Below are positions 1 through 64,000 of a stretch of DNA of 64,000 nt, piece after piece. The stretch lies in assembly GCF_000016665.1 (NCBI RefSeq), contig NC_009523.1, forward strand, positions 1,178,001 to 1,242,000, written 5' to 3'. Position 1 is the first letter of the stretch, and each line of letters starts with the position of its first letter. The notes under the pieces were generated by a model that was given only the letters and a program-made list of their open reading frames with translations, did no database searches and was not told the DNA's origin. A program made the translations under genes and the position numbers. This DNA comes from Roseiflexus sp. RS-1. Lineage in GTDB: Bacteria > Chloroflexota > Chloroflexia > Chloroflexales > Roseiflexaceae.

Positions 1-1355
1 CAGAGTTTCGCGCCAAGCGCAAATCCTGCGCCGACCCCCAGCGTGCCGAATGGTCCCGGATCGAGCCAGCTCAACGGACGGCGCGGTCGAACAATGTACG
101 ACGCCGTCGCCACAAAATCGCCGCCATCGGCGACAATGACACTGTTGTCGCTCAGTGCGTCGTTGATCATTCGACAGAGGTAGAGCGGATTGACATACGC
201 TGTTTGTTGATTGGACAGGCGGATAATCTCTGCCTCGCGCCCGGCGTCACGCTGACGCAATGTTTCCTGCCATCTCTCCAGGTTGTGGTTGGATGCCGCG
301 TTCGACAGGCGGTGGATGAAATGCGCCGGATCGCCCAGGACGGCAATCTGTGGACGGCGGTTCAGCGTCAGATCGGTGCGACTCCGATTGGCGGCGATGA
401 TCCTGGTGTGGCGCGGAATATGATTGCCATAGTCGAGGCGGAAGTCGCATGGGACGCCGGCGAGAATGACCAGATCCGCCTCGCGGAGCGCTTCGCGCCG
501 CCGATGACGCATCTGCAACGGATGGTTTGCTCCCAGCAACCCACGCGCCATGCCTGAAAGATAGACCGGTATGCCGGTTGCGGTGATAGCGCGCGCCAGT
601 GCATCGACAGACGCGGGATCAAGGACAGCCTGGCTTCCTGCCAGAAGCAACGGACGCTCTGCCGTCGCCAGGGCGAGACTGGCTGCGTGTATGTCGCGCT
701 GGTCTGGTTCGCGTTGTGGCACAGGGCGCGGCTTTACCACCGCTTGTTGCTGAGCGCCGGCGAACAGGTGGTGAACCCATACGCTGCGGGAGACCCAGGT
801 AGCCCATTGCGCCGGGGATCGACCGATGCGCTTGAGACCATACCACTGGCGCACCACCTGCTCATCGTACAGCAGATCGATGGGCAGTTCGACGAACACC
901 GGTCCGGGAACGCCGTCACGAGCGCGGAAGAACGCCTCTTCCAGCGTCGGGATGAGATCACGCACACGGCGCACCGACCGACGCCATTTCGTGAGCGACT
1001 TCATCAGCGTCATCTGGTCGATATCCTGGAGTGCGCCGCGCCCACGCAGCGCTGTTGCCGTGGCGCCACCGATCAGCACCAGCGGCGATTGCGCCATCTG
1101 CGCATTTTTGATTGCGGTGATGGTATTCGTCACCCCTGGGCCGGCAGTGACCACGGCGACACCGGGAATGCCGGTCAGGCGCGCAACAGCATCGGCAGCA
1201 AAGACGGCGGTCGCCTCGTGGCGGGTGTCGATCACCCGAATGCCGCGTTGGTGACAGCCAACCAGAACAGGAGCGATATGCCCGCCGGTCAACGTAAAGA
1301 CGAAGCGCACGCCATGCGCCTGGAGCGCCTGAGCCACCAGATCTCCGCCATGCAT
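1..1355 (-). CDS. Thiamine-diphosphate-dependent enzyme, acetolactate-synthase-like (C-terminus outside window)
   Basis: The reverse strand is open from an ATG at 1355 to the window edge, so about 451 residues are visible and the C-terminus is missing. The N-terminal ThDP PYR domain is clear: GGHIAPVL, then the conserved catalytic glutamate in [14 protein letters not shown], then [10 protein letters not shown] central domain follows ([24 protein letters not shown]), and the start of the PP domain is seen near the edge (GDFVATASY, then [13 protein letters not shown]). This order matches the acetolactate synthase, ILVBL and oxalyl-CoA decarboxylase group, whose members are usually 530-570 residues. 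The substrate cannot be told from the sequence. No small regulatory subunit is visible nearby, which argues against a true IlvB. The gene points away from the DUF4342 gene, so both promoters lie near 1356-1487. Confidence 0.85.
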
Positions 1356-1487
1356 ACGGTCACCTGCGACTGCACATAGAATGCACAAACTCTGCCGTAA
1401 CCGACCATAGTATACTGCATGTCACACCGCGTCATACGTGCGGTGGAGCGGCAACACCCGACAACAACAAGAGGCAGGAGGAATTCC

Positions 1488-1808
1488 ATGACAGCGCAGT
1501 CGTCAACCGAAACCATCACTGTCGATGGAGGCGCTATGGTCGAGCAACTCCGACGACGCATCACCGGGAGCAATGTGCAACGAGTCGTAGTCAAGCAGGG
1601 GCTTCAGCCCGTCGCAGCCTTTCCGGCGATTGGCGGCATGCTTTCGGCAGCGGTCCAGTCCGCCATCGGCGCGCTGGCGGTTGCGCTTGCCGATTGCACA
1701 ATCGAGATCGAGCGGGTGGCGTCGGAAGAGACCACACGCGACTCCGAACTCGATATGACCGGTATCCGCTGGATTGGCGTTGCACCGGTTCCTGAAGGCG
1801 TCCACTGA
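1488..1808 (+). CDS. DUF4342 family protein
   Basis: A 106-residue protein. I chose the ATG at 1488 because a strong Shine-Dalgarno AGGAGG (1476-1481) lies just upstream; the frame stays open back to 1419, but that start has no ribosome site. The pattern ETITVDGGAMVEQLRRRI, then NVQRVVVKQ, a glycine- and alanine-rich hydrophobic stretch (AIGGMLSAAVQSAIGALAVALA) and a final CTIEIER fits DUF4342, a small family of unknown function often found in Chloroflexota and Firmicutes. The hydrophobic middle could be a membrane hairpin. It stands alone, followed by a terminator-like hairpin. The family assignment is from recall of the pattern, and no function is known. Confidence 0.7.
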   Translation: MTAQSSTETITVDGGAMVEQLRRRITGSNVQRVVVKQGLQPVAAFPAIGGMLSAAVQSAIGALAVALADCTIEIERVASEETTRDSELDMTGIRWIGVAPVPEGVH

Positions 1809-1925
1809 GCCGGATGCACGTCCTCCCTGTCGGGTAGAGCGTCCGTCTAAGCACCCCTTGTGGGCTGCAAGACCCGTAGTGCGTTTCGATGGTTCGACGG
1901 GCGCGTATCCCGGCAGTATCTATAC

Positions 1926-1964
1926 CCAGGGGACATCCTATGGATGTCCCCTGGAGTGTTTTCC
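1926..1964 (+). terminator. Rho-independent terminator after the DUF4342 gene
   Basis: A perfect 13-bp stem (CCAGGGGACATCC at 1926-1938 with its complement at 1942-1954) encloses a 3-base loop and is followed by AGTGTTTT. It isolates the DUF4342 gene from the fix operon. Confidence 0.8.
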
Positions 1965-2058
1965 GGTAAAACCTGCACCCACGACATTCCCCTTTGCCGT
2001 GCGAGATCAAATCTGGTAGATGGATGTGACCCTAAAACGGAGAGTTGTCAATTCTCCT

Positions 2059-2086
2059 TTGTTTTCCGGCGGAACATTGTTAATAT
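2059..2086 (+). promoter_or_regulatory. Possible promoter of fixABCX
   Basis: TTGTTT (2059-2064) and TAATAT (2081-2086) are 16 bp apart, about 85 bp before the fixA start. The match to the sigma-70 consensus is moderate. Confidence 0.3.
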
Positions 2087-2172
2087 GGGTACGAAACATC
2101 GATCATCTCCGCCCTTCCTGTGGTTCTGGCGTGAGGCGCGCAGGCGTCGTTGAGAAAGAGTGTGGCAGTGCT

Positions 2173-3018
2173 ATGCATGCAGTCGTTGCAATCAAACAGG
2201 TGCCCGACACCTCAAATGTGCGGATCGATCCTGAAACAGGCACCCTGATCCGCGAGGGTGTCCCTGCGATTGTCAATCCCTACGATCTTCACGCGGTCGA
2301 GGCGGCGGTGCAGCTCAAAGAGCGGGTTGGCGGCGGTCAGGTGACGGTGATCACGATGGGTCCGCCGAAGGCTGCCGAGGCGCTGATCGAGTGCATCGAG
2401 CAGGGTGCGGATCGCGCGATCCTGATCAGTGATCGGAAGTTTGGCGGCGCCGATACCCTGGCGACGTCGTATGTGCTGGCGCGCGCCATCGAAACGATCA
2501 ATGCTGAACTGCCGGTGGACATCATCCTGTTTGGCAAGCAGGCAATCGATGGCGATACGGCGCAGGTCGGTCCTGGCGTGGCAACCCGGTTGAACATTCC
2601 GTTGATCACCTATGCGATTGCCATCGAGGAGTTCGATCTGGAATCTCGTACCGCAATCGTGCATCGTCGGATCGAGCAGGGGGTCGAAGTGTTGCAAACC
2701 AGCCTCCCTGTTCTGCTCACCGTCGAGAAAGAGATTGCGCCGGTGCGACACGCGCCGCTCCCGCGTCTGATCGCTGCCGCTCGCTATCAGCCCGAGGTGT
2801 GGAGTGCGACAGCGCCGGTCGTCTTCGATCCGCAGCAGATCGGTTTGAAAGGTTCACCGACGGTGGTCGGCAAGGCGTTTACCCCGGAGCAGCGCTCTGG
2901 CGGTGAGGTGATCTCAGTCGCCGATCTTGGTCTGAATGCAGTGGTGGCGCGTGCACTGGCGGTGATTGAACAGGCGCATGTGCGGAACCTGCAACCTGAA
3001 ACGGGGGTCGTGTCATGA
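2173..3018 (+). CDS. fixA: Electron transfer flavoprotein beta subunit, FixA type
   Basis: This 281-residue protein is the small ETF subunit of the FixABCX complex. It opens with the typical HAVVAIKQVPDTSNVRIDP and continues with NPYDLHAVEAA, then GPPKAAEALIECIEQGADRAILISD and FGKQAIDGDTAQVGPGVA, all signatures of ETF-beta. In bifurcating ETFs this subunit binds NADH and helps hold the bifurcating FAD with FixB. I place the start at the ATG at 2173; the frame stays open upstream to 2020 without family similarity, and GAGAAAGAG at 2151-2159 is a weak ribosome site. The stop overlaps the fixB start by four bases (ATGA), so the pair is translationally coupled. A length of 281 is a little above the usual 250-265. 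No nif gene is in view. Confidence 0.95.
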   Translation: MHAVVAIKQVPDTSNVRIDPETGTLIREGVPAIVNPYDLHAVEAAVQLKERVGGGQVTVITMGPPKAAEALIECIEQGADRAILISDRKFGGADTLATSYVLARAIETINAELPVDIILFGKQAIDGDTAQVGPGVATRLNIPLITYAIAIEEFDLESRTAIVHRRIEQGVEVLQTSLPVLLTVEKEIAPVRHAPLPRLIAAARYQPEVWSATAPVVFDPQQIGLKGSPTVVGKAFTPEQRSGGEVISVADLGLNAVVARALAVIEQAHVRNLQPETGVVS

Positions 3019-4043
3019 ATGCAGAACAGCCAGTCGTTCCGCGCATCTGGGTGTTCGTCGAGCAACAAGAGCGTCAGGTGCATCCGGTTTCGTGGGAGTT
3101 GCTCGGCGCTGCAAAGCGGTTATCGGCGGATCTGCCGGGCAGCGTGGTCGAAGCAGTGCTGCCGGGGCATCAGATCGCGGATCTGGCGCCGCAGGCGTTT
3201 CACTATGGCGCGTCGCGTGTCTATGTGATCGACAGTCCGGTGCTGGAGATCTACCGCAATCTGCCGTATGCCGTGGCGGTGAGTCAACTGGTAATGCAGT
3301 ATCGCCCGGAGATCTTCCTTATTGGTGCGACAACGCTTGGACGCGATCTTGCCGGTTCGATCGCTACACGTGTCGGCACCGGTCTGACCGCCGATTGCAC
3401 CGAACTGGCGATTGATCCGGCTCAACACATTCTGGCGGCCACCCGTCCAACATTCGGCGGCAACCTGATGGCGACAATCCTCTGTCGCCGCCACCGACCG
3501 CAGATGGCAACGGTTCGTCCGCGGGTGTTGCCGATGCCAGACCCGATGCCGGATGCAACCGGTGAGGTGATCACCGTTCCCTTCGACATGCGCGAAGAGG
3601 ACGTGCCGGTCAAGCGGCTGCGCCTGATCCGCGCCGAAGAACAACCCAACATCGAGTATGCCGATGTTCTCGTCGCTGGCGGGCGCGGCGTCGGCGGACC
3701 GGAAGGATTCGCGTTGCTGGAAGAACTGGCGAACGCGCTTGGCGGTATGGTTGCCGCCAGTCGCCCGGTGGTCGATGCCGGATGGATGGATGCCGGTCGG
3801 CAGGTCGGGCAGACGGGCAAGACGGTGCGACCCAAACTGTACATCGCGGCGGGTATCTCCGGCGCCGTCCAGCATCGAGTCGGCATGAGCGGCGCCGATG
3901 TCATTCTGGCGATCAACACCGATCCAAACGCGCCAATCTTCCAGATCGCCACCCTGGGGATCGTCGGTGATCTGTACGAGGTGATCCCCGCGTTGATACG
4001 TCAGGTGAAAGGACAGGCGCAAGATGGGCAGGCTCACCTTTGA
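3015..4043 (+). CDS. fixB: Electron transfer flavoprotein alpha subunit, FixB type
   Basis: A 342-residue ETF-alpha subunit. The N-terminus has PRIWVFVEQQERQVHPVSWELLGAA, then ATTLGRDLAGSIATRVGTGLTADCTEL in the middle. The C-terminal FAD-binding part is well kept: VAGGRGVGGPEGFALLEELA, ASRPVVDAGW, VGQTGKTVRPKLYIAAGISG and VILAINTDPNAPIFQIA, which are the classic ETF-alpha signature. This subunit carries the electron-transfer FAD that shuttles one electron at a time to FixC. It begins inside the fixA stop (ATGA) and its end overlaps fixC by 20 bases, so fixA, fixB and fixC form one translation-coupled unit. Confidence 0.96.
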   Translation: MNAEQPVVPRIWVFVEQQERQVHPVSWELLGAAKRLSADLPGSVVEAVLPGHQIADLAPQAFHYGASRVYVIDSPVLEIYRNLPYAVAVSQLVMQYRPEIFLIGATTLGRDLAGSIATRVGTGLTADCTELAIDPAQHILAATRPTFGGNLMATILCRRHRPQMATVRPRVLPMPDPMPDATGEVITVPFDMREEDVPVKRLRLIRAEEQPNIEYADVLVAGGRGVGGPEGFALLEELANALGGMVAASRPVVDAGWMDAGRQVGQTGKTVRPKLYIAAGISGAVQHRVGMSGADVILAINTDPNAPIFQIATLGIVGDLYEVIPALIRQVKGQAQDGQAHL

Positions 4044-5337
4044 TGCAATTGTCGTCGGCGCCGGACCGGCAGGTGTTGCGGCGGCGCTGACAATGGCGCG
4101 CGGCGGGTTGAAGGTGATCATCATCGAACGCGGGCGATTTGCCGGCGCCAAGAACCTTTTCGGCGGCGTCTTCTACACCCACGCGCTGGCGGATGTTCTG
4201 CCGGATTACTGGGAACGCAAGCCGCCGTTCGAGCGCCCGGTCACCGAGCAGGGATACTGGATGCTCTCGCCAGATAGTGTGATCCGGGTGATGCACAAGA
4301 GCGAACGTTACCGGAAGGAACCGGCTGATGCCTATACTGTTCTGCGCGCGCGTTTTGATCCCTGGTTTGCCGAACAGGCGGTGCAGGCGGGTGCGCTGCT
4401 CATCACGCGCACAACCGTCACCCGGTTGTTGAAAGACGAGCGGGGGCGGGTTATCGGCGTCGATACCGACCGCCCTGAAGGAAGCGTCTACGCACCGGTC
4501 GTGATCATCGCCGAAGGGGTCAACAATCTGCTGACCCGACAGGCGGGACTGATCGCGTCGGATCTGCCGCCGACGCATGTTGCGCTGGCAGTCAAGGAAT
4601 ACGTCAACCTGCCGGCAAAAGAACTTCAGGCGCGCTTCGGGTTGAGCGGTCCGCGCGAAGGGGTGGCGATCGATGTGTTTGGCGATGTCACCCTGGGGCT
4701 GCCGGGAACCGGTTTTATCTACACCGATCAATCCGGCATTTCGATCGGGGTTGGCATGCTGCTCGATGAATTCATCACGCACCGCTTGCGCCCCTACCAG
4801 GTTCTGGAGCGCTTCAAGAATCACCCGGTCGTTCGTCCCTACCTGGAAGGGGGAGAGGTGCGCGAATATGGAGCGCACCTGATCCCGGAGATGGGGTACG
4901 ACCGTATGCCAAAACTGGCGGGTGACGGCGTGATGGTGGCAGGGGACGCCGCCGGGATGGTCGATGCGCTGCACCGCGAAGGGACGAACCTGGCGATCAC
5001 GGCTGGCAAAGCAGCCGGGGAAACCGCACTGGCAGCGCATCAGCAGGGCGATTTCTCGGCGGCTTTCCTGAACCGGTACCGGCGCACGCTGGAAGACAGT
5101 TTCGTGTTGAAAGACATGAAGCAGTACCGGCGCATGACCGATTTTCTCGAGAGTTCGCCGCAGTTCATGGGCACCTACGTCAATCTGCTCAATGAGGCGG
5201 CGCTGCGCTATTTTACGGCTCATGGCATTCCCAAGCGGGAAATGGAACACGACATTCTCAAGATGGTTCGTGAACGCCGCTCGTTCACCGGCGTCGCGTG
5301 GGATATGCTGAAATTGATGCGTGCAATGCGAGGTTAG
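4024..5337 (+). CDS. fixC: ETF-quinone oxidoreductase-like flavoprotein FixC
   Basis: A 437-residue FAD protein of the FixC and ETF:quinone oxidoreductase family. Residues 7-35 form a Rossmann fold (DAIVVGAGPAGVAAALTMAR, then a glutamate in IIIERG). KNLFGGVFYTHAL and GDAAGMVDALHREGTNLAITAGKAAGE are typical of FixC. In the complex it takes electrons from FixB and passes them through FixX to the membrane quinone, while the other branch reduces ferredoxin. The start overlaps fixB by 20 bases, and fixX begins 2 bases after its stop. The length matches the usual 430-435. The true menaquinone partner in this organism is assumed from related phototrophs. Confidence 0.96.
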   Translation: MGRLTFDAIVVGAGPAGVAAALTMARGGLKVIIIERGRFAGAKNLFGGVFYTHALADVLPDYWERKPPFERPVTEQGYWMLSPDSVIRVMHKSERYRKEPADAYTVLRARFDPWFAEQAVQAGALLITRTTVTRLLKDERGRVIGVDTDRPEGSVYAPVVIIAEGVNNLLTRQAGLIASDLPPTHVALAVKEYVNLPAKELQARFGLSGPREGVAIDVFGDVTLGLPGTGFIYTDQSGISIGVGMLLDEFITHRLRPYQVLERFKNHPVVRPYLEGGEVREYGAHLIPEMGYDRMPKLAGDGVMVAGDAAGMVDALHREGTNLAITAGKAAGETALAAHQQGDFSAAFLNRYRRTLEDSFVLKDMKQYRRMTDFLESSPQFMGTYVNLLNEAALRYFTAHGIPKREMEHDILKMVRERRSFTGVAWDMLKLMRAMRG

Positions 5338-5339
5338 CG

Positions 5340-5672
5340 ATGAACAACAATAACCACAAGACGGCGCCGGTCGCCGAAGTCAGCCTGCCGCACGTCAATC
5401 TTGACGATCTGATCGTCTGCCTGAAATACTATGTGGACGAAGAAGTCGCCCACATTCGTGTCAAGGATCAGGCGATCTGCGCCACGTGCGATCCGAAGCC
5501 ATGCCTGGCGTTCTGTCCGGCGCATGTCTTCGAGACGGATCGCCAGGGGCGGGTAATGGTCAGTTATCAGGCGTGTGTCGAGTGCGGCAGTTGCCGGGTC
5601 GCCTGCCCGTTCCGCAATGTGGACTGGCGCCTGCCGCGTGGCGGGTATGGCGTGGCGTATAAGTATGGGTGA
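5340..5672 (+). CDS. fixX: Ferredoxin-like protein FixX
   Basis: A 110-residue two-cluster ferredoxin-like partner of FixC. The cysteine patterns CATCDPKPCLAFCP and CVECGSCRVACP fit FixX, in which the second motif binds a 4Fe-4S cluster. The closing GGYGVAYKYG is the family's typical C-terminus. I start at the ATG at 5340, two bases after the fixC stop; the frame runs upstream into fixC, but only from 5340 does the product match the family length. It is the last gene of the fix operon, followed by a strong hairpin. The N-terminus is extended by a polar stretch rich in Asn and Lys. Confidence 0.95.
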   Translation: MNNNNHKTAPVAEVSLPHVNLDDLIVCLKYYVDEEVAHIRVKDQAICATCDPKPCLAFCPAHVFETDRQGRVMVSYQACVECGSCRVACPFRNVDWRLPRGGYGVAYKYG

Positions 5673-5747
5673 GGGGTAACGGGTGGAACGAGGTCGAACG
5701 GGTTGAAACCGTGCTTCGCTTCCTGCTGCTGCAGGCGATGACCTCCA

Positions 5748-5795
5748 GCACGGGTGGGCAGCGGCGCTGCCTGCGCCCACCCGTGCGGTTTGCCT
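5748..5795. terminator. Hairpin terminator between convergent fixX and the truncated kinase gene
   Basis: A perfect 12-bp inverted repeat (GCACGGGTGGGC at 5748-5759 with its complement at 5775-5786) has a 15-base GC-rich loop that can pair further. It sits between two convergent genes and could stop transcription from both sides. Confidence 0.65.
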
Positions 5796-5816
5796 CGGTC
5801 GAAATGGCATCGCCTC

Positions 5817-6593
5817 CTACCGCCGCTGTGTCGGGTTTTGTCCCAGCAGCGCAGCGATCTCCTCAGCCAGGCGTCGCAGACGCACCGGTTTGCTCAGATA
5901 CACATCGGCGCCCGCTTCCAGACTGCGTTCACGGTCGCCCGGCATCGCCAGCGCGGTAAGCGCAATGATCGGCAGGGTGCTGGCTGCGACGTCGGCGCGC
6001 AGTCGCCGGATGACATCCAATCCATCCAGACCACGCAATCGCAGATCGACGATTACAATGTCCGGCGGTTCGTGATGTGCCAGCGCCAATCCCTCTTCAC
6101 CCGAAACGACGTGCGTGACGCAATAGCCGCAACGCTGGAGATAATCACCGATCACCGCGCTCCCTTTTCCATCGTCATCAATCAACAGGATATGATCATT
6201 GCTGTATGACTGTGGGAGTGGTTCTTCGTCCAACTCAGAACGGGAGGTTTCACCAGCGTCGAGCGACTCCGGGCGCCACATCTGATGGTGACGAGTCCAC
6301 GGCAGCGTGATAGTAAAGCGGCTGCCTTTCCCCGGTTCGCTGACGAGAGTGACGCCGCCGCCATGAAGTTCCGCCAGGCGCGCAACGATGACCAGCCCCA
6401 GGCCGCTCCCCGCCTGATCACGTTGATACACATTGTCGATCTGTGAAAATGGCTGAAACAGGCGCGGCATATCCTCAGCCGCGATGCCAATGCCGGTGTC
6501 CCATACGCTGATCCGCACCACCTCGTTGTCCGGGTCGCCTTCGAGATCGATGCCGATCTGACCTTCGGGCGGGGTAAACTTGGCGGCGTTCAC
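5817..6593 (-). CDS. Truncated histidine kinase ATPase domain fused to a receiver domain
   Basis: The 258-residue frame begins abruptly inside the N box of a histidine-kinase ATPase domain (GTG start at 6593, then NAAKFTPPEGQIG). The G1 box DTGIGI, F box LFQPFSQ and G2 box GSGLGL follow, and then a complete receiver domain from about residue 133 (ILLIDDD, phospho-acceptor Asp in IVIVDLRLRG, Thr in ALTALA, Lys in YLSKPV). The dimerisation domain with the phosphorylatable histidine and any sensor domains are missing. A plain kinase cannot work this way, so the gene is probably the C-terminal remnant of a hybrid GAF kinase. The break lies within a few bases of the start of the divergent HD-GYP gene, which is truncated too. 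If translated, the receiver could still act alone. Confidence 0.85.
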   Translation of the reverse strand: MNAAKFTPPEGQIGIDLEGDPDNEVVRISVWDTGIGIAAEDMPRLFQPFSQIDNVYQRDQAGSGLGLVIVARLAELHGGGVTLVSEPGKGSRFTITLPWTRHHQMWRPESLDAGETSRSELDEEPLPQSYSNDHILLIDDDGKGSAVIGDYLQRCGYCVTHVVSGEEGLALAHHEPPDIVIVDLRLRGLDGLDVIRRLRADVAASTLPIIALTALAMPGDRERSLEAGADVYLSKPVRLRRLAEEIAALLGQNPTQRR

Positions 6594-6620
6594 TGGTGGA
6601 CGTTTCTCGAGGCGCTGGCG

Positions 6621-7259
6621 ATGCAGGCGGCAATTGCTATCGAAACATCCGTGCTTTTTGAGCAGTTACGACGCACCCATGCAGAATTGAAGCAGTCCTA
6701 TGATGCAACCATCGAGGGTTGGTCACGCGCGCTCGATCTGCGTGATCGTGAAACGGAAGGGCATAGTGAGCGTGTAACGGAACTGACGCTGCGGCTGGCG
6801 CGCTGGATGGGGTTGCCCGATGAGCAGATGGAACACATCCGGCGTGGCGCTTTGCTCCACGATATCGGGAAGATGGGCGTTCCCGACGCGATACTGCTGA
6901 AACCAGGACCGTTGAGCGTCGATGAGTGGGCAATTATGCGTCAGCATCCAGCCTATGCATTTCGCTGGCTTTCGGCTATTCCTTTTCTGCAACCGGCGCT
7001 CGATATCCCGTATGCCCATCACGAACGCTGGGACGGAAGCGGGTATCCGCGTGGTCTGCGGGGTGAGCAGATTCCGATAGCAGCGCGGATCTTTACCGTT
7101 GTCGATGTGTGGGACGCCCTGCGCTCTGATCGTCCATACCGTGCTGCCTGGACAGAGGAGCAGACCGTTGCCTATCTCCGGTCGCTGGCGGGAACGCACT
7201 TCGATCCGCAGGTGGTACGGGCGTTTCTGGAGATGTTTGGCTACGACCGGGGAGACTGA
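6621..7259 (+). CDS. HD-GYP domain protein, 5'-truncated after a GAF domain
   Basis: A 212-residue protein with a full HD-GYP domain: EGHSERV, LLHDIGKMGVPD and the HHERWDGSGYPRGL box. Such domains usually hydrolyse cyclic di-GMP. The N-terminus is the very end of a GAF domain; the frame upstream of the ATG reads WWTFLEALA, then AMQAAIAIETSVLFEQLRR, the usual GAF-to-HD-GYP joint. The rest of the GAF domain is absent because the sequence turns into the antisense kinase remnant at 6593. The start is taken at 6621 with a weak GAGG upstream. The catalytic domain is intact, so the product could still be active but without its sensor. Confidence 0.85.
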   Translation: MQAAIAIETSVLFEQLRRTHAELKQSYDATIEGWSRALDLRDRETEGHSERVTELTLRLARWMGLPDEQMEHIRRGALLHDIGKMGVPDAILLKPGPLSVDEWAIMRQHPAYAFRWLSAIPFLQPALDIPYAHHERWDGSGYPRGLRGEQIPIAARIFTVVDVWDALRSDRPYRAAWTEEQTVAYLRSLAGTHFDPQVVRAFLEMFGYDRGD

Positions 7260-7310
7260 GAGGGACGCAGCAGCGCTGCGCCCATGCACTCCGGCGGGGG
7301 CTTTCCACCA

Positions 7311-8072
7311 TCACCCCATCCGCCGGGCGATGGTCAGCATGACCTCGCTGTTGGTCACAAAGGGGTCAAGGTCATACGATCCGTACACGATCTCAACCGT
7401 AAAACCGGCGCGTTCCAGCAGGTGTTCGAGTTCGTAGCGGTAGAACCAGCGGAGCGTCATGGTGTGCAGGGTGCGTCGCACGCCGCCCCCGTCGTCAATC
7501 TCGTCGTACACGAAGGTGACGTGGTTGAGTTGCTGTGCCATATCCGCCCGCTGCGCAACGAATTTACAGACGCGGACGCCATCTTCCAGGCGAAACGTGC
7601 GATCCAGCGTCAGTTCGCCGTCGCAACCGGCGAGATTGCGCGCATGCGGGTTGAACACGTCGATTGCCAGCAGCCCGTCGGGATTGAGCGCTTTGTGAAT
7701 ACGGGCGAGTGCAGCCAGTTGATCGTCAATCGTGGTCAGATGCATGAAACTGTTCAGCGCCACAATTGCCAGGTCGTGATGATCGGGAGGAAGGTCGGAT
7801 CGCACGTCGCCGTGATGGAGGGTGACCCGCGCAGCAACGCCGGCAGCGGCAACGCGCTCGCGCGCCCGCGCAATCATTGCCGCCGATGAGTCGATGCCGG
7901 TCACACGGATGCCGCTCTGTGCCAGCGGGACGACTAACCGCCCGCTGCCGCACATCACATCGATCACGCGCCCACCGGTGCGGCGCGCCAGTTCACGGTA
8001 GAAGGGGAGATCATCGGCAAAACCGCTGTGATCGGCGTCGTAAAAGCGGGCAATGGCGTCGTAGTCGCTCAT
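7311..8072 (-). CDS. Class I SAM-dependent methyltransferase
   Basis: A 253-residue methyltransferase. SAM motif I is GRVIDVMCGSGRLVVPLA (residues 32-49), followed by GIDSSAAMIARAR with the acidic residue that binds the ribose, and HHGDVRSDLP. The N-terminus YDAIARFYDADHSG is common in methyltransferase-25-type enzymes acting on small molecules. The substrate cannot be inferred. I start at the ATG at 8072; the frame continues upstream into the next gene but encodes nothing family-like. It lies 4 bases after the stop of the membrane-protein gene 8077-8682 on the same strand, so the two are probably cotranscribed. Confidence 0.85.
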   Translation of the reverse strand: MSDYDAIARFYDADHSGFADDLPFYRELARRTGGRVIDVMCGSGRLVVPLAQSGIRVTGIDSSAAMIARARERVAAAGVAARVTLHHGDVRSDLPPDHHDLAIVALNSFMHLTTIDDQLAALARIHKALNPDGLLAIDVFNPHARNLAGCDGELTLDRTFRLEDGVRVCKFVAQRADMAQQLNHVTFVYDEIDDGGGVRRTLHTMTLRWFYRYELEHLLERAGFTVEIVYGSYDLDPFVTNSEVMLTIARRMG

Positions 8073-8076
8073 AACG

Positions 8077-8682
8077 CTATGGTGTAACGCCGAAGATGTA
8101 GAGCGCCATCCCGACCAGAAGAACCAGCCCGATAACACCGACAGCAACCCCCAGCGGACTGATGACCGGGTCGAACCGTGGCGCAGGCGGAAGCATGGAT
8201 TGATCAGGCAGCGACATACGACGCGCCTGTGCCTGGATCCATTCCATATCGGGCGCTGACGATGGGAATGGCGAGCGTACCGACTGCGGCTGGTAGGGAG
8301 TGTCGCGGTACGTCGATGGTTGATAGGACGATGGGAATGGCGAGCGCACCGACTGCGGCAGACTCCGATCATCGTCGTAGGTCGAGGGTTGGTAGGACGA
8401 TGGGAATGGTGAACGCGCCGATTGAGGTTGGGATGTTGAGCGATCAGCGGTAGGGAAGCTTTCGCTTCGGCGGGTGATCCCGCGAATGACCGATATCAGC
8501 GCCCCCAGAATGACCAACCCCAGAATGATGAACGGCAACAGCCCCGCCGGAATGCGGACCGTGCCGCCGAGCGCGTTTTGCAGCGTATTCAGCAGCGGGC
8601 CGCCAGCGATCACCGCAAAGAAGATCAGCCAGCCGATGATCGATCCCCAATTGATCCCTGGTTGTCGCCTTTGTTCTTCCAT
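8077..8682 (-). CDS. Small membrane protein with repeated Ser/Pro/Tyr segments
   Basis: A 201-residue protein with two predicted membrane helices, one near residues 14-32 and 40-58 as a hairpin (IIGWLIFFAVIAGGPLL, then GLLPFIILGLVILGALI) and one at the C-terminus (VAVGVIGLVLLVGMALYIFG). Between them lie three copies of a unit containing SPFPSSYQPSTY, encoded by a DNA repeat of about 66-69 bp between 8262 and 8440. I begin at the ATG at 8682 (MEEQRRQPGINWG). The family is not recognised. The repeats are close at DNA level, so copy number may vary between strains. The function is unknown; a membrane scaffold is possible. Confidence 0.6.
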   Translation of the reverse strand: MEEQRRQPGINWGSIIGWLIFFAVIAGGPLLNTLQNALGGTVRIPAGLLPFIILGLVILGALISVIRGITRRSESFPTADRSTSQPQSARSPFPSSYQPSTYDDDRSLPQSVRSPFPSSYQPSTYRDTPYQPQSVRSPFPSSAPDMEWIQAQARRMSLPDQSMLPPAPRFDPVISPLGVAVGVIGLVLLVGMALYIFGVTP

Positions 8683-8818
8683 ATATCTGTATTGTACACC
8701 ACCCTGGGCATTGCTGCGCACGCTTGCCCTGCATCTGTGAGATCGAGGAGAGACTCATCGTCGCACTGTCCTGGCATCAACAATGCTGCAACTGGTGTCA
8801 ATCCTCGTTTGCTGATAG

Positions 8819-10195
8819 TTACAATTGCCCCGTATCATTCCAGGTATCGAGCAGAGCACGATAGGCAGGATCGTCGTAGCGTGCGGGGTGAAACGCCGCT
8901 GCCCAGGCAGGCAGCGCTTCACCGCTGAGATACGCTGCCAGTACGTCTGCTGCACCACAGGCAGCCATGATACCATACCCCGAAAAGGCGCCCATCACAA
9001 ATGAACCGCGTGGACCTGCCGGACCGATCAGCGGACGGTTTTCGCGCGTTTTGGTGTAATAGCCGCCGTCGATGGTCGGACGCGGGGGGCGGTGGATGTA
9101 GGCTTCGAGCGCCGGAATGATGCGTGTAAGACCCCGCAGCGTCACATCGAAGAAATAGGGCGCGGCTGGCAACGGAAAAGTTTCTTCGACCGGCGCGGCA
9201 TCGTATGCCCACAGCGCAATAACCCACGTGCTGCCGGTCCCTCCTTCTGGACGACAGTGCGCCCCAGCCGGAAGAACGTCCAGGAGCGACTGCGCTTCTG
9301 GATCGTCAGCAAGCATCGCGCGTTCGTCGTCAGTCCAGGCAATCGCCTGGGGATCGGCGCAAATGAGCAATGGTGCGTCGCGCGGAATGATGCCCAGATG
9401 ATCTTCAAACGCAACCTTCAGATGACGCTCCGAGAAGACCGGCAGATCGACGCCAACCATGCGTCCCACCCGGCGCAGGAATGGTCCTGCGGCGTTGACG
9501 AACGCGCCGGTGGCAATACGTTGATTGTCGATCCACACAGCGGAGACCCGCCCGTCTGTCACCTCAACCGCCTCGACGCGCGCACGCAGGAGTCGGGCGC
9601 TGCGGCTGCATGCCCGTTCCAACAGGATCATGCCAAGTTGTTGTGCGCTCAACCATCCGCAGCGTCGCACGTGCAGCGCAGCAACGGCGGCATCTGCAAG
9701 GCAGGGAAAGAACCGGCGGAGCGTCGCCCGGTCAAGGATCAGGTCCGCGCCATCAGGCTGACCATCAAACCCATGTGCAATGGAGGGTGTATATGTGTCA
9801 GGGCGAACGTGCGTGCGCAGCGGTCCTGCACCCAGCGCCGCCGCCGTCTCGCCCGCATGTTGGAGTTGCGCCGTCTGCGCCGGATCGGTCGTGACATAGA
9901 GATAGCCGCGCCGGTTGAGCGCAATGGCATTCTGCGTTTCGTGCGCCAGTGCGTCGATCAGATCGATGCTACGGTTCATCAGCGCGACCATCGCGTTATC
10001 GGGACCGGGCCACCAGTTGCGATAGCACTCGCTCGACTTGTCGCTGGTGAGCGAGAGTGGCGGGCGCTCATCGACGAGCAGCACTGACGCGCCGCGTGCC
10101 GTCAACGCATCGGCAGCGGCAACGCCAGCAATGCCCGCACCACAGATCACGACATCGTAACTGCTCACAGCGCCTCCAGCACATTCACCATTCAA
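8819..10195 (-). CDS. FAD-dependent oxidoreductase, D-amino acid or sarcosine oxidase type (DAO)
   Basis: A 458-residue flavoenzyme. Residues 13-42 form the dinucleotide fold (YDVVICGAGIAGVAAADAL, then VDERPPLS). GAFVNAAGPFLRRVG and a C-terminal NRPLIGPAGPRGSFVMGAFSGYGIMAACGAADVLA are the hallmarks of the DAO, glycine and sarcosine oxidase family. The substrate is probably an amine or amino acid, but the active-site residues do not decide which. A GTG at residue 10 is an alternative start. It stands alone on this strand, divergent from the PRPP-synthetase-like gene. Confidence 0.85.
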   Translation of the reverse strand: MNGECAGGAVSSYDVVICGAGIAGVAAADALTARGASVLLVDERPPLSLTSDKSSECYRNWWPGPDNAMVALMNRSIDLIDALAHETQNAIALNRRGYLYVTTDPAQTAQLQHAGETAAALGAGPLRTHVRPDTYTPSIAHGFDGQPDGADLILDRATLRRFFPCLADAAVAALHVRRCGWLSAQQLGMILLERACSRSARLLRARVEAVEVTDGRVSAVWIDNQRIATGAFVNAAGPFLRRVGRMVGVDLPVFSERHLKVAFEDHLGIIPRDAPLLICADPQAIAWTDDERAMLADDPEAQSLLDVLPAGAHCRPEGGTGSTWVIALWAYDAAPVEETFPLPAAPYFFDVTLRGLTRIIPALEAYIHRPPRPTIDGGYYTKTRENRPLIGPAGPRGSFVMGAFSGYGIMAACGAADVLAAYLSGEALPAWAAAFHPARYDDPAYRALLDTWNDTGQL

Positions 10196-10280
10196 TGGGC
10201 AATCGCATGTCTGTTCATGATGCTGCCGAACAGCGAAATGGTCAAGGCGCTTTCGGGCGCGCTATTGTCAAAGAGCGCGT

Positions 10281-10288
10281 GGTATACT
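10281..10288 (+). promoter_or_regulatory. Possible extended -10 promoter element before the PRPP-synthetase-like gene
   Basis: TGGTATACT contains TATACT at 10283-10288 with the TGn extension. No good -35 box is seen. It lies about 140 bp before the start codon in the divergent gap 10196-10426. Confidence 0.3.
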
Positions 10289-10426
10289 CATACCTGTGAT
10301 GGAACGCGGATGACTGGCGGAGTGCATGCAGCGCGTTTGCCGTCAACGTCGCAGAGTAGTTGATCCGACAGCATGCACGCAGCATTTGCCGGCGCATCTA
10401 CCAGAAGTTAGTGGAGAGCAAAACCT

Positions 10427-11374
10427 ATGAGCGCCGATGATATGCTCATCTTCCCCGGCTCAGGGAGTCCGAAGTTGACGAAAAACATTTGCGCATACCT
10501 GGGAGTGACGCCGGGGCAATGTGAAGTGTTGCGATTTTCGGAGGGAAATCTGTTCGTGCGTATTCTGGAAAATGTACGTGGGCGGCACGTGTACATTGTG
10601 CAATCGACCGCGTACCCCGCCAACGACAATTTCATGGAACTGCTCTTCTGGATCGATGCGTTCAAACGCGCCAGCGCTGCATCAGTGACGGCAGTGGTTC
10701 CCTTCTTCAGTTATGCCAAAGGAGACAAAAAAGACGAACCGCGCGTTTCGATCCGCGCGCGGGTCTGCGCCGACGCCATCGAAGCCGCAGGCGCCGACCG
10801 GATTGTGGTGATGGACCTGCATGCGCCGCAGATTCAGGGTTTTTTCAAAATACCGGTGGACGATCTGTACGCCCTGCCGGTGCTCTGTGATCGCGTCAGG
10901 CAGATGAATCTGGAGAACCTGATCGTTGTCGCACCGGATAGCGGCTTTGCCAAGAAAGCGCGCAAGTACGCACGCTATCTCGGCGTCTCGATGGCGGTTG
11001 GCGACAAAGAGCGCGTTGCGCACGATGAGCACGCGCATATCGTCGAAATTATCGGCGATGTACAGGGCAAAACGGCGCTGATCGTCGATGATTTCACCAT
11101 TTCGGCGGGCACACTGGTCGAGGTCGCCGAACAACTGCTGGTACGCGGGGCAAAAGAAGTGTACGCCGCTGTGACGCATGGCGTTTTTGCTCGTGGATCA
11201 ATGGAGCGACTGGCTGACAGCCCGATCCGGCGGTTGTTCATCACCGACACGGTCGAGACGCAACCGATCACCCTGACGCCGCAGATCGAAGTGGTGTCGG
11301 TAGCGCCGCTGTTCGGTGAAGCGATACGCCGGATCCATTACCGCGAAAGTATCAGCGTGCTGTTTCCGCGATAG
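10427..11374 (+). CDS. prs: Ribose-phosphate pyrophosphokinase homologue with altered active-site loops
   Basis: A 315-residue protein that aligns with PRPP synthetase end to end: MLIFPGSGSPKLTKNICAYLG, LLFWIDAFKRASAASVTAVVPFFSYA, the well-kept MDLHAPQIQGFFKIPVDDLYA, and the C-terminal VAPLFGEAIRRIHYRESIS. Two loops differ from the classical enzyme. The flexible ATP loop, normally YxRQDKK, reads YAKGDKK, and the PRPP loop, normally DDxxDTxGT, reads VDDFTISAGT, so the second acidic residue is lost. The lysines and the first DD remain. It may still make PRPP in a way closer to class II enzymes, or it may have a changed role. RBS GTGGAGAG precedes the ATG. The metallo-hydrolase follows 12 bp later. 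Confidence 0.8.
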   Translation: MSADDMLIFPGSGSPKLTKNICAYLGVTPGQCEVLRFSEGNLFVRILENVRGRHVYIVQSTAYPANDNFMELLFWIDAFKRASAASVTAVVPFFSYAKGDKKDEPRVSIRARVCADAIEAAGADRIVVMDLHAPQIQGFFKIPVDDLYALPVLCDRVRQMNLENLIVVAPDSGFAKKARKYARYLGVSMAVGDKERVAHDEHAHIVEIIGDVQGKTALIVDDFTISAGTLVEVAEQLLVRGAKEVYAAVTHGVFARGSMERLADSPIRRLFITDTVETQPITLTPQIEVVSVAPLFGEAIRRIHYRESISVLFPR

Positions 11375-11386
11375 TCATCATCGACC

Positions 11387-12223
11387 ATGCCCGGCACTCA
11401 AGACATTTCTCGTGCAACGCTCGCAGTCACCTCGCTGGCTTCCGGGAGCAGCGGCAATGCATTGCTGGTGCGGTCCCGCAATGCGGCGATCCTGGTCGAT
11501 TGCGGCGTTCCGTTGCGCACCATCGAGCGGGCGCTGATGCGGAGCGGTCTTTCCCCCGATCAGTTGAGCGCCATCCTGATCACGCATGAACATGGCGATC
11601 ACACGATGTCGGCGGGTCCGCTGGCGCGGCGCTACGGCGTTCCGCTGATCGCCAATCAGGCGACGCTGGCGGCAATGGAGCATGATCTGACGGGCGCCAC
11701 GGTGCGGGAACTGGCAACCGGCACCGCGACCATGATCGCCGATATTCACGTGGGCAGCTTTCCTGTCTCGCACGATGCTGCCGAGCCGGTGGGGTACACG
11801 ATGAGCGTTGACGGATGGTGCGTCGGTATTGCAACCGACCTGGGGCGATGGGATGACGTGGTTGTGAACGGGTTGACGCCTGCCGATCTGGTGGTGATTG
11901 AAGCGAACCACGATCAGGAGCGCCTGTGGCGCGCACCCTACGCCGGGGTGGTCAAGCAACGCATCTATAGTCCTACCGGTCATCTGGACAACGTCGCTGC
12001 TGGAAGGTTGCTCGCCCGCCTGGGGACGGATGGACGACGTCGGAGCGCATGGCTGGCGCATCTCTCGCAGGAAGCCAATTCGCCGCAGATCGCCGAGCAG
12101 GTGGTGCGCGGCGTTCTTGCGCTCGCCGGGGTGCGGTGCGTGAGCGTCACTGCCCTGCCACGCCGCACCCCGATGCACTGGTCGAGCGATATGCACGGCG
12201 AACAACTGGCGCTATTCGACTGA
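11387..12223 (+). CDS. MBL-fold metallo-hydrolase, YycJ-like
   Basis: A 278-residue metallo-beta-lactamase-fold protein. It opens with TSLASGSSGNALLVRSRNAAILVDCG, followed by the metal-binding THEHGDHT box, FPVSHDAAEPVGYTM and a later EANHDQERL. This pattern is that of the YycJ or WalJ group, which includes single-strand DNA exonucleases and housekeeping hydrolases. The start at 11387 is 12 bp downstream of the PRPP-synthetase-like gene, so the two probably form one operon. The length is close to the family's usual 265. The specific substrate is not known. Confidence 0.85.
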   Translation: MPGTQDISRATLAVTSLASGSSGNALLVRSRNAAILVDCGVPLRTIERALMRSGLSPDQLSAILITHEHGDHTMSAGPLARRYGVPLIANQATLAAMEHDLTGATVRELATGTATMIADIHVGSFPVSHDAAEPVGYTMSVDGWCVGIATDLGRWDDVVVNGLTPADLVVIEANHDQERLWRAPYAGVVKQRIYSPTGHLDNVAAGRLLARLGTDGRRRSAWLAHLSQEANSPQIAEQVVRGVLALAGVRCVSVTALPRRTPMHWSSDMHGEQLALFD

Positions 12224-12437
12224 ACCTCTCCCGATTTGGTTGTCATTTACTCTTCCCTGGTTGCGGTTTGTTAACCTGCCTGAACGTGAGTGGCTGACTA
12301 TAATAAGTCTCAGTCACATCTCCGTATTATTTGTACAGCGCGTGTTTTCGTACCGACCCATACAGGCTGCCGACGTCGGCGTTGACGGGCGTGCAATCGC
12401 CAGGATGCGCGTGCATTGCAATCGGCTGCTATGATCT

Positions 12438-12809
12438 ATGCACGAACTGTCAATCGCCCACAGCCTGGTAGAAATCGCGGAAGAGGCGGCTGCGAAGGCA
12501 GGCGTCGCACGGGTGACGGTTGTTCACCTGCGTCTGGGGACTCTTTCGGGGGTAGTTCGGGATGCCCTTCTCTTCGGCTTCGATGTCGCCAGCGCCGGCA
12601 CACGACTGGAAGGTGCGCGACTCGAGATCGAAGAGGTTCCGTTGCAGGTGTACTGCGAAACGTGCGATACGGTTGTAGCGCTCCCGGATGTGCGATATTT
12701 CCGCTGCCCACAGTGCGGTGCAGCGTGCCGACGGATCGTGACAGGTCAGGAGATCGAACTGGCAGCCCTGGAGTACGAGGACGACACGCCGGAAGCCACA
12801 GCGTCGTGA
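12438..12809 (+). CDS. hypA: Hydrogenase maturation nickel-insertion protein HypA
   Basis: A 123-residue HypA. MHELSIAHSLVEIAEE is the family signature; the N-terminal Met-His pair binds nickel. The zinc site is CETCDTVV, then CPQCGAACRR, two CxxC pairs. HypA hands nickel to the hydrogenase large subunit together with HypB. The acidic tail is slightly longer than usual. It starts at the ATG at 12438. The rest of the hyp genes lie 5 kb downstream (17954-21436), separated by the riboflavin operon. HypF, which is needed for the cyanide ligands, is not in the window. A TATAAT at 12299-12304 in the leader has no matching -35 box. Confidence 0.95.
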   Translation: MHELSIAHSLVEIAEEAAAKAGVARVTVVHLRLGTLSGVVRDALLFGFDVASAGTRLEGARLEIEEVPLQVYCETCDTVVALPDVRYFRCPQCGAACRRIVTGQEIELAALEYEDDTPEATAS

Positions 12810-12907
12810 CTCTTCTGGCGCTCGCGGATCGCGAAAGACAATGGTGCCTGGAGCGATAGATCTGATTGCTCGACCGGTGCGGGTTAAGAACCCCCAAAGG
12901 AGGCGCT

Positions 12908-14167
12908 ATGGCGCATCTATCGCTTCGTCCACAACCGCTTGGCATCTTTCCTCCGCCGACCGGGTATCTTGTGCTTCCACCGGTTGACGGCGCGGAGGAG
13001 ATGTGCGCTTCGTTGCTGGCGGGACGCCTGCCCAAACAGATGCCGGCGTCGCTCCGCTTTTACGCACTGGCGCTGGCAAACGACCGACAGGGGGCATGGC
13101 GCGCGCTGGCGAGCGATCCGACGCCGGAAGCGCACTACAATCGATTTGTGCTGCGCAGCGACCCGGAGGCATACCCGCACCTGCGTCGGCAGTTGAACGG
13201 CGACCTGGCAGCATTGCTCGATCTCGTCGCATATATGGGCGGGCTGACCGACTCGCCGCCAGCTGTGGAGACGCTGCGCGGTGAAGTAGCGGCGTGCATT
13301 CTCCCGGCGCACGCCGCCTGCGCGCTTGCGCGCCAGCAGTACGATGCCGCTATCGCCGCATTGCAACGGGCAATCGAGGAGGTGCGCCAGGTGTCGCCAT
13401 TGTTTGCGGCACAACTGCTCGATCATCTGGCAACAGTGTATCTCAATGCCAACCAGTCGCTGGCTGCACTCCGCGCCTTGCGTGATGCGGCGACATTGAC
13501 TGCTGGAAGCGAACTCTTCGATCTGCGCGCGTATCTCGCGCTGCGGTTGGGAATGTTATGTCAGGATCAGGCTCATAGCCAGCGCGCGTTGCTGCTTGAA
13601 GCGAACGAGTGGTTTCAGGAGGCGCTACGCTGCTGCTCAATCGAACGCACGCCCGATCTCTATGCGCTGGCGCACTATCGGCTGGCGCTGACACTCCTTG
13701 CGCTCGCTCCATCCGGCAACGGCGACCAGGCAATCCGTGAGCGGGCGATCCAGTCGTTGCGTGAGTCGCTCAGGGTGTACACCTGCGAAACACACTACGA
13801 TCAATGGCTCAATGCACAGGTCACCCTTGCCAATGCGTTGCGGATTTCCTCGGCTGCGTCGCCGACCGAACACTTAATCGAGGCGGTTCGACTGTACGAT
13901 GAGGTGCTGGCACACCGCGATCAGGATCACGACCCGATCGGGTATGGGCGTGTGCTGGCGAATCAGGGAACTGCCCTCTTCTACCTTGGACGCTTCGACT
14001 GCGCCCGTGATCGCCTGATCCGCGCGCGCAGCATTTTCCTGTCCCACCGCGACTATGGCGCAGCGGCGCTCCTCGAAGAGGCGCTGATCGAGATCGATTG
14101 CCGTGTGTCGAGAACTGAGAACCAGGAACTGAGAACTGAGAACCGAGAACTGAGAACCAGGAACTGA
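12908..14167 (+). CDS. TPR-repeat protein whose C-terminus is encoded by a heptamer DNA repeat
   Basis: A 419-residue protein. I chose the ATG at 12908 because AAAGGAGG lies 6-7 bases upstream. From about residue 130 it is all helical repeats typical of TPR domains (ALARQQYDAAIAALQRAIEE, LLDHLATVYLNANQSLAAL, YGRVLANQGTALFYLGRFD). No enzymatic motif is seen; it is likely a scaffold. The last 18 residues (RTENQELRTENRELRTRN) come from a 7-bp tandem repeat that begins at 14112 and also supplies the stop codon, so the natural C-terminus may have been replaced. It follows hypA on the same strand by about 100 bp. Whether it helps hydrogenase assembly is unknown. Confidence 0.75.
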   Translation: MAHLSLRPQPLGIFPPPTGYLVLPPVDGAEEMCASLLAGRLPKQMPASLRFYALALANDRQGAWRALASDPTPEAHYNRFVLRSDPEAYPHLRRQLNGDLAALLDLVAYMGGLTDSPPAVETLRGEVAACILPAHAACALARQQYDAAIAALQRAIEEVRQVSPLFAAQLLDHLATVYLNANQSLAALRALRDAATLTAGSELFDLRAYLALRLGMLCQDQAHSQRALLLEANEWFQEALRCCSIERTPDLYALAHYRLALTLLALAPSGNGDQAIRERAIQSLRESLRVYTCETHYDQWLNAQVTLANALRISSAASPTEHLIEAVRLYDEVLAHRDQDHDPIGYGRVLANQGTALFYLGRFDCARDRLIRARSIFLSHRDYGAAALLEEALIEIDCRVSRTENQELRTENRELRTRN

Positions 14168-14237
14168 GAACCGAGAACCAGGAACCAGGAACCAGGAACT
14201 GAGAACCAAGAACCAGGAACCAGGAACCAGGAACTAT
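14112..14237. repeat. Heptanucleotide tandem array (GAACTGA/GAACCAG type)
   Basis: About 18 back-to-back 7-bp units, GAACTGA, GAACCAG or GAACCGA, run from inside the TPR gene (stop codon 14165-14167) to the left end of the inverted-repeat element at 14235. The unit resembles the short tandemly repeated sequences of filamentous cyanobacteria. Confidence 0.9.
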
Positions 14238-14447
14238 AGCAGTTCTCAGATACATTGACCCCTGGTCGGGTCTGCCGTGTCGTGCGAGGCGCCCGTTTCC
14301 GCTTGCTCCGCGCCTCCGCGCCTCCGCGTGAGCCGGTCTGATGCACACAGAGACGCGGAGCACGCGGAGGGATGGTGCACACGGCGTCTGCTTTCGATGG
14401 CGGGGACAACCCTGCCAACAAGACCAATCTTTGTGAGAACTGCTATA
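14235..14447. mobile_element. MITE-like element, family I, copy 1
   Basis: The 213-bp element has perfect 14-bp terminal inverted repeats, TATAGCAGTTCTCA at 14235-14248 and TGAGAACTGCTATA at 14434-14447. If the outer TA is the duplicated target, the inverted repeats are 12 bp, as in elements moved by IS630 or Tc1-type transposases (inference). The interior has no reading frame of note and carries CCTCCGCG words. A second, degenerate copy in the same orientation is at 17236-17519. Confidence 0.75.
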
Positions 14448-14738
14448 AACCAAAGACGACAGCGACCGCAGACCCATAGGTTTGTCTGCCCTTTGTTCTT
14501 GCGCCGTCCTTGCACCCCCGTCACTGCGCTCCGGACAGGTCTGCCATTTTGCCTTCAGCGCGCAACACGAACCTTCCACGTGCTCGCCTGCACAGCCAGC
14601 ATCTACCCGCGCTGGCACATCAGCAGACCGGAAGCGCTGCCTTATTGCATCGAAGCCCTTCGAAGCAGTGCAGCGTGTTCTGCTGGTGCACTATCAACCG
14701 TCTCTCCAGCAGATGGGTATAAAAGCGGCGCATTATCC
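14448..14738. other. Intergenic DNA upstream of the riboflavin riboswitch
   Basis: About 290 bp between the family I element and the rib promoter. I see no gene, no repeat shared with the rest of the window and no convincing hairpin. Confidence 0.4.
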
Positions 14739-14768
14739 TTGACAACCACGCAAATGATATGCTTTACT
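14739..14768 (+). promoter_or_regulatory. Promoter of the riboflavin operon
   Basis: A perfect -35 box TTGACA (14739-14744) is followed after 18 bp by TTTACT (14763-14768), a 4/6 match to the -10 consensus. Transcription would begin near 14775, about 80 bases before the FMN riboswitch. Confidence 0.5.
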
Positions 14769-14853
14769 TATAAGGGATGCAGCACGCCTGCCCGTTACTG
14801 GTGCAGTGCAGGCAGCATCCAGCCATAGCCAGGTCATCACAACAGAATATAAG

Positions 14854-14996
14854 AACCTTCGGGGCAGGGTGAGTCCGGCAGGGCTGCCGGGCAATTCCCG
14901 ATCGGTGGTACAGCCCACGAGCATCGTGCCTCACGGCAATGTGCACGATCCGGTGAAACTCCGGAGCCGACCGTACAGTCGGGATGGAAGAAGGTT
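14854..14996 (+). promoter_or_regulatory. FMN riboswitch (RFN element)
   Basis: The conserved RFN core is plain: CCTTCGGGGCAGGGTG, then GGCAATTCCCGATCGG, GGTACAGCCCACGAGC, GATCCGGTGAAACTCCGGAG and CCGACCGTACAGTCGGGATG. The closing P1 stem pairs AACCTTC (14854-14860) with GAAGGTT (14990-14996). Binding of FMN by the nascent RNA turns down flavin synthesis genes. It stands in the leader of ribE, with two hairpins between it and the gene, which suggests control by transcription attenuation. Confidence 0.97.
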
Positions 14997-15047
14997 GACC
15001 GATCCGCGCGCAGGCGACCTGCGTCAGCGTGTCGGTTTGTGATCGTA

Positions 15048-15080
15048 AAGCCCCGAACAACGCGATTGTTCGGGGTTTTG
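15048..15080 (+). terminator. Rho-independent terminator of the riboswitch expression platform
   Basis: CCCCGAACAA (15051-15060) pairs with TTGTTCGGGG (15066-15075) around a 5-base loop and is followed by TTTTG. It lies 54 bases after the aptamer, the right place for FMN-dependent premature termination. Confidence 0.85.
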
Positions 15081-15133
15081 TGATCCATAGACCGGCATAC
15101 TGGCAGGTGGTCGGCGAGTCGCGTCGATTGTGG

Positions 15134-15174
15134 CATCCCGAAGGTGTGTATTGCCTTCGGGATGTTTGTTTGTC
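15134..15174 (+). terminator. Second hairpin with T-rich tail before ribE
   Basis: CATCCCGAAGG (15134-15144) pairs with CCTTCGGGATG (15154-15164) and is followed by TTTGTTTGT. It may be a second terminator in series with the first, or part of an alternative fold. Confidence 0.65.
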
Positions 15175-15236
15175 AGCGTCATAGCCGGGAATTGACGTTC
15201 TATAAGGACGCCGGATAGTGTTGCAAAGGAGGGCTC

Positions 15237-15848
15237 ATGTTCACAGGCATTGTCGAAGAGATCGGAACTGTTGAGACACTGGCAGAAGTCGCCGGTGGCT
15301 GGTCGCTCACCGTGCAGGCAACCACTGTGCTGGAACATACCCGTCTTGGGGACAGCCTGGCTATCAATGGCGCATGTCTCACGGTGACGAACCTGACCGA
15401 CCATTCCTTCACAGTCGGACTTTCGCCGGAAACCTTGCGGCGAACCAATCTGGGCGATCTGAAACCTGGCGATGGAGTGAACCTCGAACGATCGCTTGCG
15501 TTGAATGGGCGACTCGGCGGGCACTTCGTGCAGGGTCACATCGACGGCACTGGCGTGGTGCGCGCCTTTCACCCTGAGGGTGATTCGCTGTGGGTCGCCG
15601 TGGCTGCGCCAGCAGCGTTGTTGCGCTATATCGTGCCCAAGGGGTATATCGCCGTCGATGGCACGAGCCTGACCGTGGTCGATGTTCTCGATGACGCCTT
15701 CACCTTCATGCTGGTGGCATACACCCAACAGCACATTACGCTGCCGCGCAAGTCGATCGGAAGCCGGGTCAATCTGGAGGTTGATATGCTCAGCAAATAT
15801 GTCGAGAAGTTCATGCATGAGGGGAACTATGGCAATCGCCAGCGTTGA
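15237..15848 (+). CDS. ribE: Riboflavin synthase alpha chain
   Basis: A 203-residue riboflavin synthase that joins two lumazine molecules to give riboflavin. It has the two tandem lumazine-binding barrels: [15 protein letters not shown] with [13 protein letters not shown] in the first, and [13 protein letters not shown] with [15 protein letters not shown] in the second, and the ending [17 protein letters not shown] strong site AAAGGAGG precedes the ATG at 15237. It is the first gene after the FMN riboswitch. Its last 20 bases overlap the start of the ribB-ribH fusion gene, so the two are translated together. Confidence 0.97.
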
Positions 15849-17142
15849 AACTGCACTGGCTGACTTTCAGGCTGGCAGGTTTGTCATCATTGTCGATGAT
15901 GAAGATCGGGAGAACGAAGGCGACCTGGCGATTGCCGCCGAATACGCGACCCCGCAGGCGATCAACTTCATGGCACGCGAGGGACGTGGGTTGATCTGCG
16001 TCGCCATGACCGGTGAGCGGCTCGATGCGTTACAGATTCCGCTGATAACGTCGCCGGAGACCAACACTGCCGTATTTCGCACCGCCTTTACCGTTCCGGT
16101 CGAAGCGCGCCACGGCGTGACCACCGGCATTTCAGCCTTCGACCGGGCAACAACGATTCGCACCCTGATCGATCCAGACACCCGTCCAGAAGATCTGGTG
16201 CGACCGGGACATGTCTTTCCCCTGCGGGCCACCGATGGCGGAGTTCTGAGCCGCGCCGGTCACACAGAAGCATCCGTTGATCTGGCGCGGATGGCGGGTC
16301 TGTATCCGGCGGCGGTCATCTGTGAAATCATGCGGGATGACGGCGCAATGGCACGGCGATCCGACCTGGAGCGGTTCGCTGCGCGGCATGGAATCAGGAT
16401 TGTTGCGATTGCTGACCTGATCGCATACCGGCGACGCCAGGAGCGCAACGCCAATCGTTTCTGGTATCAGGCAGTGCAGATGGTTGAGCACACCGCTGCA
16501 AACGTCTGCGCTCCAGATCAACAGCCTGTCGATCAGGCTGCGCTTCCGGATGCCGGTACGTGGACAGGAGCGGCGAGCGAACCGGTGATGGCAGCCGCAA
16601 AGCAGAATGGAGTGCAATTCACCCAACAGGAGAATGCGATGGGACGAACCTTTGAAGGACATTTGGTTGGTGCGGGAATGAAGTTCGGCATTGTCATTTC
16701 CCGTTACAACGACACCATCGGCAAAGAACTGTTACGCGGCGCGCAGGATACGCTGATCCGTCACGGCGTCGCCAGGAATGACATTGATGTGGCATGGACG
16801 CCGGGCGCATTCGAGTTGCCACAGGCAGCGCGGTGGATGGCTCGCCGCACAGAGGGCGCGGTTCAGCGCGCGTACTACGACGCGATCATCTGCCTGGGCG
16901 TGGTCATTCGAGGGGCGACGCCGCACTTCGAGTATGTGGCAGGTCAGGCTGCCAGCGGGATCGCCTCAGCCGCCTTCGAGACCGACATACCGATCGCCTT
17001 CGGCGTACTCACCACCGAGAATATCGAACAGGCATTCGAGCGAGCCGGCACGAAAGCGGGCAACCGCGGTGCAGAGGCAGCCCTGGCAGCGCTTGAGATG
17101 GCAAACCTGCGTCGGGTGCTGGCAAGCACGGGAGAGGGGTGA
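15829..17142 (+). CDS. ribB/ribH: In-frame fusion: DHBP synthase (RibB) and lumazine synthase (RibH)
   Basis: One uninterrupted 437-codon frame. Residues 1-205 are 3,4-dihydroxy-2-butanone 4-phosphate synthase: [65 protein letters not shown]. Residues 206-270 are a linker rich in Gln and Ala. Residues 271-437 are lumazine synthase: [42 protein letters not shown] with the catalytic His, and [23 protein letters not shown]. RibB makes the four-carbon substrate that RibH uses. An in-frame ATG at 16639 has AGGAG (16628-16632) upstream, so a separate RibH could also be made. The usual RibB partner, GTP cyclohydrolase II (RibA), is not present, nor is RibD. The start overlaps ribE by 20 bases. Confidence 0.93.
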
Positions 17143-17235
17143 ACCCTACAGCATCAGGTTGTTCCAAAGGATGCGGCAGACCGGTCGCAGCGTCCCAAAG
17201 ATCCTACCCTTGAGAAAAACCGTGATTACCGTGAT

Positions 17236-17519
17236 TACAGCATTTCTCGGATACGCTGACCGTCGTCTGGCTCTGCCGTGTCGCACGAGGCGCGCGTTTC
17301 CGGCAGAGCGTAGACCGAAATTATGGTCTTTGAAGAAATAATCCGCCACAGCCCGCGCAGGCGGGCTTCGCCTCGCATAGCCGAGGGCTTCAGCCCCACG
17401 GCAAGAGGCGCATAGCGGATTTAATTCTCAATCTCCATCATTTCGGTCGCCGTGTGGGGAGCGCGTCTGGGAGTGTTCAACCTTGTCCATCAGGTTCAAC
17501 CTTTGTGGGAACTGCTATA
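17236..17519. mobile_element. MITE-like element, family I, copy 2 (interrupted)
   Basis: The left end TACAGCATTTCTCG (17236-17249) matches 11 of 14 bases of the family I end and the right end TGGGAACTGCTATA (17506-17519) matches 13 of 14. Just inside, the sequence TCTGCCGTGTCG..CGAGGCG is shared with copy 1. A family II element (17313-17448) sits within it. Confidence 0.65.
17313..17448. mobile_element. MITE-like element, family II, copy 1
   Basis: A 136-bp element with imperfect inverted repeats of about 34 bp, beginning GACCGAAATTATGGTC and ending CATTTCGGTC. The outer 8 bases (GACCGAAA/TTTCGGTC) are perfect, and inner blocks TAATCCGC and GCGGATTTA mirror each other. The interior GCAGGCGGGCTTCGC..ATAGCCGAGGGCTT recurs at 35500-35760. 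It lies inside family I copy 2. Confidence 0.65.
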
Positions 17520-17550
17520 AATTTCTTCTAAACGGTGAAGAACCATTAAC

Positions 17551-17976
17551 TTGTATTTTGTGCGAGTTGTCACTACAATTAACCATCACTTCTTCCGTGC
17601 GGCGCCACGCGACGATCTCATCGATAATGATGTCCTGCCGTTGATCGCCGTCGTCCCGCAGTTTACCGAACTGGTGGAGCAGATCGGTCTGTTTGTCGCC
17701 TCCGAAGAGTTTCGCATCCTGCTGACATCCGGCGTCTTCGATCCTGATACCGTCACCCTGGTGGGGCGCGCTGGCGATGCGTTTGTTGCAACCTATAATG
17801 AAGATCGTCAGGCGCAACGGCGACTCGAACCGGTTGGTCTCGTGCGCGCGCTGTACGATCCGGATGTGCAACGGGTTGCCGCGCTGCTGGTCGATTTCGC
17901 CCGGCGCTTCGGCAAGTCGTTGAACAACAATAACAATGGGAGGGTGCAGAACAATGGCAACGCCACGACTCCTTGA
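17551..17976 (+). CDS. Small protein upstream of hypB, DUF1641-like
   Basis: Up to 141 residues, with no ATG. TTG at 17551 or GTG at 17560 are the only in-frame choices near the left end, and both lie only 30-40 bp after the family I element, so the original 5' end may have been lost. The C-terminal part (LEPVGLVRALYDPDVQRVAALLVDFARRFGKSL) resembles DUF1641 proteins, which are often near formate dehydrogenase or hydrogenase genes. The tail is an Asn-rich stretch. The 3' end overlaps the hypB start by 23 bases, which points to coupled translation and a hydrogenase-related role. The family assignment is tentative. Confidence 0.55.
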   Translation: MYFVRVVTTINHHFFRAAPRDDLIDNDVLPLIAVVPQFTELVEQIGLFVASEEFRILLTSGVFDPDTVTLVGRAGDAFVATYNEDRQAQRRLEPVGLVRALYDPDVQRVAALLVDFARRFGKSLNNNNNGRVQNNGNATTP

Positions 17977-18661
17977 AATCCGCAAGGGTGTGCTCAGCAA
18001 GAATGATCGTCTGGCTGCTGGATTACGCGCTCGCTTTCTCCAATCTGGCGTCTTCGTGGTCAATCTGCTTTCCAGCCCCGGCGCCGGCAAGACTCGTCTG
18101 CTCGAAGAAACATTGCGGCGAATGCACGGCAGGCTGCGCGTGGCGGCGATTGTCGGCGATCTGGCGACCGACAACGACGCGCAGCGATTGGCGCGCAGCG
18201 GCGCCCCGGTGCGGCAGATTCAGACCGGCGACATGTGCCACCTGGAAGCGCACCTGATCGAGCAGCATCTGGAAGGCTGGAATCTCGACGAACTCGATGT
18301 GTTGTTCATCGAGAATGTCGGCAACCTGGTTTGCCCGACAGGGTACGACCTGGGAGAGGCGGCGCGCGTGGTGATCCTTTCGGTGACGGAAGGTGAGGAC
18401 AAGCCGTTGAAATATCCGGGCGCGTTTATATCCGCCGATTGCATTGTGGTGACCAAGATCGATCTGGCGGAGGCGGTTGAGTTCGATATGCGCGCTGTCG
18501 AAGCGAACATTGCCGCCGTCCATCCCGGTGTTCCGGTGATCTCCACCTCGGTGCGCACCGGCGCGGGGCTGGACGACTGGATTGCCTGGCTTGATGCGCG
18601 GCGATATGAAACGATGGCGGTGGGAACTCCTTCTCCTGGCTCACGTGAAGGTCTGACGTAA
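17954..18661 (+). CDS. hypB: Hydrogenase nickel-incorporation GTPase HypB
   Basis: A 235-residue SIMIBI-class GTPase. Motifs in order: P-loop LSSPGAGKTRLLEE, GDLATDNDAQRL, IQTGDMCHLEAHLIEQ with the Cys-His metal pair at the dimer face, FIENVGNLVCPTGYDLGE with the third metal cysteine, and VTKIDL for guanine recognition. It uses GTP to drive nickel transfer to the hydrogenase with HypA. There is no N-terminal His-rich tail and no CxxCGC nickel motif. I start at the ATG at 17954, with GGGAGGG at 17938-17944 as ribosome site. About 340 bp of repeat-bearing DNA separate it from hypC. Confidence 0.95.
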   Translation: MATPRLLEIRKGVLSKNDRLAAGLRARFLQSGVFVVNLLSSPGAGKTRLLEETLRRMHGRLRVAAIVGDLATDNDAQRLARSGAPVRQIQTGDMCHLEAHLIEQHLEGWNLDELDVLFIENVGNLVCPTGYDLGEAARVVILSVTEGEDKPLKYPGAFISADCIVVTKIDLAEAVEFDMRAVEANIAAVHPGVPVISTSVRTGAGLDDWIAWLDARRYETMAVGTPSPGSREGLT

Positions 18662-18999
18662 ACTGGTATTGGCTCGCAATCGCCGATTCGGGCAACAACC
18701 GTGTTACCGTGTTACCGTGTTACTCGAATCTTTCAGGTATGAGGGCTTGAAAAGCCGTAGATAAGGCATAGTATCGTTCGCGCTCCTTCGCCTCTTTGGA
18801 GGTGTGTCTTTGACGGTCTGACACGCCGCCTTCTCCTGCTCAGATGCGCAGGAGGGAGGACCGGAGGGCGATACACGCACAGGGGCAGGTTTTGTGGGCA
18901 AACCTTTGAGTTGCATCGTCCGTTGGGTTTATCAACCCGTCAATCTTGCATAATACGCGACCGTGTGACAGAATCGATCACCCGTGAAAGGACAACGCT
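18662..18999. other. Intergenic region between hypB and hypC
   Basis: The 338-bp gap holds three perfect copies of ACCGTGTT (18698-18721) and, near 18876-18917, a decayed left end of the family III element (CACAGGGGCAGGTTTTGTGGG). No gene is visible. The hypCDE block may have its own promoter here, but none is clear. Confidence 0.5.
18698..18721. repeat. Octanucleotide tandem repeat
   Basis: Three perfect copies of the 8-bp unit ACCGTGTT. Confidence 0.8.
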
Positions 19000-19265
19000 A
19001 TGTGTCTCGGCATCCCCGGACAGGTCAAAGAAATCTATGAGATGAACGGCATCCGCATGGGCAAAGTCGATTTCAACGGCATTGTCAAAGATGTGTGCCT
19101 GGCATACCTGCCCGATATCAACGTTGGCGACTATACGATTGTGCATGTCGGATTTGCCATCACGCGCCTCGATGAACAGTCGGCGCTGGAGACCCTGGCG
19201 TTGTTCGAGAGCATCGGCTTGCTCGACGAAGAGTTGCGCACCGATTCGGCGAAGGAGGAAGCGGC

Positions 19266-19269
<4 letters not shown>
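19000..19269 (+). CDS. hypC: Hydrogenase maturation chaperone HypC
   Basis: An 89-residue HypC/HupF protein. It starts [12 protein letters not shown], where the cysteine after the initiator Met binds the Fe(CN)2CO unit together with HypD. The small beta-barrel follows ([35 protein letters not shown]), then a C-terminal helix. The ATG at 19000 has AAAGGA upstream. The last bases overlap the GTG start of hypD (GTGA), so HypC and HypD are made together, fitting their known complex. Confidence 0.95.
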
Positions 19270-20377
<1,108 letters not shown>

Positions 20378-20381
<4 letters not shown>

Positions 20382-21436
20382 GCGACGGGCTGAACTTCGA
20401 GGGATGGGTCTGTCCGCTGCCGCTACGCGATCACCCGAACATCATTATGGGGCATGGCGGCGGCGGCAAACTCTCGGCGGAACTGATCGAACACCTGTTT
20501 CTGCCAGCGTTTGCAGAGGCGGGTGCAGTCGATATGGGAGACGCAGCGCTGATCACGGTCGGCGGGATGCGCCTGGCATATTCGACCGACTCGTTCGTGG
20601 TGCGGCCGCTCTTCTTTCCCGGCGGTAACATCGGTGAACTGGCAGTGAACGGCACCGTCAACGACATTGCCATGCGCGGCGCGCAGCCGCTCTTCCTGAG
20701 CGCCGGGTTCATCCTGGAAGAAGGGATGTCGCTTGATCGCCTGGCGGCAATCGCGGGCAGCATGGGAGCGGCTGCGCGCCGCGCCGGGGTGAAACTGGTC
20801 GCTGGCGACACCAAGGTCGTTGATCGTGGTCACGGCGACGGGGTCTATATCAACACCAGCGGCTTCGGCATCATCCCGGAAGGGGTCGATATCGGTCCGA
20901 CGCGGGCGCAACCGGGAGACGTGATTATCGTCAGCGGAACCATCGGTGATCACGGTATCGCCATTCTCAGTGTGCGGGAGGGGCTGGAGTTCGGCGCGCC
21001 GATCGAATCCGACACGGCGCCGCTCAACGGACTGGTTGCCGATATGCTCGATGAAACCCGCACCATCCACGTGCTGCGCGATCCCACCCGCGGCGGCGTG
21101 GCGTCGGCGCTCAACGAAATCGCGCGCGCCTCACAGGTCGGCATCGTGATCGATGAGCGCAAACTGCCGGTGCAGGATGCAGTGCGCGCCGCATGTGAAT
21201 TGCTCGGCATGGATCCGATCTACGTGGCGAATGAGGGGAAACTGATCGCCATCGCGCCCCCCGCCGACGCCGACCGGCTGCTGGCGCGGATGCGGGCGCA
21301 TCCGCAGGGGCGACAGGCAGCCATCATCGGGCACGTGACTGCCGATCATCCGGGTATTGTGGCGGCACGCACCGGTATCGGCGGAACCCGGATTGTCGAT
21401 ATGATGGTGGGGGAACAATTGCCGCGGATCTGCTGA
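20378..21436 (+). CDS. hypE: Hydrogenase maturation carbamoyl dehydratase HypE
   Basis: A 352-residue HypE of the PurM-like fold. It has [72 protein letters not shown] and [16 protein letters not shown], and it ends with the conserved PRIC. The final cysteine receives the carbamoyl group from HypF and is dehydrated to thiocyanate with ATP. HypF itself is not in this window. It is the last gene of the hypCDE block and is convergent with the frameshifted membrane-protein gene 10 bp away. Confidence 0.96.
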
Positions 21437-21445
21437 TCCTTCGTC

Positions 21446-23808
21446 TCAGGGTGTCGTCGCTTCGAGCAGGTCGAGGTTAACGCCCCAGACGCGCAGCGGT
21501 TTGCTCTCCTGAGAGACGAGTTGGAGCGTTGTTTTGCCGGGACGAAGGTGCAGTTCAACGCTCACCGTCTGCATTCCTGCCTCAAGCGCCCATTCCGTGC
21601 GCTGGTCGCCTTCCAGATCCTGGAGCAGCAAGCGCCCTGCGCCTTCCGCCTCGAGGCGCAGGTGCAGCCGTATGCGACACGGTTCGGAACTGTAGACATG
21701 CAGGTGCGCTGCCTGCGAAAATGTCCGACTGACTGCCTCACCTTCTAACCATCCCAGTTCGTCAGCCCAGGTTGCCTGATCCAGCACTTCTCTGACCGAA
21801 CGCCCGTCAACCAGTCGCGGCTCATCCCATCCTGCACCGACGCCGATAAACGGAACGGTGGTGGTCGGCGTCGATGCGCGGTAGACGAGCACGCTGCCAT
21901 ACGACTCCTGATTTCCAAGCCAGAAGGAGCGCCGCAAGCCTGACGCCGTGAAATTATCAGAAGCTTTCACGAATGCAACATCGCGAAGCGGAGGTTGATA
22001 GCCGGCCACCGTCTCTGCTATCCGCATCATTCTGCCGTAGCGCAACGCGCCACCAGCCGAGTAGAGCATAAGATAGCGGATATTGAAATAATGGAACACG
22101 CTTGGTGCAACGACCTCCATTTCCTGCTTAATGATGTCTGGCGCCGGTTTGGCATATGCCAGTGCGCGCAAAACAGGGAGTTCGTCCAATATGGCATACG
22201 GCAATCGTCGTGCCGTGTGTCCACCCACCAGGGGCTTTTCGTGAATGGTCTGATAGAGCATATAAAACGGACTGGTTGCTGAGTAGAGCGGCGCTTCCAT
22301 CACTGCGAACGTCCCCGGTTCGCGGGCGATCTCCCAATAGTATGGAGGGATATATATACCAACCAGCGGAAACGGCAGTGTCAGATTATCCAGCGCCAGC
22401 AGCGCAATGAAACCCGCGACGATCAGACGTGTCTTGAGAGCAGCAAACTGTCGGGGTCTGGGAGGCGACAGTGCATTGTACGATGTCTGGAGTATCATCA
22501 GAATTGCACGCATTCCCAGGGCGGATAGGATGGCAAGCGCCACCATTGCAACGGCTATGAACCTTATCGGAAAGCGAAAGATGACGATAAATGGAAGTTC
22601 AAAAAGGATGGCGGCGGGCAGGGGAACACCGCTATTCCAGCCAGCAATCTGCAAACGTGGTCCCATCGCCAGCAGAGTAAACATCACAACACTCGCCGCC
22701 CAAAACGCCCGCTCACGTCCGGCGCGGATCCCCAAACCTGCCAGCGCCAGAGCGACCAAGCCAAGATAAGCTGTCTTGTTCTGAATGTATAACTCAGCTT
22801 TGTACGATTGCGCCTGCTCTGCAAATGTTCCCCAGAGCGGATGCAACTGACTGGGAATGAAGAGGTCTGCCAGATCGACCGAATGATCCAGCCGAAAGTT
22901 CGGTCCTCCCTCTGTAGCGGCAGTCGGCACATCCAGCGACGCACGCGCCGTTGCAATAATCAGTGGTGATGCCAGAGCGAGTGCGACGACGAGCGCACCG
23001 AGCAAAGGCGCGATTGCCTTCAAACGCGCCGGAAACTGCGCTCTCGCATACAGATGCCCCAGGTGTTCGGGCGCCGCAATAATCCAGCAGCTGTACCATC
23101 CGGTCCAGATGAGAATGAAGAGGAAATACTGCCAGTCTGCCAGCAGATTCAATCCCAGCGCCAGACCGGCAAGGAGCGTGTTCCGCAGGGACGGGCGGTG
23201 CACTGTGCGGCGCAGCGCCAGCATTGCCAGAGGCAAAGGCCACGCGGCAACCAAATTAGCATGTCCTCCCGCCACCTGGGAGAGAAGATAACCGCTGCAC
23301 GCAAAGACCACACACCTCCAACCAGAGCCGCAGGAAGACTGCCGGTGACGTCGAGCGCCAGAAGATACGTGCATAGACCGCACAACGTAAGCGACGCCAG
23401 AATAGCGGCATTGTACGTAGCAGCCAGGTTAGGTAACAATGACAGGCAGGGTAATGAGAAATTGATGGGTAGAAGGCGGCAAAAGGGATCGCCAAGCATT
23501 TGGGTGGCAATGACAGGTAGCGTGATAAGAAAATTAATGGGGTTGAGTGTGTGCAGCAGCAGGCTGGCGCCCTGGGGGTAATAGAGCATCGGCGTAAAAT
23601 AAGGATCGTCGCCGTGAATCAGCGCTCTGCGCAACCACCACAAATTCCACATATTTACCCACGAGTCAACTCCATTACCAGGAACGGCTCTGGTCAGATA
23701 CAGCGCCAGCGGCAATGTCATCAAAATCGCCAGCGCGAAGTAAAGGACGAGAGGAACGAAGAAACTTCGCAGATGAGCAATCTGCCGACTGTCGCCGTAT
23801 TCGCGCAT
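21446..23808 (-). pseudogene. Polytopic membrane glycosyltransferase-like protein, broken by a frameshift
   Basis: Two overlapping frames together make one protein of about 787 residues. The 5' frame (from 23808) gives the N-terminus with membrane helices and NMWNLWWLRRALIHGDDPYFTP, then YYPQGASLLLHTLNPINF, a pattern of Chloroflexota membrane proteins related to the PTPS-related and YfhO groups. It runs out of register after DVTGSLPAALVGGV. The downstream frame takes up at VVFACSGYLLSQVAGGHANLVAAWPL and runs to the stop at 21446, ending in a beta-rich domain. Removing one GT from the CACACA run at 23308-23316 restores the frame. It may be a pseudogene, a slippage-controlled gene, or a sequencing error. 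Confidence 0.8.
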
Positions 23809-23990
23809 AGGGTTTATAGTTTGTCTATTGATAAGTTCGCAGCAGGCGACTATTATATCACGACACCGTCACGGCACTTTCTTGTGACAGAAACTGATGC
23901 CTCGTTTCATAAGAAGAGAGCCTTCGACCGATGGAACCGGTTTCCTGGATCTGCTCGTGCTTTTATCTTCTCCCCGATCTGCCGCCTTCC

Positions 23991-24002
23991 CCCGCAATAC
24001 CC
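23991..24002. repeat. Left target-site duplication of family III copy C
   Basis: CCCGCAATACCC here is repeated exactly at 25572-25583, on either side of the family III element and the IS nested in it. Confidence 0.75.
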
Positions 24003-24089
24003 TTACAGCGGTAGATTTTTTGGCAAGCCTCTGAGTGCCATCTCCCGTTTCAGCTATCAGGATGCCCAAACTCCCCCTTCTCCCACACG

Positions 24090-25478
24090 GGGTTGAAAGG
24101 GGGGGGATTTAGGGCGATTTCAGGCATTGGGACGGGTCATCGATATGCATGGTTACGCTGTCACCTATTTTGGGCAAGGGCTCCGGGCGCAACCACAAGC
24201 GGACCCAACAACGCCCTTGCGCCAGCAACCAGCGCAGGCGCCGACCTGCCCCCCGCCGGAGCAGGCTGATCACCCGCTGCGCCGTGCCGCTCCAGCGACG
24301 GCGCAGCGGTGCGCCCGTCGTCGGCGGCGCCCGCCGCAAGCGACCGGGCGGAACCCCCTGCTGTTCTGCATCTTCGATCCGCGTGCCGACGGCCACCGTC
24401 CACCGCGTGACCGTCGCCACCACCAGATACTGCCAGGCCACCGCATCCGGGTCCGTCACCTGACCGCGTTGCCAGTCCCAGCCCATCGACGTACTTTGGC
24501 GGAAGCCCGCCTCGTCCCAACTGCGCAGGGCATACCACGCGGCATCCACCCGCGCGGCTGAACGCTCGACGAGCGGCGCCCACGGTTCCGCATGGCCGGC
24601 GCCCCACGCCACCGCCAGCGTGCCCGCAATCCGCTTGGGTGCGTGCGTGAAGGCGACCCCCGCGCCCACCCATCCATGCCCCGGTCCGGGCGCCAGGCGC
24701 AGCACCGACTGGCGCACCTGACCGGTCGGCGCGAAGGTCGACGTGGGACGCACCCGCATGATGGGATGGACCTGCTGCGACCGGATGGCGTGCCACCGCC
24801 GGGGGCTCCACAACCCCTGATCCGCCAGCGTGAGGACCTCCTGGTCGAGCGGCAGCGCGCTGCGGGCCCAGCGCAGCATCCGCTCCCAGTGCGGTTCCCA
24901 CGCGCCCGGTTGGTTCGCCGGGACGATCACCCAGGCGACCGGCAGGGCAGCGCCCCGATAGAGGACGCTCATGCGCAGCAGAACGACGTCAGCGCGCCGA
25001 TGGGAGGCATCCAGCCCGAGCACCAGCGGTCCGCCGGTCCAGTGCGCGCGAATCCAGCGGAGCAGGTCGGCGCCGCACGCCAGCGGACTGACCACCGGTG
25101 GCGCACCCGCCGCAGGTGGGTCGGCGGTGTTTATGAGATGGGCCGGGGCGGCGATCCAGGCGTCCCAGGCGTCCGCCAGGGTGGCGGCACGGGCGATCCC
25201 GGCAGTGGCGAGCGCTGGCGCCAGCGCGGGACGATTGGCGCTCCCCGCCAAGCGGGCGCCCAAGACCCAGCGGGACAGGGCGCGGCGCCGGTGACGCGAC
25301 AAGCGCGGGAAGAGGGTCTGGATCTGCTGCTGCAGCAACCGTTCCGTGGGCGTGCGGGCCATTCCATCCTCCGTGTCTCGCGATCCTTCCATGATCATGC
25401 TACCGACGGATCGGCCCGTGCGTTCGGTGGAACGGAAACGGTTGACAATCTGCCTGCGAATCCCCCCCCTTTCAACCC
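24090..25478. mobile_element. Insertion sequence with DDE transposase
   Basis: The 1389-bp IS has perfect 20-bp terminal inverted repeats (GGGTTGAAAGGGGGGGGATT at 24090-24109, complement at 25459-25478) and one transposase gene. It sits inside a family III repeat. CCCACA occurs at 24082-24087 and again at 25476-25481, a possible short target repeat, although the second one overlaps the IS end. Confidence 0.85.
24109..25362 (-). CDS. DDE transposase, IS4-like
   Basis: A 417-residue transposase. I start at the ATG at 25362 because GGAGGA precedes it; the frame continues upstream into the flanking repeat. The first catalytic Asp is in LVLGLDASHRRADVVLLRMSV, the second in VLTLADQGLWSPRRW, and the glutamate probably in the RSWDEAGFRQSTSMGWDW region, a spacing fitting IS4-type DDE enzymes. 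The stop codon overlaps the inverted repeat. The frame is intact, so the element may be active. Its base composition is like that of its surroundings. The IS family is assigned from the pattern only. Confidence 0.8.
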   Translation of the reverse strand: MARTPTERLLQQQIQTLFPRLSRHRRRALSRWVLGARLAGSANRPALAPALATAGIARAATLADAWDAWIAAPAHLINTADPPAAGAPPVVSPLACGADLLRWIRAHWTGGPLVLGLDASHRRADVVLLRMSVLYRGAALPVAWVIVPANQPGAWEPHWERMLRWARSALPLDQEVLTLADQGLWSPRRWHAIRSQQVHPIMRVRPTSTFAPTGQVRQSVLRLAPGPGHGWVGAGVAFTHAPKRIAGTLAVAWGAGHAEPWAPLVERSAARVDAAWYALRSWDEAGFRQSTSMGWDWQRGQVTDPDAVAWQYLVVATVTRWTVAVGTRIEDAEQQGVPPGRLRRAPPTTGAPLRRRWSGTAQRVISLLRRGAGRRLRWLLAQGRCWVRLWLRPEPLPKIGDSVTMHIDDPSQCLKSP

Positions 25479-25571
25479 ACAAGGGGAGAAGGGGGTTGGG
25501 GGGATGAGGGGCAAAAGCGCACGGGAATGCAGAAAACCGCTCATCTCTCCCAAGAACTCTACCTTTGAGAA

Positions 25572-25583
25572 CCCGCAATACCC
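25572..25583. repeat. Right target-site duplication of family III copy C
   Basis: CCCGCAATACCC, identical to 23991-24002. Confidence 0.75.
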
Positions 25584-25606
25584 CCTGCAGTGCGACAGAA
25601 CTTCAA

Positions 25607-25635
25607 TTGACAACTCACCGCTCCTGGATTAGACT
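25607..25635 (+). promoter_or_regulatory. Promoter of the Rieske oxygenase gene
   Basis: TTGACA (25607-25612), an exact 17-bp spacer and TAGACT (25630-25635) give a good sigma-70-type promoter with the start codon 47 bp further on. Confidence 0.6.
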
Positions 25636-25682
25636 CACAGCATCCTGCTGCACTCTCCGCGATACTGCAATGGAGCAACCCG

Positions 25683-26771
25683 ATGAACCTGAGCGATTAC
25701 ACGTTTCAGCCAGACCTGGCGCGCGCCACGACGATTCCGGCGCGCTGGTATATCGATCCGCAGATGCTGACGATCGAGGAAGAGCGTATTTTTGGGCGCA
25801 CCTGGCAACTCGTCGGGCGGACGGAGCACGTTCGTAATCCGGGCGACTACTTTACCTGTTCGGTTATCAACGAGCCGCTGGTCGTCACCCGCGACACCGC
25901 CGGGAAATTGCACGCCTTCTACAACGTCTGCCGCCATCGCGCCGGTTCGGTCGCTGAGGGATGCGGCAATCGCAAGACACTCCAGTGCAGTTACCACGCC
26001 TGGACATACAACCTTGATGGGACGCTGCGCTCGACGCCGGAATTCGAGGGGGTGGAAGATTTTGACCGGGCGGATTATGGTTTGCGCCCCGTGCAGGTGG
26101 ATACGTGGGGTCCGTTCGTCTTTGTGAACCTTGACATGCAGGCGCCGCCGTTGCGCGAGGTGCTTGGCGCTATTCCTGAAGAGACGGCGAATATGCCACT
26201 GGAGCGCATGGGGTTCTACAAGCGGGTGGATTACGAAATTGCCTGCAACTGGAAAGTGTATGTCGATAACTATCTGGAAGGGTATCACATTCCGGTTGCG
26301 CATCCGGGGTTGTTCAAGGAAATCGATTACAAACAGTACCGTGTCGAGACGTTCCGCTACTACTCGAAGCAGCACGCACCGATCCGCGAAAATCCCGATT
26401 CGCTCTACCGGCGGCACCTGGAAGAAGGCGCGCCCGCGCAGGCGCTCTACTACTGGATCTTTCCCAACCTGATGCTCAATATCTATCCGGACAATCTCCA
26501 GATCAACATCATTCTGCCGCTGGGACACGAGCGAACGCTGACGATTTTCGAGTGGTATGTTCTCGATGTTGATCGCCCCGAAGTGGCGGAAGAGTTTCAC
26601 CGCTCGTTCAAGTTCAGCGACGTGGTGCAGAAGGAAGACATCGAGATCTGCGAGGCGGTGCAGAAGCGGCTGCGATCACGCTCCTACAACGTTGGGCGCT
26701 TTTCGGTGCTCCGTGAGAACGGCGTGCACCACTTCCACGGATTGCTCGCCGAATATCTGCAGCGCGCCTGA
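25683..26771 (+). CDS. Rieske non-haem iron oxygenase, large subunit
   Basis: A 362-residue ring-hydroxylating-type oxygenase. The Rieske 2Fe-2S ligands are in VCRHRAGSV and CSYHAWTY (residues 81-107). The mononuclear iron site is NYLEGYHIPVAHPG with two histidines. The size and the ending EYLQRA fit the group that includes glycine betaine, carnitine and choline monooxygenases. No reductase or beta subunit is adjacent. The substrate cannot be fixed from the sequence. A good promoter lies upstream. Its last 39 bases were copied into the tandem duplication that carries the Uma2 genes; the stop directly abuts the convergent Uma2 gene. Confidence 0.9.
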   Translation: MNLSDYTFQPDLARATTIPARWYIDPQMLTIEEERIFGRTWQLVGRTEHVRNPGDYFTCSVINEPLVVTRDTAGKLHAFYNVCRHRAGSVAEGCGNRKTLQCSYHAWTYNLDGTLRSTPEFEGVEDFDRADYGLRPVQVDTWGPFVFVNLDMQAPPLREVLGAIPEETANMPLERMGFYKRVDYEIACNWKVYVDNYLEGYHIPVAHPGLFKEIDYKQYRVETFRYYSKQHAPIRENPDSLYRRHLEEGAPAQALYYWIFPNLMLNIYPDNLQINIILPLGHERTLTIFEWYVLDVDRPEVAEEFHRSFKFSDVVQKEDIEICEAVQKRLRSRSYNVGRFSVLRENGVHHFHGLLAEYLQRA

Positions 26772-27365
26772 TTACCCGAACAGCAGGTCGGTCGCCACGT
26801 TCCAGCCGGGGATGACCTGGCTCGGAATGACCGCCTGCCCGCGATAGACGTGTTCGGCGCGGTACGCCCCGCCGACCAGGGTGAGCAACTCAACCGCGCG
26901 ATGCCCTGGATCGGCGATCCAGTATTCGCGGATTCCGGCGGCGGCGTACAGGTCGCGCTTCTCGCGCCGGTCGTAACTGGCGGTGCCGGGTGAAACCACC
27001 TCCACCACCAGGTCTGGCGGTCCCACGATCCGTTGCGTCGTGATCGTCGCGGCGCCACCGTTCAGAATGACCACAACATCTGGCTGGACGACGGTCACCG
27101 GACTGAGTTCGACATCGAGCGGCGCTGTGAAGACCCGGCCATGCCCTGCGGCTTCGATGAAGACGAAAAAGTGGTGGGCAATGCGCAACGCTGCAGCCTG
27201 ATGTTCCGGGTTCGGGGCAGGCGCCATACGCAGGTCTCCCTCGATCAGTTCATAGCGCTGCCCGTCCTCCGGCAGGCGCTCATAGTCGGCCACCGTCCAC
27301 CGTCCGCCGGGAGGTGGCGGCAGATGTGCAGCCGGTCCTGCCACAGGAAGAATGTCAACCGTCAT
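26772..27365 (-). CDS. Uma2 family nuclease-fold protein, copy 1
   Basis: A 197-residue Uma2 (DUF820) protein with a PD-(D/E)XK-type fold. The family patterns are WTVADYERLPEDGQRYELIEGDL, then VVQPDVVVIL, PDLVVEVVSPGTASYDRREKRDLYAAAGIREYWIAD. Such genes are greatly expanded in cyanobacteria and Chloroflexota; their cellular role is unsettled. I start at the ATG at 27365. It differs from its tandem neighbour mainly in one helix (HQAAALRIAHHFFVFIEAAG). The Rieske gene's stop codon abuts its own stop codon on the other strand. Confidence 0.85.
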   Translation of the reverse strand: MTVDILPVAGPAAHLPPPPGGRWTVADYERLPEDGQRYELIEGDLRMAPAPNPEHQAAALRIAHHFFVFIEAAGHGRVFTAPLDVELSPVTVVQPDVVVILNGGAATITTQRIVGPPDLVVEVVSPGTASYDRREKRDLYAAAGIREYWIADPGHRAVELLTLVGGAYRAEHVYRGQAVIPSQVIPGWNVATDLLFG

Positions 27366-27434
27366 AGACGCCATCCAGTCACAGGGATATGGTCTTTCCA
27401 CGGGTTGCTCGCCGAATATCTGCAACGTGCGTGA

Positions 27435-28028
27435 TTATCCGAACAGCAGGTCGGTCGCCACGTTCCAGCCGGGGATGACCTGGCTCGGAATGACCGCCTG
27501 CCCGCGATAGACGTGTTCGGCGCGGTACGCCCCGCCGACCAGGGTGAGCAACTCAACCGCGCGATGCCCCGGATCGGCGATCCAGTATTCGCGGATTCCG
27601 GCGGCGGCGTACAGGTCGCGCTTCTCGCGCCGGTCGTAACTGGCGGTGCCGGGGGATACCACTTCCACCACCAGGTCTGGCGGTCCCACGATCCGTTGCG
27701 TCGTGATCGTCGCGGCGCCGCCGTTCAGAATGACCACGATATCCGACTGGACGATGGTCACCGGACTGAGTTCGACATCGAGCGGCGCTGTGAAGACCCG
27801 GCCATGCCCTGCTAATTGCACACATTGCATCAGGTGATAGAAGATCAGCCCACTCGCAGTCTGATGTTCCGGATTCGGGGCAGGCGCCATACGCAACTCT
27901 CCCTCGATCAGTTCATAGCGCTGCCCGTCCTCCGGCAGGCGCTCATAGTCGGCCACCGTCCACCGTCCACCGGGGGGTGGCGGTAGATGCGCAACCGGTC
28001 CTGCCACAGGAAGAATATCAACCGTCAT
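27435..28028 (-). CDS. Uma2 family nuclease-fold protein, copy 2
   Basis: A 197-residue tandem paralogue of the gene at 26772-27365. Nearly all residues agree, including the putative catalytic set in SDIVVIL, VVEVVSPGT and RREKRDLY. The divergent block is HQTASGLIFYHLMQCVQLAG, where the two copies share almost nothing in DNA or protein. I start at the ATG at 28028. Because the downstream unit (copy 1) carries the sequence next to the original Rieske gene, which copy is the parent cannot be told. Confidence 0.85.
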   Translation of the reverse strand: MTVDILPVAGPVAHLPPPPGGRWTVADYERLPEDGQRYELIEGELRMAPAPNPEHQTASGLIFYHLMQCVQLAGHGRVFTAPLDVELSPVTIVQSDIVVILNGGAATITTQRIVGPPDLVVEVVSPGTASYDRREKRDLYAAAGIREYWIADPGHRAVELLTLVGGAYRAEHVYRGQAVIPSQVIPGWNVATDLLFG

Positions 28029-28145
28029 AGACGCACATCCGGTCGCATAGGGAAGCTCTGCGACCCTGAATCCACACCATCTGCCACATTGTAGCACACG
28101 AACCTGAAACGGAAGAGGAGCCACTCTCAGGCGGGTAAGGGATTG

Positions 28146-29081
28146 CTACCCGGCTGAGGGCGCTGCCGCCTGTTCGTCGGCAGTCCGGCGTTTGGGAACG
28201 AAACGCGCCAGGATGATTCCCAATTCGTACAACAGATACATGGGAATGGCGAGCAGCAGCAGGTTGTAGGGATCGCCGGTGGGGGTGATGAACGCGGCGA
28301 TGATAAAGATAATGACGATAGCGTACCGTCGTGTCGATGCCAGGCGTGCGGCAGTGACGACGCCAAGACGCGCCATCACATACACGATTGCGGGCAACTG
28401 AAAGATCAGCCCATTCCAGAGGAGAAGCGTCGCAACGGTGCCGATGAAACTATCGACGCGCGGCTGAGTGATAATCGTCGTTCCATCGACGCCAAAACCG
28501 AGGAGAAAGCCAAGCGCCGCCGGGACGGTGAAGAACCAGCCAAACGCAACGCCTGCAATGAACAGTTCGGTGACAAACGGGAGCGCGATGAACAGCACGC
28601 GCTTTTCGTGCGGGAGCAGGCCGGGCAGAAAGAATGCCACAATCTGATAGAGCACGAAGGGCATGGCCAGCGTGATGCCGACCACCAGCGCCATACGCAT
28701 ATATGCAAAGAAGACTTCGCCGGTATCGATACCCTGCAACTGCGTGCCAGGCGGCGCCAGGTGGCGCACCAGAAAAACCGGCAGCGCTTCGCCCAGTAGC
28801 ACCGGACTGTTCACGATCCAGAACCCGATCATCGTTCCGATAGCGATCGCAACCAGCGATTTGACCAGCCGATCGCGCAGTTCCAGCAGATGAGGCACAA
28901 ACGCACGCCACACATCGCCAATACTGGTGAACTCGGTCAGGCTCGACACTGCCTCCTCGCCGTCCGCCGGAACGTCGTCCTTAATGAAGATGCGCACCAG
29001 CAGGATAACCAGCAACGGCAGGAGGATAAGGACGGTAAGGACAGTGACGATAATGATCAGTTGGGTCGATGTGAACTCCAT
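28146..29081 (-). CDS. tatC: Sec-independent translocase subunit TatC
   Basis: A 311-residue TatC, the signal-peptide receptor of the twin-arginine export system. After an extra N-terminal membrane helix (residues 7-32) come the usual six helices with the conserved FVPHLLELRDRLVKSLVAI at the start, the FFAYMRMALVVGITLAMPFVLYQ segment, FLPGLLPHEKR, and ITPTGDPYNLLLLAIPMYLLYE near the end. The extra leading helix and its acidic linker are not standard. It is 12 bp downstream of the TatA/B gene on the same strand. The system exports folded, often cofactor-loaded proteins. Confidence 0.95.
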   Translation of the reverse strand: MEFTSTQLIIIVTVLTVLILLPLLVILLVRIFIKDDVPADGEEAVSSLTEFTSIGDVWRAFVPHLLELRDRLVKSLVAIAIGTMIGFWIVNSPVLLGEALPVFLVRHLAPPGTQLQGIDTGEVFFAYMRMALVVGITLAMPFVLYQIVAFFLPGLLPHEKRVLFIALPFVTELFIAGVAFGWFFTVPAALGFLLGFGVDGTTIITQPRVDSFIGTVATLLLWNGLIFQLPAIVYVMARLGVVTAARLASTRRYAIVIIFIIAAFITPTGDPYNLLLLAIPMYLLYELGIILARFVPKRRTADEQAAAPSAG

Positions 29082-29093
29082 AGGTTCGCTTGC

Positions 29094-30002
29094 TCAGGGC
29101 AACGCCTCGACGCCGCGCGGCGGCGCCGGGGTATCATCAGGCAGCGCCTGTTCATCGTTCGACGATACTGCACCGTTGTGCAACGTTTCAGCATCACGCG
29201 CTCCGTTGAGCGCGACGGTTTCGCCCGGTGATACAGAATCGATATGCGCCTGATGGCGTTTCTCTTCCGCCATACGTTGCAGCAGGATCACACGCAGGCG
29301 GGCAAGTTCTTCTGCGATGGACGCCACCTGGCGGCTCAGGTCATCGATCCGCGCCATATCGGCGGCAAATGGCGAGTCGTCGGTCACGACGCGCGCCGGT
29401 TGCGCAGGCGGTTCGATGCGCGCGCCGCGCGCGACCGTTTCACCACCGGCAATCGTTGGCGCTGGCGGCGGCGTTGCGGCCTGCCGCGCTTCCGCGACTT
29501 CGGCAATACGCGCGCGGCGCGCGCCGATGGGACCCGGATCGACATCGAACTCCGGCAGGACGGCGCTTGCCGGTTCCTGAACGGGCGGTGCAGATACAGG
29601 AGCGTTCACTTCGGGCGCAGGCGGCGCAATCGATGGCGTGTCGGTGGATTGCGCGGTAGTATCAGGGAGTTCGATTTTAGACACAGCGGCGGCATCCTGC
29701 GCCGATTGCTCGACCAGCTTGCCAGCGTCCGCCAGATCTGAGCGTACACTTTGCAGATCCTGCCGCACACTTTCGACTTCGCGGGTCAACTCAGCGCGGA
29801 TCGCCTGCAACTCACTCTCGAGTTCCGCCCGCGCGCGCAGTACAAGCGCCGCATCCGGCGAGCGCTGGATCCAGTCGCGCACCCGTACCACGAATAGACC
29901 GGCTTGACGTGCAAACTCAGGCAGGCGCTCCGGTCCAAAGACCAGCAGCATGATCACCAGGATCAGCAGGATTTCGCCAGGACCAACTCCTAAAAGTTCC
30001 AT
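29094..30002 (-). CDS. TatA/TatB family protein with a long coiled-coil tail
   Basis: A 302-residue protein that begins with the TatA/B module: LGVGPGEILLILVIMLLVFGPERLPEFARQAG, a short membrane helix followed by an amphipathic helix. After it come about 60 residues of coiled coil (RAELESELQAIRAELTREVESVRQDLQSVRSDL), then a long Pro/Ala/Glu-rich region and a second short coiled segment (ARIDDLSRQVASIAEELARLRVILLQRMAEEKRH). TatA/B proteins are normally 60-180 residues, so the tail is unusually long. Position next to tatC and the coiled coil favour a TatB role. I start at the ATG at 30002 (MELLGVGP). Confidence 0.85.
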   Translation of the reverse strand: MELLGVGPGEILLILVIMLLVFGPERLPEFARQAGLFVVRVRDWIQRSPDAALVLRARAELESELQAIRAELTREVESVRQDLQSVRSDLADAGKLVEQSAQDAAAVSKIELPDTTAQSTDTPSIAPPAPEVNAPVSAPPVQEPASAVLPEFDVDPGPIGARRARIAEVAEARQAATPPPAPTIAGGETVARGARIEPPAQPARVVTDDSPFAADMARIDDLSRQVASIAEELARLRVILLQRMAEEKRHQAHIDSVSPGETVALNGARDAETLHNGAVSSNDEQALPDDTPAPPRGVEALP

Positions 30003-30132
30003 CGTCTGCTTCCCTGCGCCACGCGCAGCCCGGTACGCACAACAACGCCACAGCAGACCGCACAACGCCAGACTGGATCATCGGACTGGAGAATGGAGCG
30101 GCCCGCTGTGGCGATATTCGACATAAGCACGC

Positions 30133-30381
30133 TCAGGCCGCCTGCAACTTCTGCTCGATATAGTTCAGCGCGTCCTGCACCGTCATGATCTTCTCGGCAT
30201 CCTCATCGGGGATTTCGACGCCAAACGCCTCTTCGAGTTCCATGATCATCTCGACCAGATCAAGCGAATCGGCGTTGAGGTCTTCGGTAAATCGCGCCTC
30301 TGGCACGATCTTGCTTTCATCGACTCCGAGTTGTTCTGCGACGATTTTTTTGAGCCGAGACTCCATTTCGGGCGAGGGCAT
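30133..30381 (-). CDS. acpP: Acyl carrier protein
   Basis: An 82-residue acyl carrier protein with the phosphopantetheine site [17 protein letters not shown], in which Ser carries the prosthetic group, and the acidic helix 2 and 3 ([23 protein letters not shown]). A Shine-Dalgarno AAAGGAG lies 10 bases before the ATG at 30381. It is part of the minus-strand run that also holds fabG, so fatty-acid synthesis genes are spread through this cluster. No fabF follows it here, whereas acpP-fabF is a common pair. Confidence 0.95.
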
Positions 30382-30434
30382 GCATGTTCTCCTTTCAACA
30401 GCCATGATGAGCGAATGATGTGATGAATACGAGC

Positions 30435-30863
30435 CTATCCTTTGCGCCGCTCGCGATAGCGACTGACGACCGTGCCGAGGACGCCGTTGACAAACCGGCT
30501 CGAATTATCGCTGCCGTACTGCTTGGCCAGCTCCACCGCCTCGTTAATGATCGCCTTCAGCGGCGTTTTTTCCTCCTCATCGATCAGCGCCTCAAAGAGC
30601 GCAATTCGCAAAATAGCTTTATCGACGCCGGGCATCTGACTGACGGGCCAGTTCGGCGCAGTTTCTTCGATAATACGGTCCAGATATGACGCATGCTCCC
30701 AGGCGCCAAAGACCAGGCGCCGCAAAAAACGCTCCCCCTCCGGCGGAAGGCGCTCCTCTTCAAGGCGACGCGCCACGACCTGATCCGGCGAATGATCGGT
30801 CGCATCCAGTTCAAACAAAATCTGTAGCGCGATTGCGCGCACCCGGCGACGTAAACTAGCCAT
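30435..30863 (-). CDS. nusB: Transcription antitermination factor NusB
   Basis: A 142-residue helical RNA-binding protein: [22 protein letters not shown] at the N-terminus and [40 protein letters not shown], then [10 protein letters not shown], which are the family's conserved blocks. NusB with S10 binds boxA in rRNA leaders. The start overlaps the end of the Asp23-like gene by 8 bases. The pair Asp23-nusB is common in Gram-positive bacteria. Confidence 0.95.
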
Positions 30864-31230
30864 GGTCGCGTGTCTTTTCTACCGCAGCAACATCCACAAT
30901 CGAAATGTTGACCGCAGCAACGTCCACACCGGCCAGTTCCCGCAGCGCAGCGGCAACTGCAGCCTGCGCAGTCGCCGCGACCTCTGCCAGACGCTTCCCC
31001 GCAGCGGCAACCACTGTGCACTCAACCGTCACTCCTGCTGCGCCAAAAGCAATCGCCGCACCTGGACCGGCGGTGATCGTCGGTCCTTCCCGGACAGTCG
31101 GCGTACCTGCCAGTCGGACGATGCCCGGCGTTTCGCGGAGAGCGGCGCGCGCCAGCGCGAGCAGGACGGGCGCAGCGACCGTCACTTGTCCCGACGGTTG
31201 CGACACGATGCGTATTTCCTCCCCGTGCAT
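30856..31230 (-). CDS. Asp23/Gls24 family protein
   Basis: A 124-residue protein of the Asp23/Gls24 (DUF322) family. It shows [29 protein letters not shown], an alanine-rich central strand, [50 protein letters not shown]. Relatives (YqhY, AmaP partners) are membrane-associated or linked to acetyl-CoA carboxylase regulation and are typically encoded just before nusB, as here. The overlap of 8 bases with nusB points to coupled translation. Confidence 0.85.
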
Positions 31231-31282
31231 GCGCTTCGACGCGGTATTCTACCGTCTTTCAGGTTCACCGTCAAGCACAATG

Positions 31283-32951
<1,669 letters not shown>

Positions 32952-32965
32952 CTGTTCCGTCTCTT

Positions 32966-33424
32966 TCAATGTCCCTGCCCCAGCAATTCGTCAACCGCTT
33001 CGCGCAGTTTCCCAATGTCGGCAAACGAACGATAGACCGAGGCGAAACGAATATAGGCAACATCATCGATGGCGCGCAACCGGCGCATGACCATATCACC
33101 GATCAGCGATGACGGCACTTCCGGCTCGTCGCGCGCCATGAGTTCGGCTTCGATGTCGTTCGCCAGCGCTTCGAGCGCCTGTGCCGGAACGGGGCGACGG
33201 TAGCATGCGGTGCGCACGCCGCGCATCAACTTTTCACGGTCGTATGGCTCGCGCTCGCCATTCTTTTTGACGACCGTAATGCTGACCATCTCGACACGCT
33301 CGTAGGTGGTGAAACGCCGCCCGCACGCTTCACACTTGCGCCGTCGGCGGATCGTTTCGCCATTGTGGAGTTTGCGTGTGTCGATGACGTCGCTGTCGGG
33401 ATGCTGACAGTAGGGGCACCGCAT
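32966..33424 (-). CDS. nrdR: Transcriptional repressor NrdR
   Basis: A 152-residue NrdR. The zinc ribbon is [17 protein letters not shown] with [19 protein letters not shown]; the ATP-cone domain follows ([29 protein letters not shown]) and ends [12 protein letters not shown]. NrdR senses ATP and dATP and represses ribonucleotide reductase genes. I start at the ATG at 33424, which gives the exact family N-terminus; the frame is open upstream. It is divergent from the SWIM gene, with about 250 bp between them. Confidence 0.96.
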
Positions 33425-33676
33425 CGGTCTTGAACCCTGGTTGCGCTCTGTTCCTTTCCTTCGACGAGGCATTATAGCATACAACCGGCGCACGGCGCAG
33501 CGGAAGGAAACCGCCGTGGCACGTGAGCGCTGCTTGTCAGTGGTGGTGAATTGAGTAGACGGACGATGGTCGGAAGACCGTAGAGCGCAAACGGCGCGGT
33601 CACACCCATCTTCCTGGACGACGTGGTACAATCCGGTATGGAAACATGCCCATTATGTGTGCCCGGAGGAGTTGAC

Positions 33677-35473
33677 GTGTCACGATTGCCGGATCTGGAT
33701 AAGCAGCAGATTCGCGAACGCGCCGGAGCGCAATCCTGGACACGCGGGCTGGCGTACTTTGCGCAGGGAGCAGTCCGCCAGGTCGTCTGGCGGGAGGGAG
33801 TCCTTACCGCTCAGGTCGTCGGTTCTCACCACGAACTGTACCGTGTGACTGTTCGCTTTGACGCGCAGGGCGCCATCATCAACGCCGAATGCACCTGCCC
33901 GTATGACTGGGGCGGCGATTGCAAGCACATTGTGGCGACTCTGCTGTACCTGCTCAACCGACCCGAGCAGGTGGAACAGCGACCAGATCTGACCAGCCTG
34001 CTTGCCCCGTTGGACGCCGAACAACTGACCAGACTCGTGGTGCAACTGGTTGCCGTGCATCCCGACCTGATCGACGATGTTGAGGAATTGCTGGCGACGC
34101 TCGCAACCCCGTCCACGAGCGCCACTGTGTCTCTGCCGGTCGATCTGGCAGTGCTGCAACGTCGGATCAGAGCCGATATGCGTCGCCTGCTCAGAGACTA
34201 CGATACCGGTGACTACTATGAGGATGTCATCGATCTGGGAGAGGCGTTGATGCCCGCAATCGAGGTCGTCGGCGATCTTTTGAGCGCCGATGATGCACGT
34301 GGCGCCCTTGCCGTTCTGGAGGCGGGAACGATTGCCTGGCTGGATGGATGCCAGTGGATCGACCACGACTCCATGGGTGACGTGATTGGGTTCGCCAGCG
34401 ATACGCTGGCGACGTGGGGCGAGCTATGGGCTGAAGCGCTGCTCCGCGCCGACCTTGAGCCGCAGGAAAGCCAGCGCTGGGCAAGAACGTTGCAGACGTG
34501 GAATGATGCTCTGGGGGGCGGATATGCGCTGCTGATCGCTGCTACGGCCGCTGAACAGGGCTGGCGCTATCCGCCTCTCGTCGCGGCAATGCAGGGTCAC
34601 CCTGGCGAGCACGGCATCTGGGAAGGAGATCGCCCCAGGTTCGCCGACAAACTCGTGACCATTCGCCTGCGTATCCTGCAAGCGCGCGGCCGCTATGAAG
34701 AGTATCTCAACCTGGCGCGGGCTGAGCGGCGATTCCTCGATTATCTGAAGATGCTCGTGACCCTGGGCAGACGTGAAGCAGCTGCGGCGGAAGCGCGCAC
34801 GTACCTGACCGATCTCGGCGACATTCTTGCCATCGCGCAAACCCTGATCGACCACGGTGACGTCGAAAAGGCGCTCGATCTGGCAACCCATGGACTGACC
34901 CTGAATGCGCCGCACCGCCAGAGAGAAGGTCTCGCCCGGTGGTTGCGTGATGAAGCAGCCCGCCATGGACGCCGTGATCTTGCGCTTCACGCTGGCTGGA
35001 TCGCACTTGGCGCGTATCCCCTGGCAGAGCATTATCGCTGGTTACGAACATGGTTGCACGACGAGTGGGATCGTCATCGTGAGCAGGCGCTGCAAACGGT
35101 CGAACTGGCATCCGCCAATATTAATAATATTGATGAGCAGGTGGAGATCTACCTTATGGAGCAGATGTTCGATAAGGCGATGGCGCTGGTTGAGAAAAAT
35201 CCGTGGTCGAGCAAACTGGGTCAGGTCATCGATGCTGTCAGGGCGACCCATCCTCGTTGGGCGTTTGAACAGTGCTATCGCCAGGCGGCTGCGATCATGG
35301 ACAGGGGGCTTGCCTCAGCGTATATCAACGCCATTACGTGGCTGCGGCAAGGACGGGACATCCTCCTCGTAAGCGGTCAGCACGATGTCTGGAATACCGT
35401 CTTGAACGATCTGATCCAGAAACACTACAAGAAATACAAATTGCGTCCTATGCTGGAGCAGTTGAGACGGTAA
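33677..35473 (+). CDS. SWIM zinc-finger protein
   Basis: A protein of about 598 residues. The SWIM motif is AECTCPYDWGGDCKHIVATLLYL (CxC then CxH), preceded by ARGLAYFAQGAV-like text typical of SWIM proteins. The rest is a helical repeat domain similar to the bacterial SWIM-associated region, with no ATPase motif. SWIM domains bind DNA or protein, and some partner SNF2 helicases, but no helicase lies beside it. The GTG at 33677 is preferred because CGGAGGAG stands 6 bases upstream. An upstream ATG at 33638 would add 13 residues. Confidence 0.8.
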   Translation: MSRLPDLDKQQIRERAGAQSWTRGLAYFAQGAVRQVVWREGVLTAQVVGSHHELYRVTVRFDAQGAIINAECTCPYDWGGDCKHIVATLLYLLNRPEQVEQRPDLTSLLAPLDAEQLTRLVVQLVAVHPDLIDDVEELLATLATPSTSATVSLPVDLAVLQRRIRADMRRLLRDYDTGDYYEDVIDLGEALMPAIEVVGDLLSADDARGALAVLEAGTIAWLDGCQWIDHDSMGDVIGFASDTLATWGELWAEALLRADLEPQESQRWARTLQTWNDALGGGYALLIAATAAEQGWRYPPLVAAMQGHPGEHGIWEGDRPRFADKLVTIRLRILQARGRYEEYLNLARAERRFLDYLKMLVTLGRREAAAAEARTYLTDLGDILAIAQTLIDHGDVEKALDLATHGLTLNAPHRQREGLARWLRDEAARHGRRDLALHAGWIALGAYPLAEHYRWLRTWLHDEWDRHREQALQTVELASANINNIDEQVEIYLMEQMFDKAMALVEKNPWSSKLGQVIDAVRATHPRWAFEQCYRQAAAIMDRGLASAYINAITWLRQGRDILLVSGQHDVWNTVLNDLIQKHYKKYKLRPMLEQLRR

Positions 35474-35499
35474 CGTTGGAACGCACATTCCAACGCGCT

Positions 35500-35760
35500 A
35501 TTATGGTCTTTGAATACATAGTCCGCTCTCTCCCGTGCAGGCGGGCTTTGTCCTGCATAGTCGAGGGCTTCTCGTAGCCGATAGCCGATGGTCGATAGCC
35601 GATGGTCGATAGTCGATAGCCGATAGCCGACAACCGAATGGTTAACAGGGTCACCGTTGGAGTTCGCGTGGCGCGCAGGCGGGCTTCGCATTCCATAGCC
35701 GAGGGCTTTAGCCCGACGGCTGGCGCGGGATAGCGGATTTATTTCTCAATCTCCATTTTA
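35500..35760. mobile_element. MITE-like element, family II, copy 2 (expanded)
   Basis: It begins TTATGGTCTTTGAATACATAGTCCGC and ends GCGGATTTATTTCTCAATCTCCAT, the same ends as copy 1 (17313-17448). The interior GCAGGCGGGCTT..ATAGCCGAGGGCTT occurs twice, separated by a heptamer array, so the copy appears to have been partly duplicated. Confidence 0.6.
35574..35636. repeat. Heptanucleotide tandem array (ATAGCCG/ATGGTCG type)
   Basis: Nine consecutive 7-bp units, mostly ATAGCCG or ATGGTCG, stand inside the family II element. There is no gene here. Confidence 0.85.
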
Positions 35761-35855
35761 GTGGCGCCGTCACCGTCAAACTGTCAACCGATGGTGCATC
35801 AACTACGAAGAAACCGGTTGTCGGGAGGGCGCGCACCCCACGACATGTCCGACGT

Positions 35856-38600
35856 TCAACCTTGCAGATACCGCACCCAGCACAGCAGCAGGTACGCGGC
35901 TGCGGTGTTGCGGGCGATGCCGGAAGGTTGTTCACCTGCGCCGCCGTAGAGACGAAGGGTGCTGACGATCACCCGTCCATCGCCCCACGTCAGTTCAGCA
36001 GCATAATCGTGAACCGCCGCCGTCCGGGTGTCGATCCGGCGCAGGATCGGGCGGCTCAACCCGCCGAGCGGTTGCGTATCGAGCGCATGGTCGGTTGCGC
36101 ACCCAAAGAACTGCAATCCGGCCCATCCATCGTGTGGGAAGTCGCCCCACGCCGGATGCGGCTCACAGAGTCGCAACGCTTCGCGCCAGAACGGCATCGC
36201 CGCCGTTGCAACCGGTCCTGGAGGACCGTCGCCGTCCTGGATCAGCACAACACGCCCTCCGGATCGGGTATACGCCGATAATGCGCGCGTCCAGGCGCTG
36301 GCGACAACAACAAATGTCGATCCGCGCAGATTGATGCGCGCTCCCGCGTCACCCCGCAGATCGCCATGCAGGACTTCCACTGCCTGCGGCGCAAGACGCG
36401 CCAGGTCGCGCAGCCGTCCTATCGGATCGTAGAGTGCGACATGCTGCACGGATGCCCAGAAATCGGCGGGGAAGAACCAGAGTGACCACGCATTTTCTGT
36501 CTGTTGGGCGCCGACGCTCAGCGTTACCTGCAAGGTTGCACGCAGTGGCGCGCTCACGTCGGGCGCAGTGAACTCCGCCACGCCGATTTCGCGCACCTCT
36601 CCCGGCATCAGGTCGCGGTCGGTCGTTACTTCACCGGACGCGAACGGCGGTCTGTCGTCGAAGGCAATGCTCCAGACCGCGCGCGCCGGCCCGCTCTCCG
36701 CGCCGTAGTGCGACGCGATCAGATGTGGACGGACGAGCGCGCCGGCGGTGTAACTCCAGACATCCCACCACGCCACGCGATCGCCGCCGCGCACCCAATC
36801 GCGCCGCCGATCCCACCCGATGAGCGCCACCAGGTCGCCGTTGAAGCGTCGAAATTCGGTGGGATCGTATTTGAGCGCTCCGGTTGCGTCCCACATACCG
36901 GCGCTGGAGATCGGCGTATCCGCTTCACCGGTGATGACATAGCCGGAAATTTCGCGGTAGGCGCGTGTCAGTTCGACCGTCCACTTGCGGTGAAGCAGTC
37001 CATGGGCGTAGGAAATGGCTTCGAGTTCGGCGCTGCGCTCCCACAATCCCTGGGCGCGCAGCCGTTCCTCAAGGAAGGGCGCTTCGTTCATCCAGCGTGC
37101 ACCGGTCGGGTTGATCGTCTCATCGGCGCTCAACCACCAGGGACGCGAACCATCAACGTTGCGGTAGCGCCGCAGATCACGAAAGGTGTCATAGTCGCAG
37201 TATTCGCCGAACAGCCAGGGGTGCGCCCCGCGCCAGCGCGGTGTAAAAGCGTCGAGAAGACCGCGAAAGAAGTGCAGGTCGGCATAGAAATGGTAATCGT
37301 AGTACTGAGCAAACTCGTTGAGCAAGCCGCCATACGCCTCGCCTGAACCGCTGTTATCGCGCACCAGCGCCTCGCCGCACATACTGCGCGTCATTGCGTA
37401 CAGCGAGCCAAGGATGTCGGCGCCGACGTCCTTTCCCAGTTCACACCCCAGGCTGTAGATCACGACCGACGGATGACGGCGCGCCTGGCGGATCAGGCGT
37501 TCGTATTCGACGTACACCTGCTGGCGAAAGTGGTCGGTCACGCGGGGCAGCCACATCGGCAACTCGACCCACACCAGCATGCCCATTTCGTCCGCCAGAT
37601 CGAAGTAGTACTGCGGCGGGAACCACAGGCAGCACTTGATGCCGTTGTACCCCAGGCGCTTCAGGCGCTCGAAATCGACGCGCACCCGTTCCACGCCGGG
37701 ATTGGGGGCGAATGTTTCCCAGCGCCATCCCCACGACAGGATCATGCGCGGGTAGATTGGTTTGTCGTTGAGCCGCAGCATTGTTCCGTCCGCCTCGAAC
37801 GAGCGCAACCCGAAGCGCAGTTCAACCCGGTCGTCGTGACCAGCGCGCAGCACAGCGCGGTAGAGCGCGGGGTCGGCGGGCGACCAGGGGCGCGGATCAG
37901 GAATAGGACCGTTCATCCGCAGCATGTAGCGTTCTCCAGTCGGCGTGTCCTCACGCACGGCATCTTCTTCGGCAGACAGAATGAACCCGCCGTCGGGTCG
38001 GTACAACTCCAGCATTACCCGCGCCGGACCGTCGAGCTCTGCTTCCACGAAGACATACCCATCGGCTGAACCGCGCACCCATGCATCGAGGAAGCGGGTT
38101 CCGCCAGCAGCGACCAGCGCAACCTCCTGCCAGATTCCACCGTGGCTATGCCCCCAGACATACGGCAGAAAACCGGCGAGGGTCTCGCGCAGTGGGAAGC
38201 GCCCCGGCTGCGACGGCGACTCCGGTCCTCCCGTCAGGCTTGCCGGTTTTTCAACGCGCACCAGCAGTGTGACGCACTCACCGGCTGCCGCTGCATCGCC
38301 AAGCGCCAGGTCGAATGTGTCCCACATGCCGGTGTGTGTGCCAATACTGCGCATCTCGCCCGAATCGCGCGCAATGAATGCTTCACAATGGTAACTGACG
38401 GCGCCAAAGCGCAGGAAGAGACGACGTCCTGCCAGTTCTTGCGGAAGAACGAATGTCGTGCGATACCACGCCGGACCGGCGCGATCCTTCGGGAAACCGG
38501 CATCTTCCCAACAGCCAGGAACGGTGATCGGCGTCCAATCGGATTGATCGTCGAAACGAAATTCCCAGGGACCGGGAAGCGGCATGTGATAGGAAAGCAT
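35856..38600 (-). CDS. Glycoside hydrolase family 2 protein (beta-galactosidase/mannosidase type)
   Basis: A 914-residue enzyme with GH2 order: N-terminal jelly-roll (PGPWEFRFDDQSDWTPITVPGCWED, WYRTTFVLP, LRFGAVSYHCEAFI), immunoglobulin-like domains, then a TIM barrel. The acid/base glutamate is in VVIYSLGCELGKD and the nucleophile in PWLFGEYCDYDTF. The canonical Asn before the acid/base Glu is a Cys here, which is unusual. The C-terminal 250 residues have no clear family. No signal peptide is seen, so it likely acts on imported sugars. The substrate is not predictable. It has no operon partner. Confidence 0.85.
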   Translation of the reverse strand: MLSYHMPLPGPWEFRFDDQSDWTPITVPGCWEDAGFPKDRAGPAWYRTTFVLPQELAGRRLFLRFGAVSYHCEAFIARDSGEMRSIGTHTGMWDTFDLALGDAAAAGECVTLLVRVEKPASLTGGPESPSQPGRFPLRETLAGFLPYVWGHSHGGIWQEVALVAAGGTRFLDAWVRGSADGYVFVEAELDGPARVMLELYRPDGGFILSAEEDAVREDTPTGERYMLRMNGPIPDPRPWSPADPALYRAVLRAGHDDRVELRFGLRSFEADGTMLRLNDKPIYPRMILSWGWRWETFAPNPGVERVRVDFERLKRLGYNGIKCCLWFPPQYYFDLADEMGMLVWVELPMWLPRVTDHFRQQVYVEYERLIRQARRHPSVVIYSLGCELGKDVGADILGSLYAMTRSMCGEALVRDNSGSGEAYGGLLNEFAQYYDYHFYADLHFFRGLLDAFTPRWRGAHPWLFGEYCDYDTFRDLRRYRNVDGSRPWWLSADETINPTGARWMNEAPFLEERLRAQGLWERSAELEAISYAHGLLHRKWTVELTRAYREISGYVITGEADTPISSAGMWDATGALKYDPTEFRRFNGDLVALIGWDRRRDWVRGGDRVAWWDVWSYTAGALVRPHLIASHYGAESGPARAVWSIAFDDRPPFASGEVTTDRDLMPGEVREIGVAEFTAPDVSAPLRATLQVTLSVGAQQTENAWSLWFFPADFWASVQHVALYDPIGRLRDLARLAPQAVEVLHGDLRGDAGARINLRGSTFVVVASAWTRALSAYTRSGGRVVLIQDGDGPPGPVATAAMPFWREALRLCEPHPAWGDFPHDGWAGLQFFGCATDHALDTQPLGGLSRPILRRIDTRTAAVHDYAAELTWGDGRVIVSTLRLYGGAGEQPSGIARNTAAAYLLLCWVRYLQG

Positions 38601-38838
38601 TGGAACCTCGTATCACAGAAACGGCGCAGAAAGGGGCGCATATCCGCCGGAACGTATTGTACACGATACACTCATACGCAAAGCACGTCGGTTGACCGCT
38701 CACTATTCGCAGAAAAAGAGGCGGCAGCACCCACCTGGCAGGATGAGATTACAGGTAGAGCGTTTTCTGGCGTCTCCTGGTCTCGCACTCCCCACGTGGG
38801 GCATCAGGAAGTCCAGTTCCATCCTCTCCTGTGCACGC

Positions 38839-38990
38839 TTACAGGGGTAGATGTTTGGGCAAGCCCCTGCGCGCCATCGCCCGTTTCAGCCATCAGCACG
38901 CCCAAACGCCCCCTTCTCCCCTTGTGGGAGAAGGGGGTTGGGGGGATGAGGGACAAAGGCGCACGGAAATGCAGAAAATCGCTCTTGAAA
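38839..38990. mobile_element. MITE-like element, family III, copy A (truncated)
   Basis: TTACAGGGGTAGATGTTTGGGCAAG starts it, followed by the inner hairpin CCCCCTTCTCCC..GGGAGAAGGGGG and ATGCAGAAAATCGCTC. The right end with CTCTACACCTGAGA is missing. Confidence 0.6.
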
Positions 38991-39041
38991 GCCCCCGTTC
39001 GTCGGGTCGCCGAATCTGTTCACCGGATTGCGAAGCATTTC

Positions 39042-39070
39042 TTCGCACGATACGCTGCCGGGTGTATGAT
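39042..39070 (+). promoter_or_regulatory. Possible phoU promoter
   Basis: TTCGCA (39042-39047), 17-bp spacer and TATGAT (39065-39070) lie about 70 bp before the phoU start. Confidence 0.4.
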
Positions 39071-39143
39071 AAAGAGTGCGAGGGACCAATGGCGGCACAT
39101 GGTGCAGCGCAGCACCCACTCCCTCGCGCTCAGGAGGTGATCT

Positions 39144-39803
39144 ATGCGAGCGCGAGTCCACTTCGATGAGGATCTGGAAACATTGACGGCGGAACTGTAC
39201 AATCTCGGCGATATGGTCATCCAGGCGATCCGGGAGTCATTCCAGGCATTGAGCAGGCGTGATATGCAACGCGCACAGCGCGTGATTGAGCACGATAGGG
39301 AGATCAATCAGGTCGAGCGCGACATCGAGGCGCACGCATTGAGACTGATCGCTACCCAGCAACCGGTTGCCTCTGACATGCGTCGGTTGATTGTTGCCAT
39401 TGAGATCGCTGGCGAGCTTGAGCGCATTGCAGACTATGCCAAAGGGATTGCCCGGATGGCGCTGCGCGATACGCCTGCGCCAGAACCTGCGCTTCCTGCT
39501 GAAATGGAACGTATGGCGCGGATGGCGATGGCAATGCTTCAAAAAGCGCTCGATGCCTTCGCTGCCAGAGACAGCGCCACCGCTGAGATGCTTGCTGCGG
39601 ACGACGATGAAGTCGACCGGCTGTATGAGTGTGTGGAAACGATGCTCACGCACCAGATGGCACAGAACCCTCTCACCGTTGCGTGGAATGCAGGCTTGTT
39701 GTTTGCGGCGCACTACCTGGAGCGAGTCGCAGATCGCGCGACGAATATCGGCGAACGGGTGGTGTACCTGGTAAAGGCGCAGGTGGTGGAGTTGAATCCG
39801 TGA
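39144..39803 (+). CDS. phoU: PhoU phosphate signalling protein
   Basis: A 219-residue, all-helical protein with two PhoU repeats: DLETLTAELYNLGDMVIQAIRESFQAL and ERIADYAKGIARMAL in the first, and MAMAMLQKALDAFAARD with YLERVADRATNIGERVVYLVK in the second. PhoU links the Pst transporter to the PhoR kinase and lowers phosphate uptake; no pst gene is adjacent. AGGAGG stands 7 bases before the ATG. It converges with cheR, whose stop lies 12 bp away. Confidence 0.93.
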   Translation: MRARVHFDEDLETLTAELYNLGDMVIQAIRESFQALSRRDMQRAQRVIEHDREINQVERDIEAHALRLIATQQPVASDMRRLIVAIEIAGELERIADYAKGIARMALRDTPAPEPALPAEMERMARMAMAMLQKALDAFAARDSATAEMLAADDDEVDRLYECVETMLTHQMAQNPLTVAWNAGLLFAAHYLERVADRATNIGERVVYLVKAQVVELNP

Positions 39804-39814
39804 TGGTGTTCACG

Positions 39815-41221
39815 TCACGAGCCTAACGCTGCCATCCGATTGCGAATAAACATCTGGAGTTCCGCTGCTGTCGCGCCGTTTAGCGAAGGAACCGGCGCGT
39901 CCGGCTGAAGGGTTGCGAGTGAACGGAGCAACCGCTGGTATGCGCGACGCGCATCATCGGTGTGACCGGTGCGCTGCAAGATGCCCGCCATTGCCAGCGA
40001 TGCAAGGTACAGTGTGTGATCGAGATAGATGGCGCGTCGGTAGGCGGCGAGCGCTTCATCGAAACGCTCCTGTTGCTCCAGAATCTGTCCGGTGAGCAGA
40101 TGCGCCTCAGCGCGCAGCGGCTCACGCTGGATAATAGTCGCACACAGGCGCAACGCTTCTTCCAGATCGCCGCGATCGGCTGCCTGCCGCGCGGCTTGCA
40201 GGTCGTCGAACGCCTGAGCGTCGGCGTCGGCGGCCCTCACCGGCGCCGGTTCAGAAGATGACAACGCAACCGGCAGTGCAGGGAGATCTGACGAAACATC
40301 GCTGGAAGAGACATTCGGCAGCGAAACGGGCGTGGTGCGCGCTGGCGAAAGCGGGGGAACCGCCGTCTCATCGAAGAGCGGTGCGTTGAGCGGCTTGCGA
40401 TAGATGACCGTACCCGGACAGTTGATCACCTCGAAACGGGCAAAAAAGTCGGAACGCGCCTCGGCATGCCCGACGATCAGCCAGCCACCGGGGGTGAGCG
40501 CCCGATACAGGCGGCGCACAACTGCGCGAATCGTCTCGTCGTCGAAATAGATCAGCACGTTGCGACACAGAATGACATCCTGCATACTTGTGCCGTTCAT
40601 CACGGCAGGATACTCGTCCTCGACCAGGTTCAGCCGCGTGAACAGCACCTGACGACGGATGTCCGAACGAATCCGCCAGCGCGCGACTTCGACGGGTTCA
40701 AAGTAACGATCACGCACTGTCGGCTCTGTCTCGCGAAACGACCACGCGCCGTACACCCCCGCGCGCGCCCGTTCCAGGAATCCAGCATTGATATCGGTTG
40801 CCAGGATGGTGATCTGCCAGTTGTCGAAATCAGGAAGCGTATCGCGGAGCAGGATCGCCAGCGAGTACGGTTCTTCTCCTGTGGAGCAGCCGGCGCTCCA
40901 GAAACGCAGTGACCGGATCGCCTCCCGTCGGGCTATCAGGTCGGGAATGATCCGATCCCGCAGCGCGGCGAACTGCGAAGCGTTGCGGAAGAAATAGGTT
41001 TCACCGACGGTGACGCTCTCGATAATCGTATGCAGCACGCGCTCGCTGGCAACCGCAGCAGTGTACAGCGCTTCGAGCGACGTGCAACCGGTGGCGGGCA
41101 AAACCGACATCAGGCAGTGGTGGAGATCGTTCTGCCGATGGTCGGGAAAGTAGAGACCGCTGCGGGTCAGCAGCAGATCACGAAATCGCCGAAAGAGATC
41201 GCTCGTCAATGTCGTGCTCAT
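39815..41221 (-). CDS. cheR: Chemotaxis methyltransferase CheR with TPR tail
   Basis: A 468-residue CheR. N-terminal helices (LTSDLFRRFRDLLLTRSGLYF) and VGETYFFRNASQF precede the SAM site LRFWSAGCSTGEEPYSLAIL; ILATDINAGFLERARAGVY, DVILCRNVLIYFD and PGGWLIVGHAE follow. Residues 275-330 form a Pro/Ser-rich linker, then three TPR-like repeats. CheR methylates receptor glutamates to reset sensitivity. It is the last gene of the chemosensory operon, overlapping cheB by four bases. Confidence 0.95.
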   Translation of the reverse strand: MSTTLTSDLFRRFRDLLLTRSGLYFPDHRQNDLHHCLMSVLPATGCTSLEALYTAAVASERVLHTIIESVTVGETYFFRNASQFAALRDRIIPDLIARREAIRSLRFWSAGCSTGEEPYSLAILLRDTLPDFDNWQITILATDINAGFLERARAGVYGAWSFRETEPTVRDRYFEPVEVARWRIRSDIRRQVLFTRLNLVEDEYPAVMNGTSMQDVILCRNVLIYFDDETIRAVVRRLYRALTPGGWLIVGHAEARSDFFARFEVINCPGTVIYRKPLNAPLFDETAVPPLSPARTTPVSLPNVSSSDVSSDLPALPVALSSSEPAPVRAADADAQAFDDLQAARQAADRGDLEEALRLCATIIQREPLRAEAHLLTGQILEQQERFDEALAAYRRAIYLDHTLYLASLAMAGILQRTGHTDDARRAYQRLLRSLATLQPDAPVPSLNGATAAELQMFIRNRMAALGS

Positions 41222-42258
41222 GCAGGTATCAGCGTCAGTATGTGCGGTGCGATCTCGTCAAGCGCCGCCACCTGCACCACCGCGCCGGCTTCGACAGCGC
41301 TGCGCGGCATGCCGTAGACAACGCAACTCGCCTCGTCCTGAGCGATGGTGACGGCGCCTCGGTCGCGGAGTTCTTTGAGACCGCGCGCCCCATCGTCTCC
41401 CATACCGGTCAGAATCACACCGATTGCGTGTGCGCCATATGCCTGCGCTACCGAATGGAACAGCAGATCGGCGGAAGGGCAGTACCGGTCTCCGGCGAGC
41501 GCCGGACGCAACTCGACAAAGCCGCGCCTGCCCGCCAGCAGGTGAAAGCCGTCCGGCGGCAGGTACAGGCATCCAGGCGCCAGACGTTCGCCGTGGGTCG
41601 CAACCCGCACCGGCAGCGGCGTCGTTCGCTGAAGCCAGTCCTGGAGCGCCGCCACGAAATCACGCGCAATGTGCTGCACCAGCAACACAGGCAGCGGAAA
41701 CTGCGCTCCCAGTCCGCTGATAACCGTCTGCACCGCCGCCGGTCCGCCGGTCGATGCTGCAATCGCCAGTACCTGCGCAGCGCCCGGCGCCGGCGCCTTC
41801 TGCACATGCCCTGTTGAGGATCGCGGAGGCACGCGCGGTGCGAAGCGTGTGACGACCCGCACGCCCGCCATGATCCGCAACGTTTTCAGAAAGGTCTCGC
41901 GCTCGTCAGGATCGGCGTGACGACCTCCCGGCTTGCGAATGACGGTCAGAGCGCCGGCTGCCAGCGCGTCGATCAACTTCTTCTCGCCGGCGCTGGCGCT
42001 GATCAGGACAATCGGCGTCGGGCAGCGCTGCATGATCTCGCGGGTCGCCTCGTAGCCATCCATTAGCGGGAGATGAATGTCCATAGCGATCACATCTGGG
42101 CGTAAACGTAGTGTCTCCTGCACCGCCTGACGACCATTCCCCGCCACGCCAACCACGGTGAACGAGTCGCTCGCATTGAGCAACCCAACCAGCAATGCGC
42201 GCTGACCGGGCGAGTCTTCCACCAGCAGCACGCGGATCGGCGACGCCGCCTTGTTCAC
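41218..42258 (-). CDS. cheB: Receptor methylesterase CheB
   Basis: A 346-residue response regulator and esterase. The receiver domain (RVLLVEDSPGQRALL; phospho-acceptor Asp60 in DVIAMDIHLPLMDGYE) is joined by a linker to the esterase domain with catalytic Ser in AIAASTGGPAAVQTV, His in LVQHIARDF and Asp in VILTGMGDDGARG, and the ending EASCVVYGMPRSAV. It removes methyl groups added by CheR. It overlaps cheW upstream and cheR downstream by four bases each. Confidence 0.96.
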   Translation of the reverse strand: MNKAASPIRVLLVEDSPGQRALLVGLLNASDSFTVVGVAGNGRQAVQETLRLRPDVIAMDIHLPLMDGYEATREIMQRCPTPIVLISASAGEKKLIDALAAGALTVIRKPGGRHADPDERETFLKTLRIMAGVRVVTRFAPRVPPRSSTGHVQKAPAPGAAQVLAIAASTGGPAAVQTVISGLGAQFPLPVLLVQHIARDFVAALQDWLQRTTPLPVRVATHGERLAPGCLYLPPDGFHLLAGRRGFVELRPALAGDRYCPSADLLFHSVAQAYGAHAIGVILTGMGDDGARGLKELRDRGAVTIAQDEASCVVYGMPRSAVEAGAVVQVAALDEIAPHILTLIPA

Positions 42259-42695
42259 AAGACCATCCTTCGCAGTTCAGCAACATTGAACACCAGGCAT
42301 GATCGTTGTTCCAGATGGATGATGCCGCAAAAGAGAGCGCCCGCATAATTGTCGCGCAACGGATGGATTGCCGACGACGGATGCTGCGCGAGACCATACA
42401 CTTCGTCGACCAGCAGACCCAGCGCCGGTGTCGTGTGATCCTGATCGTCGCCGATAATGACGATATGGTTGGTCACGTCGTAGTGCGGCGGCTCTCCGAC
42501 CAACCGCCAGCCATCGATCACCGGCAGATGGCGTCCGTTCAGATTGATCAGTCCGCACACTTCCGGGCGACTGTCGGGGACGGCGGTCAGCGCCGGCAAC
42601 CGCACCACGCGCAGCGCGTCATCGAGCGGCAACGCATAATCCTGCACCCCGATGCGACAGACCACCAGTGTCTGCATTGTCATCTGAGTTTCCAT
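42255..42695 (-). CDS. cheW: CheW-like adaptor, second copy
   Basis: A 146-residue CheW domain: LVVCRIGVQDYALPLDDALRVVRLPALTAVPDSRPEVCGLINLNGRHLPVIDGWRLVG matches the adaptor fold with the GLINLNG loop. It links receptors to CheA. A second CheW with a different length starts the operon (47776-48324), so the two may serve different receptors. The stop overlaps cheB by four bases. Confidence 0.92.
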   Translation of the reverse strand: METQMTMQTLVVCRIGVQDYALPLDDALRVVRLPALTAVPDSRPEVCGLINLNGRHLPVIDGWRLVGEPPHYDVTNHIVIIGDDQDHTTPALGLLVDEVYGLAQHPSSAIHPLRDNYAGALFCGIIHLEQRSCLVFNVAELRRMVL

Positions 42696-42709
42696 CGTTT
42701 ATCGTCAGG

Positions 42710-43096
42710 CTATGTGTGAAAACGCAGGGTCAGTTGGCCGGCCGCCTGATTCGTCGTCAGTACATTGTCGCCAACCAGCGCCTGGACATCGTGTGTGAGA
42801 TGCGCCAGCGTATTGCCGTCCCGCCGGATGCTGTCGGAAATGCACTGCACTTCGATCACGCTCCACCCGCGATGACAGGACAGGCGAAACGTAAAATGCG
42901 CATTCCAGTGATGTTCGAGCGCCACACGCGCGATTTCGCTGACCACAGCAGTCATACGCGCCTGCGATGGCAGGTTGAAACCGGCTTCCCGCGCCATCTG
43001 CCGCATATGCTGGCGCACGAGTACCACATCGTACCCTGACGCAACACGCACCTGGTGCGTATCCGGAGCCATGCTGTGTGCCATATGAAACCTCAC
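42710..43096 (-). CDS. RsbT-like ATPase-domain protein, degenerate
   Basis: A 128-residue protein resembling the RsbT/RsbW switch kinases: DTHQVRVASGYDVVLVRQHMRQMAREAGFNLPSQARMTAVVSEIARVAL. In true RsbT the N box has an Asn (for example SEIARN), but here it is Val, and no DxGxG box follows (CISDSIRRDGN). It is therefore unlikely to phosphorylate a partner and may bind one instead. Its start overlaps the receiver gene's stop by four bases, and the next gene is cheW, so it belongs to the chemosensory operon. Possible Met starts lie at residues 1, 5 and 9. Confidence 0.65.
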   Translation of the reverse strand: MRFHMAHSMAPDTHQVRVASGYDVVLVRQHMRQMAREAGFNLPSQARMTAVVSEIARVALEHHWNAHFTFRLSCHRGWSVIEVQCISDSIRRDGNTLAHLTHDVQALVGDNVLTTNQAAGQLTLRFHT

Positions 43097-43473
43097 GTCT
43101 GCGTCAACACACCGAGAGCGCGCAGCGACTCGATAAGATTCTGTTCGGCGAACTCGTCTTTGGGAATGTAATCGTCGGCGCCGGCCTCCAGCCCGGTCTG
43201 CGCACTGCGTGCATCTTCTCGATGCGTGAGCATGATGATCGGCACGGCAGATGTTGCCGGTTCCTGCTTCAGGCGCTGGCAGAGGGTATATCCATCGATG
43301 CCCGGCAGATCGATGTCAAGCACGATCGCTGTGGGACGCAATGCACGGGCGCACTCCCACCCCTGGATGCCATCACGGGCAATATCGACGCGCGCGCCGC
43401 AGCGCTGGAGTTCGAGCTGAAAGCGCAGCGCCTGCGTCCGGCTATCTTCAACGATCAGGATGTGTGGCGTCAT
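43093..43473 (-). CDS. Single-domain response regulator, CheY-like
   Basis: A 126-residue receiver domain with HILIVEDSRTQALRF, phospho-acceptor Asp53 in IVLDIDLPGIDGY, Thr in PIIMLTHRED and Lys in DDYIPKDEF. The order Hpt-CheA, receiver, adaptor is like the Frz or pilus-type Che systems in which a stand-alone receiver carries the output. It could drive gliding or pilus polarity. It lies 12 bp downstream of cheA. Confidence 0.9.
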   Translation of the reverse strand: MTPHILIVEDSRTQALRFQLELQRCGARVDIARDGIQGWECARALRPTAIVLDIDLPGIDGYTLCQRLKQEPATSAVPIIMLTHREDARSAQTGLEAGADDYIPKDEFAEQNLIESLRALGVLTQT

Positions 43474-43485
43474 TGCTTCCCCCTC

Positions 43486-45837
43486 TCATATCAGACGAGC
43501 GATGGTGTCCAGCAATGTTTGTTGATCAAATGCACGCTTGACGATATACGCATCCGCGCCGACGGTCACCCCGCGTTCGCGGTGTTCCGGCGCATCGAGC
43601 GATGTCACCAGCACAACCGGCAGGTGTTTGAAACGCTCACCGGCGCGCAATTTCTCGGTCAACTCAAAGCCGTTCAGTCGCGGCATATCAATATCGCTGA
43701 TCACAAGATCGCATCCGCCATTCGTGGATAGACGCTGCAAAACATCCAGCGCTTCGACGCCGTCGGTCGCCAGATGCACCTGGTAGCCAGCCGCTTCGAG
43801 AATGTTCTTCTCCAGCATCCGTGTCGTCAGCGAGTCGTCCACAACCAGGATCTGCGGTATGCGCCGCTGTTGACTGATATCAGGCGTCACCGGCGCCGGC
43901 AGACGCTGCGCCCCCGATGCCGCCCGTACAATATCAACCGTGTCCAGAATTGGCGCGATTGCGCCATCGGGCAGGATGGCAGCAGCGGCAATGAACTGCA
44001 CCCGCCTGATCGGAAACGGCAACCGGTGCACCACCAGTTCTTGCTCACCCACCACGCCATCGACCAGACACGCCACCTGGCGTTCGCTGCCGCTTCCCAG
44101 CAACAGTGCCGGACGGCGCTCCTCGCCGCGTGAGAATGATCTCATCCCATCACCGGCTTCCATCAGATCCGCCAGATGCACCAGCACCACCGGACGACCG
44201 TCCACGAGAACGACCGTCCTGCCTTCAAGGACGCGCACGTCGCCGGGTTGGACTGCCACAATCCGCTGGATCGACTCCAGCGGCACGGCGCATGTGTGTT
44301 GCCCGAGTTTCACCAGCAAGCCGTGGGCGCTGGTCAATGAAACTGGGACGCTCAACACGAAGCGACATCCTGCACCTGGCGCGCTGTGCACCTGAATCCG
44401 GCCCTGCATTCGCTCGATATGCGAATGGACGATATCGAGACCAACCCCGCGCCCTGACAGATGGCTGGCCGTTGTGCGTGTCGAAAAGCCCGGCAGGAAA
44501 ATGAGATTGGCAACGTCGGTCGGCGTAAGACGCTCCAGATCGGTCGCCGTCAGCAAACCCAGTTCGAGCGCCCGACGTCGGATAGCCTCATCGTCCAGCC
44601 CGGCGCCATCGTCGGCAACCTCAATCGTCAACCAGTCGCCGTCAACGGTTGCATTCAGGCGAACCGCCCCCCGCTCCGGTTTGCCATGGCGCTGGCGCAC
44701 CGTGGCCTCTTCGATGCCATGATCAATGGCGTTGCGCAGGAGATGGGTGAGCACTTCACGCAGCGTGTCGAGCACCTGACGATCGGCTTCCGCGCCCCCA
44801 TCGTCGAAAAACAGATCGACCGGTTTGCCGGCGCCGCGACTGACATCGCGCGCAACCAGACGCAGTGGCTGAAAGATCGTTCGCAGCGGCAGCATACGAG
44901 CGCGCCGGATCTGGAGATGCAGTCGGTCGGTGACCGCGCTCAACATCGATTGATCGGCAGCAAGATCACGCGCACATGCCGTCAACTGTTGATCGATCTC
45001 ATCAATCAGTGCCGCTGCACGGGTTAGTGCGCCTGCCAGTTGCTGAAGGTCACGCTGCTGAAGCCCGTCGCCAGAGCGTTCAGGGGTGATTGGACGGATG
45101 TCCAGGTGATGCACCACCGGGTGGAAGGCATTGCTGCGCGCCTGATACTGTGCAACCAGCGGGCGCACCTGACGCCAGAGGCGTTTCCAGGGTGCCGACA
45201 TGCCGCTGAGATCCTGGATGCGGCGCGCCTGAGCGCGTATTCGCATCACCCCGGTCATCAGTTCGCCGACATCGTTGAGCAGGGTGTCCAGTACCTCGAT
45301 CGCAAGGCGAACGGTGGTCACCTCCCCAATGCCGGTCGGCGCCGCAGGAAGACCGGCAGAAACGACCGACGTCTCGTCGCCGGGGATTGCGGCGCCTTCT
45401 GTGCGTTCCGCCAACTCCTGTTCCGACGGCGGTTGCGCAAGGACGGCGCGCAACCGGTGAACCGTCGTCTCGATAAGGGCGTCGTCCGGCGGGTGATGGG
45501 CAATCGCCCGATCCACCAGAACGCCGATCACGTCCAGCGCGGCGTACACCGGGTCGCACCACGCTGGCGTCACGCGCAGGCGACGCTCTCGCAGCGCGGC
45601 AAACAGATCCTCGATGGCGTGCGCAATCTGCTCGATACCCGGCAAACCGGCCGCGCGGGCGCTGCCTTTCAGGCTATGCGCAGCGCGAAAAAGCTGGTCG
45701 ACCAGCGCGCGATCATCGGGATGATCGGGATGCTGCTCCATTTCGAGCAACAATGACGCGATTGCGGCGCGATGCTCCGCCTGCTCTTCGCAAAAGGCGG
45801 CAAAGACCTGCGCCATGATGTCATCGTCGTTCTCCAT
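43486..45837 (-). CDS. cheA: Hybrid chemotaxis kinase CheA with C-terminal receiver
   Basis: A 783-residue kinase. The Hpt domain carries the phosphorylated His54 in FRAAHSLKGSARAAGL. Dimerisation (RIQDLSGMSAPWKRLWRQV) and the ATPase domain (LRNAIDHGIEEATVR; VADDGAGLD; GRGVGLDIVHSHIE) come next, then a CheW-like regulatory domain (CAVPLESIQRIVAVQPGDV), and a receiver from about residue 660 (ILVVDDSLTTRMLEKNILEAAGY; DLVISDIDMPRLNGFE; VLVTSLD; YIVKR). There is only one Hpt. The fused receiver is typical of CheA hybrids in gliding or twitching systems. Confidence 0.96.
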   Translation of the reverse strand: MENDDDIMAQVFAAFCEEQAEHRAAIASLLLEMEQHPDHPDDRALVDQLFRAAHSLKGSARAAGLPGIEQIAHAIEDLFAALRERRLRVTPAWCDPVYAALDVIGVLVDRAIAHHPPDDALIETTVHRLRAVLAQPPSEQELAERTEGAAIPGDETSVVSAGLPAAPTGIGEVTTVRLAIEVLDTLLNDVGELMTGVMRIRAQARRIQDLSGMSAPWKRLWRQVRPLVAQYQARSNAFHPVVHHLDIRPITPERSGDGLQQRDLQQLAGALTRAAALIDEIDQQLTACARDLAADQSMLSAVTDRLHLQIRRARMLPLRTIFQPLRLVARDVSRGAGKPVDLFFDDGGAEADRQVLDTLREVLTHLLRNAIDHGIEEATVRQRHGKPERGAVRLNATVDGDWLTIEVADDGAGLDDEAIRRRALELGLLTATDLERLTPTDVANLIFLPGFSTRTTASHLSGRGVGLDIVHSHIERMQGRIQVHSAPGAGCRFVLSVPVSLTSAHGLLVKLGQHTCAVPLESIQRIVAVQPGDVRVLEGRTVVLVDGRPVVLVHLADLMEAGDGMRSFSRGEERRPALLLGSGSERQVACLVDGVVGEQELVVHRLPFPIRRVQFIAAAAILPDGAIAPILDTVDIVRAASGAQRLPAPVTPDISQQRRIPQILVVDDSLTTRMLEKNILEAAGYQVHLATDGVEALDVLQRLSTNGGCDLVISDIDMPRLNGFELTEKLRAGERFKHLPVVLVTSLDAPEHRERGVTVGADAYIVKRAFDQQTLLDTIARLI

Positions 45838-45854
45838 ACCGCCGCACCTGCCTG

Positions 45855-47681
45855 CTAGAGTCGATACCTGGCAATCGTCGCCTGCAACGATTGAGCGAGT
45901 GTGTGCAGATCTTGCGCTGCGCGTTCCGCCTGGCGCGTACTGGCGAGCGCCTGGGTTGTCGCCTGCTGGATGGACGTCATCGCCTGAGCGATCTGATCCA
46001 TGCCTGCGGTTTGTTGCTGGGCGGCGGCCGCCATTTGCACATTCGCCTGCGCTCCGCTCTCAACCTCGTTCGACATTTGATGGATCACCTGACCGGCGCG
46101 GGTCGCCAGACTCACTCCCTGCTCAACACCTTTCGTTCCTTCCTCCGTCACCATAACGGCAGCGTTGGTCGCGCGCTGAATTTCGCTCAGAATCTCACGC
46201 ACCTGAACCGTTGCCGCTTTCGAGCGTTCCGCCAGATCACGCACGTGCTGCGCCACGACGGCAAAACTCTTGCCCTGCTCGCCAGCGCGCGCTGCCTCAA
46301 TGGCGGCATTCAGCGCCAGCATATTCGACTGGTCGGCCAGTTCGGCGACGGTGGTGGTGATGGCGCTGATCGCCTGCGTTTGCTCCGCCAGCGAAAGGAT
46401 CGTCTGGGCGATGCTCTCGACCCGCGCGCGGATCTGCCCCATGCCGTTGATCGTGTCTTCAACCGCTTTTGCGCCCTGACGCGCCACCTGAAGCGCAGTC
46501 TGGCTATCCTGCGCCACCTGCGCCGCCTGGCGCGCCGTCTGAAGCGCAATCGCCTTTACCTCTTCAATGGTCGTCGATGTCTGGGTAATCGCGGCGGATT
46601 GTTCGGTCGCCGATGCCGCCTGTTGCGTCGTGGCGGCAAGAATTTCGGCGGCGGCGGAGGCGATCGCGGCATTTGCCTGCTGAATCTGGAGCGTCATGGT
46701 GTGCAGACTGGCGACCATGGCATTCAAGCCCTCGCCAAGTTGCCCAAGCGCCCCGTTCTGGCGTACTTCCAGGCGTCGGGAGAGATCGCCCTCGGCGATG
46801 CGCCGGGTGAACGCCAGATATTCGGCGACTGTTTCTTCCAGCATCCGACGGCTCTCGGCTTCCGCCTGACGCAATCGCGCTTCGGCTTCGCGCGCCTCCG
46901 CCTCCGCAGCGCGACTGGCGCGCAGACTGGCGACCATCTGATTATAGGCAGCGGCGAGCATTCCGATTTCGTCATCCGATGACACCTGAACTTCACGCGA
47001 CAGATCGCCCTGCGCCACTGCGTTCGTCGCTTCGGTCAGACGCCCGATGCTTCGCGCAATCATCGATGCCAGGGCGATGCCGACCACCGCAGAAACAACC
47101 AGCGCCACAACCAGCAATCCGGTGATCGTCATGGTGGCACTGCGGTACGCTTCCTGTGCTGCGCCGGTAGCTTCGAGCGCCTGACGGTTGTTCTCCCGCT
47201 CGAGCGCGGTGGTATCCTGGTTCAACTGATCGAATAACGGTTTCAGCCCGACGAAGACGGCCAGTGCAGATTGCGGATCATCGGTCTCAAAGATCTTTGT
47301 TCCAACCTCCTCAATATATGCGCTCCAGTTTTTGCGGATGCGCGTGTATAGTTCACGCTCAATATCCGTTACGATAAATGTTTCATACTTCTGCAACAGG
47401 GCTTCCATTTCGGTCTCGAGTTCACGCCGCTCGCTATTCGTGCGAGTCACCTGTTCGGGACGCGGATCGGCGATGCGCACCGCCGCCAGACTGCGATGCC
47501 GGTTGACAATACGCCGCATATCGCTGCTGGTGCGTGTCGCCGGCACAATATTCCCGCTCAAGTGCTGGGCGCGATCATTCATCAGATCCATCTGATAGAG
47601 CGCAATCACGCCCAGGACGATCATGAGCGCCAGTGTAAGTCCAGAAGCGCCGAGGAGTTTGAAGCGGATCGAGAGTTTCAT
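45855..47681 (-). CDS. Methyl-accepting chemotaxis protein
   Basis: A 608-residue receptor, started at the ATG at 47681 with GAGGATGG upstream. It has an N-terminal helix (LLGASGLTLALMIVLGVIALY), a four-helix-bundle extracytoplasmic domain of about 150 residues, a second helix (ITGLLVVALVVSAVVGIAL), two HAMP segments and a long coiled coil with the signalling tip AELADQSNMLALNAAIEAARAGEQGKSFAVVAQHVRDLAERS. The ligand is unknown. It sits between cheW and cheA, the usual place for the dedicated receptor of an operon. Confidence 0.95.
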   Translation of the reverse strand: MKLSIRFKLLGASGLTLALMIVLGVIALYQMDLMNDRAQHLSGNIVPATRTSSDMRRIVNRHRSLAAVRIADPRPEQVTRTNSERRELETEMEALLQKYETFIVTDIERELYTRIRKNWSAYIEEVGTKIFETDDPQSALAVFVGLKPLFDQLNQDTTALERENNRQALEATGAAQEAYRSATMTITGLLVVALVVSAVVGIALASMIARSIGRLTEATNAVAQGDLSREVQVSSDDEIGMLAAAYNQMVASLRASRAAEAEAREAEARLRQAEAESRRMLEETVAEYLAFTRRIAEGDLSRRLEVRQNGALGQLGEGLNAMVASLHTMTLQIQQANAAIASAAAEILAATTQQAASATEQSAAITQTSTTIEEVKAIALQTARQAAQVAQDSQTALQVARQGAKAVEDTINGMGQIRARVESIAQTILSLAEQTQAISAITTTVAELADQSNMLALNAAIEAARAGEQGKSFAVVAQHVRDLAERSKAATVQVREILSEIQRATNAAVMVTEEGTKGVEQGVSLATRAGQVIHQMSNEVESGAQANVQMAAAAQQQTAGMDQIAQAMTSIQQATTQALASTRQAERAAQDLHTLAQSLQATIARYRL

Positions 47682-47775
47682 ACCATCCTCGCTCAGCACA
47701 CGATGGAGATAGCAACATAACCGTCGTGCCATGCACGACGGTTTCTGGACAGGAAGAAGACGCCGAACGATAATC

Positions 47776-48324
47776 TCAGGCGACCGCCTGATGGTCGACG
47801 ATCAGACGCGGATCGGCGAGCAGTGCAACCGGGTCGATCACGATGGACAGATCGCGGTCCACGCCACGGATCCACGAGATGGCGGCGTTTGCAGTCGTGA
47901 CGGGTGCAGGGCTGAGTTCAGGCGTATCTGATGTCATATCCAGAATGCTGTCCGCCAGCAGCACTGCATCGCCGCCTGTCCCCTGGAGCACGATCAGGAA
48001 CGAGCCGGGAGAAGGCGGATCGACCGGCAGATCGAGCAGTGGACGCAGATCGAGACAGGTCAGCAGACGCCCGTGGATGTTGACCAGCCCGACGATGAAC
48101 GGCGGCGCGCGGAACAACGGCGTGTATGCGCGCAGCGGTTGCACCTCGCGCGCGTAACGCGCCGGAAGCGCATATCGCTCGTCACCCAGACGAAAACGGA
48201 TCATCACCTCGCCGCCGGTTGCCGTGTCGGTGACATCGTGCGCTGCAAGCGCACGCGCGCGCTCTTCGAGGATAGCGCGCAGTTCGGGTTGTGACTGAAA
48301 CGTTCGCAGATCGTTGGTGTTCAT
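47776..48324 (-). CDS. cheW: CheW-like adaptor, first gene of the chemosensory operon
   Basis: A 182-residue CheW domain: MIRFRLGDERYALPARYAREVQPLRAYTPLFRAPPFIVGLVNIHGRLLTCLDLRPLLDL. The N-terminal 40 residues are an extra helix-rich lead. It couples the adjacent receptor to the kinase. Operon order on the minus strand is cheW, mcp, cheA, receiver, RsbT-like, cheW, cheB, cheR. Confidence 0.9.
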   Translation of the reverse strand: MNTNDLRTFQSQPELRAILEERARALAAHDVTDTATGGEVMIRFRLGDERYALPARYAREVQPLRAYTPLFRAPPFIVGLVNIHGRLLTCLDLRPLLDLPVDPPSPGSFLIVLQGTGGDAVLLADSILDMTSDTPELSPAPVTTANAAISWIRGVDRDLSIVIDPVALLADPRLIVDHQAVA

Positions 48325-48458
48325 ATGGCTCTACCTGCTTCATTGCATGATCGCCGACGCTGGCGTTTCTATAGCATCACGCCATACTATACAACAGGTG
48401 CACGACGGGTGTCTGTACAGTTCGATAACGGAATGCGATCAATTTCACAACCAGAAGT

Positions 48459-49112
48459 TTATCCATCAGACGCATTGCTCGTGTTCGTATCGGACGACGA
48501 GTCGGGCGCATCTGACGAGCGCTTTTGCTCACGCTTCGGCTTCGGCGGCGGCGCGTTGATCCGGTTCATCGCCACAGCCATCCCTTCACGCACGACGGTC
48601 TCCAGCGCATCCGCCGCTTTTTGCATGATGTCCGGCAATTGCGCTTCCTGTTCCGGAGTGAAACGTCCCAGCACATAGTCCGCCAGATCCCACGCAGGCG
48701 GCGGACGATCGATGCCGATCCGCAATCGAGGGAAGACCTGCGAGCCGAGCAGGGTGATGATCGAGCGCATGCCGTTGTGCGTCCCTGCGCTGCCGCGTTC
48801 GCGCAAACGAAGAACGCCGAACGGCAGATCGACGTCATCATACACAACCAGCAACTCTGTTGCCGGGTCGATCTTGTACCACTGGCGCAATCCGACAACC
48901 GCCTGTCCGCTGAGGTTCATATAGGTCTGGGGAAGCGCAAGCGCCACCCGCTGCCCGGCAATGATCCCTTCAGCAATCCGTGCATGTGCGCGTTTGTGTG
49001 TGAATTCGAGCCGGTGTCGCTGCGCCAGTTCTGAGACGACGCGAAACCCGATGTTGTGGCGCGTCCGGGCGTAGGTGTCGCCAGGGTTGCCAAGCCCAAC
49101 AATCAGCCACAC
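48459..49112 (-). CDS. pth: Peptidyl-tRNA hydrolase
   Basis: A 217-residue Pth that frees tRNA from dropped-off peptidyl-tRNA. Signatures are LIVGLGNPGDTYARTRHNIGF with the catalytic His, LALPQTYMNLSGQAV, YDDVDLPFGVLRLRERGSAGTHNGM and LRIGIDRPP. The last 35 residues form a Lys/Ser-rich tail (KPKREQKRSSDAPDSSS), longer than in model enzymes. It lies alone on the strand, about 130 bp upstream of the chemosensory cheW. Confidence 0.96.
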   Translation of the reverse strand: MWLIVGLGNPGDTYARTRHNIGFRVVSELAQRHRLEFTHKRAHARIAEGIIAGQRVALALPQTYMNLSGQAVVGLRQWYKIDPATELLVVYDDVDLPFGVLRLRERGSAGTHNGMRSIITLLGSQVFPRLRIGIDRPPPAWDLADYVLGRFTPEQEAQLPDIMQKAADALETVVREGMAVAMNRINAPPPKPKREQKRSSDAPDSSSDTNTSNASDG

Positions 49113-49213
49113 TTGTTTTCTCCTGCACTTGCGGCGATACTCACAGCGTTCATGATACGCGCTGAACGCAATGTGGATGTCGGTAGATTCCGGAGGGTGC
49201 GCGCAACATCAAA

Positions 49214-49248
49214 GGCAGGTGCAGACGTTGCCTGCACCTGCCCTGGCG
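49214..49248 (-). terminator. Hairpin terminator after the sortase-substrate gene
   Basis: An 11-bp perfect stem GGCAGGTGCAG (49214-49224) with its complement at 49232-49242 encloses a 7-base loop. It lies just after the stop of the minus-strand gene 49277-51433, and TTTGATG follows in that direction. Confidence 0.6.
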
Positions 49249-49276
49249 TCACGATACTGGATTACGCGCCAGCGCC

Positions 49277-51433
49277 TCAGATACGAGACCGGGCGCGGTG
49301 GAGGCGCCATGTCCGCGCCAGCAGGGTCGCGCCGAGTAGTGCAAACCCCGCCAGCGGCACGCCTGTGCTGGTCGCTGGCAACGGCGCGACTGGCGCCGGA
49401 CCGATCGCGCTTCCGGCTGCGCCGGAGGTCGCGGTTGGGACGACCGCCACCGGCTGCGCCGCTTCGACGACGACCGTCGGCGCTTCGGTCGCCGGTGGCT
49501 GGGTTGGTTCGGCAGTAACGGTCGGCGTTGCGGTTGGCGCAGTCGTCGCGGTATTCGTCGGCAACACCTGCGCCTGCACTGCATTGACCACATCAACGGT
49601 CACAATATTGGAGTAGAGCGGGATGGCGAGACCGGCGAAGGTCAACTCCGCCTGCGCCACAATCCGCGTTCCGGCGGGAACCGTTGGTTTGATCCTGGTC
49701 TGAACGATGACCTCGAATCCCTGCCCGGCAGGTAACTCGGCGATACCGAGCGAAACGCGATTACCTTCAAGGGAAGGGACGCCCGGATCAAACCCGACTG
49801 CACGGCTAAGATTGGCTGAACCGGAGGAGAGTCCGTTGATCTCCTGGTTTGTCGGGAAGACGCTGCGCAGCGCCAGTTTACGCGGTCGTCCTGCAGACGA
49901 CCTCACGACACCGAGTGAGACGCGGTTATCGGCACGAGATAAATCATTCGGTCCGAACGTGCCCGAAGGGTTGCGATCCATCGGACGGGAAGAGACCCCG
50001 GTAATCTCCAGGTTCGCCGGAAAGACGCTGCGCAGCGCCAGGTCGCGGAGCGCCTGGGTGGGATGCGTGTTGCGCACGGCGATCACGTAGGTCACCGCAT
50101 CGCCGGGGAAGGCGCTGCCCCAGTTGCTCGCCATTCGGAAAAAGACTGCATCGGTGGCAGCAATGGCGGTTGGTGACGCTGCCGGAGTTGCGGTGCGGGG
50201 GGCAGCGGTACCGCCGGGGCGGGTTGGACGCGGTTGTTGCGCCACCGGCGTGGCAGGCGCAACCGGCGCGGGGGTTGGCGGAAGCACCAGATCAACCGGC
50301 GGCGGCAGTGGAGGTGCGCCTTCAGGCGGCGCGCCCCCGCCATCACCGGGAGGGGCTGGCGGTTGCGGTGGTTGCGGTGGTTGCGTCGGTGCTGATGGCG
50401 GCGTGGGCGATTGAGGAACCGGCGTTACCGGCGGCGGGGTGGGTCGGTTGGGGTCTGGCGATGGGGTAGGCGGAACAACGCCGCCGCCCGGTATACGCAC
50501 AATCACCGGATCCGAGGCTGCGGTAAAACTGCGGGCATCCTGAGCGGCTGCCTGATTGGTAATAATCACCTCCGACTGCACGGAAGGGCGCACACGGACA
50601 TTGATGTTGATCGATACCGGTTGATTGACAATCGCGGTAACGTTACACACCACCGTATTGCCGCTCACCTGGCATGAACCGTTCGAGGCGCTTGTTCCGA
50701 TTACCTCGAGTTGCGCGTTGATCGGGTCGCGCACCTCGATCTGCATTGGAACCGATGAATTCGTGCCGACTGCCAGAGAATAGGTGAACTCCTGGCCCGG
50801 TGAAGCAAACTGCACCGACGCAGACTTCGAGAGGGTCAGTGGCGGAACATCCAACACCGGCGTTGGACTGGAACCGGGCGTTGACGATGGGGTTGGGGTT
50901 CTGGTCGGCGAGAATGTCGGGATAAGCGTCGGGGTCGCGCCTCCATCGCTCGTTGGAGTGGGTGTATTGGTCGGCGTCGGGGTCGCGCCTCCACCGCTCG
51001 TCGGGGTGGGTGTATTGGTCGGCGTCGGCGTATTCACCGACGTTGGGCTGCTCGTCGGGCTTGGTCCGGCCGTCGGGCTTGGTTCAGGCGTTTCTGTCGC
51101 GCGCTGCTGCGGTTCCGCAGGCGGCGTTTCGTTTTGCTCATTTGCGGGCGCACTGGTTGGCGCATCGGTTGGCGCACTGGTTGGTACACTGGTCGGTGCA
51201 TCGGTGGCGCTTTCAGCCGGGGCAGGCGTGGCGCCCCCCGGCGGCTCTTCCTGTGCGCGCGGAGCAGCCGGAACAAAGGCGGGATACACCCAGCGATACA
51301 CCTCCGCATACAGCGGGAAGACGATCAGCGCGATGCTCAGGGCAATCAACGCCAGTTCGTAGAATGTCCAGCGCGCCGGCGCGCGCCCGCGCCCCGAGCG
51401 GGGTGAACGATGACGACCAGAGAGACGCTGCAT
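49277..51433 (-). CDS. Proline/threonine-rich surface protein with sortase-type anchor
   Basis: A 718-residue exported protein. A membrane segment at residues 24-45 (YELALIALSIALIVFPLYAEVY) is followed by a long Pro/Thr/Ser linker with TPTPTNTPTPTSGGGA repeats, a beta-rich domain (SKSASVQFASPGQEFTYSLAV) like DUF11 or CARDB modules, another Pro-rich linker, a second such domain, and an ending of LPATSTG (residue 685 on), a hydrophobic stretch and RTWRLHRARSRI, which is a cell-wall sorting signal of LPxTS type. The sortase gene lies 34 bp upstream. The second domain holds a decayed internal duplication (LALRSVFP... twice). It is probably a surface stalk or adhesin. Confidence 0.8.
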   Translation of the reverse strand: MQRLSGRHRSPRSGRGRAPARWTFYELALIALSIALIVFPLYAEVYRWVYPAFVPAAPRAQEEPPGGATPAPAESATDAPTSVPTSAPTDAPTSAPANEQNETPPAEPQQRATETPEPSPTAGPSPTSSPTSVNTPTPTNTPTPTSGGGATPTPTNTPTPTSDGGATPTLIPTFSPTRTPTPSSTPGSSPTPVLDVPPLTLSKSASVQFASPGQEFTYSLAVGTNSSVPMQIEVRDPINAQLEVIGTSASNGSCQVSGNTVVCNVTAIVNQPVSININVRVRPSVQSEVIITNQAAAQDARSFTAASDPVIVRIPGGGVVPPTPSPDPNRPTPPPVTPVPQSPTPPSAPTQPPQPPQPPAPPGDGGGAPPEGAPPLPPPVDLVLPPTPAPVAPATPVAQQPRPTRPGGTAAPRTATPAASPTAIAATDAVFFRMASNWGSAFPGDAVTYVIAVRNTHPTQALRDLALRSVFPANLEITGVSSRPMDRNPSGTFGPNDLSRADNRVSLGVVRSSAGRPRKLALRSVFPTNQEINGLSSGSANLSRAVGFDPGVPSLEGNRVSLGIAELPAGQGFEVIVQTRIKPTVPAGTRIVAQAELTFAGLAIPLYSNIVTVDVVNAVQAQVLPTNTATTAPTATPTVTAEPTQPPATEAPTVVVEAAQPVAVVPTATSGAAGSAIGPAPVAPLPATSTGVPLAGFALLGATLLARTWRLHRARSRI

Positions 51434-51466
51434 GGGAACGTTCCTCCTTGCGATCCAGGCGCTGCG

Positions 51467-52372
51467 CTAATCGCCCGTCAGCAGCTGCGCCCCCACCAGA
51501 TCACCGATGACGATCAACCGCTGCGTATCCCAGTTGGTGCAGGTGATCAGGGTAAGTGTCGGCGTTGGCGTTGGATCGAGCACATTGACTTCCGTGGGCC
51601 AGACGTTTCGCGTATCACGAACCCGGTACTGATACCGCCATGAACCGGCATCGACAAATATATCCGCCCCTGCGCGCAGGCGCCCCAGGTCGCGGAACAC
51701 TGCCCCGCGCAGACCGGCATGACCTGCCAGCGCCATGTTGCCGGGATCGCCCGGCAACCCTGTGCCGTGCAGATACCCGGCGGCGTAGTCGGCGACCTGC
51801 CATGCACCATCAACGACAAATACCTCGATAACCGGCGTATCGAGATCAATATCTGGAATGATCAGGCGATGGGGCAGCGATCCGCGCTGACCGTCTTCCG
51901 GCGCGCTGATGATCGCACGCGGCGCAAGAAACCCTTCCGACGCCAGCGGTTGCTGCATGTCCGGCGTTGTGAATGGGAGTGGCACGTTCGCGGGAACAAC
52001 ACGGTCAGGCGTGGCTGGCGCCGATACACGCACGACTGCTGTTGCGCGCAAAGCGGCCTGCACCGGTGCAGCATGCCGCACCGCCTGCTGCGCGCGCCAC
52101 CAGTCGCGTATCGGTCCGTCCACTGCCCATACGATGAAGATCAACAGCGCTGCAATGCTGAACAGGCGTTCTGCATGATGGAGCCAGTGATCGACCCATG
52201 TGCGCAGGCGATACCCTTTGAGCGCATAACGACGGTGCTCATCAAGAGAACGCAGCACAATCGGCTTTTGCCATGCTTTCGTCGGCGCAAGCGGCGTGCT
52301 GATCAGCGTTTCGAGCAGCGTTTCGTCTTCCTGGTGCGTTGAACTGGACTGGCGAGGCGGTTGTACAGACAT
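51467..52372 (-). CDS. Sortase family transpeptidase
   Basis: A 301-residue sortase with one N-terminal membrane helix (AERLFSIAALLIFIVWAVDG). The catalytic core has RLIIPDIDLDTPVIEVFV, the active His in NMALAGHAGLRGAVF, the active Cys in LTLITCTNWDTQRLIVIGDL, and the conserved Arg in that same run. This TLITC form is like class D or E sortases. Sortases cut LPxTG-type proteins and attach them to the cell wall or to each other. Its gene is just upstream of the LPATS-bearing surface protein on the same strand, which strongly suggests enzyme and substrate. Confidence 0.88.
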   Translation of the reverse strand: MSVQPPRQSSSTHQEDETLLETLISTPLAPTKAWQKPIVLRSLDEHRRYALKGYRLRTWVDHWLHHAERLFSIAALLIFIVWAVDGPIRDWWRAQQAVRHAAPVQAALRATAVVRVSAPATPDRVVPANVPLPFTTPDMQQPLASEGFLAPRAIISAPEDGQRGSLPHRLIIPDIDLDTPVIEVFVVDGAWQVADYAAGYLHGTGLPGDPGNMALAGHAGLRGAVFRDLGRLRAGADIFVDAGSWRYQYRVRDTRNVWPTEVNVLDPTPTPTLTLITCTNWDTQRLIVIGDLVGAQLLTGD

Positions 52373-52560
52373 GATTTCGGGTCATCACCCGCGATGTTTG
52401 TGCTTGACACCTTGAATGATTATACGCGATGCATGGCACATGTGCAATAGGAACGTGCGAATCTGCCCTATGCTATCGCATTGCATATTTTTGAAGTGTA
52501 AAGCGATCCGTATACAACACAAAGCGCGGTATACTATCGCTGGACCAGATGGGGAGATCT

Positions 52561-53436
52561 ATGCGGGAACATCAGCCATCATCCAGCGATCCGGTCACCG
52601 AACGGGTCATTGCAGAGGTGCACGCCACGCTTGCCGCTCGCTCCGAAGCAATACGGATGCGGCGCGCCGAAGAGGATCATCGCTGGCGAATGTTCTTTCT
52701 CATCATCCTGATCGCGCTGATCACGGCGATCTTCTTCGTTCCTGCACCGACGCTGGAGCGTAAGTTGATTCTGATCCTCAGCGGCGTCTGCGCTCAGCAG
52801 CACAACCTGTTTGTTGGCGGAATCCAGCTGCCGCTCTGCGCGCGTGATACGGGGATGTATCTCAGCGTCCTGGCAACACTGGGGGTCATCCGGCTACGCG
52901 GGCGAACACGCGCTGGCGCGCTTCCGCCCTGGCATATCCTGGCGTCGCTGATCGGACTCGTGGCGCTCATGGCGGTCGATGGCATTAATTCGACGATCAA
53001 TGAGATCGGGATGACGCCGTGGTACGAACCGCGCAACGATCTGCGCGCGGCAACCGGCATGGGCGCTGGTGTAGGGCTGGCAGTGGCGTTGACGCTTCTC
53101 TTCAACCGCTCACTGCGCCGTGATGTGGCGGTGAATCTGCCGGTGCTGGGGCAATGGCGCGAGCTGGGCATGATCGCCCTGATCAATACCGCGATCCTGA
53201 CCGCCATTCTACTCGATGTCGGATTGCTGGCGTGGCCCCTCGCGCTGCTCGACCTGATCGGTGTTGCAGGGACGCTGTTTGTGACAGCAGTGACCGCAAT
53301 TGCGGCGGTGATGAACTACGATGGAACGATCACACGTGTGACGCAACTGGCGCGCCCGGCGACGTTCGCACTCCTGGCGACCGGTGCGTTCCTGGCGGGC
53401 ATGGCGCTGATCCGCGCGACGCTGATGGGCGGCTAG
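52561..53436 (+). CDS. DUF2085 membrane protein
   Basis: A 291-residue membrane protein. I start at the ATG at 52561 because GGGGAG stands just before it. About five to six membrane helices are seen. The motif LSGVCAQQHNLFVGGIQLPLCARDTGMYLSVLATL is the DUF2085 signature (two cysteines with a RxxGxY-like box). The function of the family is unknown. It is divergent from the sortase gene. Confidence 0.8.
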   Translation: MREHQPSSSDPVTERVIAEVHATLAARSEAIRMRRAEEDHRWRMFFLIILIALITAIFFVPAPTLERKLILILSGVCAQQHNLFVGGIQLPLCARDTGMYLSVLATLGVIRLRGRTRAGALPPWHILASLIGLVALMAVDGINSTINEIGMTPWYEPRNDLRAATGMGAGVGLAVALTLLFNRSLRRDVAVNLPVLGQWRELGMIALINTAILTAILLDVGLLAWPLALLDLIGVAGTLFVTAVTAIAAVMNYDGTITRVTQLARPATFALLATGAFLAGMALIRATLMGG

Positions 53437-53445
53437 AGCACCAGA

Positions 53446-53766
53446 TCACGAATGACCAGAGCGTAGCATTCGGGCACGCCAGCGTGCAAGTTCCGCCAGG
53501 CGCCCGAACGACTCGTACAATCCAGGATCATGGGTTAGACGCGCCTGGCGCGCGACGATCTCTTCCGCCAGATGATCAAGAGCGTCGGCATCGTTCACGG
53601 TATCCTTGTAGCGCGCCATATATGCGTAAAAGCCGCCGTGCGCCGGGTTACAGACGCGCAAATCATACCGCCGATTGATGGCCTGCTCGTGCAGATGCTG
53701 CAACTCTTGTTGCGATGGCGCGGTGACGTTTGATGCGCGCACCGCCGATGTTCTGCGCCAGAACAT
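53446..53766 (-). CDS. Small uncharacterised soluble protein
   Basis: A 106-residue protein started at the ATG at 53766, with AGGAGGGG upstream. It is mostly helical, with a central INRRYDLRVCNPAHGGFYAYMARYKDTV and no known motif. It may be cytoplasmic. No family is recognised. It is convergent with the DUF2085 gene (9-bp gap) and divergent from the thioredoxin gene. The good ribosome site supports a real gene. Confidence 0.6.
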   Translation of the reverse strand: MFWRRTSAVRASNVTAPSQQELQHLHEQAINRRYDLRVCNPAHGGFYAYMARYKDTVNDADALDHLAEEIVARQARLTHDPGLYESFGRLAELARWRARMLRSGHS

Positions 53767-53943
53767 ACTGTCCCCCTCCTGTTCCGCCCATATGATGCAC
53801 GGCGCCGTTGTTCGGTTACAGAGCACACCGTACTATGACGTTAGCATTCCTCTAACACACTGCTACCGCAGAACCAATGTCAACAGCGTATAGTTATGCC
53901 AGCGTCAGGTGCAAACAACGACAATGATCAGGAGAAGACGACA

Positions 53944-54723
53944 ATGGCATTTGCAACACCTGTTCGTACAAGTGAGCAGAGCATCGACCGCGTGCTGCGC
54001 GCCGGTTTGCCGGTGGTATTGATATTCGACCGCCACGGTTGTCCGACCTGTCAGCAACTCGATGGGGTGATCGAGCGGCTGGCGAAACTCTTCGCGGGGC
54101 GCGTCCTCCTGGCACGGGTAGATGCCGATGATAATCCGGCGCTGGTGCGGAAGTACGCCATCACTGCCCTTCCCGGTCTGGTCTTCGTTAAAAACGGCGC
54201 GCCGGTGGCGCAAACAACCGGCGCTGTAGCGGAAGAGTCCTTGCGGGCATGGTTGACGTATCTGGCGGAGGGAGGCACACAACCGCCATTGCCCGCCGGT
54301 CCGAGCGTGCCGCTGCGGCGACCGGTTGCCCATCCGACATCCGATGTGCGCGCCGCGCGACAGGAAGCGGAGGAACGCGGCGTCAGCGCAATGCCGGTGA
54401 CGCTCAGTGATGCCACGTTCGATCAGATCGTCGCACGCAGCGATCAACCGGTGCTTGTCGATTTCTGGGCGCCGTGGTGCGGTCCGTGTCGCGCCGTCGC
54501 GCCAGCAGTCGAGCGACTGGCGCAGGAATTTGCCGGGCGCGCGGTGGTGGCCAAATTGAATGTGGACGACAACCCGCGCACGGCGCAGCGCTTTGGCATC
54601 AGCAGCATCCCTGCGCTGTACATCTTCAAAGGGGGGCGTGTGGTCGAGCGACTGATCGGCGCACAACCATACCCGGTGCTGCGCCAGGCGCTGGCGCGAC
54701 ATGCTGGCACGGTTGCAGCATAA
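53944..54723 (+). CDS. Tandem thioredoxin-domain protein
   Basis: A 259-residue protein with two thioredoxin folds. The first (residues 10-100) has the redox site CPTC in FDRHGCPTCQQL; the second (residues 150-259) has the classic WAPWCGPC. They are joined by a Pro/Arg-rich linker. The first domain, lacking the preceding Trp, may bind or store a partner, while the second looks fully reductive. I start at the ATG at 53944, after AGGAG. No signal peptide is seen. Two-domain thioredoxins are less common than single ones. Confidence 0.88.
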   Translation: MAFATPVRTSEQSIDRVLRAGLPVVLIFDRHGCPTCQQLDGVIERLAKLFAGRVLLARVDADDNPALVRKYAITALPGLVFVKNGAPVAQTTGAVAEESLRAWLTYLAEGGTQPPLPAGPSVPLRRPVAHPTSDVRAARQEAEERGVSAMPVTLSDATFDQIVARSDQPVLVDFWAPWCGPCRAVAPAVERLAQEFAGRAVVAKLNVDDNPRTAQRFGISSIPALYIFKGGRVVERLIGAQPYPVLRQALARHAGTVAA

Positions 54724-54783
54724 TCGATCGGCAGTGTGGAACGCTCGACGCCGGTCTCTCCTGCGTCGAGCGTTCTGCAACAA

Positions 54784-56349
54784 CTATGCGCTGGCGGTCG
54801 CTTCCATCTGACTCACACCGGTATCAACCTGGCGAAGTTCACGTTTGAGGATCTTTCCGGTTGCCGTCTTGGGCAGCGTATCGCGGATTTCGACGAAGCG
54901 CGGATACTTGTAGGCTGCCAGGCGTTCTTTGCAGTATTCGATGATCTCAGCCTCGGTGGCGGTTTGCCCCGGTTTGAACGCCACCACTGCCTTCACCTCT
55001 TCGCCGAGCGCCGGATCGGGCACGCCGATCACCGCCGCTTCGGCAATAGCGGGATGCCCGTAGAGCACCTCTTCGATCTCACGCGGATAGACATTGAAGC
55101 CGCCGCGGATGATCATATCTTTCACGCGGTCTTTGATAAAGAAGAACCCGTCATCGTCGCGGTACGCAATGTCGCCGCTGTAGAACCAGCCGTTGCGGAT
55201 CGCGTCGGCGGTGGCGTCGGGGCGCTTGTAGTACCCTTTCATCACATTATGACCGCGAATGACGATCTCCCCCAACTCGCCGTTGGGAACCTCACGCCCT
55301 TCGCTGTCCACCACGCGCATCTCGATGCCCCAGATCGGAATGCCGATCGAACCAGGCTTCGGCTCCCGGTCGAGGTGGTTGAACGATGCAACCGGCGAGG
55401 TTTCGGAGAGACCATACCCTTCGAGAATGGTGACGTTGTATTTGCGGTTGAAGGCGTGCATCACCTCCACCGGCATCGCTGCGCCACCCGACACGCAGAA
55501 CCTGAGCGCTGACAGATCGTACTGATCCGCATTCGGGAAATTGAGCAGGTAGAAGTACATCGTTGGCACACCGGCAAAATAGGTCACCCGGTCGCGCGCC
55601 ATCACCTCCAGCGCCTTCTGCGGCTCGAAGCGCGGCAGCAACGTGATTGTTCCGCCAAGGTAGAGCAGCGTGTTCATCACACACGTCTGCCCGAAACTGT
55701 GGAATAACGGCAACACTGCCAGGCCCACCGAATCGGATGAGATATCGAGCAACTTATCGGCGCAGATCGTCGCATTGAGGAACATGTTGGCGTGGGTCAG
55801 TTCGGCGCCCTTCGGACGGCCGGTGGTGCCGCTGGTGTACAGAATGACCGCCGTGTCGTCCGGCATCGTCTGGATGGTGTCGAAGACGTGCGGATTTTCG
55901 GCAAGGATGTTGCCAAGTGGAATCGCGCCATCCGGGAGGGTTGCAGTTGAACCGGGCGCCTGTGCGACGATCAGATGACGACAGGTTTCAGCCATGCGAA
56001 AACCATACGCCGCTTCGTCGAGAAAACCTTCCCAGACAATCAACGCTACCGAATCGCTATCCTCTAGATGATACTCGACCTCGTGGCGCTTGAACAGCAC
56101 ATTCAGCGGCACGACGGTCGCTCCTGCCTTCAGGATGCCGTAGTAGCACATGACGAAGTGCGGCGTGTTGGGGAGCATGATCGCAACCTTGTCGCCAGGA
56201 CGAACACCGAGTTTCGTCAGACCATTGGCGATTTTGCAGGCGGCGCCGTTCAGTTCGGCATAGTTCAGGCGGATGCTATCGAGGATGACGGCGGTCTTTC
56301 CAGGCGTGCGGCGAGCGCTCTCCTCCAGCAAGATGGCGAGATTCAGCAT
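54784..56349 (-). CDS. Long-chain fatty-acid/acyl-CoA synthetase
   Basis: A 521-residue AMP-forming ligase. The AMP motif is AVILYTSGTTGRPKGAELTH, with EGYGLSETSPV, WFYSGDIAYRDDDGFFFIKDRVKDMI and the C-terminal Lys in LPKTATGKILKREL. These are typical of fatty-acyl-CoA synthetases. I start at the ATG at 56349 because AAGGAGGG lies just upstream (MLNLAILLEESARRTPGKTA). The chain length used is not known. It converges with the thioredoxin gene. Confidence 0.92.
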   Translation of the reverse strand: MLNLAILLEESARRTPGKTAVILDSIRLNYAELNGAACKIANGLTKLGVRPGDKVAIMLPNTPHFVMCYYGILKAGATVVPLNVLFKRHEVEYHLEDSDSVALIVWEGFLDEAAYGFRMAETCRHLIVAQAPGSTATLPDGAIPLGNILAENPHVFDTIQTMPDDTAVILYTSGTTGRPKGAELTHANMFLNATICADKLLDISSDSVGLAVLPLFHSFGQTCVMNTLLYLGGTITLLPRFEPQKALEVMARDRVTYFAGVPTMYFYLLNFPNADQYDLSALRFCVSGGAAMPVEVMHAFNRKYNVTILEGYGLSETSPVASFNHLDREPKPGSIGIPIWGIEMRVVDSEGREVPNGELGEIVIRGHNVMKGYYKRPDATADAIRNGWFYSGDIAYRDDDGFFFIKDRVKDMIIRGGFNVYPREIEEVLYGHPAIAEAAVIGVPDPALGEEVKAVVAFKPGQTATEAEIIEYCKERLAAYKYPRFVEIRDTLPKTATGKILKRELRQVDTGVSQMEATASA

Positions 56350-56450
56350 CGAGTCCCTCCTTTGGTGAACAACTATGTCCGATTTTTCAGAGCGCGAGCG
56401 GGGGATAGGAGAATTATACGTGGTATAAACCGATGCTGTCAATCAGCTGC

Positions 56451-56479
56451 TTGCCAGGACCGACGCTTACTGCTACAAT
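56451..56479 (+). promoter_or_regulatory. Promoter of rpmG
   Basis: TTGCCA (56451-56456) and TACAAT (56474-56479) have an ideal 17-bp spacer and each match 5 of 6 consensus bases. The start codon is 50 bp downstream. Confidence 0.65.
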
Positions 56480-56528
56480 ACTTATAGCGTTATACGATAG
56501 CAGATGACATTCGAGGCAGTGATAGACT

Positions 56529-56693
56529 ATGGCAAGCAAAAAAGGAAATCGGATCATCATCAAACTGCGCAGCACCGAAAGCGCACATACGTACACAACA
56601 ACGAAGAACCGCAAGAACGATCCCAACCGGCTCGAACTGCGCCGCTATGATCCAACCCTGCGGCGGCACGTCATCTACCGCGAAACCAAGTAG
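56529..56693 (+). CDS. rpmG: Ribosomal protein L33
   Basis: A 54-residue L33 of the 50S subunit. The sequence [20 protein letters not shown], then [33 protein letters not shown], matches the family closely. It has none of the four zinc cysteines, so it is the C-minus form. It is preceded by a good promoter and followed by a terminator hairpin, so it is a single-gene transcript. Confidence 0.95.
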
Positions 56694-56721
56694 CGCGTTG
56701 CTGCGCGTCGATGTGTTCCGA

Positions 56722-56760
56722 AGCCGCATGATGGCGCTCATCGTGCGGTTTCTTATTATT
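56722..56760 (+). terminator. Terminator after rpmG
   Basis: CCGCATGATG (56724-56733) pairs with CATCGTGCGG (56739-56748) with one G-T pair, followed by TTTCTTATT. Confidence 0.75.
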
Positions 56761-56959
56761 GAGGCCACTGCAAAAACGTGCGTCACCGCTGCGGCGCAGC
56801 ATTCGCAGCGACGGATTCCATCGTGAGTCACGCACCCGCATGCTGCGCCAGCAATCCATCATGGTTCGTTTGGAGGGTTCTCTGTGCCCTCGGCGTCTCA
56901 GCGGTGCGTGTTTGCAGCGAAGTCAATATTCATTCATCATCAGGGGGGATACTGTCACC

Positions 56960-58516
56960 ATGAGGGTTGGTCTGCTTCCGCTCGATGAGCGGCCGGTCAA
57001 TACCCGATATCCGGCGATGATTGCGGCAATCGCCGGGGTCGAACTGGCGCTGCCGCCGGATGATCTGCTCAGCCATCTGCGAGAACCGGCGCGCTGCGAC
57101 GATCTCGCTGCCTGGTTGCGCGCGATTGCGCCAGCACTGGATGCGCTGATCGTCGATGTTGAGATGCTGGCGTTCGGGGGACTGATCGCATCGCGCATCT
57201 CTGATGATCCACCCGGCGCTGTGGTGAGCCGTCTGGATGTCTTGCGGGCGATCAGGGCGGAACTGCCCGACCTGCCGATCCTGGCGTTCAATGTTATCAC
57301 CCGTATTTCCAATGCCAATGCCTGCACCGAAGAGCCGCTCTACTGGGAAACCTACGGCACACGCCTCTACCGTCTATCGCAGTTGCTCGACCGCGCTGCG
57401 CAGGGTGAGCCGCTGCTCGACGAGATTGCTGCACTCCGCGACGAAATCCCCCCTGAAGTTCTGCGCGATATGCTGCGCCGCCGGTTGCGCAACCATATCG
57501 TTAACCTTGCGTCGCTCCATCTGCTCGACTCGGGCGCGATCAATCTGCTGGTCCTCAGTTCCGACGATACCAGTCCGTTCGGGCTTGGATCGCGCGAAAA
57601 ACGATGGCTGGCGAGTTGGGCGGAACTGTTGACGCTCGGCAGGGATCACCCGCTGACGGATGGACAGGATCAGGCGTTGCAAACGCCAGGAACGCTCCTG
57701 ATGTATCCCGGCGCCGATGAAGTGGGATGTGCGCTGCTGGCGCGGGTTATCAATCAGCATACCAGACGGACGCCGCGGATTGCGCCGCTGTACGCCATCC
57801 CTGGCGGCGAGGAGATCGTCGCGCCGTATGAAGATGGTCCCGTCCGTTTGACAGTCGAACGGCAGATCCAGGCTATCGGCGGGACACTCGCAACCGGCGA
57901 TGGCGAACCTGATCTGTGGCTGGCGGTCAATACGCCGTCGCCGCGTCGCACCGAGTGGGACGAGTCGTTTGCCGCCGAAGAGCGCGATGAGCGCTACGAT
58001 CATCTCGACGCGCTGGTGGATCGCGTCCATGAACTTCAGGAGCATGGTCAAAAGGTGATTGTGGCGGATGTGGCCTACCCGAATGGCGCCGATCCGGTGT
58101 TGATGGAGTTGCTGATCGAGAAGGTCGATCTCCTCAAACTGGCAGGGTTCGGCGCCTGGAATACCGCCGGTAATACGATCGGCACGGCGCTGGCGCAGGG
58201 ATGCGCGGCGCTGCTGGCGACGACGCCGGTGCAGCAGATCGCTCATCTCCGCTTCCTGCTCCACCGTTTTGTCGAAGACTGGGGGTATCAGCATGTGGTG
58301 CGGCGCGCTGCGCGCGCCTTGCTCGAACGGATGGCGGGAGTACATGAGCCGGACGATACAACGATCGGTGCGATCTGTCGCTGGATCGAAACCCACCTCA
58401 ATGCGCGTATTGGCGCACTTCCCGGCTTTGCCGGTCGCTGGCGCGTGACACCCGGCAGCACCCGTTTGCCCTGGAATCGTCTGTTCGAGGTCGATTTCGC
58501 TCTGGAGCTGGTGTGA
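56960..58516 (+). CDS. DUF4127 family protein
   Basis: A 518-residue protein starting MRVGLLPLDERPVNTRYPA, the exact opening of DUF4127. Other blocks are DVEMLAFGGLIASR, NVITRISNANACTEEPLYWETYG, VLSSDDTSPFGLGSREKRWL, YPGADEVGCALLARVINQ and GFGAWNTAGNTIGTALAQG. The pattern of Asp, Asn and His suggests a metal-dependent hydrolase acting on a glycan or nucleotide-like substrate, but no activity is established. I start at the ATG at 56960, after a GGGGGG stretch. It overlaps the Nth-like gene by four bases (GTGA). Confidence 0.85.
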   Translation: MRVGLLPLDERPVNTRYPAMIAAIAGVELALPPDDLLSHLREPARCDDLAAWLRAIAPALDALIVDVEMLAFGGLIASRISDDPPGAVVSRLDVLRAIRAELPDLPILAFNVITRISNANACTEEPLYWETYGTRLYRLSQLLDRAAQGEPLLDEIAALRDEIPPEVLRDMLRRRLRNHIVNLASLHLLDSGAINLLVLSSDDTSPFGLGSREKRWLASWAELLTLGRDHPLTDGQDQALQTPGTLLMYPGADEVGCALLARVINQHTRRTPRIAPLYAIPGGEEIVAPYEDGPVRLTVERQIQAIGGTLATGDGEPDLWLAVNTPSPRRTEWDESFAAEERDERYDHLDALVDRVHELQEHGQKVIVADVAYPNGADPVLMELLIEKVDLLKLAGFGAWNTAGNTIGTALAQGCAALLATTPVQQIAHLRFLLHRFVEDWGYQHVVRRAARALLERMAGVHEPDDTTIGAICRWIETHLNARIGALPGFAGRWRVTPGSTRLPWNRLFEVDFALELV

Positions 58517-59403
58517 CTGACTATCGCGCGTTGGGGGAACGGTTGCTGGCGTGCTTTGCCGCCCTCGACGAACACTTCGGTCACGAACCGCACTGGTGGC
58601 CCGTTATCACCGATGATCCGCCGTTCGAGGTGCTGGTCGGCGCGGTGCTGGTGCAGCAAACGCGCTGGGAAACGGTCGAGACGGCGATCATTCGGTTGCG
58701 CGACGCCGGGTTGATGTCGCCAGAGCGGCTTGCGACGGTCACGACCGACTCGCTTGCTGCGCTGATCCGTCCCTGCGCCTTCCATGCCCAAAAAGCCACG
58801 GGGCTGCACGCCATCTGTCGTGAGATTGTGCAGGAGTACGACGGTGACACGACACGGTTGCTCACCGGCGACCGTATGACCGTGCGCAACCGTCTGCTGG
58901 CGCTACCGCGCATCGGGCGCGAAACGGCGGACACGATCATGCTCTACGGCGGCGGATGGTCGCTATTTGTGGTGGATGCGTATGCGCGACGCCTGTTTGC
59001 GCGCCTCGATCTGGCGCCGGGGTTCGACTTCCTGCGTGCGCCGTATGATGCAGTCCAGCGCCTGGTCGAGCACGCGCTGATCCCGCTCCTGCCCGAGGTT
59101 TCGATCACCGTTCGAGAGAACTTCCATGTGCACCGGGCAATCGAGGCGAACGGCAGCAGCACCTTCTTCTTCGCCCAGTTCCACGCGCTGATCATCGAAG
59201 CCTGCGTTCACCATTGCCTGGCGCGTCACCCGCGCTGCAACCAGCCCGGCGCGCGACGCACGTTTGCCGATCCGCGCAAGTGCGCAACCCACTGCCTGAC
59301 GTGCAGCGGGTGCCCGCTGCGAGAACGTTGCGCCTTCAACGGAACAGCGACAGCGCATCGTGCTGCTGCTGCGCCAGTGCGCGTTCCAGTTGATCGCGCG
59401 TAA
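58513..59403 (+). CDS. HhH-GPD DNA glycosylase, Nth/MagIII-like
   Basis: A 296-residue base-excision glycosylase, started by a GTG that overlaps the DUF4127 stop. The helix-hairpin-helix is LLALPRIGRETADTIMLYG, followed by the catalytic Asp in WSLFVVDAYARRLFAR. The cysteines CATHCLTCSGCPLRERC would hold a 4Fe-4S cluster. In bifunctional Nth the hairpin has a Lys (IGRKTA); here it is Glu, so the enzyme is probably monofunctional, like MagIII, removing alkylated or damaged bases. The 3' end overlaps the convergent MshEN gene by 68 bp. Confidence 0.85.
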   Translation: MTDYRALGERLLACFAALDEHFGHEPHWWPVITDDPPFEVLVGAVLVQQTRWETVETAIIRLRDAGLMSPERLATVTTDSLAALIRPCAFHAQKATGLHAICREIVQEYDGDTTRLLTGDRMTVRNRLLALPRIGRETADTIMLYGGGWSLFVVDAYARRLFARLDLAPGFDFLRAPYDAVQRLVEHALIPLLPEVSITVRENFHVHRAIEANGSSTFFFAQFHALIIEACVHHCLARHPRCNQPGARRTFADPRKCATHCLTCSGCPLRERCAFNGTATAHRAAAAPVRVPVDRA

Positions 59404-60085
59404 TCCACCGCCGCCGGATCAGAATCTCGCCAAGCGTCTCGCGCCGACCAACCCGCCGGAGGTAGATCTGCTCGGTTAGCGCCTGTTCGAGACGCTCTGG
59501 CGGCAGCCCGCTGGCGATCAGGTATTCGCCAAGGGCGCGGGGCGCGGCATCATTCCCGATCCGCTGTTGAATCTGGGTCATCAGGGCGCGCGCCAGCGTT
59601 TCGGGGGTTACTTTGCCGCGCGCAATGGCAACATCGCCGAACATCATCTGTTCACCGCGGCGACGAATTGCCGCCTGTTCTTCGAGCAACCATTCCAGTT
59701 CCTGTTGCGTGATTGCCCCCATCTGCACCAGGATTGACCCCAGGGTTGGCGAGGCGTCCATCTGCTTGAAGATGCGCGGCTTGTGTCCCATCAACACCCG
59801 CCGCGCGCGCGCGGCACGCAGCGCACCGGAGGCTTCGGTATCACCTGGATCAATGATCAGGCGCTGCTCCAGGTAGGTGATTTCCAGTTCGATATCGTCG
59901 GGCGCCAGGGCGCTGGCACGCGCCAGGCAATCGAGACGGTGCGCTGGAACGGTCACTAGGTCTGCCAGCGCCAGCCATGCATCGACACAGCGATGACCGG
60001 TGGCCAGGTGATCGCGCAGGGCGTTGAAATCGTTGCGCATGGCAGCAACTGCCGGGCATGGGCGGGGACAGAGCGTGTCATTCAT
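59336..60085 (-). CDS. MshEN-like repeat protein (secretion-ATPase N-terminal repeats without the ATPase)
   Basis: A 249-residue protein. After a TPR-like first part (residues 20-100) come four copies of a short helix-loop unit beginning LGxxLxxxGxI, near residues 115-138 (LGSILVQMGAITQQELEWLL), 149-172, 185-207 and 218-240. These match the GspE/PilB N-terminal (MshEN) repeats, which in type IV pilus and secretion ATPases bind cyclic di-GMP. The ATPase itself is absent. It may be a free cyclic di-GMP-binding adaptor. The stop overlaps the convergent glycosylase gene. Confidence 0.75.
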   Translation of the reverse strand: MNDTLCPRPCPAVAAMRNDFNALRDHLATGHRCVDAWLALADLVTVPAHRLDCLARASALAPDDIELEITYLEQRLIIDPGDTEASGALRAARARRVLMGHKPRIFKQMDASPTLGSILVQMGAITQQELEWLLEEQAAIRRRGEQMMFGDVAIARGKVTPETLARALMTQIQQRIGNDAAPRALGEYLIASGLPPERLEQALTEQIYLRRVGRRETLGEILIRRRWITRDQLERALAQQQHDALSLFR

Positions 60086-60350
60086 ACAAGTGTTCGATAT
60101 GATGTCGAGCAGTGCATCATGCCAGAGGCTGCGATGTATTTCTTCCGAAGAACGTTACGAATACGCTGCATTCTCGGAAAATCCGGGCTATGGAAGCCTC
60201 ATTGCTGGGTCCAGACAATTTTACTATCGTATGTCGTATTGTACGACAATACCAGAGAAGTGACAAGAACTGAACTGAGGGGATATGAGGTTACAGCGAC
60301 GTGCAAAAACAGGTGACCTTCGGAATTGCGCGCCTCATACGGTCATGCGG
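60086..60350. other. Intergenic DNA upstream of the MshEN-like gene
   Basis: No gene, clear promoter or terminator is seen. The DNA is AT-richer than its neighbours at 60160-60290. Confidence 0.4.
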
Positions 60351-60442
60351 GCGAGCCGCCCGCGCACCCGGCACGCACGCGGCTCAATCATTGGAGCCAG
60401 GCGAGCCGCCCGCGCCCCCGGCACGCACGTGGCTCAATCATT
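60351..60442. repeat. Direct repeat of 42 bp, spaced 50 bp
   Basis: GCGAGCCGCCCGCGC and the following CCCGGCACGCACG and GGCTCAATCATT occur at 60351-60392 and again at 60401-60442, with only two differences. Confidence 0.85.
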
Positions 60443-60470
60443 TTGCATTTCGCTATAGGGGTGGGAGATC

Positions 60471-60561
60471 ACCTTTCACCTTCAACGTGCAACCTTCCAC
60501 CTTTCACCTTCAACGTGCAACTTTCAACGCGCAACCTTCCATCTGCAACCTTCAACTCTCC
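60471..60561. repeat. Heptanucleotide tandem array (ACCTTCA/ACGTGCA type)
   Basis: Thirteen consecutive 7-bp units, ACCTTTC, ACCTTCA, ACGTGCA, ACCTTCC and variants, run into the 3' end of the histidine-phosphatase gene (stop at 60552-60554). Confidence 0.9.
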
Positions 60562-61079
60562 ACCGCCATATCCGGGCGGAACGCGAGCGACCAGCGCCAC
60601 CCCTGATCGGTGCGCACGCCATGCCAGATTCCGGCGGTCGGGGCGTGGTTGCCGTTATCGTACCGATGCCCGCTCAGATCGATACGGTCGCCGGTTGTGT
60701 AGTGCAGCGCAGCCAGGATGCAACCGCCATGGGTCACAAGCGCCACACGCTGCAACGGCGTGTCGTCGAGTTGATTGAGGAGATCGGCGATCCGGGCGCG
60801 CACCTCTGAATGCTGCTCACCCGGTGCAACTTCACGCAGCGCCTCGATAACGGTCGGCGTCAGCCCGATCAGTTGCCCGATCACCGTTGCCGTTGCAACC
60901 GTGCGGGTGAACGGCGACGAAAGCAGACGTTCGATACCACGATCTCGCAGCCAGTGCCCCGCCTGCACTGCCTCTTCCTCACCGCGCAGCGTCAATGGCG
61001 GACCTGGCATCACTGTGTAGGGCAATCCGGTTGTGCGATCCGGCGCGGCATGTCGGATCAAAAACAGTTCATTCAACAT
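60552..61079 (-). CDS. Histidine phosphatase family protein
   Basis: A 175-residue phosphoglycerate-mutase-like phosphatase. The phospho-histidine is in LFLIRHAAPDRT, with LSSPFTRTVATA and VTHGGCILAALHY completing the pocket. I start at the ATG at 61079 (MLNELFLIRHAAP); an ATG at 61088 adds three residues. Substrates of such enzymes range from alpha-ribazole phosphate to sugar phosphates. The last residues (MAVES) and the stop fall in a heptamer repeat array, so the C-terminus may be altered. It is divergent from the patatin gene. Confidence 0.88.
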   Translation of the reverse strand: MLNELFLIRHAAPDRTTGLPYTVMPGPPLTLRGEEEAVQAGHWLRDRGIERLLSSPFTRTVATATVIGQLIGLTPTVIEALREVAPGEQHSEVRARIADLLNQLDDTPLQRVALVTHGGCILAALHYTTGDRIDLSGHRYDNGNHAPTAGIWHGVRTDQGWRWSLAFRPDMAVES

Positions 61080-61163
61080 ACTGAACATTGTACCAGATTG
61101 TGGTAGACTGCTTCGACGCACGCTGTCACTGAACGTCGCATACCTGAACGAAGGGAAACCGGC

Positions 61164-63512
61164 ATGAGCCACGACAGCACTCCAGTCTACACCGACGCCG
61201 ATTTCATCAAGGATGATCTGCGTCGCTGCGATCTGGTGATGAAAGGCGGGATCACCAGCGGTATCGTATACCCGCCTGCAATCATCGAGCTTGCCACGCG
61301 CTACCGTTTTGTCAATGTCGGCGGCACGTCGGCAGGCGCGATTGCTGCCGCAGCCGCTGCCGCTGCAGAATGTGGACGCGATGTGCCATACGCCGGGTAT
61401 CGCAGCAGTTTTCTGCGGCTTGACCGATTGCGCGCCTGGCTTGGCGAACGCGAGGATCATATTCCTGGGCTGTTTCAACCGCTGCCACGTATGAAACCCC
61501 TGTTCAACGTCCTGCTCGACCTGACTATCGCGTCCAGAACACAATCCCAGACTTCTCCGGGGCGTCCATCGACGCACATGCCTGGCGCAGGCGCACTCCG
61601 CATTCCTGCGATTGGAATGCGCTTTGCCTGGCGCGCCCTGACACTGTTCCTTCGCAGTGCACGGGTGTTGATACGCCATCATCCGCAGGTGACGCTGGGA
61701 GTCGGCGTGATGGTTGTGTTAATCGTTCTTGCCTTCCAGATGCTGATTTCAATATCCAACGATGGTTTCGCTTCTCCAATACACGTCGTCGGATGGGTGG
61801 CGTCTGCCATTCTGATCGGCGCGATTGTCGGCATCCTGGCAGGCGCAGGGCATCTTGTCTGGCTGGCGGTTTACGAACTGCCGCGCAACCTGTTTGGGCT
61901 GTGCAGCGGTCACGTCGCAGACGCATCACCGACAGGATGGCCGCCGACACTGGGAGACGATCAGGGGCGTGGCAGACCTCCCGCGCTGACCGACTGGCTC
62001 CACGCGGTCATCAACGGGCTGGCGGGACGCGACGCGCGCCAGCCGCCGTTGACGTTCGGCGATCTGGAAAGGAAGGGCATTGCGCTGCGCACGATGACCA
62101 GCAACCTGAGTGAGCACATGCCGTATGTGCTGCCGAAAGACCTGGGGCGGTTTCTCTTCGATCCGAACGAGTGGGCGCGCCTGTTTCCCGATGTTGTTGT
62201 CGAACATCTGCGCGCACACAGCGCTGGCGCCGTATACCGCATCGCCGATGCGCGGGGCGCTTCGCAAACGTTGCTGCCGCTCCCTGCATGGCGTGATATA
62301 CCGGTGGTTGTGGGAGCGCGCATGAGCTTGAGTTTTCCGCTCCTGATCGCCGCCGTGCCGCTCTACACCATCAGCGTCGCCGGGCAACGCGAGGCGAGCG
62401 CCGGAAAGACTCTGCGCGCGGATCATGTTCAGCGTCATGTCTTCAGTGATGGCGGGATTGCCAGCAACTTCCCGATCCATTTCTTCGACCGCTGGCTGCC
62501 GACCCATCCGACCTTTGGCATCAACCTGGTGCAACTCCCTGCCGATGAAGCCGACAATGAACAGTTTCTCCAGACCCTCCTTGCCGACGATGTTGCGGAA
62601 GCCGCAGCAGAACCGGTGCAACCCGGCGTTACTGTCAAACAGGCGCATCTTGGGCGCACCGACTTTCGTGCTGCCGCGCCCGCACCGCCGCCACAGATGC
62701 GCTCCGCCGCACCGTTCAGCGATCCGCGAGGTGAGGTGTATCTGCCGCCTGCTGGACCGGGCGATGATTACATCGAATGGCGCGCAATCGGCAGCCTTCC
62801 GGCGTTCTTCTGGTCGATCTTCGGCACAGCGCAGAACTACCGCGACACGGCGCAGGCGCGCCTGCCAGGGTACAACGAGCGCGTGGTGCGCGTGCGGCTG
62901 AAACCCGATGAAGGCGGACTCAACCTGCGCATGCCGCGCCAGACCATCGCGGCGATTATGCACAAGGGGCAACTTGCCGGGCGCGCGTTGCTGCCGCAGG
63001 AACCAGAGGCAGCCGGGAGAAGGCGCGGCGGGTTCACCTTCGACGATCATCGCTGGGTGCGCCTCGTGACGCTCCTTTCGGAGATCGATCAGCAACTCAA
63101 CGATATGCGCTCCGCCTACGACGATGTTCAGGCGGACTATGCCACGTTTCTGCGCAACGCGCTGACGAATGACAATCTGCCGGTTTGCCCGCCCTACTAC
63201 GCTGGCAGCCCGGAAGAACGCGCGCTCTTTGCGCGGCGCATCGAGGCATTGATTGCGCTCTGCACCCTGTGGAGCGATCTCGATGAAGAAACAACGGCGC
63301 GCCTCAATACGATCCTGTTGCGCATGAACAAACGGACGCTGCAGGACATGGCGCGTCTGCTCGATCAACCCGATGACCAGGAGGCGTTGAGCGGTCTGCA
63401 CCACTGGCTCGCTGCGATGCATGCGGAAAAAGTTCGCCTGGCAAAAGCGGCGGAACGCGAGTCATCGCCGGTTGAGGACATGATCGACCTGCGGGTGATG
63501 CCGACGATTTGA
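61164..63512 (+). CDS. Patatin-like phospholipase with internal membrane segments
   Basis: A 782-residue patatin-family lipid hydrolase. The oxyanion loop is CDLVMKGGITSGIVYPPAI, the nucleophile Ser lies in the G-x-S-x-G of NVGGTSAGAIAAA, and the catalytic Asp in FSDGGIASNFPIHFFD. Between Ser and Asp are two long hydrophobic stretches (residues 170-190, VTLGVGVMVVLIVLAFQMLI, and 200-235), so the enzyme is membrane-bound. The C-terminal 200 residues are helical and of unknown role. No cyclic-oligonucleotide synthase or other defence gene is nearby, so a lipid-turnover role is simpler. Start at 61164, with AGGGAAA upstream. Confidence 0.88.
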   Translation: MSHDSTPVYTDADFIKDDLRRCDLVMKGGITSGIVYPPAIIELATRYRFVNVGGTSAGAIAAAAAAAAECGRDVPYAGYRSSFLRLDRLRAWLGEREDHIPGLFQPLPRMKPLFNVLLDLTIASRTQSQTSPGRPSTHMPGAGALRIPAIGMRFAWRALTLFLRSARVLIRHHPQVTLGVGVMVVLIVLAFQMLISISNDGFASPIHVVGWVASAILIGAIVGILAGAGHLVWLAVYELPRNLFGLCSGHVADASPTGWPPTLGDDQGRGRPPALTDWLHAVINGLAGRDARQPPLTFGDLERKGIALRTMTSNLSEHMPYVLPKDLGRFLFDPNEWARLFPDVVVEHLRAHSAGAVYRIADARGASQTLLPLPAWRDIPVVVGARMSLSFPLLIAAVPLYTISVAGQREASAGKTLRADHVQRHVFSDGGIASNFPIHFFDRWLPTHPTFGINLVQLPADEADNEQFLQTLLADDVAEAAAEPVQPGVTVKQAHLGRTDFRAAAPAPPPQMRSAAPFSDPRGEVYLPPAGPGDDYIEWRAIGSLPAFFWSIFGTAQNYRDTAQARLPGYNERVVRVRLKPDEGGLNLRMPRQTIAAIMHKGQLAGRALLPQEPEAAGRRRGGFTFDDHRWVRLVTLLSEIDQQLNDMRSAYDDVQADYATFLRNALTNDNLPVCPPYYAGSPEERALFARRIEALIALCTLWSDLDEETTARLNTILLRMNKRTLQDMARLLDQPDDQEALSGLHHWLAAMHAEKVRLAKAAERESSPVEDMIDLRVMPTI

Positions 63513-63672
63513 TAGAGACGGGCGCCCCTACACCCACTACCACGGGCGACTGCCGTCGCGGACGATCCGTGAGGAGCCACGCTACACAGGCGAGGGGATG
63601 ACTGCGGCGCAGCCGCTATCAGCGATCACGTCTATCGAAATCACAGCGTCGGAACCCGTACCCCTGATCCCT
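63513..63672. other. Intergenic DNA after the patatin gene
   Basis: No gene or promoter is visible. The right end (63666-63672, GATCCCT) is the presumed target repeat of the following family III element. Confidence 0.4.
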
Positions 63673-63852
63673 CCCCCTCTCAGGTGTAGAGTTCCTGGGA
63701 GAGATGCGCGGTTTGCTGCATTCCTGTGCGCTTTTGCCCCTCATCCCCCCAACCCCCTTCTCCCACAAGGGGAAAAGGGGGAGTCTGGGCTTCCTGAAAC
63801 CCAGAATGAGAAAAGAAATGCAAGGGCTTCCCAAAAAACCTACCCCTGTAAG
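63673..63852. mobile_element. MITE-like element, family III, copy B (reverse orientation)
   Basis: A 180-bp element, reverse oriented. Its ends CTCTCAGGTGTAGAG and CTACCCCTGTAAG form imperfect inverted repeats, and GATCCCT flanks it at 63666-63672 and 63853-63859. The inner hairpin CCCCCTTCTCCC is shared with copies A and C. Confidence 0.7.
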
Positions 63853-63857
63853 GATCC

Positions 63858-64000
63858 CTACTCCCCGGCATCCAACTCCTCGAGCGCTTCGACCGGCATC
63901 CCCCAGCGGATGACGGTCTCGCGCTCTTCTTCCGGTGAGGCGCATTTCTTCCAGCGCGCGCCAGAGACGCCATGCACCCGCGCGCGGCACTCTTCCCAGG
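63858..64000 (-). CDS. C-terminal end of an unidentified protein (partial)
   Basis: An open minus-strand frame from the window edge to a TAG at 63858-63860 gives 47 residues: WEECRARVHGVSGARWKKC, then ETVIRWGMPVEALEELDAGE. The composition is protein-like. No family is recognised. The stop codon overlaps the target repeat of the family III element, which seems to have inserted at its very 3' end. Confidence 0.5.
   Translation of the reverse strand, partial: WEECRARVHGVSGARWKKCASPEEERETVIRWGMPVEALEELDAGE

Follow-up and report, generated by a model that had tools for sequence, protein, structure and literature searches.

Why do two adjacent genes that are otherwise nearly identical differ at almost every codon of a single helix? 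The question arises in the window analysed here, a stretch of 64,000 nucleotides from Roseiflexus sp. RS-1 (positions 1,178,001 to 1,242,000 of the genome). Two Uma2 genes sit there in directly repeated units, 26733-27371 and 27396-28034, which are offset by a constant 663 bp and are about 96% identical outside one 48-bp block. Uma2 (COG4636, DUF820) is a large family for which the literature searched yielded no experimental function. Two accounts of the family (Feder and Bujnicki 2005, PMC551604; Makarova 2009, PMC2701414) describe tandem paralogues and likely solo toxins in paralogue cassettes, and PMC551604 predicts a PD-(D/E)XK nuclease family. Cyanobacteria, too, have numerous tandem Uma2 genes. 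The genome of the window is one contig of 5,801,598 bases (5.80 Mb), in which we found 51 Uma2 genes. The locus comprises the following features.

25683 to 26771, plus strand: gene of a Rieske-type oxygenase, taken from the list of open reading frames and named from its sequence, the end of which is duplicated
26733 to 26771, plus strand: 3' end of the Rieske gene and start of repeat unit 1, 39 bp, following copy A
26772 to 27365, minus strand: Uma2 copy A with a type-A helix, 197 aa from the ATG at 27365 (Pfam Uma2 PF05685, E 1.9e-39)
27150 to 27197, minus strand: block of copy A, AAALRIAHHFFVFIEA, residues 57-72, type A, grouping with A-type genes of other genera
27396 to 27434, plus strand: scrap copied from the end of the Rieske gene, 39 bp, lying between both Uma2 genes, following copy B and also present in the related genome G001
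27435 to 28028, minus strand: Uma2 copy B with a type-B helix, 197 aa (Pfam Uma2, E 1.1e-37), with QSD for QPD at residues 94-96
27813 to 27860, minus strand: block of copy B, TASGLIFYHLMQCVQL, type B, identical in 16/16 residues to G001 and in 14/16 to G062 and G065

The scrap at 27396-27434 is a scar of the tandem duplication and is common to RS-1 and G001, and the tandem arrays of these two genomes align end to end at 90-91%. Just upstream of the Rieske gene, an open reading frame on the minus strand (24109-25578) resembles an IS transposase, as judged by sequence only. Across 26775-28028 (minus strand), copy B, a single TAA, an open linker and copy A follow one another in one frame.

By profile, fold and active-site residues, both copies are ordinary Uma2 members and putative nucleases. 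Their PF05685 profile scores are 135 and 130 bits against a curated cut-off of 27; H55, D96, E122 and K136 are present in every aligned row, copies A and B included; and an AlphaFold2 model (pLDDT 88) matches the structures 6okh, 9y1l, 3ot2 and 1wdj. The modelled structure gives both copies the PD-(D/E)XK fold with the lysine shifted to the following helix. A conserved histidine, H43 of all3650, is proposed in PMC551604 to bind metal or substrate, and we equate it with H55 at the start of the helix. Residue 95 of copy B (27744-27746) is serine; in copy A and in the aligned relatives this position is the proline of the PD motif.

The two blocks differ at 29 of 48 bases, affecting nearly every codon, and the coding part outside them differs at 20 positions. 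The worst other 48-bp stretch holds 6 differences, and random placement of all differences (20,000 trials) never put more than 16 in one stretch. The preliminary description had reported near-identical tandem units with one sharply divergent block coding for a single helix; its coordinates are all correct, and the sharpness holds up, since the neighbouring regions, checked for equal divergence, reach no more than 6/48. The block covers residues 57-72 of a helix predicted at residues 53-71 in the AlphaFold2 model. The conserved H55-Q56, in the first turn of the helix, lies outside the block and is common to both copies, and the block edges are nearly unchanged in independent gene pairs from other genomes. 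That an assembly or sequencing artefact produced the pattern is scarcely credible: tandem repeats are hard to assemble and several metagenome contigs do end in the gene, but the genome of the window is a single contig, and A and B blocks occur independently in several genera, in isolates as well as in metagenome bins.

Relatives with the same gene backbone were gathered from genome collections and sorted by helix type. Type A follows the pattern ..LR.....IE.. (like AAALRIAHHFFVFIEA) and type B the pattern ..GLIF...Q.VQ.. (like TASGLIFYHLMQCVQL). Residues 60, 61, 63, 68 and 71 alone separate the types completely, and no column outside the block region tracks type completely, the best reaching 0.34 bit. 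Both types recur in Roseiflexus, Chloroflexus, Viridilinea and relatives, with the rest of the gene following the species. On the tree of the rest of the gene, helix type changes seven times and a clade of A genes is rejected (AU test, p = 2.9e-5). On the block tree, whose 57 columns and long branches make the inner order unsafe and leave the A|B split clear, type changes once and the split has support of 100/100. Nucleotide identity within A/B pairs is 91-96% in the rest of the gene and 35-42% in the block for Roseiflexus, Chloroflexus and the group of G062, G063 and G065, and 82-86% in the rest for Viridilinea; A blocks of different genera are as a rule closer to each other than A is to B. 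Copies A and B of RS-1 are 96% alike compared with 92-93% to G001, meaning that paralogues are closer than orthologues, as in concerted evolution by gene conversion, here with a protected segment.

A block that differs at nearly every codon would also be expected of a surface helix that simply evolved fast or under relaxed constraint. We consider this account very improbable, given that 70 of 104 close pairs, nearly all of them between-genome orthologues that serve as a control, have no excess in the block; the conservation of the types across genera and the two-type structure also contradict it. The block dimorphism is ancient and is not the product of drift.

The preliminary description had one locus in view; several other Uma2 pairs and subfamilies diverge at this helix too. 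An all-versus-all comparison of 182 distinct fetched Uma2 genes contained 14 within-genome pairs of at least 70% identity, two of which are identical but for one or two residues. Divergence over 17 residues peaks in a window starting at profile columns 34-40, where the helix lies, in 11 of the 12 non-identical pairs; this count comes from an unselected window test, covers several subfamilies and includes pairs that are not all independent, as the RS-1 pair at 849 kb and its G001 counterpart are orthologous. A separate list of 11 pairs, picked because they show the effect, is descriptive only. Three RS-1 pairs that belong to other Uma2 subfamilies (at 1.72, 3.67 and 4.45 Mb) have their patch at the same helix, and the SFHQW subfamily has many helix types. 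The 4.45 Mb pair (L030, G000:C1:4450106-4451307) carries a second patch outside the helix, VIFIRAANAEI versus YVVVLQSRADL, which may lie next to the helix in the fold. Some tandem pairs are alike throughout, the helix included: L139 (G001:C2), L140 (G001:C168), L150 (G005:C249) and L044 (RS-1, 4.28 Mb). From other Chloroflexota classes no close Uma2 pairs were obtained, and outside Chloroflexales there were old pairs only, most of them without a helix patch. One tandem gene from outside Chloroflexales, L223 (G098:C28), has a block 74% identical to that of L240 (G126:C52) and 41% identical to that of its own neighbour, a likeness that hints at mixing of helix types beyond the order.

Different helices also occur at what is otherwise the same locus. 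Chloroflexus islandicus (type A) and G050 (type B) align collinearly for 4.3 kb with 86% identity, the gene reaching 91% and the block 35%; Viridilinea halotolerans (A) and V. mediisalina (B) are alike at 88% over 2.8 kb upstream. RS-1 and G001 are collinear over 5.4 kb at 90%, with the A block at 40% and the B block at 96%; G001 has the whole tandem array as in RS-1 and carries type B twice, its copies being nearly identical throughout. Loci that differ in helix type could have received a transplanted helix or lost one member of an older A/B pair. On the latter account, A and B are ancient paralogues of which the rest has been converted, and single-copy species lost one by tandem collapse, with no transplant at all. 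We regard this as possible but somewhat doubtful; it concerns history and not function, and is compatible with the explanation that we prefer below. RS-1, G065 and G075 do hold both types, and orthologous loci with A or B could be collapsed pairs. Contigs of four other Roseiflexus bins (G002:C217, G003:C39, G004:C21 and G005:C141) end inside the gene, as expected with near-identical copies, which suggests undetected tandem copies in these bins and makes their lack of a type-A copy weak evidence. Loss fits less well with G001, where the same array is present yet both copies are B, and with G065, in which 3.6 kb separates the A gene from the B gene and both flanks of the A locus match those of the single B locus in G062.

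The idea that another paralogue of the same genome had donated the block is unsupported: among the 30 of 51 RS-1 Uma2 genes that were extracted, the best match to block A is 5/16 residues. Clear A-type relatives in other genera reach 10/16. A scan of viral contigs gave no relative, and plasmids hold distant relatives only, below 60% identity. A diversity-generating retroelement is an unlikely source of two conserved, ancient types, as opposed to many random variants. Among the RS-1 differences that were polarized, 8 sites are derived in copy A, 11 in copy B and 1 is unclear; 5 of the 8 sites derived in copy A sit 58-93 bp from the block edge, which hints at a longer imported tract, though the sites are too few for a decision.

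The preliminary description had set drift aside and named block exchange, gene conversion and strong local selection as candidates. Drift is indeed ruled out and all three candidates stand, with the data favouring a combination in which recombination homogenizes everything but the helix and selection separates the helix types. On balance we favour, as rather likely, the explanation that specificity resides in an interchangeable module, the first helix of the Uma2 core, whose types are kept by selection amid gene conversion. Selection on the helix's exposed face would hold the ancient types apart, and the rest of the gene would be homogenized or reshuffled by homologous recombination between near-identical copies, through gene conversion, tandem expansion and collapse, or exchange between cells. 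Centred on the helix, this would mean that it moved between backbones; centred on the backbone, that all but the helix was converted. Selection must separate the types because conversion erases the other differences and, in some pairs, the helix difference as well. The fully identical pairs, the second patch at 4.45 Mb and the old pairs outside Chloroflexales that mostly lack the patch count against this explanation.

What the helix does is suggested by where it varies. The differences tend to lie on the side of the helix away from its hydrophobic moment (p 0.014), so the differing residues are likely exposed. Residues 61 and 71 covary, R with E and L with Q, when independent pairs are taken from the Uma2 tree (median p 0.004, an optimistic value, given that the covariation was noticed before testing). 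Being ten residues apart in a helix, they are approximately 15 Å distant and too far from each other for contact; across the two-fold axis of antiparallel helices they would meet. From the exposed face and this covariation we infer a role in the choice of binding partner: what each copy binds probably depends on the helix, and the partner is most likely another Uma2 subunit. In the specific form that we put forward tentatively, as a good possibility short of an even chance, a one-helix recognition code would set the pairing of Uma2 subunits, with otherwise identical copies kept apart or paired as opposing partners. Pairing would be homotypic (or else between A and B), sparing near-identical neighbours mutual dimer poisoning. 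A fused-chain model through the stop between the in-frame copies folds in both halves; its alignment spanned one half, leaving the interface uninformative.

The same pattern could be selected by DNA contacts, the main rival to a pairing role. The helix would then be a DNA- or target-recognition element, with types swapped as are the target recognition domains of restriction enzymes under diversifying selection on target choice. The predicted nuclease family and the proposed metal- or substrate-binding histidine at the helix start (PMC551604), the known exchange of target domains by recombination in flanking homology (PMC3077401) and the position of the differences on an exposed face all agree with this, and the many helix types of the SFHQW subfamily favour it there. 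We nevertheless rate a target-recognition role as unlikely, given that the core clade keeps just two main types across genera with conserved diagnostic residues and no spectrum, and that a charge pair of R61 and E71 is more natural for a protein-protein contact.

Near-identical Uma2 copies are distinguished by one helix, with residues 60, 61, 63, 68 and 71, and the reason why some genomes keep dozens of Uma2 copies (51 in RS-1) becomes testable through that helix. A one-helix pairing code, if true, would be a first handle on the purpose of Uma2 cassettes. The locus also shows plainly, in bacteria, an ancient dimorphism of one segment that is maintained despite continuing homogenization. The Uma2 accounts PMC551604 and PMC2701414, in their available portions, mention neither an exchangeable helix nor concerted evolution around one, and our search, confined largely to literature outside subscription journals, found no account on Uma2 dimers, gene conversion or segment exchange. 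Related systems are known elsewhere. Recombination exchanges a variable segment that sets specificity between conserved flanks in the specificity genes of restriction-modification systems, also from locus to locus (Furuta 2011, PMC3077401). The Uma2 block, a variable segment between conserved flanks, fits such target-domain exchange, and loss from old pairs gives the same pattern; in Uma2, however, the exchanged unit is a single helix of approximately 16 residues in the core of a putative nuclease, with no known target role. The tandem paralogues TLR1 and TLR6 of mammals (PMC2077338) are homogenized by gene conversion in one part and functionally separate in another, independently in many species, but the distinct part is a large region, whereas in Uma2 it is 48 bp within a homogenized gene. 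mtrA-1 and mtrA-2 of methanogens (PMC4632066) are prokaryotic paralogues with long-lasting conversion that differ in one segment; that segment is an added membrane domain, whereas in Uma2 it is an alternative version of a core helix. Concerted evolution that spares a segment and the exchange of specificity segments are both already known, and what would be new here is their occurrence in Uma2.
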